This document shows, one piece after another, positions 1-47,672 of a DNA stretch of 47,672 bases. This stretch comes from Bacillota bacterium (lineage in GTDB: Bacteria; Sysuimicrobiota; Sysuimicrobiia; Sysuimicrobiales; Segetimicrobiaceae). The translations under genes were made by a program, and so were the position numbers. The stretch covers positions 1 through 47,672 of the forward strand of contig JAJPIA010000033.1 in the NCBI GenBank assembly GCA_021324975.1, in the 5' to 3' direction. The stretch's first letter is position 1. Each line of letters begins with the position of its first letter. The notes under the pieces are model-generated. The model saw nothing but the letters and a program-made list of their open reading frames with translations. It searched no databases and was not told where the DNA came from.

Positions 1-107
1 CCGGATCGCCGGGGCGCGGGGTAACGACGCGACCGAGTCGTGACGATGTCGGAAACGTCCCTCGCGGACGCGCCGGATCGCCGGGGCGCGGGGTAACGAC
101 GCGACCG
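1..107. repeat. 35-bp direct repeat, 72-bp period, cut by window edge
   Basis: Bases 1-35 recur exactly at 73-107, separated by 37 different bases, so the repeat period is 72 bp (24 codons). The first copy starts at the window edge, so more copies may lie to the left. The unit is GC-rich. One plus-strand frame (from base 3) stays open through both copies to about base 206, so it could be the tail of a repetitive coding region, but no gene can be assigned. No gene is seen in 1-205. Confidence 0.7.
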
Positions 108-205
108 GATGCGTCATGGGCACGAGACGGGGATCGTCCCTCCGAGTGGTCTCCGCCGCCATTTCATCGAACAGTGGGACTGTACCGACCGATTGTAAAG
201 GTTGG

Positions 206-790
206 TTAAAGGACGCCTTCCACGTCGAGGTTGAGCGCCGCCAGCCGCCGATCGAGCTTCAGCATGCGCCGGCGAAATTCGATGTCCACGGAGACGGCGT
301 CGCTGACATAGGCCAACATCGTTGACGCGTCCGCGCCCTGCCTGCGCCGCTCACGCTCCCAGAGTGACTCCGCCAGCTGGCGTACCAAGGTCTTGATCTC
401 CGCGTGCTCGCCGTTGATCGGCGAACGGGCGCCCATGTCGGCCTCGGCGCGGCGCGGCTCGCCGTGTCCCTGGCTCGGCCTGCTCGTTTCCGCGGCGGCG
501 CCCTGCGTGGCGAGCGGGGTCGTTGCGATCACGGCATCACGTGTCCGGCAGCGGTCGAGATCTTGGCGCAGCACGGCCACCCGCATGGCGAGATCCTCGA
601 CGGTGGCCTGGGTGCGCTCAAGCTCCGCCTGAGCCATATTGCGCTCTTGGATCAAGCGATTCATCTCTTCGCTCATCCGATCCGAAGCCGTCGCGACCTC
701 GCCAAGAAACAGAGATACCTCGCGCGCGCTTACACCGAACAGCCTGCGGGAAAAACGCCGCGTCAGTATCGTCGCCGACTGTAACAGCAT
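206..790 (-). CDS. DivIVA-like coiled-coil protein
   Basis: A 194-residue protein. Residues about 8-35 read LTRRFSRRLFGVSAREVSLF and continue LGEV, which fits the DivIVA N-terminal pattern (F, then G-[YV], then E-V-x2-F-L) followed by a heptad-like coiled coil to about residue 80. A Pro/Gly-rich linker and a second charged helical region (about 125-190) follow. DivIVA-family proteins bind curved or polar membrane and recruit partners for division or envelope growth; that role is inferred here. A GAGGG motif lies about 7 bases before the ATG at 790. The gene is divergent from the response regulator at 1073 and sits beside the polysaccharide locus, so polar or septal placement of envelope synthesis is a possible job. 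The similarity is by eye and confined to the N-terminus; it could be an unrelated coiled-coil protein. Confidence 0.6.
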   Translation of the reverse strand: MLLQSATILTRRFSRRLFGVSAREVSLFLGEVATASDRMSEEMNRLIQERNMAQAELERTQATVEDLAMRVAVLRQDLDRCRTRDAVIATTPLATQGAAAETSRPSQGHGEPRRAEADMGARSPINGEHAEIKTLVRQLAESLWERERRRQGADASTMLAYVSDAVSVDIEFRRRMLKLDRRLAALNLDVEGVL

Positions 791-924
791 GCTCGTCCCT
801 CACAGCATGGTGCTTCTCGGTGTCGCCGTCCGAACGAAAGAGCGGTAAGCGCGTCCTTCGAAACTTTGGGCGAAGATCCTGCTCAATGCTCGTCGGTGGC
901 GCTGCAAGCACATTGCTCCGTTTC

Positions 925-943
925 TTAACTTTATGTTAACTTT
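925..943. promoter_or_regulatory. Tandem TTAACTTT repeats upstream of the response regulator
   Basis: TTAACTTT occurs at 925-932 and again at 936-943, an 11-base step, about one helical turn. The stretch is strikingly AT-rich inside a GC-rich divergent intergenic region (791-1072). Same-face direct repeats of this kind often bind a regulator dimer. The sequence CTTTATGTTAA within it recurs at 43900-43910 upstream of the response-regulator paralog. Its function is inferred only. Confidence 0.4.
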
Positions 944-1072
944 GTGGGTACTCCATCCGCTAATTGTCGAAACTTACAGAGCCGTCGGCGGCAACGGACG
1001 GGCTCGCACAGCGTACGGAGGATGTGGCCTCGGCTCGGGGGGGAGGAGCGCCCGGGGTCGGAGGGCCGGCCC

Positions 1073-1738
1073 GTGAACGGAAAGACGGGCATGAACGGGA
1101 AGACGGGTGTCCTGATCGTGGAGCCCCACCCGGTAACGCGGATTGGGTTACAGTGCGTGCTTCAGCGCGACCCCTCGCTCGATGTTCTCGGAACCGCCGG
1201 AACGGCCGCCGATGCGCTTGAGCAGTGTGCCCGCTTCCATCCATCGATTGCAACCATGGAGGTCGTGCTCCCCGACGGCTCGGGGGTCGACCTGTGCCGA
1301 ACGCTCAAGCGGTTGTCCCCGCAGACGCACGTGCTCATCCTGAGCGGCGTCGACGACGATGCCACGGTGTTTGGAGCCATTGGCGCCGGCGCCTCTGGAT
1401 ACGTCCTGAAGGATATTTCTCCCGAGGCGCTGGTGCAGGCACTCTACGCGCTTCGCAACGGCCAGGCGATGCTCCATCCCGGCGTCGCCAGGCGGATGCT
1501 TGACCAGTTTTCGCGGGTCGATGGCCGAGGGCAACCGCACAATGGGAGGCTGACGGGCCGCGAGACCGAAATCCTCGTCGAGGTCGCGAAAGGCGCAACG
1601 AACAAAGAGATCGCGCGGCGGCTGTACATCTCAGAGAGCACCGTCAAAAGCCGTCTCCGAACCGTCTTCGAGCGCGTCGGCGTGCACGATCGCACCCAAG
1701 CCGCGGCCTACGCCATTCGCGAAGGATACATGCGATAG
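1073..1738 (+). CDS. NarL/FixJ-type response regulator with Asp-to-Glu receiver
   Basis: A 221-residue protein with an N-terminal receiver domain (about 12-130) and a C-terminal LuxR/GerE helix-turn-helix (about 155-215, motif LTGRETEILVEVAKG, then NKEIARRLYISESTVKSRL). I chose GTG 1073 because GGAGGG at 1060-1065 sits 7 bases upstream; an in-frame ATG at 944 lacks this and would add a non-homologous leader. The usual acidic pair near the start is Glu-Pro (VEPHP). The phospho-acceptor position is Glu63 in MEVVLP instead of Asp. Ser91 (LILSG) and the switch Lys113 (YVLKD) are kept. No histidine kinase is nearby. It probably regulates the polysaccharide genes that follow on the same strand, possibly without phosphorylation. 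A paralog with Asp is at 44187. Confidence 0.9.
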   Translation: MNGKTGMNGKTGVLIVEPHPVTRIGLQCVLQRDPSLDVLGTAGTAADALEQCARFHPSIATMEVVLPDGSGVDLCRTLKRLSPQTHVLILSGVDDDATVFGAIGAGASGYVLKDISPEALVQALYALRNGQAMLHPGVARRMLDQFSRVDGRGQPHNGRLTGRETEILVEVAKGATNKEIARRLYISESTVKSRLRTVFERVGVHDRTQAAAYAIREGYMR

Positions 1739-1967
1739 GCGGGCGCGACCCACACACCGCCCGGGCCGCCCCCGCCGCGTCGCGACTACCTCCGCCTGCC
1801 TGCCGGCGCCCTGCCCGCCCGAGATCGTTGGGTCTGCCGGGTAGCGCCATCAGGGCATCGCATATGCCCAAGCGATAGCCAACGCGGTCTGCCCGGGGGC
1901 TTGCCTGCCGATCGGGGCGCGTGGTAGAGGTGGTGGAGAATCGCGGGGACCACGCGGAGGAACGTAT

Positions 1968-1994
1968 ATGCGCGCGGACCGACGTACGAGATGA
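1968..1994 (+). CDS. 8-codon leader ORF translationally coupled to next gene
   Basis: The frame MRADRRTR has a textbook GGAGG at 1956-1960, 7 bases before its ATG. Its TGA (1992-1994) overlaps the ATG of the next gene (1991-1993) in an ATGA junction. The downstream gene has no good ribosome binding site of its own, so its translation may depend on ribosomes finishing this peptide. The peptide is Arg-rich (four of eight residues), which might allow codon-dependent control, but that is inference. Confidence 0.45.
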   Translation: MRADRRTR

Positions 1995-2527
1995 ACCACA
2001 CTCTCACTTCCACGAAGCCGAGCCCGTCCCGGCGTGCCGGCAACGAGGAGGTGGTCGATTTGTCGCCGCATTCCGGTGACGGGCACGCGCAGCACATCCG
2101 CAGCCTCCGTCAATCCCTGGCCGACACGATCGATACACTCAGCGGGCGCTTGCTGAGCATCATCCGCAGCGGAGCGCGCTGGGCGATGCCCGTCGAGGAC
2201 GTCACGGCCGAGCTCACAGCCTTGTCCGACGATCTCAAACGCTGTTATCGTCGGGTCCGCGAGGTCGACGAACGAACCGACCTCGACTACGACGATACCA
2301 CGGCGGTGAAGCGCCTCGACGACTACTGCATCTGGCTGTTCCACAAGATTCACCTGGAGCGACTATTTCTCGAGAAGTTTGCGCTCGAAGCCAAACTGCG
2401 CGGCTTAGTCTCGGAGGACGCGTTTCGAATCTACGAGGCGCTGCTCGAAGCGGAGGACGAGGAGCACCGGCTGCTGACGAGCGGCGCGGACAAGATCCGC
2501 GAGCAACTGCTGACCAACGACCGCTAA
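1991..2527 (+). CDS. Hypothetical helical protein
   Basis: A 178-residue protein that I do not recognise. Residues about 1-35 are polar and probably disordered; the rest looks like an all-alpha bundle rich in Leu, Glu, Arg and Asp, with heptad-like stretches (about 38-60, 75-95, 110-170). There is no signal peptide or membrane segment. The start ATG overlaps the stop of an 8-codon leader ORF. It lies between the response regulator and the export genes, on the same strand, so it may belong to the same transcription unit or act as an accessory regulator. 285 bases without another gene separate it from the SLBB protein, which could hold the main promoter of the locus; I see no strong sigma-70 consensus there. 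Confidence 0.7.
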   Translation: MNHTLTSTKPSPSRRAGNEEVVDLSPHSGDGHAQHIRSLRQSLADTIDTLSGRLLSIIRSGARWAMPVEDVTAELTALSDDLKRCYRRVREVDERTDLDYDDTTAVKRLDDYCIWLFHKIHLERLFLEKFALEAKLRGLVSEDAFRIYEALLEAEDEEHRLLTSGADKIREQLLTNDR

Positions 2528-2812
2528 TATCCAGGCACTCGACGCGCCCCTGAACCTTCACTGACCTCAGCCGCCGGCCGGCGTGGCGCCGGGCTTGTGC
2601 CCCGGTATCTCCCCCCCAATGGCCAACTGGTCATCTTCACCTGCCCGTCCGGCCTGGGACTAGGCGCCCTGCCGGCGCGCCACGCACGCCCGGGTGGCTC
2701 CGCGATTAGCGTCGACAGATCGCTTCTTCTCTCGCGGTCCATGTGATATCGCTGAGACCACCATCCAAGTTCCGCTACCGCTGCGTTCAGGCGCGATCGC
2801 TCGGAGGTCGAT

Positions 2813-4108
2813 ATGAGCCGCTCGGGAACGATCCGATCTGCCGTACTCCGCAACATCATCATCATCGTGGTCGCGATGCTCCTGGCGCCGTCGCCGGGGA
2901 GAGCGCAGCCGGCCACCGGCGCCTCCTCGTCGACCTCGGGCGGCGTCAGCGTGCCCGCAGGGGTCCACGGCGCGGGCACGGCGGCGGCCATCAGCGACTA
3001 TCTCCTCGGTCCCGGGGACGTGGTCAGCGTTTCCGTCTGGGGCTATCCGGACATGACGACCGAGATCGCGATTCGTCCCGACGGCAAGCTCACCCTGCCG
3101 CTGATCGGGTCCGTGCCCGCGGCCGGCGTCACCGTCGACGCGCTGACGAGCGCCCTCACGAAGGCCTACGCAGAGTACATCATCGATCCCCAGGTCACGG
3201 TGCTGATCAAACAGTACCGGAAGCTCACCGTGTCCGTCCTCGGGCAGGTGCAGCATCCCGGCGTGTACGAGCTGCCGGCCGGCGCCCGGGTCCTCAACGC
3301 CATCGCCGCGGCCGGCGGTTTGACGGAGGCCGCGGCGACCGAGGGCGTGCCGCTCATGCAGGCTGGCCGGCCCGCGTTCCAGATCGATCTGGCGCGGGCG
3401 CTCAAGGGCGACGAGAGCGCCAACGTGGCGCTCGGCGGCGGCGAGACGATCGTGGTCCCCGAGGACCTCGTCCACGTCATCAACGTGCAGGGCCAGATCG
3501 TTCGGCCCGGGCAGCTGCGCATGAAGGGCCCGATGCGCGTGCTCGATGCGCTGCTGCAGGCAGGCGGCCTCACGGACCACGCATCGCTCACCCAGGCGAC
3601 CCTCGTTCATGCGTCGGGGCAGAGCGAGCCGTTGGCGCTGGACAGCCTTCTCCTCCACCAAGACATGAGCGCGAACGTGCCTCTTCAACCCGGCGACAGC
3701 ATTTTCATTCCGGAAGAGACAAACAACAAGGTCTATGTTCTGGGGGACGTGCGCAATCCGGGCGTCTACCCGGTGCAGGCCCCGATCTCGCTCCTCCAGG
3801 CGCTTGCGCTTGCCGGCGGCCCGGAACAGCGCGGCATCGGAACGGCGAAGCAGGTCTACGTGCTGCGGCGCCCCGGCGTCTCCGAGAACATCGAGGCCGG
3901 CCCTGCCTCGCTGCAGCCACTTCCGAACGGCGGAACGATGCTCGCCGCGAACCTGCGGGAGCTGATGAAAAACCCCGCCCGCGGCGTCACGGTCCAGCCC
4001 GGCGACGTCATCGTGGTGCCGCAGACCGGCGTCGGCGGGCTCCAGGTGGTCGTCAACATCCTGGCCGGCCTCGCGAGCGTCTTCTACAATTTCAGGCCGC
4101 TCCCCTGA
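2813..4108 (+). CDS. Polysaccharide export protein, Wza-like, with three SLBB domains
   Basis: A 431-residue protein. It has a Sec signal peptide (basic start, hydrophobic core about 14-27, likely cut after GRA), but no lipobox Cys, unlike E. coli Wza. A Poly_export domain spans about 60-135 (DYLLGPGDVVSVSVWGYPDM). Three SLBB beta-grasp units start near residues 137 (VLGQVQHPGVYELPAG), 222 (VQGQIVRPGQLRMKG) and 306 (VLGDVRNPGVYPVQ). The family forms the outer-membrane or periplasmic exit channel for capsule and exopolysaccharide and docks on the Wzc-like partner encoded 14 bases downstream. GGAGGT stands 4 bases before the ATG. This gene opens the tightly packed biosynthetic run. The lack of a lipid anchor suggests a different attachment to the outer membrane or use of a partner. 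Confidence 0.93.
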   Translation: MSRSGTIRSAVLRNIIIIVVAMLLAPSPGRAQPATGASSSTSGGVSVPAGVHGAGTAAAISDYLLGPGDVVSVSVWGYPDMTTEIAIRPDGKLTLPLIGSVPAAGVTVDALTSALTKAYAEYIIDPQVTVLIKQYRKLTVSVLGQVQHPGVYELPAGARVLNAIAAAGGLTEAAATEGVPLMQAGRPAFQIDLARALKGDESANVALGGGETIVVPEDLVHVINVQGQIVRPGQLRMKGPMRVLDALLQAGGLTDHASLTQATLVHASGQSEPLALDSLLLHQDMSANVPLQPGDSIFIPEETNNKVYVLGDVRNPGVYPVQAPISLLQALALAGGPEQRGIGTAKQVYVLRRPGVSENIEAGPASLQPLPNGGTMLAANLRELMKNPARGVTVQPGDVIVVPQTGVGGLQVVVNILAGLASVFYNFRPLP

Positions 4109-4122
4109 CCCCGGAGGGCGCG

Positions 4123-6429
4123 ATGATGCGATACGAGATGCGATTTCGCGACGTGCTCGACATACTGCATCGGCGACGAGGGGGCATCGTCCGCGTCTTT
4201 GCGGTCTGCACCGCACTCGGGCTCGTCGCCTCGTTTGGTATGCGGCCGGTGTACCGAGCGTCTGCCCTCATTACGTCCGATAAAACGCCGCCGGTCGTGG
4301 TGCTCGACCAGCCGGGCTATGCGGGGCCCGGCGGCCCGCCGCCCGTGGGGGTGGACGGACTCGATGTGCCCACATTGGTGGCGTTGGTCAAGAGCGACGC
4401 CACGCGGACGCGCGCGCGGAAGATCCTCGCCCGCACCCTCGGCCCCCGGCGGGCAGACGACGCGCTCAAGGGGCTGCGGGCGCAGCCGCTCTGGGACACG
4501 CAGCTCGTCCGCGTCTCCGTCGAGCATGCCAATCGGCAGGTCGCCGCGGCCGCGGCGAACGCGGTCGCGGCCGCCTTGATCGATGTCGACGCCCGGTCGC
4601 GGAGGCAATGGGCGACGGGACTCCGCCGCTCGATTCAGCGGCAGCTCGCGGACAGCGATCCGAAGCTGCGCGCCGCCGAGGACGCGCTCGTGGCGTTTCG
4701 ATCCCAGCACGGCCAGGTTCCGCTGTCCGGCCAGACGGACCAGACCACAAACGAACTGGCCCAGATGGAGGCGCAGCGCGTTGAGGTCGGATTGCAACAG
4801 CAAGAGGTCCGGGCCCGCATCGACGCGGCGCGCAGCCGTCTCGCGCAGCAGGCCCGTATTTCCCCCACGGAGTGGCGGCCGAGTCCGTTGATCTCGACGC
4901 TGCAGACCCAGCTCGCCACCGAGGAGATCGAGCTATCCGGGCTGCAGCGCCAATTCACACCCAAGCATCCGGCGCTGCTCAACGTCGAGGCCAAGATCGA
5001 GGAGACCAAACGCCGTCTCGACGCCGAGCTCGCCAATAGCCTAGAGATCGACCAGTACGGGGTGGATCCGACCTACCAGCAACTCATGCAGCAGCTGCGG
5101 CAGGACGAGGTCGCCAGCGCGGCCTTTACGGCGCGTGATCAGGCCCTGCAGGCGTCGATCGCGGAGGCCGAAGGCCGCATCGAATCGCTGCCGGCGGCAG
5201 AAGTCGCCCAAGCGCGGCTCGCCCGCGACGCAAAAGAAGCTGAGGAAATCCATCAGATCCTCACCGAGAAGCTGCAGCAGGCGATGGTCGCGGAAAGCTC
5301 GATCGGCAGCGTCGTTCGCATCGTGGACGGCGCGGTTCCACCCCACGGACCGGTGCGGTCTCGCTGGCTCGGCCTGTTGTTCGGGGCCGTCCTCGGGGGG
5401 CTGTTCGGCCTGGGCGGGGCGCTCGTTCGAGAGCACGTCAGCAACCCGATCAAGTCAGTGGACCACGCGCAGCGCCTCGTGAGCGCGCCCGTGCTCGGCG
5501 CGGTCCCACGCCTCGGAGGAGCGCGCGGTCGCCTTGGCAACGACGGCACCGCGGCGCCGCCTCCGGTGACGAGCTCGCGGTGGTCGTTCCTCCCCGGCCG
5601 GGGACGCCCGGCGGCGCGGATGCGGCTCGCAGGGCAGTGGCGCGCGGCATTCGCCGAGTCGTTCAAATACTTGGGCGCAAACGTCCATGCCGCCGAGACG
5701 ACCCAGCGCGGACGGGACGGCCGTGCGGCACGCACGTTGCTCGTGACAAGCCCCGGCGTCGGGGAAGGCACCGCGATGGTGGCGGCAAATCTGGCGGTCG
5801 CGTTGGCGCAGGGTGGCCAGCGCGTCATGCTCGTCGAGTGTGACATGCGACGCCCCGAACTGGCCCGCGCGTGGGCGCTCCGCGACTGCGAGCACGAGGC
5901 CTCGGAGGGACTGGCCAATGTGCTCGCCGGGGACCGCCAGGAGCACGAAGTCCTGCATCGCACCGCGGTGCGGAACCTGTGGTTCCTGCCGGCCGGGAAG
6001 CTGCCGGGGTATGCGTCGGATCTGCTCGGCAGCCAGCGGATGCGGGAGTTCCTCACTCAGGATCGAGCGCACGCCGACGTGGTCGTCCTCGCGGGAGCCC
6101 CTCTCCTCCCCGTCCCGGACGCAACCGTCCTTGCGGGCGTGGTGGATGGCACGCTCCTCGTCCTGGCCATCGGTACGACGCCCTGTGAAGCCGCCGCGAA
6201 AGCGTGCGCGCAACTCGCCACCGCCGGCGCCTGCCTGCTGGGCACGGTCGTCACCGGTGTGCCGACGGGCGGGATCGGAGCCTACAGCAACTACTACGCG
6301 GGCTACTACGACGATGACCCCGGCACCGCATGGTACGTCCGCCCGGCCGTCACGCGCGTCGCCGTGCCGCCACGCGCCCATGCCGAGGTCGCTCCGGTGC
6401 CTTCCGCGCCTCGCGCGACCGGAGCGTAG
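4123..6429 (+). CDS. Wzc-like polysaccharide co-polymerase with degenerate tyrosine-kinase domain
   Basis: A 768-residue protein. A Wzz-type chain-length domain has transmembrane helices near 26-44 and 405-430 with a long periplasmic coiled coil (about 165-390) between them. A cytoplasmic CpsD/BY-kinase-like domain follows (about 505-715). The kinase signatures are eroded: the Walker A loop reads GVGEGTAM (545-552), with Thr550 where Lys is expected; the A-prime motif is VECDMRRP (571-578), with Glu for the first Asp; Walker B is VVVLAGAP (653-660), without Asp. Yet a Tyr-rich tail, YSNYYAGYYDDD then AWY (721-738), of the kind normally autophosphorylated, is present. GGAGGG precedes the ATG. 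It probably sets chain length and links the Wzy polymerase to the export channel, but may no longer bind ATP. Confidence 0.9.
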   Translation: MMRYEMRFRDVLDILHRRRGGIVRVFAVCTALGLVASFGMRPVYRASALITSDKTPPVVVLDQPGYAGPGGPPPVGVDGLDVPTLVALVKSDATRTRARKILARTLGPRRADDALKGLRAQPLWDTQLVRVSVEHANRQVAAAAANAVAAALIDVDARSRRQWATGLRRSIQRQLADSDPKLRAAEDALVAFRSQHGQVPLSGQTDQTTNELAQMEAQRVEVGLQQQEVRARIDAARSRLAQQARISPTEWRPSPLISTLQTQLATEEIELSGLQRQFTPKHPALLNVEAKIEETKRRLDAELANSLEIDQYGVDPTYQQLMQQLRQDEVASAAFTARDQALQASIAEAEGRIESLPAAEVAQARLARDAKEAEEIHQILTEKLQQAMVAESSIGSVVRIVDGAVPPHGPVRSRWLGLLFGAVLGGLFGLGGALVREHVSNPIKSVDHAQRLVSAPVLGAVPRLGGARGRLGNDGTAAPPPVTSSRWSFLPGRGRPAARMRLAGQWRAAFAESFKYLGANVHAAETTQRGRDGRAARTLLVTSPGVGEGTAMVAANLAVALAQGGQRVMLVECDMRRPELARAWALRDCEHEASEGLANVLAGDRQEHEVLHRTAVRNLWFLPAGKLPGYASDLLGSQRMREFLTQDRAHADVVVLAGAPLLPVPDATVLAGVVDGTLLVLAIGTTPCEAAAKACAQLATAGACLLGTVVTGVPTGGIGAYSNYYAGYYDDDPGTAWYVRPAVTRVAVPPRAHAEVAPVPSAPRATGA

Positions 6430-6431
6430 CC

Positions 6432-7952
6432 GTGGCGGTGGGTCGCCTGACGCACGATACGCTTGCCGGCCTGGTGTGGTCCTTCCTGGGCGGGGGCGCA
6501 CGGGGCATCGGACAACTGGTGATCCTGGCGATTTTTGCCCGGGTTCTCACCGTCCAGGACTTCGGGATCGTGACGGTCGTGGTCGTCGTCGTGGGGCTCG
6601 CGTCGAACATCGCGAGTTTCGGCATCGCACCCGCGGTCGTGCAGTTGCCCGGGCTGCGGGCCGCGCACGTCCGGGTCGCGTTCACCGCATCGTTTCTGGT
6701 CGGGCTCGTGCTCGTCGGCCTGTTGTGGTCCATCGCACCCGGCCTCGGGTGGTATTTCCGCCTCGCGGGGCTCCCTCCGCTGCTCCGTGCCCTTGCGTGG
6801 CTCTGCCCGCTGCAGGGTGTGGCCGCCGTCGCCGAGGCGCTGCTGCAGCGTGCAATGCGCTTTCGGACGCTCGCGGGCGTAGACACCGCCGCGTGCCTGG
6901 GCGCATTTGGGACGACCGGGGTCGCCTTGGCGCTCGCCGGCTTCGGCGTGTGGGCACTCGTGTGGGCCTACCTGGCGCAGGCCGCGGTCAGGGCCGCCCT
7001 GCTCCTGGCACTCCAGGCGCGCCCGATGCCGTTTGCGCCCCTGCTCGAACGTGGACCGTTTCGCGACCTGGCCTGGTTCGGCGGCGGGTTCGTCATTGCC
7101 AAACTCTTGAACTACCTGGCCACGGAGGGCGACAACGTCGTGGTGGGAAGGGGCATGGGCGCGGAGGCCGTCGGGTTGTACGGCCGCGCCTACCAGCTGA
7201 TGGCGATGCCGGCCATGTTCATCGGCGAGATTCTGGACAAGGTTCTGTATCCCGGGATGGCCCGCGTCCAGCACGACGTGGAGCGGCTGGGGGTTGCCTA
7301 TACGCGCGCCGTAGGCCTGATCGCCCTGATCGTATTGCCCGTAAGCGCCGTGCTCGTTGTCACCGCGCCGGAGGTCGTTCGCCTGCTGCTCGGACCGAAG
7401 TGGACGGGCGTCGTCGCCCCGTTTCAAATTTTCGCAGCCGGTATGCTGCTGCGAACGAGCTACAAGATCAGCGACGCAATGGTCCGGGCCAAGGGGGCCG
7501 TGTATCGCCGCGCCTGGCGTCAGGCCGTTTACGCGCTGTGCGTGCTCGCGGCCGCCTGGATCGGACAGCGGTGGGGCCTTTCGGGCGTCGCGCTCGGGGT
7601 GACCGGGGCGATCGCCGTCAACTACGTCCTCATGGCCCATCTCAGCCTGAATCTCACGCGCCTGTCCTGGATGGCATTTTGGAGGGCGCATCTGCCGGGC
7701 CTCTGTCTCGGAGGCGTCGTAGGCATCGAGAGCGTGGCGGTCGTGGGAGCGCTCAGGAATTGGGGCACGCCGCCGGCGCTCACGGTGGCCGGCGCGGGTG
7801 TCCTCGTGCTCGTGAGCCTGCCGCTCTTGTTGTGGTGGGCACCGGATCCGTTTCTCGGCCGCGACGGGTCGTGGATGATGCGCGCGCTCGCGCCGTATCT
7901 CCCCGCCAGGTTCGGAAGCGCCGGCTGGGTTCGGCGGCTCTGCGCGAGGTGA
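6432..7952 (+). CDS. Polysaccharide flippase, Wzx/TuaB-like (MOP superfamily)
   Basis: A 506-residue integral membrane protein with about 12-14 hydrophobic helices and no soluble domain. It resembles the Polysacc_synt (WzxC/TuaB) branch, with VGLYGRAYQLMAMP in the middle and LLGPKW before a late helix, both typical of that group. These proteins flip undecaprenyl-diphosphate-linked repeat units across the inner membrane. I chose GTG 6432, two bases after the preceding stop codon, with GGAGCG just upstream; a longer in-frame start inside the previous gene would add a non-hydrophobic Arg-rich leader. Its place between the co-polymerase and the polymerase fits a Wzx/Wzy-dependent pathway. Confidence 0.9.
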   Translation: MAVGRLTHDTLAGLVWSFLGGGARGIGQLVILAIFARVLTVQDFGIVTVVVVVVGLASNIASFGIAPAVVQLPGLRAAHVRVAFTASFLVGLVLVGLLWSIAPGLGWYFRLAGLPPLLRALAWLCPLQGVAAVAEALLQRAMRFRTLAGVDTAACLGAFGTTGVALALAGFGVWALVWAYLAQAAVRAALLLALQARPMPFAPLLERGPFRDLAWFGGGFVIAKLLNYLATEGDNVVVGRGMGAEAVGLYGRAYQLMAMPAMFIGEILDKVLYPGMARVQHDVERLGVAYTRAVGLIALIVLPVSAVLVVTAPEVVRLLLGPKWTGVVAPFQIFAAGMLLRTSYKISDAMVRAKGAVYRRAWRQAVYALCVLAAAWIGQRWGLSGVALGVTGAIAVNYVLMAHLSLNLTRLSWMAFWRAHLPGLCLGGVVGIESVAVVGALRNWGTPPALTVAGAGVLVLVSLPLLLWWAPDPFLGRDGSWMMRALAPYLPARFGSAGWVRRLCAR

Positions 7953-7958
7953 CGGAGG

Positions 7959-8738
7959 ATGCGACGCAGTGTCGGCGACGGGGCATCGGAGGGGGTGGTG
8001 CGGCGGCCGCTCGTCGTGGAATTCGCAGGACTTCCAGGCGCAGGCAAGACGACGCTGGCCGGCCGCGTCGCCGGGCTGCTCCGCGAACAAGGGGTTCCGG
8101 CCGACGAGCCGCTGCTGGCGTTCTCCGGGCGCTTTTGGGGACGGAGAACACCGCGCGCGCTGATGCATCTGTTCAGGCGCCCGGCTGCGGCGTGCCGCGC
8201 GCTCGGCGCGATCGGGCGGAGCGGGCAGCGGACGGGGCGCGACGCGGCATGTTTGGCCCATACCTGGCTGTTTTTGCACACGCTGATGGGCGAGTGCCGG
8301 CGCTCCGGGCGGATCGCACTGTTCGACCAGGGCATCATCCAGGCGTTGTGGTCCGTCGCGCTGAACGCGCGCCATGACGCGCTGCCCACGTTCCTTGCGG
8401 CCGTTCGCGAGACCATGTGCCGCCCCGACGTGGTGGTAGTGGTCGACGTGCACCCTGATGTCGCGGCGCGCCGGCTGCGGACGCGGCCCTATGGGCGGTC
8501 GCGCCTGGAGCGCGGACCGTGGAACCCCTGGCTCTTCGAGCGCGGTGTCGCGGTCTGGCGGAGGCTCGAGCCGTTGATTGCGACGCTTTGCGCCGATGTC
8601 ATGGTCGTGCCGAACGATCGCGGGGACGTTGTGGACGAGAGCGTGCGGCGATTGGCGGGGTGGATTACCGGAGGCGCCCCGGCGGCCGGCGTCCCCGCGC
8701 CGCCCGGCATCACGCCGGGTGCGAGGTCCATCGGATGA
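7959..8738 (+). CDS. P-loop kinase-like protein of the polysaccharide locus
   Basis: A 259-residue protein with a clear Walker A loop, GLPGAGKTT (residues 24-32), after a beta strand VVEFA. A later LFDQGIIQALWS segment and the strand VVVVVDVHPDVAARRL resemble the thymidylate/adenylylsulfate-kinase fold, with a lid-like Arg-rich stretch after it. The substrate is unknown; family members in capsule loci are often only described as thymidylate-kinase-like. The upstream stop region contains AGGTGA (7947-7952), which serves as ribosome binding site 6 bases before the ATG; GTG at 7995 is an alternative start. Its stop overlaps the next gene's ATG (ATGA). It may phosphorylate a sugar or act as a nucleotide-dependent assembly factor. 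Confidence 0.75.
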   Translation: MRRSVGDGASEGVVRRPLVVEFAGLPGAGKTTLAGRVAGLLREQGVPADEPLLAFSGRFWGRRTPRALMHLFRRPAAACRALGAIGRSGQRTGRDAACLAHTWLFLHTLMGECRRSGRIALFDQGIIQALWSVALNARHDALPTFLAAVRETMCRPDVVVVVDVHPDVAARRLRTRPYGRSRLERGPWNPWLFERGVAVWRRLEPLIATLCADVMVVPNDRGDVVDESVRRLAGWITGGAPAAGVPAPPGITPGARSIG

Positions 8739-10060
8739 ACGTCGCGGCCGCCACCGCCGGTCGACCCGATGCGCGGCCAATGCCCGATCGCTTCGGCATG
8801 CGGGACGCGCTCATCGTCGCCCTCGCCCTCGCCTATCCCTTCCACTACTACGTCGAGGGCCTGGGCGGCATCGTGAACGTCAGCGCGGGTGACATCCTCG
8901 TCGCCGCGACCGTCGCCGCCTTCTGCGCCAACCTGCTTGTGGGCCGCTGGACCGCGCCGTGCTACCTGACCCAAGTGGCCGTCTTCGCCCTTGTGGCCCT
9001 CGTCTCGCTCGTCCCACCGTGGCTGCAGTTCTCGGCCTCGCCCGCGTTTTTCGATCCCGTACCGGGCCTCGCGGAGATCGTGAAGCTCTTCGGCAGCGCC
9101 GCGTGGATGGTCGCCGTGTACGTCCTCCTCCGACCGGATCCGCGACGGGGAATCCAGTTGTTCGCGGCATCGTCGGTGCTGGTGGCCGCCGTCTTTTCGG
9201 TGATCTCCATCGATATCGCGCTCCAGCATCCCGGGGTCCGTCAAGCGGGGCCATTCGAGAACGAAAACCAGTACGCCAATTACCTGGCCCTGAGCGTGTT
9301 CCTCGCGTTGATACTGTTCCGGCGCGGTGACTCTCCGGAATCGAGCGCCTCGCTACTTCCGCGGCTGGTTGTCCCTCTGCTGCTCGTGGCGATCCTGGCC
9401 ACCGGCTCGCGCGGCGGGGTGCTGAGTTTTGCGGCCGCGCTGCCGTTTGCCGTGGATTGGCGCGCGCTGGCCCGCGGTGTGGGACGCCACACGCTCGGCG
9501 TGGTGGCGGCAGCCGGCCTGTGCATCGGCGGCCTCACCGCCTTCTGGCAGGCCAACCCGCTCATCGCGCAGCGTCTGACAACCGTTGCCTCAGGACAGGG
9601 CCCCAACATCCAATCCCGAGAGTACCTGTCGCAGATGGGGTTCGACGCTCTGTTCTCGTCGCCGATCATCGGGATCGGGTATCATCAATTCCCTCAATAC
9701 GCAGAGACGCTCTACGGGTGGAAGTCCCAGGTCGTGCACGACACCTACATCGAGACCGGGGCCGAGCTGGGCATCGCCGGAATGCTCGCGTACGGGTGGT
9801 TGCTCGTCAGTGTCTTCCGCGACGCCGTCCGGTTTTCGCGGGATCCCGAGTTCGGCGCGGCCCGCCTCATCATCGCGATCATGGTGGCGACGCTGGTGCA
9901 GGGCCTCTTCGATGACATCGAGCACGACCGCTCATTGTGGATCTCGTTCGGCATGCTGGCAGCGATCGGCTACGCCCTCGAGGCGCGGCGTGGGGGATCC
10001 ACGGACCCATCCCTCCCCGTGCCCGCCGGGCGCGCCGATGCGCTCGGCTTCCGCCCGTAG
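8735..10060 (+). CDS. O-antigen polymerase/ligase family protein (Wzy/WaaL-like)
   Basis: A 441-residue multi-pass membrane protein with about 10-12 hydrophobic segments. The Wzy_C signature region is present: ATGSRGG near residue 225, then a large external loop containing IGIGYHQF and VHDTYIETGAELGI (about 315-350), with the conserved His and Glu-Leu-Gly typical of O-antigen ligases and Wzy polymerases. It would polymerise lipid-linked repeat units on the outer face of the inner membrane, or ligate the finished chain to an acceptor; sequence alone does not separate these. The flippase and chain-length genes just upstream favour Wzy polymerase. The start overlaps the preceding gene by 4 bases. 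Confidence 0.88.
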   Translation: MNVAAATAGRPDARPMPDRFGMRDALIVALALAYPFHYYVEGLGGIVNVSAGDILVAATVAAFCANLLVGRWTAPCYLTQVAVFALVALVSLVPPWLQFSASPAFFDPVPGLAEIVKLFGSAAWMVAVYVLLRPDPRRGIQLFAASSVLVAAVFSVISIDIALQHPGVRQAGPFENENQYANYLALSVFLALILFRRGDSPESSASLLPRLVVPLLLVAILATGSRGGVLSFAAALPFAVDWRALARGVGRHTLGVVAAAGLCIGGLTAFWQANPLIAQRLTTVASGQGPNIQSREYLSQMGFDALFSSPIIGIGYHQFPQYAETLYGWKSQVVHDTYIETGAELGIAGMLAYGWLLVSVFRDAVRFSRDPEFGAARLIIAIMVATLVQGLFDDIEHDRSLWISFGMLAAIGYALEARRGGSTDPSLPVPAGRADALGFRP

Positions 10061-10079
10061 CTATTCGGGAGGTGAGGAC

Positions 10080-11375
10080 ATGGACGGCGTTGTCGGCACG
10101 GGAGCTCGGACCGCGTTTCTCCCCGTTGCGGCCCCAACGATCGGCCCGCACGAGATCGGCGAGGTGGTGGCGGCGCTGCGGTCGGACTGGCTCACAACGG
10201 GGCCCAGGGTCAAACAGTTCGAGGCCGCATTTTGCGAGTACGTCCATGCCCCCGCCGCGCTCGCCGTGAGCTCCTGCACTGCGGCGCTCCATCTGTCGCT
10301 TGTCTGCCTCGGCGTGGGTCCGGGCGACTGGGTGGTGACCTCGCCGATGACGTTTTGCTCGGCCGTGAACGTGATCGAGCACATCGGGGCACGCCCGGTC
10401 ATGGTCGATGTAGAACCCGACACGCTCAACATCGCCCCAGGGCACGTTGCCGCGGCACTGGCGGCCGCCGCGCGCGGGGGCGGAAGCACCCCGAACGGCG
10501 ATCATGCCGCGGCGCGGCGGCCGCGCGTCATCCTGCCGGTTCATCTCTACGGGCACCCATGCGACATGGACGCGCTCCGAACCGTCGCCGCTGAACACGG
10601 CGCGGACATCGTCGAGGACGCTGCGCACGCGCTCTCGGCGCGATACGGGGCCCGCGGCATCGGCCCGGACGCACACGAGAGCCCATCGCCGGACGGGCGC
10701 CATCCGCGCATCATGGCGTGCTACTCCTTCTATGCGACGAAGAATTTGACGACCGGAGAAGGGGGCATGCTGACCGGCCCGCCCGAGATGGTTGAGCGCG
10801 CACGCGTCCTGAGCCTCCACGGCATGAGCCGCGACGCGTGGAAGCGCTACAGCGCCCAGGGGAGCTGGTACTACGAGGTCGTCGCTCCCGGCTTCAAGTA
10901 CAACATGACAGACCTGCAGGCCGCGCTCGGCCTCCAGCAGCTGCGCCGGCTCCCCCTCCTCCAGGCGCGGCGCCGCGCGATCGTATCCCAGTACAATGCG
11001 GCGTTTGCCGAGTTCGACGCGCTCGAGCTTCCGGTGGAGCGCCCGGGCGTTGAGCACGCGTGGTACGTGTACGTCCTCCGGCTCCGGACCGACCGGCTGC
11101 GCTTCCCGGGTCACGATGCCTCCGCCCTGGCGATTCGAGCCCGGTTCATCGAGGAGCTCCGCCACCGCCAGATCGGGACGAGCGTGCATTTCATCCCCGT
11201 GCACGTGCACCCGTATTATCGCGACAAGTACGGATACCGTCCGGAGGACTTCCCGGTCGCGTACGACGCGTACACCCGCATGCTGTCGCTGCCGCTGTTT
11301 CCGAGGATGACGGATGCCGACGTGGGTGATGTCATCGATGCCGTGGCGGAGATCGTTCGCCGCTACCGCCGCTGA
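10080..11375 (+). CDS. DegT/DnrJ/EryC1/StrS-family sugar aminotransferase
   Basis: A 431-residue PLP enzyme. The N-terminal WLTTGPRVKQFE, the SSCTAALHLS phosphate-binding stretch, VEDAAHALSARY (PLP-ring Asp) and the Schiff-base lysine in SFYATKNLTTGEGG are all present. It transfers an amino group, usually from glutamate, to a keto-sugar nucleotide to make an amino sugar (PglE, WbpE and ArnB are relatives). GGAGGTGAGG ends 2 bases before the ATG at 10080. An insert around residues 125-145 and 200-215 is longer than usual. The keto-sugar would normally come from a 4,6-dehydratase or 3-dehydrogenase, neither of which is seen in this window, so the precursor must be made elsewhere. Confidence 0.92.
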   Translation: MDGVVGTGARTAFLPVAAPTIGPHEIGEVVAALRSDWLTTGPRVKQFEAAFCEYVHAPAALAVSSCTAALHLSLVCLGVGPGDWVVTSPMTFCSAVNVIEHIGARPVMVDVEPDTLNIAPGHVAAALAAAARGGGSTPNGDHAAARRPRVILPVHLYGHPCDMDALRTVAAEHGADIVEDAAHALSARYGARGIGPDAHESPSPDGRHPRIMACYSFYATKNLTTGEGGMLTGPPEMVERARVLSLHGMSRDAWKRYSAQGSWYYEVVAPGFKYNMTDLQAALGLQQLRRLPLLQARRRAIVSQYNAAFAEFDALELPVERPGVEHAWYVYVLRLRTDRLRFPGHDASALAIRARFIEELRHRQIGTSVHFIPVHVHPYYRDKYGYRPEDFPVAYDAYTRMLSLPLFPRMTDADVGDVIDAVAEIVRRYRR

Positions 11376-11387
11376 GCGGATCGTGCC

Positions 11388-12641
11388 GTGACGCCGCGCG
11401 CCGCGTTCGCGACCGCCCCCGCCCCGGACGACATCGTCCCGGCGGAGCGGGAGCGGCGTCTGCCCGGGCCGCGCGTACTGCTCGTCGGCGGGCCGGACGT
11501 CGACGCGCGGCTCGATTTGATGCGCGAGCTGCGCGACGTCGTGCATATCGGCGCGGTCGGGTCCGCGCCGGACTTGGGTTCGCGATTCCGGGCCGAAGGG
11601 TTCGACTACTGGCGTTACCCGCTGAGCCGGCGCGTAGCGCCGGCCCGGGACCTCGTGGCGTTGCACCGCCTCACGCGCGTGTTCCGGGAGGTGCGTCCGG
11701 CGATCGTGCATGCCTTCGACACGAAACCCGGCATCTGGGGGGTCCTCGCCGCGAGGGCCACGTCCGTCCCCGTGGTCGTCGCCACGGTCACCGGCTTGGG
11801 ATCGCTGTTTGGCTCCGATGCCGTCGGCGTCCGGGTGGTGCGCGGCGTGTACTGCGCGCTGCAGCGGTTCGCGTGCCGCCTGTCGGATTGCACCGTGTTC
11901 CAGAACAGCGACGATCTCCTTGAGTTCGTCGCCCGGCGGCTCGTCTCGCGCCGCAAGGCGTATGTGATTCCGGGGTCGGGCGTCCCCACGCGGGTGTTCG
12001 ACCCCGGCCTCATCCCGGAGCGGGAACGGCGCCGCACCAGAACCGAGCTGGGCGTCGCCCACGGCGACGTGATGGTCACCATGGTCTCCCGCGTGATCCG
12101 GTCCAAAGGGGTCTTGGAATTCATGGAGGTCGCGCGGCACCTGACCGCCGGCGACACACGGACGCGATTCGTGCTGATCGGCGCCGCAGACGACGACAGC
12201 CTGGACCGCCTGGCGGCCAAGGAGCAGGCGGAACTCCGCCACGCGCTGATCTGGCCCGGTCCCCGCCGCGACGTGCGGTCCGTGCTCGCCGCCACCGACG
12301 TGTTCGTCCTGCCCTCATCGCTGCGGGAAGGCGTACCCCGGGCGCTGCTCGAGGCGGCCTCGATGGCGCTGCCGATCGTCACAACGTGCACGCCGGGGTG
12401 CGACGAGGTGGTCAGGGACGATGTCAACGGGTACCTGGTGCCGGCGCACGATATCGGCGGGTTTTGCGCCGCGATCCGGCGGCTCGTCGCGGACCCGGAC
12501 CGGCGGCGCCGGTTCGGAGCGGCGTCGCGGCGGCGCGCGGTGGAGCGTTTCGACGTGACGACGATCGCGAGCCAGACATGGGCACTCTATCGGTCGCTCC
12601 TGGACGCGCGGCGCGCGGCCGCGCCGGGTGGGACCGCATGA
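11388..12641 (+). CDS. Glycosyltransferase, GT4 family, CapM/PglA-like
   Basis: A 417-residue GT-B enzyme. The N-terminal half has VHAFDTKPGIWGVLAARA and VTGLGSLF, then FQNSDDLLEFV and a GSGV strand, a pattern characteristic of the CapM/PglA/WbnK subgroup that adds a HexNAc or related sugar to an undecaprenyl-diphosphate sugar. The C-terminal half has the nucleotide-sugar pocket EGVPRALLEAASMALP, with the E-x7-E pair. It starts with GTG 11388 and lacks a strong ribosome binding site, so a later start is possible. Its stop overlaps the start of the sugar-phosphate transferase (ATGA), tying the second sugar addition to the first. It is the only conventional glycosyltransferase in the locus. Confidence 0.9.
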   Translation: MTPRAAFATAPAPDDIVPAERERRLPGPRVLLVGGPDVDARLDLMRELRDVVHIGAVGSAPDLGSRFRAEGFDYWRYPLSRRVAPARDLVALHRLTRVFREVRPAIVHAFDTKPGIWGVLAARATSVPVVVATVTGLGSLFGSDAVGVRVVRGVYCALQRFACRLSDCTVFQNSDDLLEFVARRLVSRRKAYVIPGSGVPTRVFDPGLIPERERRRTRTELGVAHGDVMVTMVSRVIRSKGVLEFMEVARHLTAGDTRTRFVLIGAADDDSLDRLAAKEQAELRHALIWPGPRRDVRSVLAATDVFVLPSSLREGVPRALLEAASMALPIVTTCTPGCDEVVRDDVNGYLVPAHDIGGFCAAIRRLVADPDRRRRFGAASRRRAVERFDVTTIASQTWALYRSLLDARRAAAPGGTA

Positions 12642-13363
12642 ACCGTCTGTCCCCGAGCTCGCAACACGGGCGGTACCGCCGAGGCAAGCGCCTCTTCGAC
12701 ATCGTCTTCGCCGGCGTCGCCCTGCTGTTGACGTGGCCGCTCATCGTCCTCGGGATCGTGCTCATCAAGCTCACATCGCCCGGCCCCGCCCTGTACCGGG
12801 CCCGCCGAGCGGGATACCTCGGGAGGCCGTTCGACCTGCTCAAGCTCCGCACGATGCGGATCGGCGCCGATTCGCCCAGTAACCGGGTGACGGCAGAACG
12901 GGATCCCCGGGTGACACCCGCGGGCGCCGTGCTGCGCGGGCTCTCGATCGACGAACTGCCGCAGTTCTGGAACGTGCTCCGGGGCGACCTCTCGGTCGTC
13001 GGCCCGCGGCCCGAGGACTGGGAGATCGTGCAGCGCCACTACTCTCCCGAGGACCGGCGGGCGTTGGAGGTCCGGCCCGGGGTGGTCTCGCCCTCGACCG
13101 TGAGGTGGTATCCCGATTTCGTGTACCATGACCCGCCGCCGGCGGGGGTGCCCGTCCAGGACCACTATGTCCACCGCCACCTGCCGGTGCAGATCGCCGA
13201 AGCCCGCCACTACAACGAGACGGCGACCTTTGCGGACGACCTGGCGGTCATCTGCGGAACGCTGTACTGCATCTGCGTGCGCTCCTGGTGGAAGCCGCGC
13301 CGGCGGCCGCTCCCGGCGTTGGGTGACCGGGGGCTGGGCGGCGTCCCGAGGACGCGAACATGA
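12638..13363 (+). CDS. Initiating sugar-phosphate transferase (polyprenyl-phosphate type)
   Basis: A 241-residue small form of the bacterial sugar transferase family (PglC/WbaP-like monotopic phosphoglycosyltransferase). It carries KRLFDIVFAG, one re-entrant or transmembrane helix (about 22-45), KLTSPGPALYRARRAG, LLKLRTMRIGA, LRGLSIDELPQFWNVLRGDL and VVGPRPED. The catalytic Asp-Glu pair lies in SIDELPQ. It moves a sugar 1-phosphate from a nucleotide sugar to undecaprenyl phosphate, the first committed step of the repeat unit. The C-terminus, after VSPST, is longer than in PglC and ends Arg/Gly-rich. The start is the ATGA overlap with the glycosyltransferase; the end overlaps the PIG-L gene in the same way. 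Confidence 0.93.
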   Translation: MNRLSPSSQHGRYRRGKRLFDIVFAGVALLLTWPLIVLGIVLIKLTSPGPALYRARRAGYLGRPFDLLKLRTMRIGADSPSNRVTAERDPRVTPAGAVLRGLSIDELPQFWNVLRGDLSVVGPRPEDWEIVQRHYSPEDRRALEVRPGVVSPSTVRWYPDFVYHDPPPAGVPVQDHYVHRHLPVQIAEARHYNETATFADDLAVICGTLYCICVRSWWKPRRRPLPALGDRGLGGVPRTRT

Positions 13364-14037
13364 CCGGGCGGCGCGTCCTCGTGGTGGGTGCGCATCCGGA
13401 CGACGAAGTGCTCGGCGTCGGCGGCACGATCGTGCGCCACCTCGACCGCGGCGACAGCGTGTGCGTGCTCCTCATGACGGACGGCGTCACTGCTCGGCAC
13501 GGCGAGACCGAACCGCAAAAGTCCGCGGCCCGCCGCGCCTGTGCCCTCCTCGGGGTCGAGGACGTGCGCTTCGTCGATCTCCCCGATCAGCGATTGGACG
13601 GCATGCCGCTCCTCGAGGTCATCCGGCCCATCGCGGCCGCGATCCGCGATCTCGAGCCCCACGTCGTGTATACGCATCACCGCGGCGATGCCAACCAGGA
13701 TCACAGGGCGGTCTTCGCCGCCACGCTGGTCGCGGTCCGGCCGTGCGGCGAGCATCCTGTCGAGCGTGTACTGAGCTACGAGGTCGCGTCATCGACGGAG
13801 TGGGGCCCGCCGTGCCCCGACTGGGCGTTTCTCCCGAGCGTATTCGTGAACATCGCGAAGACGCTCGATGCCAAGGTCGCCGCCTTCGAAGCCTACCGGC
13901 AGACATTCGAGAGCGAAGTGCGGTGCTTTCCCCACCCGCGATCGACGGAAGCCGTGCGCATCCGGGCCCAGGCGACCGGCGTCGTCGCCGGCATGGCGGC
14001 CGCGGAGGCGTTCATGTTGATTCGTGCACTCGTATGA
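13360..14037 (+). CDS. PIG-L/LmbE-family N-acetyl-sugar deacetylase
   Basis: A 225-residue protein with the zinc-binding AHPDDE motif at about residues 10-15, after the strand VLVVG, and the second ligand region THHRGDANQDHRAVF at about 105-120. Family members (MshB, BshB, PIG-L) remove an acetyl group from GlcNAc-type conjugates in the cytosol. Here it probably deacetylates the amino sugar or the lipid-linked intermediate before flipping. The start overlaps the preceding transferase stop (ATGA), so the two are probably translated together. The length is usual for the family. Confidence 0.93.
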   Translation: MTGRRVLVVGAHPDDEVLGVGGTIVRHLDRGDSVCVLLMTDGVTARHGETEPQKSAARRACALLGVEDVRFVDLPDQRLDGMPLLEVIRPIAAAIRDLEPHVVYTHHRGDANQDHRAVFAATLVAVRPCGEHPVERVLSYEVASSTEWGPPCPDWAFLPSVFVNIAKTLDAKVAAFEAYRQTFESEVRCFPHPRSTEAVRIRAQATGVVAGMAAAEAFMLIRALV

Positions 14038-14048
14038 GGTGACGCGGC

Positions 14049-15029
14049 ATGCGCGGATGGCTCCGAGCGGGAATCGCAGCGACCGTGATCGCGCTGGCCG
14101 GCACCGCGCCGCGCACATTCGTACCAGGCAGCGCGGGCTCCGCGCCGCCTGTCGTGGCCGTCCACGCGAACACGCTCGGCGGCAAGTACGTGTTCGTCTC
14201 CCGCCGCTGGGACCTGGCCAGGATTCGGGAAGCGTTCAACACCGTGATCGTGGCGTCTGTGCCGGACGGCGGCGACCTGCAACTGGTTCGGGATGCCGCG
14301 GCCGCCGGCCTGCGCGTGTACGTGGAGTTCGACAAGAAGCGCGAGTACGCCGAGGGCCGGGACATCTCGCCTACCGTGGCGGCCGTCGTGGACGAGGCCC
14401 GAGCGGTGCCCGGCCTCATCAGCGGGATCCGGGTGGCGGATCGCCTGAACGAATTCTTGGATCCAGACACGAGCCTCGGCTACCTGCGCGCGACCGGGGG
14501 CGTCTTTCATCGGGAGATTCCCGGCATCCCGGTGCTCGTGGACGCGAACGACTGGGAGCTCACGTGCGGGTATTCAGGGCAGTCGTCCTGCACCGACCAC
14601 CTCCAAGACCGGTTCCGCTTCGAGCGCAACGACGTCCTCGAGCTCCTCTATCGATCCGGCTACGTCGACGGATTCTTGCTGTCGGACAACATCAAGAATT
14701 TCGACGTGGACGTGCAGGCGGCGGCCTGGCGCCGGGCGCGCGCCATGTACCCGCGGCCGTTCCTGTTGTTCTCGGCGTCACCCGAGCTCTCGTTTCCGGA
14801 CCCGGCGTACCCGTCCGATCCGGCGACGGCGCGCCGAGAGGTCGACGCGATCGTGCGGACGCCGCTGGCGCTCGGCGCGGACGGCGTCGACATCTGGGCG
14901 TGGCACCGGCCGTGGGATCACACGCTGCGCACGATCTTGAACAAGGACGGCGCGCCCAATGCCCTGTGGACGTCCCTAGTCGAAATCGCGAGCCCGCTAC
15001 TCCACCTCGCCCCGGCGCCAACCCGATGA
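14049..15029 (+). CDS. Secreted TIM-barrel-like protein, putative glycoside hydrolase
   Basis: A 326-residue protein with a Sec signal peptide (residues 1 to about 22). The rest alternates beta strands and helices, as in a TIM barrel: FNTVIVASVPDGG, LRVYVEFDKKREYA, GIRVADRLNEF, IPVLVDANDWEL, GFLLSDNIKNF and the ending DGVDIWAWHRPWDHT. Asp/Glu-containing strand ends (EFDKK, DANDWE, SDN) would be candidate catalytic acids, but I cannot assign a family. AGGTGA from the preceding stop region acts as ribosome binding site. It sits beside a deacetylase in a polysaccharide locus, as hydrolases that trim polymer in the periplasm often do. A decayed paralogous fragment lies at 45127-45310. Confidence 0.75.
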   Translation: MRGWLRAGIAATVIALAGTAPRTFVPGSAGSAPPVVAVHANTLGGKYVFVSRRWDLARIREAFNTVIVASVPDGGDLQLVRDAAAAGLRVYVEFDKKREYAEGRDISPTVAAVVDEARAVPGLISGIRVADRLNEFLDPDTSLGYLRATGGVFHREIPGIPVLVDANDWELTCGYSGQSSCTDHLQDRFRFERNDVLELLYRSGYVDGFLLSDNIKNFDVDVQAAAWRRARAMYPRPFLLFSASPELSFPDPAYPSDPATARREVDAIVRTPLALGADGVDIWAWHRPWDHTLRTILNKDGAPNALWTSLVEIASPLLHLAPAPTR

Positions 15030-15060
15030 CGAGGATCAGCTTCGACGGAGGTGGTCCGGC

Positions 15061-16668
15061 ATGAGACAGCAACCGTCTCTCCTTCGGCGGGGCACGGTAT
15101 TCCGCGTCGTCGTGGACGTCGCGATCGTGAACGTCTCGCTGTTCCTGGCATCGCTCGTGGCGCACGCGGTGGACCTGCCTTCGGAGGGCCTCAGCCCGGC
15201 GCGCTGGCTGTCGCTTGTTCTCAGCCTCACCATCCAGCCGTACGCGCGGGCGTCCCTCATCCTGAGCGCCGTCGCCGTGGGCGTCTTCTACGCGTGCGGG
15301 TTTTACACGTTTGGGAGGGTGTACCGCGGCCGATACAAGGCCTTCTGGCTCGCCCAGGCCGTCACCCTGGCCTACGGGATCTTCGGCGTGCTCGCGTACC
15401 TCCAGATCGGTCCGCCCGTCTCGCGGGGGCTGTGGCTCGCCGGATGGGTGCTCACGGCTGCGCTCATCGAGGCCAGCCGGTTCGTGGCCGACGCCTGGAC
15501 GGACGTCGCCAAGTGGGAGGAGCGGCTGCTGAGGCAGCGGGCGGACGGCCCGATCCGGCGGGTGCTGGTTATCGGAGGCGCAGGGTACATCGGCTCCACG
15601 TTGGTCCGCCAGTTGCTCGCGCGCGGCTACGTCGTGCGCGTCCTCGATGCGCTCTTCTACGGAGATCGAGCAACGGCCGCGCTCCGCTCGAACAGGGGTT
15701 TCGAGTTCGTCCGGGGGGACTTCCGGAACGTCGACACGGTCGTGCGGTGTATGCAGGACGTCGACGCGGTGGTCCACCTCGGCGCCATCGTGGGGGACCC
15801 GGCAAGCGACCTCGAGCCGGAGATCACGCGGGAGATCAACGTCGTCGCGACCCGTCTGATCGCGGACGTGGCGCGCGGCTCCGGCGTGAGACGCTTGGTG
15901 TTCGCCTCGACGTGCAGCGTCTACGGATCGAGCGACGACGTGCTCACGGAACGCTCGCCCACGCAGCCGCTCTCGCTGTACGCGAAGTCGAAGCTGGCGT
16001 CCGAGGACATCCTCCTCGGGATGGTGAATCCGGAGTTCTCTCCCGTGGTGCTCCGCTTCGGCACACTCTACGGCTTGGGACACCGTCCGCGGTTCGACTT
16101 GGTGGCGAACCTGCTCGTGGCCAAGGCGATGCGGGAGGGCAGCATCGTGATCGTCGACGGCCACCAATGGCGGCCGTTCCTGCACGTGGCCGACGCCGCG
16201 CGGGCCATCGGGCGCTGCCTCGAGGCGTCCGCGGAAGCCATTGCCGGGCAGATCTTCAACGTCGGCAGCACCGCGGAGAACTACCAGTTTCACCAGCTCG
16301 GCGCCATGGTCTGCGACATCGTCCCGGGCACGCAGATCGCTTGGAAAGATCCCGCCGGCCCGCGCCGCAACTACCGCGTTTGCTGCGACAAAATCGCGGA
16401 GCGGCTTGGCTTCCGGCCTGTATGGACGCTCCGCCAGGGGATGCGTGAGGTCAGAGACGCCTTGGCTCGAGGCGACGTCACCGATTATACGGCACGCGAG
16501 TACGATAATTTCAAGGTCCTCGCCGCACACGACGGCCGGCTCGTGCAGCCGATCGGTCCCCTGTACCCGGGCGCAGCGCCCGCCGGCGACGCGCCCCCTC
16601 CAGCCGGTGGCGAGACGGACGACGGCCGGATCGCCGCGCCGCCGGATCTCACGCGCGCCGGCGGGTAG
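15061..16668 (+). CDS. Membrane-anchored SDR sugar epimerase/dehydratase
   Basis: A 535-residue two-part protein. Residues 1-145 contain about four transmembrane helices (near 16-36, 61-82, 93-114, 121-140), resembling the membrane part of FlaA1/CapD or WbaP proteins, including GFYTFGRVYRGRY. Residues 165-500 form an extended SDR domain: NAD-binding GGAGYIG (172-178), Ser/Thr in FASTCSVYG (281-289), and the catalytic Tyr307 and Lys311 (YAKSK). The SDR part looks like UDP-glucose 4-epimerase/WcaG rather than the CapD 4,6-dehydratase normally found behind this kind of membrane region. GGAGGT lies 8 bases before the ATG. It would supply a nucleotide sugar at the membrane where the transferases act. 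Confidence 0.85.
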   Translation: MRQQPSLLRRGTVFRVVVDVAIVNVSLFLASLVAHAVDLPSEGLSPARWLSLVLSLTIQPYARASLILSAVAVGVFYACGFYTFGRVYRGRYKAFWLAQAVTLAYGIFGVLAYLQIGPPVSRGLWLAGWVLTAALIEASRFVADAWTDVAKWEERLLRQRADGPIRRVLVIGGAGYIGSTLVRQLLARGYVVRVLDALFYGDRATAALRSNRGFEFVRGDFRNVDTVVRCMQDVDAVVHLGAIVGDPASDLEPEITREINVVATRLIADVARGSGVRRLVFASTCSVYGSSDDVLTERSPTQPLSLYAKSKLASEDILLGMVNPEFSPVVLRFGTLYGLGHRPRFDLVANLLVAKAMREGSIVIVDGHQWRPFLHVADAARAIGRCLEASAEAIAGQIFNVGSTAENYQFHQLGAMVCDIVPGTQIAWKDPAGPRRNYRVCCDKIAERLGFRPVWTLRQGMREVRDALARGDVTDYTAREYDNFKVLAAHDGRLVQPIGPLYPGAAPAGDAPPPAGGETDDGRIAAPPDLTRAGG

Positions 16669-16727
16669 GTGCGCGCGCCCGTCTCGCCCGGGCGGCCGGG
16701 TTAACGGCGGGGGAAGGGAGGAAACGC

Positions 16728-18248
16728 ATGGTCGCGGCTCTCGCCACAGACCATCCCGCGGCGGACGAGCTCGAACCGCTTCGTGTGATCCTCGCCTCGC
16801 TGAACAGGGCAAACGTTCCCTATTGCCATTGGAAGAGCAACCACACGCTGGACGAGTCGCTGCGCGGCGCGGTCGATCTCGATCTGCTGGTCGACGAGCG
16901 ATATGCGCGCGGCGTGGCCGCCGCAGCGCAGGATGCGGGGGCCAAAGCGTTCCGCGCTCCTGCCGCGTTGACGTACCCCGGCGTCGACCACTGGCTGGGA
17001 TACGACGCGCGCACAGGCATGCTGGCGCACGTGCATCTCTACCGAAAGCTGGTCACGGGCGCCGGTCGCTTGAAGGCGTACGAGTTCCCGTGGGCCGATA
17101 CGGTCCTCTCCACGCGGCGGTTCGCGCGCGCGCACGACGTGTACGTGGCGGACCCCTCCGTCGAGTGGCTCCTCTTCAGCGTCCGGGCCATGTCGAATCT
17201 GCGCGCGCGTGAACGGCTGCAGGCAAGATTCGGGCTGGGGAAGCTTCCGGCGAAACTGCGCACGGAGCACGAATGGCTCGCCGTTCGCGCCCGGGAGCAC
17301 GACGTACACCGCCTCGCGACGCGGCTCCTCGGACGTGATATCGCCCCGGGAATGACCTCGTTGTTCCGGTCCATGTCGTTGCGTTCGCTTGCGGCGCTCA
17401 GATCCCCGGTGCTTCGGCGGCTTCGACCCTACCGGCGCTACACGGTGCTCGGCGAGTTGTGGCACGGGCCCCTGAAGGATGCGTGCTGGGCCTGGTGGAC
17501 GGTCGGCCGTCGCTATCTAGGCCGTCCCGCGCCACCCCTGCTCGCGCGCCCGGGCGACGGCGTCGTGGTCGCGCTCGTGGGGCCCGACGGGTGCGGCAAG
17601 TCGACGGTCGCCAAGATGCTCTACGCGTGGCTGTCGGAACACCTGAACGCCGTGTCCATCTACTTCGGGACGGGTGACGGCCCCGTCTCCTGGCTTCGGT
17701 GGCCGCTGCGGACGGCGCTCGGGCTGAGGAATCGCTGGCGGCGCCACCTCGAACAATCCGCCCATGCCGAGTCCCGTGCGGACGCCGCGGCCGGCTTTTG
17801 GGAAACGTGCGGCCGAACGTGCTGGGCGGTCGCCGTCAGCTACGAAAAGCGCTGTCGCCTCCGCCGGGCCCATGATGCGCGCGCGCGAGGGCTTGTCGTG
17901 ATCTGCGACAGGTTTCCGCAAAGCCAATTTCCGGGGCTCATGGACGCCCCGCTGCTGCAGCGGTGGCTTACGCACCGCGTCCCCGCGTTGCGGGCGCTGG
18001 CCCGGTGGGAGCGCGCTCCATACGAGTGGGCGGAGCGTCACCCGCCGGACGTCGTGATCCGCCTGCACGCTTCCCGCAACGTCGTGCTGCGCCGGAAGCC
18101 GACGACCGCCGATGACGCCGAACGGCGCATCGCGGTCGCGCGGTCACTCAACTACGGCCGGGCGGCCCGTGTCGTGGACGTGGATGCCGACGCGCCGCTC
18201 GGCGACGTCGTCGCTCGGGTCAGACGCATCGTGTGGGACGCATTGTAA
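16728..18248 (+). CDS. Nucleotidyltransferase-like/thymidylate-kinase-like fusion
   Basis: A 506-residue protein. The N-terminal part (about 20-170) resembles a nucleotidyltransferase-fold domain: YCHWKSNHTL, then GAVDLDLLVD with its Asp-x-Asp pair. A helical middle region (170-270) follows. The C-terminal part is a P-loop kinase with Walker A GPDGCGKST (285-293), a VVICDRFPQSQFPG segment (DR-x as in thymidylate kinases) and a late VVIRLHAS strand. Fusions of this type occur in exopolysaccharide loci with unknown function. GGGAGG sits 6 bases before the ATG. It is the second kinase-like gene in the cluster, after 7959. A sugar-activating role (phosphorylation plus nucleotidyl transfer) is conceivable but not shown. 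Confidence 0.75.
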   Translation: MVAALATDHPAADELEPLRVILASLNRANVPYCHWKSNHTLDESLRGAVDLDLLVDERYARGVAAAAQDAGAKAFRAPAALTYPGVDHWLGYDARTGMLAHVHLYRKLVTGAGRLKAYEFPWADTVLSTRRFARAHDVYVADPSVEWLLFSVRAMSNLRARERLQARFGLGKLPAKLRTEHEWLAVRAREHDVHRLATRLLGRDIAPGMTSLFRSMSLRSLAALRSPVLRRLRPYRRYTVLGELWHGPLKDACWAWWTVGRRYLGRPAPPLLARPGDGVVVALVGPDGCGKSTVAKMLYAWLSEHLNAVSIYFGTGDGPVSWLRWPLRTALGLRNRWRRHLEQSAHAESRADAAAGFWETCGRTCWAVAVSYEKRCRLRRAHDARARGLVVICDRFPQSQFPGLMDAPLLQRWLTHRVPALRALARWERAPYEWAERHPPDVVIRLHASRNVVLRRKPTTADDAERRIAVARSLNYGRAARVVDVDADAPLGDVVARVRRIVWDAL

Positions 18249-18256
18249 GGCGGGCC

Positions 18257-19024
18257 GTGATCGTCTCGATCAACCAACCGGCGTATCTTCCTTGGCTCGG
18301 CTACGTTCACCGCATCGCGACGAGCGACGTCCACATCGTGCTCGATCATGTTCAGTTTGAGAAGAACAGTTTTGTCAATCGCAACAAGGTGCGGACGTCG
18401 GCGGGATGGTGCTGGCTTACCGTACCCGTGCGAACCCGGGGCCGCTTCGGCGACCTGGCGATCAACCGCGTGCAGATCGACGTCGGGACAGGGTGGCGCC
18501 GCAAGCACTGGGAGACGCTCCGCCAAAATTACGGCCGGGCCCCGTATTTTGCCCGGCACGCGCCGTGCTTTCAGGACCTCCTCGCGGTCGAATGGACGGG
18601 CTTGGCCGATCTCTGCGCCCGCGCGACGGCGCACCTCCTGGGCGCGTTCGGAATCGGCACGCCGCTCGTCCCGAGCTCGGCGCTCGACGTGGGAGGGGCG
18701 AAAAGCGAACTCGTCCTGAACCTCTGCCGGGCCGTGGGTGCCACGACCTACCTCTCGGGCCCCTACGGGCGGCACTACCTGGACGAAGCGGCGTTTCGCG
18801 ACGCCGGCATCGAGATCGTCTATCACGACTACCGGCATCCCACGTATCCGCAGGCATACGATCCGTTCGAGCCCGCCATGGCGGCGGTCGACCTTCTGTT
18901 CAACTGCGGGCCCGAGAGCATGGACATCCTGATGCGCGGCCAAGAGACCGCCCCGCGCCCAGCCGCCACAGCACTCGACCGAAACGTAACGTCTTCCACA
19001 AATCGCGCGGGCCGGTCCGTCTGA
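18257..19024 (+). CDS. WbqC-family protein
   Basis: A 255-residue protein beginning VSINQPAYLPWLGYVHRIA, the characteristic WbqC start (I-x-Q-P-x-Y-x-P-W-x-G-Y), followed by VQFEKNSFVNRNKV. I chose GTG 18257, nine bases after the previous stop, because homologs begin just before this motif; an upstream GTG at 18233 would overlap the previous gene. WbqC-like proteins are common in O-antigen and capsule loci and are proposed to act in amino-sugar modification or transfer, but the reaction is not established. It is the last gene of the co-directional polysaccharide run. 225 bases without a gene follow. Confidence 0.88.
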   Translation: MIVSINQPAYLPWLGYVHRIATSDVHIVLDHVQFEKNSFVNRNKVRTSAGWCWLTVPVRTRGRFGDLAINRVQIDVGTGWRRKHWETLRQNYGRAPYFARHAPCFQDLLAVEWTGLADLCARATAHLLGAFGIGTPLVPSSALDVGGAKSELVLNLCRAVGATTYLSGPYGRHYLDEAAFRDAGIEIVYHDYRHPTYPQAYDPFEPAMAAVDLLFNCGPESMDILMRGQETAPRPAATALDRNVTSSTNRAGRSV

Positions 19025-19249
19025 CCGTAGTCCCTCCTCACAACACCCCAGGGCTGAAGCGATGCCAGGATACCACCCACGGGGACCGCGAAAGAACCGG
19101 GCCGCCGGGGATGGAGCCTTGCGGTGAGGAAATAGGAGTGGGGCGCCCAAACCGGTCGGCTGGCGATCGCCCCTTCAGTCGTGGACCGAAGCACGCTGCG
19201 ACGTGCCGGACGCCGCCGCCGAGCGGCGTCGCATGCGATGGAGGCGCGG

Positions 19250-20230
19250 ATGCAGGATCCGATGATTGAAGTCAAGGAGCTGACGAAGCGGTACGGCGAC
19301 CTCGAGGCCGTCCGCGGCGTATCGTTTTCGGTCGCGGCGGGAGAGATCTTCGGCTTTCTCGGGCCGAACGGGGCCGGCAAGACGACCACGATCAAGATGC
19401 TGGCGACGCTCCTGCGGCCCACGACCGGCCGCGCCACGCTGGCCGGCCACGACGTCGTCGCACATCCGGCGGACGTGCGGCGGGCGATCGGCATCGTCTT
19501 TCAGGATCCCAGCCTCGACAATCGCTTGACGGCCGAGCAGAATCTCCGGTTCCACGCGATGCTGTACGGCGTCCCGGCGCGGGAAGTCGATGCGCGCCTC
19601 GCGGAGGTTCTGGCCATGGTGGAGCTTCAGGACCGCCGGCGCGCCGCCGTGGCGACCTACTCCGGCGGCATGAAGCGGCGGCTGGAGATCGCCCGCGGCC
19701 TCCTGCACAAGCCCCGTGTGCTGTTTCTCGACGAGCCCACGCTGGGGCTGGATCTTCAGACGCGCAACCATATCTGGAGCTACGTCGTGGAGCTCCGCCG
19801 GTACCAGGGCGTGACGGTCTTCATGACCACCCACTACATCGAAGAGTCCGAGCATTGCGATCGGATCGCGATCATCGACGGCGGCCGGATTGTCGCCCTG
19901 GACACCCCGGACGCGCTGCGCCGTCAGGTCGGCGGCGACGTGATCACGATCACCTCGCCCGATGCGGCATCGCTGGCCGGCCACATCGCGGCGCGCTTCG
20001 GAGGCGGCGTCCGGGTAACGGACGAACAGGTCGTCGTGGAGCAGGAGCATGGGGCCGAATTTGTCCCCCGCGTCGTGGCCGCATTTCCGGCGCTCGTCGT
20101 CGCCGTCTCGGTCAAGCGTCCGACGCTGGACGACGTGTTTTTAAAATTGACGGGCCACGCCATCCGGGACGAATCCGCGTCGGCGACCGACCAGCTGCGG
20201 ACCATGGCGCGGGTATGGGGCCGGCGGTGA
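19250..20230 (+). CDS. ABC transporter ATP-binding protein, DrrA-type
   Basis: A 326-residue protein with Walker A GPNGAGKTT (38-46), signature YSGGMKRRLEIARGLL, Walker B VLFLDEPTLGLD and a C-terminal regulatory extension of the daunorubicin-resistance DrrA type. I chose ATG 19250 because GGAGG at 19240-19244 stands 5 bases upstream; earlier in-frame starts at 19181 and 19238 give an Arg/Ala leader. It pairs with the ABC-2 permease 7 bases downstream. These exporters move antibiotics, lipids or glycans outward. Its position after the polysaccharide genes on the same strand allows a link, but the 225-base gap and the already present flippase suggest an independent drug or lipid exporter. Confidence 0.93.
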   Translation: MQDPMIEVKELTKRYGDLEAVRGVSFSVAAGEIFGFLGPNGAGKTTTIKMLATLLRPTTGRATLAGHDVVAHPADVRRAIGIVFQDPSLDNRLTAEQNLRFHAMLYGVPAREVDARLAEVLAMVELQDRRRAAVATYSGGMKRRLEIARGLLHKPRVLFLDEPTLGLDLQTRNHIWSYVVELRRYQGVTVFMTTHYIEESEHCDRIAIIDGGRIVALDTPDALRRQVGGDVITITSPDAASLAGHIAARFGGGVRVTDEQVVVEQEHGAEFVPRVVAAFPALVVAVSVKRPTLDDVFLKLTGHAIRDESASATDQLRTMARVWGRR

Positions 20231-20237
20231 GGCGGCC

Positions 20238-21116
20238 ATGGGGCTCCCGCGTGGCGCACCGGCCCGCCAACGCCCGATGTTGAGCGCCGGCACGGGCTCC
20301 GGCCCCGCTGCGGCGCCGGAGCTCGCCGGCTGGCGCCACGAGATCCGCGCCGCGTACGCCATTTGGCTGCGCGAGCTGATTCGCTTCGCGTCCGAGCGGG
20401 CGCGCATCGTCGGTGCGCTCGGCCAGCCGCTGATCTACCTCGCGATCATGGGCACCGGATTCGGGGTGAGCTTCCGCTCGGCGGCGGCGCCGAGCGGCTT
20501 TAGCTACCTGCAGTTCATGTATCCCGGCGTGCTCGGCATGACCGTGCTCTTCACAGCCATGTTTTCGGCCATCTCCATCATCTGGGATCGAGAGTTCGGC
20601 TTTCTCAAGGAAATTCTGGTCGCCCCCGTATCGCGGGTAAGCATCGTCGCAGGGAAGGTACTCGGCGGCGCGACCGTCGCCACCCTGCAGGGCGTGCTGT
20701 TACTCGTGCTTGCGCCGATCGTCGGCGTGCGGCTCGGCCCCACGCAGGTAGTCGGGGTGATCGTCGTCATGTTGCTCGTCGCCGCCGCGCTCACCGGCCT
20801 GGGGCTCGTCATCGCGTCGCGGATGGTGACGATGGAAGGCTTCCAGGTCGTCATGAACTTTCTCGTGCTGCCGTTGTGGCTGTTGTCGGGTGCGTTCTTC
20901 CCGCTGCGGGGGCTGCCCGCGTGGATGGCGATCCTCGCGCGGCTCGACCCGCTCACGTACGCGGTCGACGCGCTCCGCGGCATGATCTACGGGCAGTCCG
21001 CGCTCGCGAGCGTCCTGGTGGCCCACCCGTATCGGCTGAACCTAGGCATCATCGCGATGTTCCTCGCGGTGATGTCGGGGGCTGCGATCGCCACCTTTCG
21101 ATCGGGCGAGGACTAG
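20238..21116 (+). CDS. ABC-2 type permease, DrrB-like
   Basis: A 292-residue membrane protein with about six hydrophobic helices. It has the ABC-2 features: an N-terminal cytoplasmic helix (YAIWLRELIRFASERARIVG), a long first loop ending YLQFMYPGVLGM, the FGFLKEILVAPVSR coupling segment, and LPLWLLSGAFFPLRGLPAWM followed by LDPLTYAVDALRG near the end. It forms the membrane channel of the exporter with the ATPase immediately upstream. It ends just before the convergent peptide-transporter operon: only 8 bases separate its stop from the end of the minus-strand permease gene. Confidence 0.92.
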   Translation: MGLPRGAPARQRPMLSAGTGSGPAAAPELAGWRHEIRAAYAIWLRELIRFASERARIVGALGQPLIYLAIMGTGFGVSFRSAAAPSGFSYLQFMYPGVLGMTVLFTAMFSAISIIWDREFGFLKEILVAPVSRVSIVAGKVLGGATVATLQGVLLLVLAPIVGVRLGPTQVVGVIVVMLLVAAALTGLGLVIASRMVTMEGFQVVMNFLVLPLWLLSGAFFPLRGLPAWMAILARLDPLTYAVDALRGMIYGQSALASVLVAHPYRLNLGIIAMFLAVMSGAAIATFRSGED

Positions 21117-21124
21117 TACAGGCT

Positions 21125-22039
21125 TTACACGGGTCCGAGGCCGCGCAGGCGCGGATCGAGGACGTCCCGGATGCGATCGCCCAGCAGGTTGAAGGCGAGG
21201 ACGACCAGGGTGATGACGACCCCGGGAATCGTCGGCATCCACCAGGCCTGATACACGAAGTCCTGCGCCTGCTGGATCATCTGGCCGAGGCTTGGCGTCG
21301 GCGGTTGGATGCCGAGGCCGAGAAAGCTCAGCGCGGCCTCGAAAACGATCACCACCGGCAGATGGAGGGTGCCGAGCACCAGCACCGTGGGGAACACGTT
21401 GGGGAGCACATGCCGCGCGAGAATGCGGACGTCGGACGCGCCCACCGCGCGCGCCGCGGCCGCATACTCGCGCTCCCGCAACGCCAGGGCCTCGGCGCGC
21501 ACGACGCGTGCGTACCCCGGCCATCCGGCGATCACCAGCACGGCGATGATTTGCGACAGCCCGAAACCGAGCACCGCCACCACGGCCACGGCGAGCAGCA
21601 GCGTGGGGATGGACAGCTGAGCGTCCACCAGGCGCATCAGCGCGACGTCGACCCAGCCGCCGCGGTAGCCGGTCACCATACCGATCGCGAGGCCGAGGGC
21701 CGTGGACAGCGGGACCACCGCGAGCGCCACCACGAGCGAGATGCGGAGACCGACCAGCAACCTGCTCAACACGTCGCGGCCCAGCTGATCCGTGCCGAGC
21801 ACGTGGACGCCGTCCGCGACGGGGGCGAGCGACGGTGGATGCACGGGGATGGCGAGATTCTCCGCGGCTGGATCGTACGGCGTCACGAACGAGGCGCCGA
21901 ACCCGGCCACCAGCAGGACGGCCAGGAGCGCGGCGCCGACCGCTCCCGACGGGCTCCGGAGGAGGCGGCGAACCGTCGACGCGCGTTCGTCGCTACGCGC
22001 GCTGCGCGGCGCCGCGAAGGCGAGGGTCGACCCAGCCAT
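21125..22039 (-). CDS. Peptide/nickel-type ABC permease, DppC-like
   Basis: A 304-residue inner-membrane permease. The start region RRLLRSPSGAVGAALL leads into the first helix; then come VLGTDQLGRDVLSRLLVGLRISL, the EAA loop around RAEALALREREYAAAARAVGAS, and the C-terminal DPRLRG typical of DppC/OppC. It forms a heterodimer with the DppB-like partner. The called start lies 47 bases inside the preceding dppB-like gene; this is a longer overlap than usual, but no better downstream start is obvious. No peptide-transport ATPase (DppD/DppF type) follows; the next gene is the convergent DrrB-type permease. Confidence 0.92.
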   Translation of the reverse strand: MAGSTLAFAAPRSARSDERASTVRRLLRSPSGAVGAALLAVLLVAGFGASFVTPYDPAAENLAIPVHPPSLAPVADGVHVLGTDQLGRDVLSRLLVGLRISLVVALAVVPLSTALGLAIGMVTGYRGGWVDVALMRLVDAQLSIPTLLLAVAVVAVLGFGLSQIIAVLVIAGWPGYARVVRAEALALREREYAAAARAVGASDVRILARHVLPNVFPTVLVLGTLHLPVVIVFEAALSFLGLGIQPPTPSLGQMIQQAQDFVYQAWWMPTIPGVVITLVVLAFNLLGDRIRDVLDPRLRGLGPV

Positions 22040-22922
22040 AGACGAGATCCACCATGAGGTTGACGGCGAGGAATACGGCCGCGCCGATGATCGCGGCCCC
22101 TTGGACGACCGGGAAATCGCGCCCCAGCACCGCCTGCACGGCGAGCCGGCCCATGCCCGGCCACGCGAAAATCGTTTCGACGACGATCGCGCCGCCGAGC
22201 ATCTGCCCGAAGCTCAATCCCAACATCGTCAGGATGGGGAGCGCCGCATTGCGCAGCGCGTGCTTGAACAGCACCACGCGGTCCCGCAGGCCCTTGGCGT
22301 GACCCGTCCGGATGTAGTCTTGCGCCAGCACTTCGAGCAGGCTCGTCCGCGTGAGCCGGCTGACTTGCGCCGCGTAGAAACCGCCCAGGACAAATGCCGG
22401 CAGGATCAGGTGGTCGACGCCGCCGTAGCCGGAGATCGGAAGCCAGCCCAGCTTGACGCCGAACACGATGATGAGGAGCAGGCCCACCCAGAAGCTCGGC
22501 ATGCTCGTCCCAAGCAGCGCTGCGGTCATCGCGGCCGTATCGATGCCGGACCCGCGCCGCACGGCGGCCACCATGCCGAGTGCGATGCCGAGCACGATCG
22601 CCACCGCGAGAGAGGCGAGGGCCAGCTCAAACGTCGCGCCGATGTGCCCGGCGATCAGCTCGGTCACCGGGACTCCCTGGCGGTACGAATACCCGAGGTC
22701 GCCGCGCGCGATCCGCGCGATGAAACGCCCGTACTGCACCGCGAGCGGCTGGTCCAGGCCGTAGGCCTGCCGGATCCGTTCCATATCTTGCCGGGTTGCG
22801 TCCTGCGTCACGAGCAGCGTCGCGGGATCGCCGCTCACGTGCAGCAACACGAACACGATCGTGATCACGCCCAGCATGGCGGTCAGCGAAAACGCCATCC
22901 GGCGGATCAGGTACTCGCTCAT
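21993..22922 (-). CDS. Peptide/nickel-type ABC permease, DppB-like
   Basis: A 309-residue membrane protein beginning YLIRRMAFSLTAMLGVITIVFVLLHVSGDPA, the usual DppB first helix with its GDPA turn. It has the LARGDLGYS-like stretch (RIARGDLGYSYRQGVPV), an EAA loop near RTSLLEVLAQDYIRTGHAKGL, and GGAIVVETIFAWPGMGRL near the C-terminus. It pairs with the DppC-like protein to import peptides or similar solutes delivered by the binding protein encoded 37 bases upstream. Confidence 0.93.
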   Translation of the reverse strand: MSEYLIRRMAFSLTAMLGVITIVFVLLHVSGDPATLLVTQDATRQDMERIRQAYGLDQPLAVQYGRFIARIARGDLGYSYRQGVPVTELIAGHIGATFELALASLAVAIVLGIALGMVAAVRRGSGIDTAAMTAALLGTSMPSFWVGLLLIIVFGVKLGWLPISGYGGVDHLILPAFVLGGFYAAQVSRLTRTSLLEVLAQDYIRTGHAKGLRDRVVLFKHALRNAALPILTMLGLSFGQMLGGAIVVETIFAWPGMGRLAVQAVLGRDFPVVQGAAIIGAAVFLAVNLMVDLVYGWVDPRLRGAAQRA

Positions 22923-22959
22923 GGCCGCAGCACCGGCATCGCGTGCCGCGGACGCCCGC

Positions 22960-24513
22960 TCAGTGACTCCAGGAGGCGTCGCCCACGGTCAACTCCAGGT
23001 CCGGCCGGGGGGTCCACTGCAGGTCACGGCTCATCCCGTTGGCGTTGGGCGCGGTGAACAACGTGATGGCCGGCGCCTGATCCTTGTACAGGAGCTGCAG
23101 GCGCCGGGAGATGTCGCGCAATTGTGCCTCGCTCGGCGCCGCCTGCGCCTCCTGCACCAGCTGGTCGAACGGGCCGTTACCCGGCCGCCACTGCGACCAT
23201 TCGCCGGGAGAGTAGAACGCCCGGAGCGGGATGATGCTGCTGATCCCAAAGAAATCGGTGAAGCGGGTAAACCACCCGTCCTCGGGGAGCTTGCGGTCCA
23301 TCACCGCCTTCAACTGCACGCCGACCTCCGACACGTTCACCTTCGTGCGCACCCCGATTTGGTTCAGTTGCGCGGCCACGGCGAGCACGATATCGCGGTC
23401 GCCGGGGTAGGTGCCGTTCGTTCCGCTGATGGTGAAGTCGAACCCGTTGGGATAGCCGGCCTCGCGCAGCAAGGCGCGCGCCTTGTTTGGATCATATGGA
23501 AACGGCGGGATGGAAGGGTCGCAGGCATCCATGACCTCACTGCAAAAGGTCGCCACGGGTGTGCCCACGTTGTGCATGACGCTGGTCAGGATCGCCTGGC
23601 GGTTGATCGCGTAGTTGAGCGCCTGCCGCACCCGCGGGTCGGCCAGAGGCTTGTCTTTCGCGATGTTGACCAGATTGTAGATGACGAAGAACACGCTCAG
23701 GCTCTTGCCCACTACGAGCTTGGTCCTCGGAGATGTCTGTAGTGGTGTGAACAGTTCCGGCGGCAATAGAGGGGCCAGCTGTACGGACCCCGCCAGGAGC
23801 TCCGCGACCCGCGGCGCATCGGTGGGAATCACGCGAAAGGTCACGTGGCTGATTCGAGGCCGGCCGCCCCAGTAGTCGGGGTTGGCCTCGAGTTCGACGC
23901 GGTCGTCCTTGGCCCAACTCACGAAGCGGTAGGCCCCGGTCCCGACGGCGTGTCGGACGAGCGCGTCGGCACCATTTTGCTTCAGGTAGCCCGGCGGCAC
24001 GATCATTCCGTAGTAACCGAGGAATCGCGGCAGCAGCGGCCAGGGCTGCGAGGTGGTGATGCGCACCGTGTCGTTGTCGACCACGGTCACCGCCTTGATG
24101 AGCCGCAGCGCCCCGGCTCCCGCCCAGTGCGTCTGGGGATCCAGCATGCGGTCGAACGAGAACTTCACGGCCTCCGCATCGAAGGGCTCGCCGTCATGGA
24201 ATTTCACCCCTTTGCGGAGCTTGAACTCCCAGGTGGTCGGGTCGACCGCGCGCCACGACAACGCCAGGCCGGGTTTGAGATGCAACGCCGCGTCGCGGCG
24301 CACCAGCGTATCATACACGTTGGCCAGGACGGCCACCGTCGCAAGGCCGGTGCTCCGGGCCGGGTCGAGGGTATCGATGTCGGCGCTCTGCGCCACGACC
24401 AGCGTACGGGGCGTCTGCGCCTGTGTCACCGCCCCCGCCCCCACCGTGAGCACGACCGCCACACCGGCGCACAGCGCCACGACCTTGCGCCGCATCCCCC
24501 GTATCATCCCCAT
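22960..24513 (-). CDS. ABC transporter substrate-binding protein, family 5 (DppA-like)
   Basis: About 517 residues. It has a Sec signal peptide (RRKVVALCAGVAVVLTVGAG, cut near TQAQT) and then the SBP_bac_5 pattern: DIDTLDPARSTGLAT, LSWRAVDPTTWEFKLRKGV, KFHDGEPFDAEAVKFSFDR. There is no lipobox Cys, so it should be a free periplasmic binder. A GGAGG lies upstream of a cluster of ATGs (24513, 24507, 24495); 24513 or 24507 is most likely, and a longer frame to 24654 adds an Arg-rich non-signal leader. The family binds peptides, nickel, glutathione or oligosaccharides; the ligand is not predictable. It is the first gene of the importer and lies 82 bases after the MFS gene. Confidence 0.92.
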   Translation of the reverse strand: MGMIRGMRRKVVALCAGVAVVLTVGAGAVTQAQTPRTLVVAQSADIDTLDPARSTGLATVAVLANVYDTLVRRDAALHLKPGLALSWRAVDPTTWEFKLRKGVKFHDGEPFDAEAVKFSFDRMLDPQTHWAGAGALRLIKAVTVVDNDTVRITTSQPWPLLPRFLGYYGMIVPPGYLKQNGADALVRHAVGTGAYRFVSWAKDDRVELEANPDYWGGRPRISHVTFRVIPTDAPRVAELLAGSVQLAPLLPPELFTPLQTSPRTKLVVGKSLSVFFVIYNLVNIAKDKPLADPRVRQALNYAINRQAILTSVMHNVGTPVATFCSEVMDACDPSIPPFPYDPNKARALLREAGYPNGFDFTISGTNGTYPGDRDIVLAVAAQLNQIGVRTKVNVSEVGVQLKAVMDRKLPEDGWFTRFTDFFGISSIIPLRAFYSPGEWSQWRPGNGPFDQLVQEAQAAPSEAQLRDISRRLQLLYKDQAPAITLFTAPNANGMSRDLQWTPRPDLELTVGDASWSH

Positions 24514-24595
24514 CCCCCCTCCGCGCAACTCATGTCGGCTCCACACCTCCCAGTACCGGCGTCGACCCGGCCGGCTCCCACCCCACCCGTCGTGC

Positions 24596-25996
24596 TCAAC
24601 TCCCGGATGCGACCATCGGCGCAGCCTGGGTCCCTGCCTCGTCTTTGTACCCATAGACCTCGGGTAGCAGAAAGATCGCGGCCAGCAGCCCGATCAACGG
24701 AAACAGCGCGATAAATAGGGTCGCGTTCGCCTTGCCGATGGCGTCGAAAAATGGCGGGAAGAGAAAGATGCTCAGGAACGACGGCAGCTTCACGAATACA
24801 TAGGAAAAGCCGCTTGCGGTCCCCCGGTACGTGGGAGAGGCCACCATGGACGGAATGGTCATGACGTTTTCCGCGTCCCAGTAGTGGCCCCACAGCATCG
24901 CGGCCGCCACGAACGGCAGGAGGATCAGGGCGTTGGTGTAGATGGCGATGGCGGCGACGATCAACGAGACGAAGACGATGGCGAATCCCCAGATGCTGAG
25001 TTTTCGCTGCCCGATCTTCGGCGTGATGATCGGTCCCACCCAGCCGGAGATGACCGCGATCAGATAGATGCCGAGCGTAATGAGGTTCGTTTGCAGGATG
25101 CCGGACACTTTCAACAACACGAACAGGACGGGCAGGTAGAACGCAAACGTCGAGAACTCCGTGCTCTCGGCGAAACAGGCGATCCACCCGTAGAGCGTAG
25201 CCCGCCACGCAATCTTGTTCCGGCGGATATCCCCGATGAACGCGCTGAGCCGCGGGTGCGGCACCTCGACATCCTCATCCGGCAGCATCTCGAGGCTGTC
25301 CCCGTACATCTGCTGCGCGACGCGCTTGGCTTCGCGGAACCTCCCCCGCTGGACCAGCCAGATGACGGTCTCCGGCAGGTTGTACCGCAGGATGAACAGG
25401 ATGATCGCCGGGAGCCCGGACAGCCCCAGCACAACCCGCCACAAGGTGTCCGGGGGCACTTTGGCGCTCAGGAACACCAGCACCACCGCGATCGCCACCA
25501 CTTCGCCCAGCGCAAACACGAACTGCCAGCGGTTCCCCATCACCTCGCGCTTGCCCCGCTGCATGTACTCCATGATGTACGTGTAGCCGTTGGCGATGTC
25601 GGCCCCGAGCGGGATCCCCAGGAAGAACCGCACCACCGCGAGCACGGCCATGTTGGGGACGAACGCTTGCGCCGCGCCGAACACGAAGAACATGAGCATC
25701 GTGCCGAGAAACACGACGCGCCGTCCCACGCGGTCGGTCAACCATCCCCCGGCCAACGCGCCGACGACCGCGCCGCCCTGCGTCGCTGCCCCGGTCAACC
25801 CCAGGAGCCAGGACGATGGGTGAAAGATCTGGGAGAGGAAAATCAAAATAAACGCGATCGAATACAAGTCCCACGACTCGATGAAGATCGATGCGATCAT
25901 CAACCATCCGACTTGAGACCCTTTGGGGCTGTGTTGCTCGACGAGATGCTCGAGGGCGCGGGTCACGACCGCTCGGTCGAGCGTGCCGCTCATCAT
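24596..25996 (-). CDS. MFS transporter, sugar-porter-like
   Basis: A 466-residue protein with 12 predicted helices. GGWLTDRVGRRVVFLG between helices 2 and 3 is the MFS A-motif, and LPETVIWLVQRGRFREAKRVAQ after helix 6 corresponds to the PESPRWL region of the sugar-porter family. GIPLGADIANGYTYIMEYM lies in helix 4. I chose ATG 25996 because GGAGGTG (26001-26007) sits 6 bases upstream; a longer frame to 26146 adds an Arg-rich leader. It stands upstream of the peptide ABC importer on the same strand and may be co-transcribed with it. 335 bases before it (25997-26331) hold no gene and presumably its promoter. Confidence 0.88.
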   Translation of the reverse strand: MMSGTLDRAVVTRALEHLVEQHSPKGSQVGWLMIASIFIESWDLYSIAFILIFLSQIFHPSSWLLGLTGAATQGGAVVGALAGGWLTDRVGRRVVFLGTMLMFFVFGAAQAFVPNMAVLAVVRFFLGIPLGADIANGYTYIMEYMQRGKREVMGNRWQFVFALGEVVAIAVVLVFLSAKVPPDTLWRVVLGLSGLPAIILFILRYNLPETVIWLVQRGRFREAKRVAQQMYGDSLEMLPDEDVEVPHPRLSAFIGDIRRNKIAWRATLYGWIACFAESTEFSTFAFYLPVLFVLLKVSGILQTNLITLGIYLIAVISGWVGPIITPKIGQRKLSIWGFAIVFVSLIVAAIAIYTNALILLPFVAAAMLWGHYWDAENVMTIPSMVASPTYRGTASGFSYVFVKLPSFLSIFLFPPFFDAIGKANATLFIALFPLIGLLAAIFLLPEVYGYKDEAGTQAAPMVASGS

Positions 25997-26331
25997 TGCA
26001 CACCTCCGTGAGGGTCGCCACGCAACAGCCGGTGCGGTTCGCGACCAGGGACGATTCGAGCCGTCTAGACGCGTCGCGCGGACATTGGGCGTGTCGCGGC
26101 CCTGGCGGATGGCCATCCACGCCGCCGACGGCGTGACGCCGCCCAAGCAACCATGGCGCAGGAGCGGTCCGGGTGCGACCGTGCAACGTCAGAAGTACGC
26201 GTCCACATTCGGAGGTGTTCCCCTGGGTTCCTGTAGTCGGGGTGGAGTCCTGAGTCTGGCTCTCGCTACGACGCTGCGGCGCGCTGTTCCGGAGGTTGCT
26301 CGTGCGCCGGCGCTTGCGATCCTGCGACCCG

Positions 26332-27744
26332 TTACGGCGCAGCCACGTTGCGGACGGTACCGAGTCTACTCATTTGCCATGCGCCAAGACAGGCCAGTGC
26401 CGCAACAGGCAAGGCGGCGACAAACACCCACACGCCGGCGGTCCGCGCCGCCGACACGGAGAACCCATGGGCAAATCCGGCGAGATTTGCGACGGCGGCG
26501 GCGAGGGCCGAACCGACCGCAGCCCCGGTCAGTCGAACCGTCGCGATGCCGGCGCCGCCGATCGCACGCTCTTCGCCCGTCAGGGCGCCCAGAATACCCT
26601 GGCTGATAAACGCGTATGATAGACCGAACCCTGCGCCGATCAAACCGCTGGCAATCACGACCCAGGCGAGACGGCCGCCATCGAAAACCAGCGCGCAGCA
26701 TGCCACTCCGATGAAGATCGCCGCGGCCCCCAGGCGGATCAGCCGGCTCGGCCATGGCCCGGTCAGGCCCGCGACGGGAAGCGCGACCGCGGTCCAACAC
26801 ACGGCCTCCGCGCTGACCACGTAGCCGGCGGCGAGCGCCGACAGGCCCCGCAATGTCTGGAGCACAGCCGGCCCGTAGACCGTCAGCCCCATCGTCGCAA
26901 CGTAGAGCAGGAACAGCGTCGCGTAGCCGGCGCCATGGACGGTGCGCGGATCGCCCGAACCCGGAGGAAACAAACGGACCACCCGGCGTGCGTCGAGCCT
27001 CAGCGCGAGCAGAAGCGCTCCCACACCGAGGCTGTCCAACACGGCCACACGTGTGACGTCACCCACCAAGTCCGAGACGGCGATCAGTGTAATCCCGACG
27101 GCGATGAAGCCCAATTGCGGCCATGCCGCTGCCGCTGTTGCCGCTGCTCCTTCCGCGGCCGGCAGCATGACCCTGGCGGCGGCCGCGACGATCGCACCCT
27201 GCACGGCGAACATCCAGAACACCGCGCGCCACGCGCCGGCGTCGGCGAACAGACCCCCCAGCATCGGCCCCACGAGCACGGCGACGCCCCAGATCGAGCT
27301 GATCGCGCTGTAGACGCGCGGCAACAAACGGTCCGCAAACAAGAGGCCGATCGCGACCGAAGAAAGACCCGCGAGCCAGCCTCCGGCGACACCCTGCAAC
27401 ACCCGGCCCGCTACAAACACGAAGATCTGTGGGGCTAGAGCGCTCACAACGCAGCCGCCCGCGTACAGCAGCGCCGCTGTGGCTGTGGCCGTACGCAGCC
27501 CAAATCGCAGGGCCAGAATGCCCGACGTGGCGCCCGCGAGAACCGAGCCTGTAAGGTAGCCTGCCGTGGCCCAGCCAAAATACGCGTAGCCGCCCAACGC
27601 CCGACCGACGCTGGGCATAATGGTCGCGGTGACCAAGCTGTCCGCCGCGTACAACCAGACCGCCAGGCAAATCAGCACGAAGCCGGACAGTCGTCCCTCG
27701 CTCAGTACATCCGCCCAGTTTGTGCTCGCCGAAGCGCCGATCAT
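26332..27744 (-). CDS. MFS transporter, drug-efflux type
   Basis: A 470-residue protein with about 14 hydrophobic helices, consistent with the DHA2-like drug:proton antiporters. It begins with a short polar stretch and the helix GFVLICLAVWLYAADSL, then YFGWATAGYLTGSVLAGATSG, GRVLQGVAGGWLAGL, and WGVAVLVGPMLGGLFADAGAWRAVF (motif-C-like glycines). The substrate is unknown. There is no clear ribosome binding site before ATG 27744. It is on the same strand as the sugar-porter-like gene 335 bases downstream, but the gap suggests separate transcription. Confidence 0.88.
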   Translation of the reverse strand: MIGASASTNWADVLSEGRLSGFVLICLAVWLYAADSLVTATIMPSVGRALGGYAYFGWATAGYLTGSVLAGATSGILALRFGLRTATATAALLYAGGCVVSALAPQIFVFVAGRVLQGVAGGWLAGLSSVAIGLLFADRLLPRVYSAISSIWGVAVLVGPMLGGLFADAGAWRAVFWMFAVQGAIVAAAARVMLPAAEGAAATAAAAWPQLGFIAVGITLIAVSDLVGDVTRVAVLDSLGVGALLLALRLDARRVVRLFPPGSGDPRTVHGAGYATLFLLYVATMGLTVYGPAVLQTLRGLSALAAGYVVSAEAVCWTAVALPVAGLTGPWPSRLIRLGAAAIFIGVACCALVFDGGRLAWVVIASGLIGAGFGLSYAFISQGILGALTGEERAIGGAGIATVRLTGAAVGSALAAAVANLAGFAHGFSVSAARTAGVWVFVAALPVAALACLGAWQMSRLGTVRNVAAP

Positions 27745-28119
27745 CCGGTCGATCGGTCCCGACCGCTACGCGCCATGGGCCCGTCTCGGCACCAGCCGGC
27801 GGCGGATAAAATCGAGTCGATACCCTCCGCCCAGGTCCATCACGATCGTAGGATCGAGGTTCACCGCGGGCCTCCGCCACCGTTTGCCGCCATTGTGGCG
27901 CCCGGCTCCTCCGCCCGCACCGGGACGATACGCAGGCCGCGACCTGTCAAATGGGCCAGTACGCCAGGACGCCCGCGACGATCACGATCTCCAGGTCGCT
28001 CGCTGCCAGCGTGACCCGCAGCCCGACGTGCGGGTGCCGGCAGAAAACGATAAGATTAGTTGCGGGTACGAGGGCGGACGCGTACAGGAGGATGCGTCTC
28101 GGGAACGTCAATCGAGGGC
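27745..28119. other. Gene-poor stretch between MFS gene and small membrane protein
   Basis: About 375 bases between the minus-strand MFS start and the end of the small minus-strand ORF at 28120. Short open frames here have no ribosome binding site or recognisable content. It presumably contains the MFS promoter; no clear sigma-70 consensus was found. Confidence 0.4.
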
Positions 28120-28335
28120 TCATCGCCCACGGCCGCCGTCCTCTCGTTGCGTCGGGAAATAGAAGTCAAGGTTTCCCGGGTCGGCACCGCCGCCCAGCCA
28201 TGCGCGGGAGAGGACGTCCGTACGGTGGTCCGTGGTCGTGAAGGGTTCGTTCGGATGCTCACGGGACCACTTGCGAGCGGCCCATACGAGGACGGCGCCG
28301 CAGAGACCGATCACAACGAGCAACCCCGCACCCAT
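28120..28335 (-). CDS. Small single-helix membrane protein (hypothetical)
   Basis: A 71-residue ORF. Residues 2-20 (GAGLLVVIGLCGAVLVWAA) form one strong hydrophobic helix, followed by a basic residue pair and a soluble tail with FTTTDHRTDVLSRAWLGGG. I do not recognise it. There is no Shine-Dalgarno motif, but TGGTATACT, an extended -10 element, ends 8 bases before the ATG, which would give a leaderless or near-leaderless mRNA. It is divergent from the CydDC-type gene. It could be chance, but the helix-then-charge layout is protein-like. Confidence 0.45.
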   Translation of the reverse strand: MGAGLLVVIGLCGAVLVWAARKWSREHPNEPFTTTDHRTDVLSRAWLGGGADPGNLDFYFPTQREDGGRGR

Positions 28336-28342
28336 TTGGGAG

Positions 28343-28351
28343 CAGTATACC
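28343..28351 (-). promoter_or_regulatory. Extended -10 promoter element
   Basis: Read on the minus strand this is TGGTATACT, close to the TGnTATAAT extended -10 consensus. Transcription would begin about at the ATG at 28335, giving a leaderless message for the small membrane protein. No matching -35 is needed for this class. Confidence 0.4.
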
Positions 28352-28558
28352 AGTTAGTCCCCACCACGCGGACCGCCGGTCGTGTGGCGGCAAAACGACT
28401 CGCTCGTAGACGGCGCCCGCGCGCCTTACGACGGAGGAACCGTCCGGCGTTCTTCGCGAAGAGCGTGAAGTAGGGATCGATTCCCGGGGATGGGCGCTCG
28501 AACCAATGTCGTGCGTCGCGTCGCCCCGCACGGTCATCAGCGGTAACCTACGACATCC

Positions 28559-31500
28559 ATGTATTTCGACTGGCGGCTTTGGCAGTGGACCCGGGGCTAT
28601 CGCGCGCGGATTGCCGCAGCGGTTGCGTTGGGGCTGCTTGGCTCGGGGATCGGCATCGCGCGGTTTGCACTGCTCGCGTGGATGCTGGCCCTCGTGTTCA
28701 GAGGCACCTCCGCCGGCGCCCTCGCCGGGCCTGGGGCCGCCGTCGTCGGCGCCGTGCTCCTGCGCGGCGCGCTGGAGCATATCCGCACGATCGTCGCGCA
28801 CGGCACAGCGGCGCGCGTCCAGGAGGCCCTGCGCGGACGGCTCTACGACAAGATCGCCGCGCTTGGGCCGGCCTGGTTTGCCGGCGAGCGCACGGGCGCC
28901 GTCGCGTTGTCTGTCGTGGACGGTGTCGAACGACTGGAGACGTTCTTCGGCCAGTATCTTCCCCAACTGTGCGTGGCGGCCCTGACGCCGATCGTCATCT
29001 TCGCCTTCATTGCGTGGTGGGACGTGCCCGCGGCGGCCGTGATGCTCGTGTTTGCCGTCGCGGGGCTCGTGGTGCCATCCACCGTTCATCGCTGGGCCTC
29101 GACCGCGTCGCACGCACAGGACACCTCGGCCAAGGCGTTCAGCGCGGAGTTTTTGGATGCGCTGCAGGGCCTCGGCACCCTGAAGGCGTTCGGCCAGAGC
29201 GCCGCCTACGGCCGGCTGCTGGGACAGCGCGCCCGGACGCTCGCGCACGCGATGATCCGCGTGCTGTCCATCAGCCTGATCACACGCGGGATCACCGACG
29301 TGGCCATCGCGCTCGGCGCGGGTGGCGCGCTCGCCGTCGGCGCGTACCGCGTGTCGCACGGGTTCATGACGCTCCCATCGCTGCTCGTCGTCCTCATGGC
29401 GGGGACCGAGGTCTTCCGGCCGCTGCGCGACCTCCGCACCGTCATGCACCAGGGCCTCACGGGTCAGGCCGCCGCGATGGGCATCACGAGCCTCCTCGAT
29501 GCGGTCCCGCCGCTCGAGGCCCGCGGTGGCGACCGGCCCGCCGCGCTTCGGCCGTCCATCGCGTTCGAGGACGTGCACTTCTCGTATCCGGGCGGCCGGC
29601 GGGCCGCGCTGGAGGGCCTGTCGTTTGAAATCGCCGCGGGCGAGCGGATCGGCATCGTGGGCATGAGCGGCGCCGGGAAGTCGTCGATCGCGCGTCTCCT
29701 GATGCGGCTCTATGATCCGCAGGCCGGCACGGTGCGGATCGGGGGGCGAAATCTGCGCGACATCGATCCGGAGGTTGTTCGGGCGCACATCGCGGTGGTG
29801 CAGCAAGACACGTACCTGTTCCACGGCACGATCGAGGACAATCTACGCCTCGGCCGACCGGACGCTACCACGGCGGACCTGGAGGCGGCCGCGCGGACGG
29901 CGAACGCCCACGAATTTATCACGGCGCTGCCGGACGGCTACGGGAGCCGCATCGGAGAACGCGGCGCCAAGCTGTCCGGCGGACAGCGCCAGCGTTTGGC
30001 CATCGCACGGGCGCTGCTCCGCAACGCACCGATCCTCATTCTTGACGAGGCGCTGTCGTCGGTCGACGCGGAGAACGAGGCGGTTATCCAGGAAGCGCTC
30101 GACCGGCTCATGGTGGGCCGGACCACCCTTATCCTGGCGCACCGCCTCTCGAGCGTCATCAGTACCGATCGGATTGTCGTCATGGACGGCGGCCGCGTCG
30201 TAGAAAGCGGTCGCCACCAAACGCTGATGCGGCGGGACGGCGCATATCGCCGGCTCATGGGCGAGCAGGCACGCGAGCGGGACGCGGTGGCCAGGCCGGC
30301 CTGGAGCGACGGCGGTGAGCCGGCGCCGGAGGTACAGGGCGGCCCCAGCGGGGGCGGCGTGTCCGGGGCGCCGGATGCGATCCTGCGGGCCGACCGGCTC
30401 GGATTCGGGCGCACAGTGTCCGCGCTGATGCGCTTCGTCCGGCCGCACCGGCTGCGGCTCGCCCTCACGGTGTCGCTCGCGTTTGGCCGCACGATCGCCT
30501 ACGTCGGCGTCGCCGTCGCCGGCGCCTTGATTGTCGCCGCCATCCGCCGCCACGCGCCGTACGCCGGTTATCTCGTGGTGCTCGCCATCGTTGCGCCGCT
30601 CGCCGGCATTCTCCACTGGGTCGAATCGTGGCTCGCCCACGATGTGGCGTACCGGCTGCTCGTCGACATGCGCATCGCCCTGTACCGAAAGCTGGACAGC
30701 CTTGCGCCGGCCTACCTGTTACGCCGCCGGTCCGGCGACCTGGTGGGGCTGGCCACGCAGGACATCGAGACCATCGAGTACTTCTTCGCGCACACGATCG
30801 CCCCGGTCGTGGTGGCCGCCGTGATCCCGGCCGCGGTGCTCGCCGTCCTCGCGGCCGTTGCGTGGCCGACCGCCGCCGCGCTCGCGCCGTTCCTCGTGTA
30901 CGCGCTGTGGGAGCCCCTGTTCGCGCGACGGCGCATCGACGAGATCGGAGGGCGCGTGCGTGAAGCGCTCGGCCGCCTCACCGCGCACGTGACCGACACG
31001 ATTCAGGGCTTGTCCGAGCTCGTGGCGTTCCAGGCAACCGGCCGGCGCCGCGGGGAGTTTGTCACCGTGCTGCGCGCCTACGATGCCGTCCGCCTGCGGT
31101 TTCTGCGCGACCTATCGTGGCAGACCGCGCAATTGGAGATCGTCACCGGGCTTGGAGGCCTTGCCGTCGCGCTGACCGGCGGTCTGCTGACCGTGCGCGC
31201 CAGGCTCGACCCCGGCCTGCTCCCGCTCTTGACGCTGCTCGCGGTCTCGGCGTTTCTGCCGATTGCCGAGATCTCCTACGTCGGCCGCCAATTGGCCGAC
31301 ACCTTTGCCTCGACGCGCCGGCTACGGGCGGTTCACGCCGAACACGCCGCCGTCACCGACGGCCCCGAAACGCCGGCGCTCCCCTCGTCCCACGGCTCCG
31401 CGATCCGATTCGACCGCGTGACGTTTGCCTATCCGGAAACCGCGCATCCGGCCCTGGCGTCGGTCACACTGGAGGTGCCGGCGGGCGCCACGGTGGCCCT

Positions 31501-32167
31501 CGTCGGACCGTCCGGCGCGGGCAAGACCACGATGGCGAACTTGCTGCTGCGCTTCTGGGACCCGCGGGAGGGCATCATCACCCTCGACGGCCATGATCTG
31601 CGCACGTACCAGCTCGACCATCTCCGGCGCCGGATCGCGCTGGTGGCCGAAAACACTTACCTATTTAATCAAACGCTGCACGCCAACGTGCGGCTTGCCC
31701 GACCCGAGGCCACGGACCGCGAGATCGCGCTCGCGATCGAGCGCGCCGCGCTGAGCGAGTTTGTGGCATCGTTGCCCGACGGCCTGGAAACGACCGTCGG
31801 GGAGCACGGGATGCAGCTCTCAGGGGGACAGCGTCAGCGCGTCGCCATCGCCCGCGCGTTTCTCAAGAATGCCCCCGTGCTCATCCTGGACGAGGCGACG
31901 TCACATCTCGACGCCATCAACGAGACACTCATCCGCGAGGCGCTCGCCGAGCTGATGCGGGGGCGCACCACCATCGTGATCGCCCACCGGCTGTCGACCA
32001 TCCGCACCGCGGATCTCATCGCGGTGCTCGACCACGGGCGCCTGGTGGAAACGGGCACGCACGCCGGCCTGCTGGCGCGCGGCGGGCTCTACGCCGCGCT
32101 CGTCGGGCGGCAGCTTGGCGGCCTGCCGGGCGTGGAGGTCGGCGGCGGGCTCGGCACCGCGAACTGA
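28559..32167 (+). CDS. Fused CydDC-type ABC exporter
   Basis: A 1202-residue polypeptide made of two complete exporter halves. Half 1 (1 to about 580) resembles CydD: LGPAWFAGERTGAVALSVVD, then GVERLETFFGQYLPQLCVAA; Walker A GMSGAGKSS near 370 and signature LSGGQRQRLAIARAL near 472. Half 2 (about 620-1190) resembles CydC: RRRSGDLVGLATQDIETIEYFF; Walker A GPSGAGKTT near 984 and signature LSGGQRQRVAIARAF near 1087. A Pro/Gly linker (about 580-615) joins them. CydDC exports cysteine and glutathione to the periplasm, supporting cytochrome bd assembly. Neither cydA nor cydB is nearby. There is no clear ribosome binding site before the ATG. A general lipid or drug exporter is the alternative. Confidence 0.85.
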   Translation: MYFDWRLWQWTRGYRARIAAAVALGLLGSGIGIARFALLAWMLALVFRGTSAGALAGPGAAVVGAVLLRGALEHIRTIVAHGTAARVQEALRGRLYDKIAALGPAWFAGERTGAVALSVVDGVERLETFFGQYLPQLCVAALTPIVIFAFIAWWDVPAAAVMLVFAVAGLVVPSTVHRWASTASHAQDTSAKAFSAEFLDALQGLGTLKAFGQSAAYGRLLGQRARTLAHAMIRVLSISLITRGITDVAIALGAGGALAVGAYRVSHGFMTLPSLLVVLMAGTEVFRPLRDLRTVMHQGLTGQAAAMGITSLLDAVPPLEARGGDRPAALRPSIAFEDVHFSYPGGRRAALEGLSFEIAAGERIGIVGMSGAGKSSIARLLMRLYDPQAGTVRIGGRNLRDIDPEVVRAHIAVVQQDTYLFHGTIEDNLRLGRPDATTADLEAAARTANAHEFITALPDGYGSRIGERGAKLSGGQRQRLAIARALLRNAPILILDEALSSVDAENEAVIQEALDRLMVGRTTLILAHRLSSVISTDRIVVMDGGRVVESGRHQTLMRRDGAYRRLMGEQARERDAVARPAWSDGGEPAPEVQGGPSGGGVSGAPDAILRADRLGFGRTVSALMRFVRPHRLRLALTVSLAFGRTIAYVGVAVAGALIVAAIRRHAPYAGYLVVLAIVAPLAGILHWVESWLAHDVAYRLLVDMRIALYRKLDSLAPAYLLRRRSGDLVGLATQDIETIEYFFAHTIAPVVVAAVIPAAVLAVLAAVAWPTAAALAPFLVYALWEPLFARRRIDEIGGRVREALGRLTAHVTDTIQGLSELVAFQATGRRRGEFVTVLRAYDAVRLRFLRDLSWQTAQLEIVTGLGGLAVALTGGLLTVRARLDPGLLPLLTLLAVSAFLPIAEISYVGRQLADTFASTRRLRAVHAEHAAVTDGPETPALPSSHGSAIRFDRVTFAYPETAHPALASVTLEVPAGATVALVGPSGAGKTTMANLLLRFWDPREGIITLDGHDLRTYQLDHLRRRIALVAENTYLFNQTLHANVRLARPEATDREIALAIERAALSEFVASLPDGLETTVGEHGMQLSGGQRQRVAIARAFLKNAPVLILDEATSHLDAINETLIREALAELMRGRTTIVIAHRLSTIRTADLIAVLDHGRLVETGTHAGLLARGGLYAALVGRQLGGLPGVEVGGGLGTAN

Positions 32168-32172
32168 CCGAT

Positions 32173-32331
32173 TCAGCCCAGCCACTCGACGAGCAGATGG
32201 TTCAACCGGCCGGCTGCGTCCAGGGGGATCCAATGGCTGGGGCCCTGGATTCGCTCGTAGCGCCATGGGCCGTCCACGAAGCGACCCGACATCTCCATGC
32301 GTTCGCCGTCGAGGTAGTAATCGTTCGTATT
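32173..32331 (-). pseudogene. C-terminal remnant of an alpha/beta hydrolase
   Basis: The last 52 codons of a minus-strand frame read like the end of an epoxide-hydrolase or haloalkane-dehalogenase-type alpha/beta hydrolase: DGERM, FVDGPWRYERIQGPSHWIP with the catalytic His in GPSHW, then AAGRLNHLLVEWLG and a stop. The remaining some 240 residues, including the nucleophile elbow, are missing; upstream codons in this frame look random. It lies in the gap between the ABC exporter and the DinB-like gene. Confidence 0.6.
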
Positions 32332-32485
32332 ACGCCTGCATCGCCGGCCGAACGTTCCGTGACTTCTCATCCGCCCCGCAGCGCTTCCGATGCGGTTCGT
32401 TATACTCGCCTCGTGTGCGAGGTGCCAGCGGCGGCGGTGTCGGCTTTCGAGGGCTGGCGCGAAATCGATGCAGGGGAGGTGGATC

Positions 32486-33085
32486 ATGTCGCTCCGTGAT
32501 CAGACCCGTACGGCGGACGCTAAGCCGGTGCCGCCGGTGCGCGACGAGATCCTCTGGTTTGTCGAGACGACCTTCGCGTCGTGGAACTGGGCGCACAAGT
32601 CGCTGAAGGCGGCGCTCAGGGACCTCACGGTTCCGGAAGCCGGCTGGCGGATGGGGCCGTACACCCACTCCGTCTGGGAACAGATCAACCACGTGGCGCA
32701 CTGGAAGCAATGGATTCTGCTGCGGTTGCGCGGTGAGAGCCCCCAGTCCAAACAGGCCTGGCCGGCGGGCGGGCGGACGGCCGCGCAACTCCGCCGGTCC
32801 ATCGAGGCCCTCGGGAGGCTGCACGAAGACCTTCGCGCGGCGATCCTCAAGATCAACCCGCCGATGTTCGCCGTGTCGCGGCGCGGCAAGTACAGCCTGG
32901 CGCAGTTGCTGATGGGATCGACGGCGCACGACTGCTACCACATCGGCCAGATCCTGTTGACGAGAAAGCTCTACCGCAGCACCCGGCGCGGCACCCCGCA
33001 ACCGGCGCGTCCCTCGGGTCAGGCGGAGCGCACGAGGCGACCACTGCGGAAGAAGCGGACATCAGCAGGAAGGAGCGTCACCTGA
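32486..33085 (+). CDS. DinB-like metal-dependent protein
   Basis: A 199-residue protein of the DinB/YfiT four-helix-bundle type. The putative metal-binding histidines lie in HSVWEQINHVAHWKQWILLRL (about 66-86) and in TAHDCYHIGQILLTRKL (about 147-165). Known relatives are thiol-S-transferases or stress-induced proteins; the substrate is not inferable. GGAGG at 32475-32479 is 6 bases before ATG 32486; a longer in-frame start at 32390 lacks one. The C-terminal 35 residues are Arg/Pro-rich and unlike the family. The stop overlaps the NUDIX start, so the two form an operon. Confidence 0.82.
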   Translation: MSLRDQTRTADAKPVPPVRDEILWFVETTFASWNWAHKSLKAALRDLTVPEAGWRMGPYTHSVWEQINHVAHWKQWILLRLRGESPQSKQAWPAGGRTAAQLRRSIEALGRLHEDLRAAILKINPPMFAVSRRGKYSLAQLLMGSTAHDCYHIGQILLTRKLYRSTRRGTPQPARPSGQAERTRRPLRKKRTSAGRSVT

Positions 33086-33591
33086 TGCCCCCGTCGCCGT
33101 ATATCCGGTCCATACGGGCTAAGATCGGCCACGATCTGCTCGTGCTCCAGTCGGTCACGGTCATGCTCTTCGACGATCACGGGCGAGTGCTGTTGGCGCA
33201 GGACGCCGAATCCGGCCTCTGGATGACCATCGGAGGCGCGGTCGATCCTGATGAGAGCCCCGCGGACGCCGCCGTACGGGAATGCTGGGAAGAAACGGGG
33301 TTGCTCGTTGAGCCTACCAAGGTGCTCGGCGTCTTCGGCGGCCCCGAGTTCCAAATCCGTTACCCTAATGGCGACCTCGTGTCCTATGTGACCATCGTCT
33401 TTCGGGTCCGGCGGCTGGCGGGCGAAGCCCGCCCCGACCGATTGGAAGCCTCGGCCCTGCGATTTGTCTCGCACGACGACGTTGCCGGCCTGCCCATGGC
33501 AGTATGGACAAAGGAAATGGTGACCCGTGCCTTCGAGCATCAAGGAGATGCGTACTATGCTCCCGCAACCTGGCGGCCACCAATCGGCTAG
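33085..33591 (+). CDS. NUDIX hydrolase
   Basis: A 168-residue protein with a complete Nudix box, GAVDPDESPADAAVRECW followed by EETGLLV, matching G-x5-E-x7-REUXEEXGU. Family members hydrolyse nucleoside diphosphates linked to another group (damaged nucleotides, ADP-ribose, nucleotide sugars). The preceding strand GLWMTIGG and the downstream LVSYVTIVFRVRRL are typical. The start overlaps the stop of the DinB-like gene (TGATG), so co-translation is likely. The C-terminus extends about 30 residues past the domain. Confidence 0.93.
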   Translation: MPPSPYIRSIRAKIGHDLLVLQSVTVMLFDDHGRVLLAQDAESGLWMTIGGAVDPDESPADAAVRECWEETGLLVEPTKVLGVFGGPEFQIRYPNGDLVSYVTIVFRVRRLAGEARPDRLEASALRFVSHDDVAGLPMAVWTKEMVTRAFEHQGDAYYAPATWRPPIG

Positions 33592-33625
33592 TGGTGCGGC
33601 ATTACCATCGCCGCGCCCGCAGCAG

Positions 33626-34849
33626 TCACGTGTGGACTCGGACGGGGCTCGCGGCGGCGAGGGGCGCTCGATAGAACGCGAGGCGTGTGCTCGCCGCACA
33701 GGGCAGGGCGGCCAGCAGAAACGCGGCTCGTGGGCCAAGCGCCTCGGCGACCCAGCCCATCAAAGGTCCACCGATCAGGGAGACCCCCAGAAACGCCATG
33801 AAATAGAGCGCCATGACTCTGCCACGCATGTCGTCGGGCGCAAGCACTTGAAGATAACCGGCGCTGGACGATACGAACAGCCCGGTGACGACGCCCATGG
33901 CGGCCACCGCGGCGACCGTGATGGCGAATGTCGGCGCGGCGGCGACGGCCGCGCAGCCCGCACCGATCGCGCCCGCCCAAATGCCCACGCATCGAGCCGT
34001 CGGGTCGTTCCAGTTTGCCGCGAGGACGGAACCGATGAGCCAGCCGATTCCCAGTGCGGACATCGTGACGCCGTACGAGGCCGGCCCCAGATGGAAAGCG
34101 CGTGCCACGAGCACGGTGAGCAGCACCTGATAGTTCATCCCGAACGTGTTGACGATCGCGACGATGAGCAGCACGGTCCACAGACCGCGGTTGGCGAGGA
34201 CATACCGGAAGCCTTCACCGAGGGAACCGGACGAGGCTGCCGCCGGACGCATTGCGACGAGTTGGTCGCCGCGCATCATCCGGAGCGCAGCGGCAACGGC
34301 ACCGTACGATGCGGCGTTGAGGAGGAAGCACGCGGCCGGCCCGCCCGTTGCAAGGACAAACCCGCCGATCGCCGGCCCAATCGCTCGGGCGCCGCCGGTG
34401 ACCGCCGTGCCGAGTGCCGTCGCATTGGCAACATCGGACACATCACACAGTTGCTTGGTCAAGGCCTGACCGCCCGGATTGTCCAACGAGTTGACGCACC
34501 CGGTGAGGAAGGCCGCGGACCAGATCATCCAGATCTGAACGAGGCCGCCGAGAACTAGGGCGCCGAGGGCCAGCGCCAGGAGCCCGTTTGTGATCTGCGT
34601 CATGGTGAGCAGGCCGCGTTTGTCGCTGCGATCCACCAGCGACCCTCCGTAGGGACCGAACACCAGCAGGGGCGCGAAATACAATGCCGTCGTAACGCCC
34701 ACAGCAATTCCACCGCCGCCAAGCTGCAGCACCAACCAGTTCTCGGCGATGAGTTGTACCCACGTTCCCGATCTCGAGATTGCCTGCCCGACGATGTAGA
34801 GACGAAAATTGCGGCTGCGTAGGGAGCGGAACGGCCGGCTGAGTGTCAT
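33626..34849 (-). CDS. MFS exporter, EntS/MFS_3-like
   Basis: A 407-residue, 12-helix transporter. It starts RSLRSRNFRLYIVGQAISRSGTWVQLIAENWLVL, diagnostic of the MFS_3 (enterobactin-exporter-like) family, with GPYGGSLVDRSDKRGLL as the loop 2-3 motif, NSLDNPGGQALTKQL and GARAIGPAIGGFVLA. Members export siderophores, macrolides or other metabolites; the substrate is unknown. It converges with the NUDIX gene (34 bases between stops). There is no strong ribosome binding site before ATG 34849. Confidence 0.9.
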   Translation of the reverse strand: MTLSRPFRSLRSRNFRLYIVGQAISRSGTWVQLIAENWLVLQLGGGGIAVGVTTALYFAPLLVFGPYGGSLVDRSDKRGLLTMTQITNGLLALALGALVLGGLVQIWMIWSAAFLTGCVNSLDNPGGQALTKQLCDVSDVANATALGTAVTGGARAIGPAIGGFVLATGGPAACFLLNAASYGAVAAALRMMRGDQLVAMRPAAASSGSLGEGFRYVLANRGLWTVLLIVAIVNTFGMNYQVLLTVLVARAFHLGPASYGVTMSALGIGWLIGSVLAANWNDPTARCVGIWAGAIGAGCAAVAAAPTFAITVAAVAAMGVVTGLFVSSSAGYLQVLAPDDMRGRVMALYFMAFLGVSLIGGPLMGWVAEALGPRAAFLLAALPCAASTRLAFYRAPLAAASPVRVHT

Positions 34850-34865
34850 ATCGCCAGGGTCGCCG

Positions 34866-35156
34866 TCAACCGTAGCGGGTACGTGGCAGGCCGGCGGCGC
34901 TCCCGTGAACGCCCTCCCCCTTGCCGGATCTCGCCGGCCCTGCGCTGGGTGGTATCGGAACCCCGTGCGCCTGGCTCCTCGAAACCTTTATCTTGCGCGC
35001 GAGCCTCATGAGGCCCCGATGAGCCCGGGTGAACATCGAGCCGCGGTCCCGCCGGAAGGATTCGGCCATCACGATGAGCCGCTCGCGGTGCGCGTCGCGC
35101 CGGAAACCGCGGATCCGCTCGCTGGCGAGAAAGTCGGTCAAGCTATCGTTGAACAT
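34866..35156 (-). CDS. Small basic hypothetical protein
   Basis: A 96-residue, Arg-rich protein starting MFNDSLTDFLASERIRGFRR. GGAGG stands 7 bases before the ATG at 35156, a perfect arrangement, which is the main reason to accept it. Residues 1-58 look helical and amphipathic; the tail is Gly/Ala/Pro-rich. No family is recognised. It ends 16 bases before the MFS exporter start on the same strand, so the two could be one transcription unit, with this protein encoded first. Confidence 0.55.
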   Translation of the reverse strand: MFNDSLTDFLASERIRGFRRDAHRERLIVMAESFRRDRGSMFTRAHRGLMRLARKIKVSRSQAHGVPIPPSAGPARSGKGEGVHGSAAGLPRTRYG

Positions 35157-35286
35157 CGCCGCGCCTCCGTGACCTGGTGCTGATCATGAGGGTACGCGAG
35201 GATCGGCGACGCGACATCAGGAGAACTACGCAAATGGAGTACGGATCTTTCGCGGAGGTGTACGGAGACGGCAGCCCTGGGTTGAC

Positions 35287-37806
35287 CTACGTGAGAGGCG
35301 ATCCGTGCTCGGCGGCCCAGCGAGCAACTTTGCCCCGCGACGTCACCCCGAGTTTCCCCATGATGTTCTGGACGTGGCTCTCGGCGGTTCGTTCACTGAT
35401 CACCAGGCGCGCTGCGATTTCGCGATTCGTGAGCCCCCGGGCGACCAACGCGACGACCTCCTGTTCGCGGCGTGTCAGGCATGCCACGTGCTGATTGGCG
35501 TCCGGCCCGGGCGTCGCCACAGCCGCGAGCGCGTAGGCTATCGCCTGCTCGGCCGTCATCGCCCGCCCGGCGGCCCACGCGTCACCGAACGCACGCCCGC
35601 CGATCAGGTCACGCGAGGTCCGCTCAGCGTGATCATGGAGGGCCTGGTCCTCGGGAGGCAGGTGCCACCCGATGGCATTGCGCAACGCCTCAGCGGCTCC
35701 CAAGAGTGTGACGGCCTGGACGACGCGACGTTGCGTCAGCAGCGTGCTGGCCAATCCCTCGAGGCACTCACTGCTGAGATAGCGCGCCGCCGTTCCGGCG
35801 CTCTCGCACAGTCGCAGGCTCTGTGCAAACGACTCCGCGGCGCGCTCGTGGTCGCCCTGATGCAGCCACACGCGCGCGGTGTTGCGGAACGCGTAGGGAA
35901 GGCTCCACGCGTCTTCGGTCTGGCGAAACATCGCGATACTCTGGTCGTGGAGTGCGATGGCGCGGTCGTAGTTGCCGCGGCGTTCTTCGATTTGGGCCAA
36001 GTCGACGAGAAACAAGCCCTGAAGCCAGCGGTTCCCCAGCTCTGATGCAAGCCCGAGGCCCTCGTGCACGAGGCGTTCGGCTCGATGGTCGTCGCCCCCA
36101 TACACCGCCGCAACCGCCACCGTATCGGCCAAGACAGCAACCGCCTCCTGGTCGGCGAGGTCCCGCGCAATCGCGAGACCCCTCTCCCCGATAGCGATCG
36201 CCTGCCCGTGGTCACCACTCCGCCAAGCGAAATGCGAGGCGGCTGCGAACGCCATCGGCAGCACGGACGCCGGCGCGTTCGCTGCGCGCCCGAGGGCATG
36301 CGCCAACCACCCCCGCGCTTCGCTCCAGTGCTCCTGCCGGAACCAAAACCAGTGGAGAGCGCCCGCCAGTCGCAGCTCCTGGGCCGCTCCCTCGGCATCC
36401 GCGGCGCTCCATCGGAGCGCGGCCCGAAGGTTATCGTGCTCGCGCTCGAGCTGCGACAACCAGAACACATGCCGCCGCCCCGTCACCAAGTCCCCCCGGG
36501 CATGCTCGGCGAGCGCAAGGTACCAGTCCCGGTGGCGGTTCCGGGCGGATGGCGCTTCCCCGGACTCCTCCAGCCTGTCGGAGGCGTACTGGCGCACGAT
36601 CTCGAGCAACCAGTACCGAGCCTCCCCGCTCCTCATGTCGACCTCGAGCAAGGATTTGTCAACCAGTTGCGTGAGCAGGTCGACCATCTCGGCCTCCTCA
36701 ACATCGCCGCCGCCGCACACGGCCGTCGCCGCTTCTAACGAGCAGCCGCCGGCGAACACGGCGAGAGACCGCAGGATGGTTTGAGCCCGCCGCGATAGGA
36801 GCTCGTAACTCCAATCCATCGCCGCCCGCAATGTCTGCTGATGCGGGAGCGAGGCCGGGTATCCCGCCTTGAGTAGGTCGAAGCGTTTGTCGAGCCGGGT
36901 CGCAATTTGTTCCACGCTCAGCACCTTCACGCGGGCGGCGGCGAACTCGATCGCAAGCGGCACCCCGTCCAGGCTGCGGCAGACATGGGCGATCGCCGCG
37001 GCGTTTTGCGGCGTGATCGTGAAGCCGGGACGGCTCGACCTCGCGCGCTCCACAAACAGGCGCACCGCATCGTGCTGAGTCAGGTGGTCCGGATCCGACG
37101 CGGCCGTATCGGGGACCGAAAGGGGCGGCACACGCCAGATCGTCTCTCCCGCGATCCCTATCGGCTCGCGGCTTGTCGCGAGCACCGTGACACCCGGGCA
37201 CCGTTGCAGCACGGCGCGTACAGCTGCGCCGAGCCCGGGGGATAAGTGCTCACAGTTATCGAGAACAAGCAACACGGACCGATCGCGAAGGTGCGCGCAC
37301 AGTGTATCGATCAGTCCTTCGTCGGGACGCTCGGCGATCCGTAGCGTCGATGCAAAGGCGCTCGTTACCAGGGCATGGTCAGACAGTGGCCCTAACTCCA
37401 CGAGCCAGACGCCGTCAGCGTATCGATCCACCAGGTCGGCCGCGACGCGCAGCGCGAGCCGGGTCTTGCCGCAGCCGCCGGCTCCCGTGAGGGTCGCCAG
37501 ACGGATCCGCGTCAAGGTTTCCTTTAGTTCGGCGACTTGGTGCTCCCGGCCGACGAAGCTCGTGAGTTGCGTGGGAAGATTGTGCCGCGGTGCCGCGGCG
37601 CGCGGGGTACCGTCGCCCGTCACGACCCGAGGCCGCTCTGGCGCCCGCCGCGGCGACGGCGCTGGACGGCTTCGCTTCCGACGAGGGCGCTTCACGATGA
37701 TCCTTGAAGCCCGTTCGATCGCACCGGATTGCGGTCCTGCGGCGCCAAGCGCCAAGGCTTCAGTCTTGCAGGAGACCGCCGCACTCAGGTCCTCAAAGGC
37801 CAGCAC
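35287..37806 (-). CDS. Large LuxR-family regulator with NB-ARC ATPase and TPR region
   Basis: Up to 839 residues. A Pro/Arg-rich N-terminus is followed by NLPTQLTSFVGREHQVAEL and the P-loop GAGGCGKTR (about 108-116), then VLLVLDNCEHL as Walker B with the sensor region VTVLATSREPIGIAGE, all typical of STAND/NB-ARC regulators. A winged-helix part (RAQTILRSLAVFAGGCSLEAA) and a long TPR-like helical stretch (about 430-740) follow. The C-terminal LuxR HTH reads CLTRREQEVVALVARGLTN, then REIAARLVISERTAESHV. Such proteins bind an unknown signal through the helical repeats and activate transcription with ATP. The start is uncertain: GTG 37806 has no ribosome binding site, while GTG 37695 follows AAGGA. 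No obvious target operon is adjacent. Confidence 0.9.
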   Translation of the reverse strand: MLAFEDLSAAVSCKTEALALGAAGPQSGAIERASRIIVKRPRRKRSRPAPSPRRAPERPRVVTGDGTPRAAAPRHNLPTQLTSFVGREHQVAELKETLTRIRLATLTGAGGCGKTRLALRVAADLVDRYADGVWLVELGPLSDHALVTSAFASTLRIAERPDEGLIDTLCAHLRDRSVLLVLDNCEHLSPGLGAAVRAVLQRCPGVTVLATSREPIGIAGETIWRVPPLSVPDTAASDPDHLTQHDAVRLFVERARSSRPGFTITPQNAAAIAHVCRSLDGVPLAIEFAAARVKVLSVEQIATRLDKRFDLLKAGYPASLPHQQTLRAAMDWSYELLSRRAQTILRSLAVFAGGCSLEAATAVCGGGDVEEAEMVDLLTQLVDKSLLEVDMRSGEARYWLLEIVRQYASDRLEESGEAPSARNRHRDWYLALAEHARGDLVTGRRHVFWLSQLEREHDNLRAALRWSAADAEGAAQELRLAGALHWFWFRQEHWSEARGWLAHALGRAANAPASVLPMAFAAASHFAWRSGDHGQAIAIGERGLAIARDLADQEAVAVLADTVAVAAVYGGDDHRAERLVHEGLGLASELGNRWLQGLFLVDLAQIEERRGNYDRAIALHDQSIAMFRQTEDAWSLPYAFRNTARVWLHQGDHERAAESFAQSLRLCESAGTAARYLSSECLEGLASTLLTQRRVVQAVTLLGAAEALRNAIGWHLPPEDQALHDHAERTSRDLIGGRAFGDAWAAGRAMTAEQAIAYALAAVATPGPDANQHVACLTRREQEVVALVARGLTNREIAARLVISERTAESHVQNIMGKLGVTSRGKVARWAAEHGSPLT

Positions 37807-37983
37807 GAGCGCGTCCGAGATGCCGCCCCCGGATCGCAGCCGGTGCCTTGCCGGCTGACGGGAAATCCATCAAGCAGCGGGCTCATACCCGTTCATCACT
37901 GCCTCGTTCACCACGTCCGCGTCGTTCCGGACGAGTGATCCTCCCACACATCGCCCCACGGGTTCTCTCTCCAGAGCGGATCG

Positions 37984-39051
37984 CTATCGCAGCGCGCCAA
38001 GATGACCCTTCGGCGGTTGCCGTATGGTGCGCGCTTCCTTGTCGGGGCGCAATTCCTTCAACGACGGGTGCCGCAGACCATCCACGAGACGTTCCTTATA
38101 CTCGACGTCGACGACCAGAGCCGGGATGACCCAGTGCGGCGGGAGGTCTGTGCGAGGCTCCCCTTCGTGATCGCGGAGCACCGGCACCGGTGTGAACGGA
38201 CATCTCTCGGTCTCGGTTGCCTTTAGGCGGTCGAGCATGCCCCGACGCGCCTGGAGCGAAAGACCGCTGCCGACCAGGCCGGCGTAGATGAGCTTGCCCT
38301 TGCGATCGTACTGGCCCACGATCAGCGTGCTGAGCCGGCCCGGCGCCGACGAGAGATAGCCCCCGACGACAAACTCCTCGCGCCGGCGGAACGCGATCTT
38401 GCGCCAGTCCTTCGTCCGCTTGCCCGGGTGGTATTTGCTCGCAAGGCGCTTGGCGACCACGCCCTCGAGGCCGTGCCGCTGGCATTCCTGATAGACGAAC
38501 GTACCAAGCGCGCCTGGGTACGGATCGGTTACGCGCACGGCGTCGCTCGTGAGAACCGGTTTTAGCGCAGCGAGGACGTCCTGCCGTTCCTGAAGTGGCC
38601 GCTCCTTGAGGTTGTGCCCGTTCACGTGCAGGCAGTCGAACACCACGTACGTCACGTGGCCGACGCGAGGCTGCCTGCCCGGCCGCAGCCACTGCTGGAG
38701 CATGGCAAAATCCGGACGACCCTCGGCGTCCACGGCCACGACCTCCCCGTCCAGGACAGCCGGGATGGCAACGGCCGCCAGCGACTCCGCGATTGGCGCA
38801 AACAGGCCCGTGAAGTTCTGCAGGCTCCGCGACAGCAGCCGGACGCGTTCTCCGCGGATGTACGAGACGATCCGGATCCCGTCCCACTTCGGCTCGTATG
38901 TCCAGCGCGGGTCGTCGAACGGCTCCTTGCCCGCCTCCGCGAGCATCGGCTGAAACGGCTTCGGGAAGCGCGTCGGCCCGGGCTTGTCGAGCCCCACACG
39001 GCCAAGGGCGCGTCGCGTGCTCGTGGTGAGTTTGATGGGCAAGATCGACAT
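37984..39051 (-). CDS. ATP-dependent DNA ligase, LigD ligase-domain type
   Basis: A 355-residue protein. The nucleotidyltransferase motif I is YEPKWDGIR, with the adenylated Lys55; motif III-like VVFDCLHVNG, motif IV LEGVVAKRL and motif V DWRKIAF are in order, then an OB-fold domain ending in the PPHWVIPALVVDVEYKERL stretch. It seals nicked or broken DNA and resembles the stand-alone ligase domain of LigD used in bacterial end joining; no Ku or primase gene is in the window. I chose ATG 39051 because the longer frame to 39162 runs into the cytidine deaminase gene. A decayed second copy of its last 27 codons is at 41086-41169. Confidence 0.92.
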   Translation of the reverse strand: MSILPIKLTTSTRRALGRVGLDKPGPTRFPKPFQPMLAEAGKEPFDDPRWTYEPKWDGIRIVSYIRGERVRLLSRSLQNFTGLFAPIAESLAAVAIPAVLDGEVVAVDAEGRPDFAMLQQWLRPGRQPRVGHVTYVVFDCLHVNGHNLKERPLQERQDVLAALKPVLTSDAVRVTDPYPGALGTFVYQECQRHGLEGVVAKRLASKYHPGKRTKDWRKIAFRRREEFVVGGYLSSAPGRLSTLIVGQYDRKGKLIYAGLVGSGLSLQARRGMLDRLKATETERCPFTPVPVLRDHEGEPRTDLPPHWVIPALVVDVEYKERLVDGLRHPSLKELRPDKEARTIRQPPKGHLGALR

Positions 39052-39073
39052 GGGCACGTTACCGGGGTGGTTG

Positions 39074-39469
39074 CTAACGGCGATACTTGTTGGGCAACAA
39101 CTGTCCGATCGGCACGATGGTCGGCCCGTCCGCGTTCGGGCCGGGAACGATGACCAGCGCATCTGGGGCGTAGTCTGAGATCAGCTCTCGGCACATACCA
39201 CACGGGGCGACAACGTCGCCGGCCTGGTTCACCGCCACGATCATTGCGACGTCGGTATCGCCGGCGGCGGCCGCCATCCCGAGCGCAACGGCTTCGGCAC
39301 AGACTGCAATTCGGCCCACGGTCGCCTCGAGGTGCACGGCGGAGAATACAGCACCGGTCTTAGTCCGGAGCGCGGCTCCGACGTGGTGAAACCCAGGGCG
39401 ATACCGCAATCGGATGATGGAGGCCGCTGCCTCGAGGAGCGCCCTCGGGTCACGATCGTGACTCTGCAT
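39074..39469 (-). CDS. cdd: Cytidine deaminase
   Basis: A 131-residue homotetrameric-type enzyme. The catalytic zinc site is intact: CAE (57-59) and PCGMC (89-93). HHVGAALRT near residue 28 and HLEATVGRIAVC are usual for the family. It deaminates cytidine and deoxycytidine to uridines for salvage; a blasticidin-deaminase-like variant cannot be excluded. The ATG at 39469 has no Shine-Dalgarno motif. The DNA ligase starts 22 bases after its stop, so the pair probably forms an operon. Confidence 0.93.
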   Translation of the reverse strand: MQSHDRDPRALLEAAASIIRLRYRPGFHHVGAALRTKTGAVFSAVHLEATVGRIAVCAEAVALGMAAAAGDTDVAMIVAVNQAGDVVAPCGMCRELISDYAPDALVIVPGPNADGPTIVPIGQLLPNKYRR

Positions 39470-39756
39470 GTATAGTTCAGTCTACCGCACCGGCGCAGGT
39501 CGCAGGGGCGCAACCCAGCATCTCGTCGACCCTCTGCGCGGTTCCGACGAGTTGGGGCATTCCCTCGGACACGAAATTGAGAGCGTTCGCCGACGACGCC
39601 GATCCTATTGTCGGTATGGGTGATAGCGGGAGCGCGATCTGTTCGTGTACACGCTCACGGCGTCACCTCCCACACTTCCAGCCCCAGCCGGGTCGCGCCT
39701 GGTAGCGGGGTCGCGCCTGCAAGCGCCGCGGCCTGTCAGGCGACTGCGATTACGAG
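39470..39756. other. Intergenic stretch without a recognised gene
   Basis: Lies between the cytidine deaminase start and the hairpin downstream of the Gly/Asn-rich gene. Short open frames here lack ribosome binding sites and recognisable content. It should contain the cytidine deaminase promoter; no convincing element was identified. Confidence 0.4.
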
Positions 39757-39794
39757 GTGGAGGGAGCCCAGATTCGGTCCGGGACTCCCTCCAC
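39757..39794 (-). terminator. Perfect 10-bp inverted repeat downstream of the Gly/Asn-rich gene
   Basis: GTGGAGGGAG (39757-39766) and CTCCCTCCAC (39785-39794) are exact reverse complements around an 18-base loop. The hairpin begins 39 bases after the stop of the minus-strand gene at 39834. There is no T-run after it, so it is not a canonical intrinsic terminator; it may stop transcription by another route or protect the mRNA end. Confidence 0.45.
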
Positions 39795-39833
39795 GCTCCT
39801 TGGGGGTGGAACTCCTAGACTATCTCATTCGAT

Positions 39834-40706
39834 TTAGTGGTGACCCTGACTGCTCCCACCACCATTGCCACCAGCGTTACCGTTTCCGGCATTACCATTC
39901 CCACCGGCATTACCATTCCCACCGGCATTGCCGTTCCCTCCGGCGTTGCTGTTCCCTCCGGCGTTGCCATTGCCAGCGCCGTTGCCGTTGCCCGCACCAT
40001 TGCCGCCCCCACTGTTGCCGTTCCCGTTCCCGCCACCGGCGCCATTGCCGTTTCCAGCACCGTTGCCACTCCCATTGCCACCACCGTTTGCACCGCCGTT
40101 CCCGTGCCCAGAGTTGCCATTGCCGTTTCCATTGCTATTGCCGTGTCCGTTGTTATTGCCCTGCCCGGTGCCCGACGCCTGGGCTTGTACTTCCTTTTCG
40201 TTGTGTGCTGCTTGGCTGACCAGATCGCCCACCGATACGCCCGACGGTAACGTCCCGTCTGCCTTCATCGCCGCGGCCGCGTGAGCGACCGTCGACACCC
40301 ACGCCCCGGGATTCGAAAGCGTAGTGGCGAGAACCCCGACGGTCGGTGTCGACACGTTCAAAGACAGCGACGTCCCCGTCACGTTGGCAAACACACCCGT
40401 GGCCGAGGTGATCTGCAGCGAGCAGTCCCCTACAGAACACGAATACGTGCCACTCAACTGTCCAAACTGCGGGCTGAGCCCCGTGACCGTCTCGGCAAAC
40501 GTGCCTGCGGTCGACGTGCCCGTCATTGACAGGGTCGTAGACAGCCCGCCGAGCGTCCCGGTCGTCGTCGTCGTGGCGCCCCCGGAGGGGAGGTTAAGCC
40601 CGTTGAACTCGACCGCGAGCGACTGATTCGGCGGAGCCGCCCACCCGGGAAGAGCTACAGCAAAACCGATCATGCAGAGCATGAGCACGCTGGCGAACCA
40701 ACGCAT
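39834..40706 (-). CDS. Secreted Gly/Asn-repeat protein
   Basis: A 290-residue protein. It has a clear Sec signal peptide (MRWFASVLMLCMIGFAVALP, cut near GWAA). A beta-rich, Thr/Ser-rich domain (about 25-140) contains one close Cys pair (CSVGDC) that could form a disulfide. A short helix (about 150-180) precedes a tail of about 105 residues made almost only of Gly, Asn and Ala in GNGNAGG-type repeats, ending QGHH. The DNA of the tail has an 18-base period. I chose ATG 40706 because AAGGAGG lies about 10 bases upstream and the signal peptide starts there. Function unknown; a surface, matrix or spore-coat-like structural protein is possible. Confidence 0.85.
   Translation of the reverse strand: MRWFASVLMLCMIGFAVALPGWAAPPNQSLAVEFNGLNLPSGGATTTTTGTLGGLSTTLSMTGTSTAGTFAETVTGLSPQFGQLSGTYSCSVGDCSLQITSATGVFANVTGTSLSLNVSTPTVGVLATTLSNPGAWVSTVAHAAAAMKADGTLPSGVSVGDLVSQAAHNEKEVQAQASGTGQGNNNGHGNSNGNGNGNSGHGNGGANGGGNGSGNGAGNGNGAGGGNGNGNSGGGNGAGNGNGAGNGNAGGNSNAGGNGNAGGNGNAGGNGNAGNGNAGGNGGGSSQGHH
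39840..40160 (-). repeat. In-frame 18-bp-period coding repeats
   Basis: This stretch encodes the GN/GNA/GG tail of the secreted protein. The clearest copies, near 39885-39945, repeat every 18 bases (six codons, GNAGGN-like). Copy number is likely to vary by slippage between strains. It is coding sequence, not a CRISPR array. Confidence 0.75.
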
Positions 40707-41085
40707 TATCTTCTGCCCTCCTTTATGACGGCGCCTCGATGGTCCCAACTCTGCACCGTGATCCGTCACCTATGTGTGCGCACAACGCCGTTTCGTGGCG
40801 CGCAGAGGCCACTCAAACTCTGCTAATGGTCGTTTGATCCCCAAATGCAATCCCTCTGATCTGCGCCTGTTCCAAACGCTTCTCCGAAACGGCACAACGG
40901 CTTAGTAGCATGCTGCGACATCGGGGATGCCACGACGCTCCTGCGTTGGGAAGTCTCCGATGCCCGGCCTGGCCCAAGCACCGGACGGCTGCGCTACGGT
41001 CTTAGAACCAACTAATGCCGCCTCAGGATTTGCGAGGAAGATTGACCTCCCGAGGGTCCGTGCCGGCTCGCAACGCGTTCAGCGA
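40707..41085. other. Intergenic stretch without a recognised gene
   Basis: It holds the promoter region of the Gly/Asn-rich gene. A 10-bp palindrome TGTGCGCACA (40775-40784) lies about 70 bases before its start and could be an operator. No coding region is seen. Confidence 0.4.
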
Positions 41086-41169
41086 TCAGTGATGTAGGCC
41101 GTGTGCCGGCCGCTCCCGGTAGCCCACCTCGACCACGAGCGCCGGCTTGACCCAATGCGGCAGCAAGTC
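41086..41169 (-). pseudogene. C-terminal remnant of a second ATP-dependent DNA ligase
   Basis: 27 codons and a stop read DLLPHWVKPALVVEVGYRER, then PAHGLHH. Aligned by eye to the end of the intact ligase at 37984 (DLPPHWVIPALVVDVEYKER), 18 of 27 positions are identical. Homology seems to continue upstream to about 41190 with indels in another frame. The rest of the gene is absent, and the last residues of the intact enzyme after GLRHP are missing because of an early stop. Confidence 0.7.
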
Positions 41170-41197
41170 GGACGATCAGAATCGCGAAGACCAGACC

Positions 41198-42817
41198 TCA
41201 CGCGACGCGAACGTATGGCAGGCGGCGGGCTAGCCAGCAGCCGACCTCGAGGCCGGTCACCCGCCCGGCATCGCTGCGCTGGAAGGACAGCGTCCAGTCG
41301 CCGGGCGGCGAGTGGTCCAGCGCACGCCGGCAGGGAAGCGCCCACAGATCCGGACCGATCGGCTCGAGCATTTCCATCCGCCCTTGGCCGAGAAACCCCG
41401 AGAAGCCGCCGTAGAGCACGCGGCCAGCATCGGTCACGGTCAACTCGGCGTCCAACTCCTCGCAGCGGTAGCGACCGGCAACATCCTTGGTCGGCGCGCC
41501 GTCGCGCGGGCGCAGGCGCGAGCTTTGATTCTCCTGCAGCCGGTCCATCCACAGGCCGCCGTCGTCGAACCGCAGCCGCGCGGTGGCGGATCTGGCTGTG
41601 CCATCCGGCTGCGGGTCGAGGCGTTCGGGGCGGTTGCCGTAGCGGAGACGGACCTGCCCACCCCCTGCCGCGTCGATGCGGACGGCGAGGCCAGTCTCCG
41701 GCTCGACGTAGGCACCGAGCCAATCCGGTATCGGAGCCGTGACTGCAGGTGCACGCCGGTCTTCGCCCAACACCGCGGCCAGCAGATCGATCGCCGCTTC
41801 ATAGGGATCCGAAAGATGGTTGAACATGACGACCACGGAGACGCGTTCCGAGGGTACGTACAGACGGTGGCTGCACCAGCCGCGCAACGCGCCGCCGTGG
41901 CCGGTGGCCGCGCGGCCCAATTCGATCGTTCGATACAGCCCGAAGCCGTACACGGCCGGGGCCCCGTCGGCGAACGTGACCGGAACGGACAGCCGGCTGT
42001 AGAGTGCCGCTGCATCGTCGCGCGTACCGTCGATGTGCCGCTCCCAGGCGATCATGTCATCGAGGCAGGCGCCAACGCCGGCGTCGCCGGTCCACAAGAT
42101 CCGATTCTCCGCAGCGCGGAAGCCGGTCGCGGGCGCGCCCTCGTAACCCTCCGTGCCATCTGGCATGGCGCGGGTATCGGCGAGAAGCAACGCGTTGGCC
42201 ATGCCGGCACGCTCGAAGATGCGGCTGCGCAGCAGCTCTGCGAAGCTGCGACCGGTCCGCTCCTGCAGGATTTCGGACAGCACGCGGAAGTTCTGGTTGG
42301 AGTAGGAGTAGCGTGTGCCTGGCGTGAACTGCAGCGTCCGCTCGCGACCGACGATGCGGGCGGCTTCGATGTTGCCGAACGGCGCCTCGGCGGGCGCACC
42401 GTGGAGCATCGCCACCGCCCAGTAATCGCGCAGACCCGACTGGTTATGGCACAGGTGGAGGGCGCTCGGCGGCGCCTCCCGCAGCAGCGGCAAGCGCTCG
42501 CGCACATCTCCGTCCAGCATCGACGGATCGGGGAAGAGATCCAGTAGCAGCGCACACGTGAACTGCTTGGTGATCGAGCACATACGAAAGAGCGTGCCCG
42601 GGGTGAAGGCGATGCGCCGCTCAGCGTTGGCCCAGCCCCAGGTGTGGCGGGCCAGCACCTCGCCCTTGCGGACGACGGCACACGCACCGCCCGGCCCCGG
42701 ATAGGCGAGCGGCAGCGCTTCCAGGCAGGAATCGAGGCGGGCGGAGAGAGACGCCGTTGTAGGCTCCTCGTTGTCCTGCGTACGGGTGCTGCCCGACACG
42801 CGGCGCCGCGTCGGCAC
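41198..42817 (-). CDS. dap: D-aminopeptidase (serine peptidase S12, DAP type)
   Basis: Up to 539 residues, close in layout to Ochrobactrum anthropi D-aminopeptidase (about 520 residues). The penicillin-binding-protein-like domain has the catalytic SITK (residues 81-84), HNQSGLRDYWAV, the SYSNQNF tyrosine motif, GDAGVGACLDDMIAWE and TGHGGALRGW as the third motif. Two C-terminal beta-barrel domains follow, ending VGCWLARRLPYVRV as in DAP. It cleaves an N-terminal D-amino acid (D-Ala, D-Ser) from small peptides, useful in recycling peptidoglycan fragments. There is no signal peptide, so it is cytoplasmic. GTG 42817 is the called start without a clear ribosome binding site; the true start may be some 20 codons later. 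It is divergent from the ArsR gene. Confidence 0.93.
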   Translation of the reverse strand: MPTRRRVSGSTRTQDNEEPTTASLSARLDSCLEALPLAYPGPGGACAVVRKGEVLARHTWGWANAERRIAFTPGTLFRMCSITKQFTCALLLDLFPDPSMLDGDVRERLPLLREAPPSALHLCHNQSGLRDYWAVAMLHGAPAEAPFGNIEAARIVGRERTLQFTPGTRYSYSNQNFRVLSEILQERTGRSFAELLRSRIFERAGMANALLLADTRAMPDGTEGYEGAPATGFRAAENRILWTGDAGVGACLDDMIAWERHIDGTRDDAAALYSRLSVPVTFADGAPAVYGFGLYRTIELGRAATGHGGALRGWCSHRLYVPSERVSVVVMFNHLSDPYEAAIDLLAAVLGEDRRAPAVTAPIPDWLGAYVEPETGLAVRIDAAGGGQVRLRYGNRPERLDPQPDGTARSATARLRFDDGGLWMDRLQENQSSRLRPRDGAPTKDVAGRYRCEELDAELTVTDAGRVLYGGFSGFLGQGRMEMLEPIGPDLWALPCRRALDHSPPGDWTLSFQRSDAGRVTGLEVGCWLARRLPYVRVA

Positions 42818-42972
42818 CGGAGTCGAGGACGCGTCGCGTGTTCACCGTGAGGCAGCCACAGCGTTCTTCTGGAATCGGCATCCCGCATCCTGGTGCCGGT
42901 CCCGCCGTCGTGCGCCGTCCCCTTCAGTGGCGATCCGGTTGGCGTGGGAGGGGCTCCAGTGCAAGCACGCCC

Positions 42973-43002
42973 TTGACAGCGGCTCGAGGCACTGCACATA
43001 AT
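42973..43002 (+). promoter_or_regulatory. Sigma-70-type promoter for arsR
   Basis: TTGACA (42973-42978), an 18-base spacer and CATAAT (42997-43002, five of six consensus bases). The predicted transcription start falls around 43009-43011, at the arsR ATG, so the message would be leaderless. The -10 abuts the symmetrical sequence at 43001-43020. Confidence 0.65.
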
Positions 43003-43020
43003 TCAACCGAATGGTTCAAT
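43001..43020. promoter_or_regulatory. Putative ArsR operator overlapping the start codon
   Basis: AACC-N4-GGTT forms an inverted repeat inside ATTCAACCGAATGGTTCAAT, which overlaps the end of the -10 and the ATG at 43011. ArsR-family repressors commonly bind such imperfect palindromes over their own promoter, so autorepression is likely. Binding is inferred, not shown. Confidence 0.5.
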
Positions 43021-43421
43021 ATCATCGACCGGAACTTGACCGGGTCTTCGGGGCCGTGGCCGACCCGACGCGGCGCGCGATCCTCGACGCGCTCGCGCGC
43101 GGGCCGGCCCGGATCACGGACCTCGCCCGGCCGTTCCCAGTCTCGCTCAACGCCATCTCCAAGCACGTCAAGATCCTGGAACGCGCCGGGCTCGTCGCCC
43201 GGGACGTCGTCGGGCGCGAGCACTACTGCCGACTGGAAACCGAACGCCTCCGTGAAGCGGCGGCGTGGCTGGAGCGGCACAAGGCGTTCTGGGAATCGCG
43301 CCTCGACGCGCTCGCCCGCCACGTCACGAAACGGCGGCAGGCGGAGCGGCGTGCCGCTGTCCGTCGCCGCGGCGACGCCGGCGCCGCTCACGCTCGCGCC
43401 CGAACCGGGGCGAGCCGCTGA
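43011..43421 (+). CDS. ArsR-family transcriptional regulator
   Basis: A 136-residue winged-helix protein: LDRVFGAVADPTRRAILDAL, then ITDLARPFPVSLNAISKHVK as the recognition helix region, and LERAGLVARDVVGREHYCRL as the wing. It lacks the Cys metal-binding motif of SmtB/ArsR and belongs to the subgroup usually paired with an SRPBCC/AHSA1 gene. The last 30 residues are Arg/Ala-rich and seem to be read out of frame relative to typical homologs. The promoter and operator lie directly over the start; there is no ribosome binding site, fitting a leaderless mRNA. The partner SRPBCC gene follows but is truncated. Confidence 0.9.
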   Translation: MVQYHRPELDRVFGAVADPTRRAILDALARGPARITDLARPFPVSLNAISKHVKILERAGLVARDVVGREHYCRLETERLREAAAWLERHKAFWESRLDALARHVTKRRQAERRAAVRRRGDAGAAHARARTGASR

Positions 43422-43422
43422 C

Positions 43423-43569
43423 GTGGACGACGAGCGCCAGGACCGGCTCATAATCCGGAAGATCATCCCAGCCCCGCGCGAGCAGGTCTTCGCGGCGTGG
43501 CTCGACCCTGACGATCCTCCAAGAACCCGTGACCATTTGGGGAGGACGCCCGCGCGCGGACGCGGTTAA
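43423..43569 (+). pseudogene. Truncated SRPBCC/AHSA1-family gene
   Basis: Starting one base after the arsR stop, a 48-codon frame carries LIIRKIIPAPREQVFAAWLD, the standard first strand and helix of AHSA1-type proteins, then breaks into DPPRTRDHLGRTPARGRG and stops. The expected 100 or so further residues are missing and not seen downstream. ArsR-SRPBCC pairs are a common module; here the effector half is broken, by deletion or frameshift. Confidence 0.65.
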
Positions 43570-44186
43570 GTTCGCCGGCTTGCTCCGAGCAAGGCTGCGA
43601 GCTCCGCTGACCAATGCATCTCGAAAAGTTCTGTGACAATATCTCTGCGGCCGCAGAAATGTGAGGAGGCGTTTCGATCGATGTTAACGATTATGAAACT
43701 CCTCTCACCGCCCGTGACAGGGCATCCTGCGAGGTCACACCCTCGCCGAGTCGAATGAGGCCGTGCGCCTCGTAAGAAGGTGCTTCGGGAAGGTACCGCC
43801 TGTGCAAACTCACAGTGTGCGCCGTTGATTCGAAATTCCAGTCATCACCCTGCTGGATTCACGTCCATTGCGCCGCAAGCGCGTTGATAATTTCATGGGC
43901 TTTATGTTAAGGTTGCTGCCAACCCCACGGCGGCGGCATCGGGACCGCGCAATACGTCGGCCGATGGGGCTGGCAACAGCGACGACGCGCACGCCCCGGC
44001 GGTCGAGGGAGACCACGGTCGGCGTGTCCGAGACGCTGCGGGGTCAGCATAATTGAGCGCCGGCTTTGGCGTAAGTTATCGTCGCCAGTGGCCGCCCGGC
44101 GGTAATGCCGGGAGGCACACGTAGCCGGCGGAAATCGCATATTAAATGGTTCGGATCCGAAGGCCTTCGGGTTCAAAGGTTGGGTA
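43570..44186. other. Long intergenic region upstream of the response-regulator relic
   Basis: About 620 bases without a credible gene, noticeably more AT-rich in places. A perfect 14-bp palindrome TCTGCGGCCGCAGA is at 43644-43657. CTTTATGTTAA at 43900-43910 matches the element upstream of the intact response regulator (930-939). No tRNA or other RNA gene was recognised. Confidence 0.45.
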
Positions 44187-44835
44187 GTGAGCGGCAGAAC
44201 GAGGGTACTCATAGTCGAGCCTCACCCGGTGACCCGGGTGGGACTGCAGCGTGTCCTCCAGCGTGATTCCTCGATCGAACTTCTGGGCATGAGCGGCACG
44301 GCCGCCGAGGCGCTCGAGCAGTGTACGCGCCTGCAGCCTTCGATCACGATCATGGACGTCGCGCTTCCCGATGGGAACGGAATCGAGGTGTGCCGGGCGA
44401 TCAAGCGGATCAGCCCGCGCATCAGCGTGCTGATCTTGAGTGCGGTGAATGATGACGCCACGGTGTTCGGGCGCCGGCGCGTCGGGATATGTTCTCAAAG
44501 ATATTCTCCCGGAGAACCTTTTGCGAGCGATCCACACACTTCGCAACGGGCAGGCGATACTCGACCCGAGTGTCGCGAAACGAATGCTCGATCAGTTTGC
44601 CCAGTTCGCGAATGGCGAGAAAGGAAAGACCTCTTCCACCGGCCGGTTGACGAAGCGCGAGACAGAGATTCTCGTGGAAGTGGCGAAAGGCACCACGAAC
44701 AAGGACATCGCCCGCCGCCTCTACATCTCGGAGAGCACGGTCAAGGCCCGATTGCGCACCATTTTTGAGCGGATCGGCGTGCATGACCGGACCCACGCGA
44801 TCGCGTACGCGATGCGGGAGGGATATATGCGATAA
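44187..44835 (+). pseudogene. Frameshifted NarL-type response regulator, paralog of 1073
   Basis: The first frame (GTG 44187) encodes SGRTRVLIVEPHPVTRVGLQ through NDDATVFG; the rest of the receiver (GAGASGYVLKDILPENLL) and the LuxR HTH (LTKRETEILVEVAKGTTNKD) are in the next frame and end at 44835. Compared with the intact copy, 8 bases equivalent to AGCCATTG are missing at about 44470, breaking the gene. Unlike the intact copy, this one keeps the phospho-acceptor Asp57 (IMDVALP). The two proteins are otherwise very alike over the whole length. An 8-base loss is unlikely to be a read error, but an assembly fault cannot be excluded. Confidence 0.8.
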
Positions 44836-45126
44836 TCTGACGCCGGCGGCCGCCCAGCGAGGGGCTTGTCCCCCACCTACGGACGAATGCGGATCCGGGT
44901 GTGGTGGCTTGGGGGAGCAAACGGATGTTGACATCGACCTGCGAACACCCAAGCTCGAAAGGGCGTCATCCGCCGGGAGATCTCGGTATCACGGCGCTGG
45001 TGGACGCGACAGGCTGGGATCCTCGTGCACTGAATACTGTCACGATCCTCTGGGAACGAAAGATCAGGGGGCGCCGAGAACAGCAAGTCGCGTGGCGAAA
45101 GACGGGGACGATGTTGTTGGCCCCCG

Positions 45127-45310
45127 TGTGTATCCTTCCGAGGGCGCGACGGCGCGGCGAGCCCGTTGACGTCATCGTGCAGACTCCGCTTGCGCTCGGC
45201 GCGGACGGCGTCGACTCATGGGCCTGCCACCGGCCGTGAAATCATACGCTGCGGACCCCCTTGAACAAGGATGGCGCTCCCAATCCCTCTGGGACTTCCT
45301 GGTGACGACC
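45127..45310 (+). pseudogene. C-terminal remnant of the TIM-barrel-like polysaccharide-locus gene
   Basis: Nucleotide and protein similarity by eye to 14809-14992: TPLALGADGVD is identical and is followed by SWACHRP against IWAWHRP. The Trp codon TGG after HRP is TGA here (HRP-stop), and there is a frameshift near 45155. After the stop, LNKDGAPN-like coding continues to about 45310. The N-terminal two thirds of the gene are absent or too decayed to see in 44836-45126. It lies right after the response-regulator relic. Confidence 0.7.
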
Positions 45311-45468
45311 GCGGCACCTCCCGCTCAAGCCGTAGTCTCATGCGCGCGCCTCATAGCCGGAAGGGTGCGAGGATGATCGACTCTTTGACTGCACGGTCAC
45401 CCGATGCGGCGGTTTTGCGGGACGTGAAGCGTGAGGCCGGGTGAATCGATGCCCAGGGGTGAGCGCGT

Positions 45469-46170
45469 ATGGACGAATTTGACACCATCCTCGAGGCGTA
45501 TCGACGGCATCGAGAGCAGTTCCCTTTGACGTTCTTCACGTACGAGAACATGGCCCATCTCTGCAGGATTCAGGAGCGTCATCGGGCGACGCTCACCACG
45601 CTCGCCCGAGCCGGCTACTGCCCGCTTGCAGGACTCCGCATTCTGGATGTTGGCTGCGGTGACGGGAACATGCTGCGACAGTTCCTGCAGTGGGGGGCGC
45701 TGCCAGAAAATCTCGCCGGCATCGACTTGCGTCCCGCGGCAGCGGACTATGCTCGTTCTCTCAATCCCAACCTGGACGTGCGATGCGGAGACGCCATCGC
45801 CCTGCCATGGCCGGATGAATCATTTGATCTTGTCTGTCAGCATACCGTCTTTACCTCCATCGTCAGTCCTGAAGTCAGGAAGAAGGTCGCCAACGAAATG
45901 TGCAGGGTCTTGCGTCCCGGCCGGGCAATCCTATGGTACGATTTCATTTACAATAACCCCCGGAATCCGAATGTGCGCGGTATTCCTCGAAAAAAGATTC
46001 AAGCACTGTTTCCGGACTTCGACGTCCGGTTGTGCAGCCTGACGCTCATTTCGATGATTGCGCGGCGTCTGCCGGAACCGCTCCTTCCCGTACTGTACCC
46101 TCTATTGTCTGCGGTGCGGCCGCTGCGCACCCACTGCTTCGGCTTGCTGATCAAGCCTGTAGTAACGTGA
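45469..46170 (+). CDS. SAM-dependent methyltransferase (class I)
   Basis: A 233-residue protein with motif I LRILDVGCGDGNMLRQFL (about 57-74), the acidic end of strand 2 in LAGIDLRPAA, RCGDAIALPWPDESFDLVC as motifs II-III, and VLRPGRAILWYDFIYNNP. This is the Methyltransf_11 type; it might act on a sugar, a lipid or a small molecule. It has no ribosome binding site of high quality. Codon use appears less GC-rich than in the polysaccharide genes, which hints at a different origin. Its place after two relics of the polysaccharide locus suggests it may have belonged to a lost second locus. Confidence 0.88.
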   Translation: MDEFDTILEAYRRHREQFPLTFFTYENMAHLCRIQERHRATLTTLARAGYCPLAGLRILDVGCGDGNMLRQFLQWGALPENLAGIDLRPAAADYARSLNPNLDVRCGDAIALPWPDESFDLVCQHTVFTSIVSPEVRKKVANEMCRVLRPGRAILWYDFIYNNPRNPNVRGIPRKKIQALFPDFDVRLCSLTLISMIARRLPEPLLPVLYPLLSAVRPLRTHCFGLLIKPVVT

Positions 46171-46246
46171 CGAAATGCGATTACGCGACCCGACCGCCAC
46201 GCCCAGCGCGCCGGCCCCGTTCGAGAACCCGAGCGATGCCAAGGTA

Positions 46247-47566
46247 TTACGCGAGTTCGCTCCTGTACGTCTCCTTCACCGCCAACAGGTAGGTAAGGAA
46301 GGAAACGATTCCCGATGCGATCAGATAGTAGGTGAAGGACAGGTTATTCTTTGTGGTCGCGACGAGGAATGTAGCGATGAACGGCGCCGTGCCGCCGAAC
46401 GCCGCCACGGTCAGATTGTAGGGGATCGAGATCGACGTATAACGTACGCGGGTCGGGAACATCTCGACGTAGGCCGCGACACAGGCACCCGAGAAGAGCG
46501 CCTGGATGAAGACGCCGATGATCTGCGCGATGAGGATCACGCCGAAGTGTCGTGAGGCCATCCAGAGAAACAGCGGGTACGGCAGGAGGATCGCTGCCGC
46601 CCCGTGCGCCAGCAGGATCGGGCGTCTCCCGATGCGATCGGAGAGGATGCCGAGCAATGGCACCATGATGAGGAAGAGGATCAGGCCAATCGTATTAATG
46701 CTTGACGCCGTGCGAAGCGGCAGTTTCAGGACAGCGGAAACGTATGTGGGGAAGTACGCGAGAAACACGTAGTAAGCGACGGTGCCGCTCAAGGTGAAGC
46801 CCACGACGATCAACAAGTACCGCCAATGCTTCCCAAACGCCTCGGCGATCGGGGAGGCTGCGATTTGCCCGGCCTGCTGGATCGCACGGAACTTAGGGGT
46901 CTCTTCGACCCTCAATCGCAGGTAGAGCCCAATCGCTGCCATCACGAGGCCCGACCAGAACGGAATGCGCCAGCCCCAAGCGGCGAGCGACTCGGGCGAC
47001 ATGACGGAGGTGAGCAGTGTCGCGATGGCCGACCCCAGCAAGAAGCCGCCCCCCACGCTCACTTGCTGCCAGCTACCGATGAAGCCGCGGCGCTCGTGCG
47101 GCGCATACTCCACGAGAAACGCCGCGGCGCCGGCCCATTCCCCACCGGCCGAGAATCCCTGAAAGAGCCGGAACAGCACCAGCAGAATCGGCGCGAGCAC
47201 TCCGATCTGGCCGTAGGTAGGAAGAATCCCTACAAGAAACGTCGCGATGCCCATCAGGATAATCGTCGCCGCGAGCGCGTTGCGGCGACCAATCTTGTCG
47301 CCGAGATGGCCGAAGACTACACCGCCTACAGGTCGCATGAAGAAGCCGACCCCGAACACGGCAAAAGCGAGCAGCAATGACCGGTAGGCGACCGTTGAGG
47401 GGAAGAAGTTGCGGCCGAGAAATGCCGCAAAATACGCGTAGACGGCGAAATCGTACCACTCGATGACGGTTCCGACTGCTCCGGCTGCAATCGGTACTTT
47501 TGCTGCCTCGGCAGCGGCGGCGGATTCCTGCGGCATTCCGGGGGCCATGGTACGCGCCATCTCCAT
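46247..47566 (-). CDS. MFS transporter, metabolite:H+ symporter (MHS) family
   Basis: A 439-residue, 12-helix transporter with the MHS hallmarks: GTVIEWYDFAVYAYFAAFLG in helix 1, GFFMRPVGGVVFGHLGDKIG then RRNAL in loop 2-3, RLFQGFSAGGEWAGAAAFLV in helix 4 and EYAPHERRGFIGSWQQ. Relatives (ProP, KgtP, ShiA, citrate carriers) import organic acids, osmolytes or shikimate with protons; the substrate is not predictable. AAGGGGGA precedes ATG 47566. The region to the window end (47567-47672) holds its promoter area and no further gene. It converges with the methyltransferase. Confidence 0.92.
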   Translation of the reverse strand: MEMARTMAPGMPQESAAAAEAAKVPIAAGAVGTVIEWYDFAVYAYFAAFLGRNFFPSTVAYRSLLLAFAVFGVGFFMRPVGGVVFGHLGDKIGRRNALAATIILMGIATFLVGILPTYGQIGVLAPILLVLFRLFQGFSAGGEWAGAAAFLVEYAPHERRGFIGSWQQVSVGGGFLLGSAIATLLTSVMSPESLAAWGWRIPFWSGLVMAAIGLYLRLRVEETPKFRAIQQAGQIAASPIAEAFGKHWRYLLIVVGFTLSGTVAYYVFLAYFPTYVSAVLKLPLRTASSINTIGLILFLIMVPLLGILSDRIGRRPILLAHGAAAILLPYPLFLWMASRHFGVILIAQIIGVFIQALFSGACVAAYVEMFPTRVRYTSISIPYNLTVAAFGGTAPFIATFLVATTKNNLSFTYYLIASGIVSFLTYLLAVKETYRSELA

Positions 47567-47672
47567 TCCCCCTTATCTGTAGAGGGCCCCCGTGTCAAGA
47601 GGCGAGAGACCCCCGAAGTTACGAGCACAGCAGTCCTTGCCAGTTGCAGCCGGGACATGGTGCGGACGAAAC

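Follow-up and report, generated by a model that had tools for sequence, protein, structure and literature searches.

We describe a Wzc-type polysaccharide co-polymerase from an uncultured bacterium that is, as a BY pseudokinase joined to a co-polymerase and ending in a tyrosine tail, a new combination, the known BY pseudokinases EcpK and PssP2 being tailless. Alignments and structure models show a kept BY-kinase fold that has lost its ATP- and Mg-binding residues, followed by a YY-x2-YY tail lacking YxY. We see about an even chance that this protein is a natural analogue of the kinase-dead E. coli Wzc K540M, with its tail serving as an unphosphorylated clasp between subunits.

A Wzc-type co-polymerase in a polysaccharide locus

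The window, i.e. the whole stretch of 47,672 nucleotides that was analysed, carries an export and polymerization locus in which the 768-aa protein studied here is read from an ATG at 4123 to a stop codon at 6429 on the + strand, without an internal stop:

2813–4108 (+): Wza/OPX polysaccharide export protein, directly upstream of the co-polymerase (Pfam Poly_export 87 bits, SLBB)
4123–6429 (+): PCP-2a (Wzc-type) polysaccharide co-polymerase with BY-pseudokinase domain, 768 aa (ORF; GNVR; phmmer to Wzc structures)
6432–7952 (+): Wzx-type flippase (Pfam Polysacc_synt_3 229.6 bits)
7959–8738 (+): P-loop protein 1, thymidylate-kinase/AAA_33-like, not a BY-kinase (weak profile matches)
8732–10060 (+): Wzy/O-antigen-ligase-type polymerase (Pfam Wzy_C 61 bits)
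16728–18248 (+): P-loop protein 2, weak AAA/thymidylate-kinase match, not a BY-kinase

Pfam GNVR matched the co-polymerase above its cut-off (36.7 versus 27.7 bits) and Wzz (PF02706) below it (18.4 versus 25.5); the NCBIfam eps_transp_fam and Wzc models matched with scores under their cut-offs. NCBIfam TIGR01007 (cut-off 108.05 bits) reached 104.4 on the protein itself; searched across the genome, the same model gave 107.9, or 108.2 when neighbours were included. With phmmer, Wzc structures were matched at 1e-24, and BceF and CapAB structures were also found in sequence searches. The models divide the chain as follows:

4177–4239 (+): first transmembrane helix, residues 19–39 (AlphaFold2 model; sequence hydrophobic)
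5365–5442 (+): second transmembrane helix, residues 415–440 (AlphaFold2 model)
5647–6273 (+): BY-kinase-fold domain, residues 509–717, apparently catalytically dead (AlphaFold2, Foldseek)

In the AlphaFold2 model, the BY-kinase core is Rossmann-like and confident (pLDDT mostly >90), and the tail is of low confidence. Foldseek placed CapAB (E 3.7e-17), the Wzc kinase domain (E 2.8e-16) and BceF among the best fold matches of the kinase domain. The full-length model (pTM 0.48) has a long helical periplasmic part between the two membrane helices, and, ranked by E-value, full-length Wzc chains head its Foldseek matches, but superposition of the whole chains is poor (TM 0.30), as may be expected when domains are flexibly linked and the pTM is of this size. 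PCP-2a genes lie with those for Wza (OPX), Wzx and Wzy, as is the case here, and their products combine in one chain two transmembrane helices around a periplasmic helical domain with a C-terminal BY-kinase fold, an architecture that the models reproduce. The window protein is a PCP-2a co-polymerase.

Two further products of the window deserve mention. A 326-aa protein in the polysaccharide locus (14049–15029) has a signal-peptide-like start and gave no match in Pfam and NCBIfam searches, and a 311-aa secreted-looking protein (39834–40769, − strand) ends at its C-terminus in a long Gly/Asn repeat, GNGNGAGGGNGN.

Walker motifs lost in a domain still under constraint

In Wzc, the positions K540, T541 and D642 serve phosphate and Mg binding. 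The corresponding motifs of the window protein are:

5749–5778 (+): lost Walker A SPGVGEGTAM, residues 543–552, with T550 for Lys and A551 for Ser/Thr (alignments)
5824–5850 (+): Walker A′ VMLVECDMR, with E572, a Glu found clade-wide, and with D574 and R576 kept (alignments)
6079–6111 (+): lost Walker B VVVLAGAPLLP, with A657 for Asp; tyrosine-pocket P660-L661-L662 kept (alignments; pocket per PMC11986026)

Aligned to the solved Wzc, T550 falls on K540, D574 on D564 and A657 on D642, in stretches free of gaps, and A551 occupies the position of the Mg-binding T541. Both the GK[ST] of Walker A and the Walker B Asp that mark active BY-kinases are therefore missing, as the earlier note had read for Thr550 and for Walker B, and the replacement of Ser/Thr by A551 adds to the loss. 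K540 and D642 are structural partners in Wzc (PMC8517177); their equivalents here have been lost together. Moreover, the Lys, Ser/Thr and Asp positions are Q, D and L in the ortholog from genome G006 (GPWEGQDV and LLAPP) and T, A and A, matching the window, in that from G011 (GDGGTTAA and VAAPP). Because two orthologs from other genomes have lost the same residues, a sequencing error is unlikely. The prediction that the domain no longer binds ATP or acts as an autokinase is thus well supported by sequence, and the domain fits the description of a BY pseudokinase, a BY-kinase fold without Walker motifs, as known from EcpK, HfsB and PssP2.

The Walker A′ motif, DxDxR in BY-kinases, reads E572-C-D574-M-R576. 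The earlier note had listed this Glu among the lesions; it is indeed present, but we reject it as a sign of a dead kinase, since alignment A1 has Glu at the first A′ position in each of its seven Walker-intact relatives, as well as in G006. The second Asp and the Arg (Wzc D564 and R566) are identical in all ten aligned proteins.

By genome kinship, G006 and G011 belong to the same bacterial family as the window, and named relatives include Ca. Segetimicrobium genomatis (phylum Ca. Sysuimicrobiota); the window probably comes from this family. The three dead proteins form one clade in trees of the full-length protein, the PCP part and the BY part (supports 99–100), with the Walker-intact tailed kinases falling outside it each time. 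Identity between the window protein and its G006 ortholog is 51% in the PCP part, 55% in the kinase domain and 38% over the eight Walker A residues; for the PCP part and the kinase domain, respectively, it is 58% and 48% between the window and G011, and 49% and 47% between G006 and G011. Ratios of PCP to kinase identity are broadly similar in Walker-intact pairs. Since the BY domain is conserved like the PCP part while Walker A is not, these comparisons suggest a domain still under constraint, which does not look like a decaying remnant.

As a separate observation, the dead clade adjoins different Walker-intact relatives (L009, L010, L041, L046) in the PCP-part and kinase-part trees (AU p 0.09), a difference that might reflect domain exchange. 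L046 (G010:C111) itself, whose Walker A reads EGKST and whose tail has YxY, is spread over three frames and is either a frameshifted gene or the result of assembly errors.

The tyrosine tail and its candidate docking site

Beyond the Walker motifs, three elements bear on the tail and on oligomer formation:

5656–5676 (+): degraded EX2RX2R oligomer-interface motif, E512, K515, G518 (alignment; motif role PMC3795738)
6187–6189 (+): E689, which likely corresponds to the tyrosine-pocket residue E675 of Wzc (hand-matched, one residue off the printed alignment)
6283–6336 (+): C-terminal tyrosine cluster YSNYYAGYYDDDPGTAWY, YY-x2-YY, no YxY (sequence, alignment)

Residues 719–742 hold six Tyr, as against seven in the preceding 718 residues (P about 3e-5 for the stretch and about 0.02 when corrected for a protein-wide scan, with the locus mean of 2.6% Tyr as background). 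The C-terminal Tyr cluster of BY-kinases is thus retained in a pseudokinase, unlike in EcpK and PssP2, which have no Tyr-rich C-terminus. Between the window and G006 tails (AYSNYYAGYYDDDPG versus SFDRYYSSYYEAEPA), four of six Tyr are kept, but just 4 of the 21 remaining positions; with two sequences to compare, the test is weak (one-sided P 0.04). The contig of G011 ends short of the full tail, so that two tails are visible in the clade.

In E. coli Wzc, the tail passes through the active site of the neighbouring subunit with its i−2 Tyr in the tyrosine pocket, a ratchet built on YxY (PMC11986026). YxY is present in 134 of 138 intact tails of our survey and in the eight other tailed dead domains, and is absent from the window and G006, whose related tails count as one event in a comparison conceived after that report. 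The earlier note had called the tyrosine cluster intact; the cluster is real, but its register has changed. The P-x-L pattern of the pocket (Wzc P645–L647) is kept in all ten aligned proteins, and E689, probably the equivalent of Wzc E675 as judged from the alignment, stands at a position that is E or D in all ten. The residues that dock the unphosphorylated Tyr in E. coli Wzc are therefore retained. EX2RX2R, an oligomer-interface motif (PMC3795738), reads EKG in the window protein versus ERR in all nine relatives, G006 and G011 included.

A survey of 186 distinct BY domains relates tail to Walker state. At least four Tyr in 20 tail residues were found in 138 of 152 Walker-intact and in 10 of 34 dead domains (Fisher P 5e-13, kinship ignored), in a non-random sample of window-protein homologs, the window's phylum and genomes chosen for strong or weak TIGR01007 matches. 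When kinship is controlled for, the tree holds 10 Walker-state changes, with only two independent pairs on well-supported branches, too few for a comparison. In the survey Walker state and tail mostly go together, yet they are not always lost together, which would have told against the earlier note. The window protein has the highest tail Tyr count among the 34 dead domains, and it and G006 are the only members of the survey set to have lost both Lys and Asp yet kept the cluster; the remaining tailed dead domains retain the Walker B Asp.

Two other patterns were also seen. L050 and L071 (Armatimonadota records) combine a Lys-less Walker A, GQGGTTT, with the tail DSYYYHSHYYP, which includes YxY, a separate loss with the tail kept. 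L015, L032, L144 and L159, from the same phylum as the window, are Lys-less BY-kinase-like proteins in separate frames of 228–274 aa without a tail, and are closer to the EcpK pattern.

Clasp, relic or substrate of another kinase

The octamer of kinase-dead Wzc K540M is kept together by unphosphorylated tails that dock in the active sites of neighbours (PMC8285477), and EcpK is a precedent for a phosphorylation-independent PCP-2 (PMC12004946). Since the losses of the window protein include and exceed that of K540M, and since it keeps the docking residues and the tail Tyr, we infer by analogy a phosphorylation-free ring with a clasp. The protein would form a ring like that of Wzc K540M, and each unphosphorylated tail would dock in the adjacent subunit, at its tyrosine pocket and former active site, acting as a fixed or binding-controlled clasp in place of the phosphorylation ratchet. 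Chain length and export would then depend on how the ring assembles with Wza and Wzy, and no cycle of Tyr phosphorylation would be involved. More tentatively, and at somewhat worse than an even chance, the protein may be a naturally evolved phosphorylation-free Wzc, its ring held by unphosphorylated Tyr tails in the dead active sites of neighbours, in a lineage apparently without an active BY-kinase.

Several points stand against the clasp. EX2RX2R is degraded in the window protein, though G006 and G011 retain it; CapA1B1 in its inactive form does not make octamers and has a disordered Y-cluster (PMC3795738); and the tail was modelled with low confidence, with two clade tails visible. E. coli needs the phosphorylation cycle, normal capsule production failing when its Wzc is kinase-null (PMC11986026), so that a permanent octamer alone would be insufficient in that species.

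A less likely alternative is that the pseudokinase domain acts as a scaffold, as in EcpK, and that the tail is a decaying relic without a role of its own. The YxY register is already gone in both observed clade tails, 24 of the 34 dead survey domains have fewer than four tail Tyr, the three orthologs have diverged from one another in Walker A, and the degraded EX2RX2R of the window protein fits this reading too. What a relic explains poorly is the conservation of four Tyr positions between orthologs only about 50% identical, the retention of the tail-docking residues and a Tyr count above that of every other dead domain.

The earlier note had left two options, a tail that works without phosphorylation, which fits the data better, and phosphorylation by another kinase, such as one of the P-loop proteins of the locus. 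That the tail is phosphorylated in trans, with length control still based on phosphorylation, we regard as improbable. Hanks-type kinases and a low-molecular-weight tyrosine-phosphatase-like protein are encoded in the window genome, and a separate Walker-intact BY-kinase with a Tyr tail is carried by G011 (G011:C447), G008 and G010. Profile searches of the window genome (96% complete), on which our genome-wide statements rest, found no Walker-intact BY-kinase, returning ParA-, Mrp-, ArsA- and CpaE-like proteins and a second Lys-less PCP-2a; that such a gene was missed is possible but unlikely, and searches of G006 likewise found none. The two BY-kinase-like domains of the window genome, in the window protein and at C116:30160–32133, both lack the Lys. 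This result, the weak resemblance of the locus P-loop proteins to small-molecule kinases rather than to BY-kinases and the missing YxY ratchet spacing lower the support for another kinase. Least probable by far is a domain that retains nucleotide binding or has activity at an unusual site: the second A′ Asp and Arg and the BY-kinase fold are kept, but Lys, Mg-binding Ser/Thr and Walker B Asp are lost in all three orthologs, and the P-loop contains no basic residue.

The protein at C116:30160–32133 (L038/L173 in genome G000; Walker A PQPRSGTSTVV, Tyr cluster kept) represents a second PCP-2a type in the family, together with L025, L028, L029, L037, L132, L139, L145 and L160. These proteins have Thr or Ser for the Walker A Lys (GTSTV), often Ala for the second A′ Asp, a kept Walker B Asp and a Tyr cluster, VDSYYYQEYFYR. 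In most of them the chain continues past the cluster into an additional hydrophobic stretch at the C-terminus.

Set beside known systems, the window protein as a PCP-2a pseudokinase with a candidate clasp is most like Wzc K540M (PDB 7nhr; PMC8285477), a two-TM co-polymerase with a BY-kinase fold, a Tyr tail and no Walker A Lys, and it keeps the tyrosine-pocket and D564 equivalents of E. coli Wzc. Unlike K540M, it is natural rather than engineered, has also lost the Walker B Asp, and combines a degraded EX2RX2R with the lack of YxY. EcpK of Myxococcus xanthus, which works with the PCP EpsV, likewise has a BY-kinase fold that lacks Walker motifs and likewise serves a Wzx/Wzy co-polymerase (PMC12004946), but it is a separate protein without a Tyr tail, whereas here the pseudokinase is joined and tailed. 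PssP2 (PMC4182512) unites co-polymerase and pseudokinase in a single chain, but lacks both the C-terminal Y-cluster and the Walker motifs; further single-chain PCP-2 pseudokinases, SMc01795, Mlr8439 and VV1_2305, are named in PMC12004946. The Walker-intact PCP-2a relatives from the same phylum (L011–L014, L019, L020, L041) share the domain order and a YY-rich tail, e.g. GYYHYAGYYDTE in L014, and most have E in A′; unlike the window protein, they have the Walker A Lys, the Walker B Asp and YxY.

In the accepted model, Wzc-type machines require cycles of tail phosphorylation. A lineage without ATP binding and ratchet spacing, but with the tail Tyr and their pocket, would allow what the tail does structurally to be told apart from its phosphorylation, making the window protein a natural test of tail function. 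The phosphorylation-independent PCP-2 group, proposed on the basis of EcpK, gains in it a member that has a tail and is a single chain, and its features suggest that the co-polymerase of this uncultured bacterium is a version of the machine that runs without phosphorylation.
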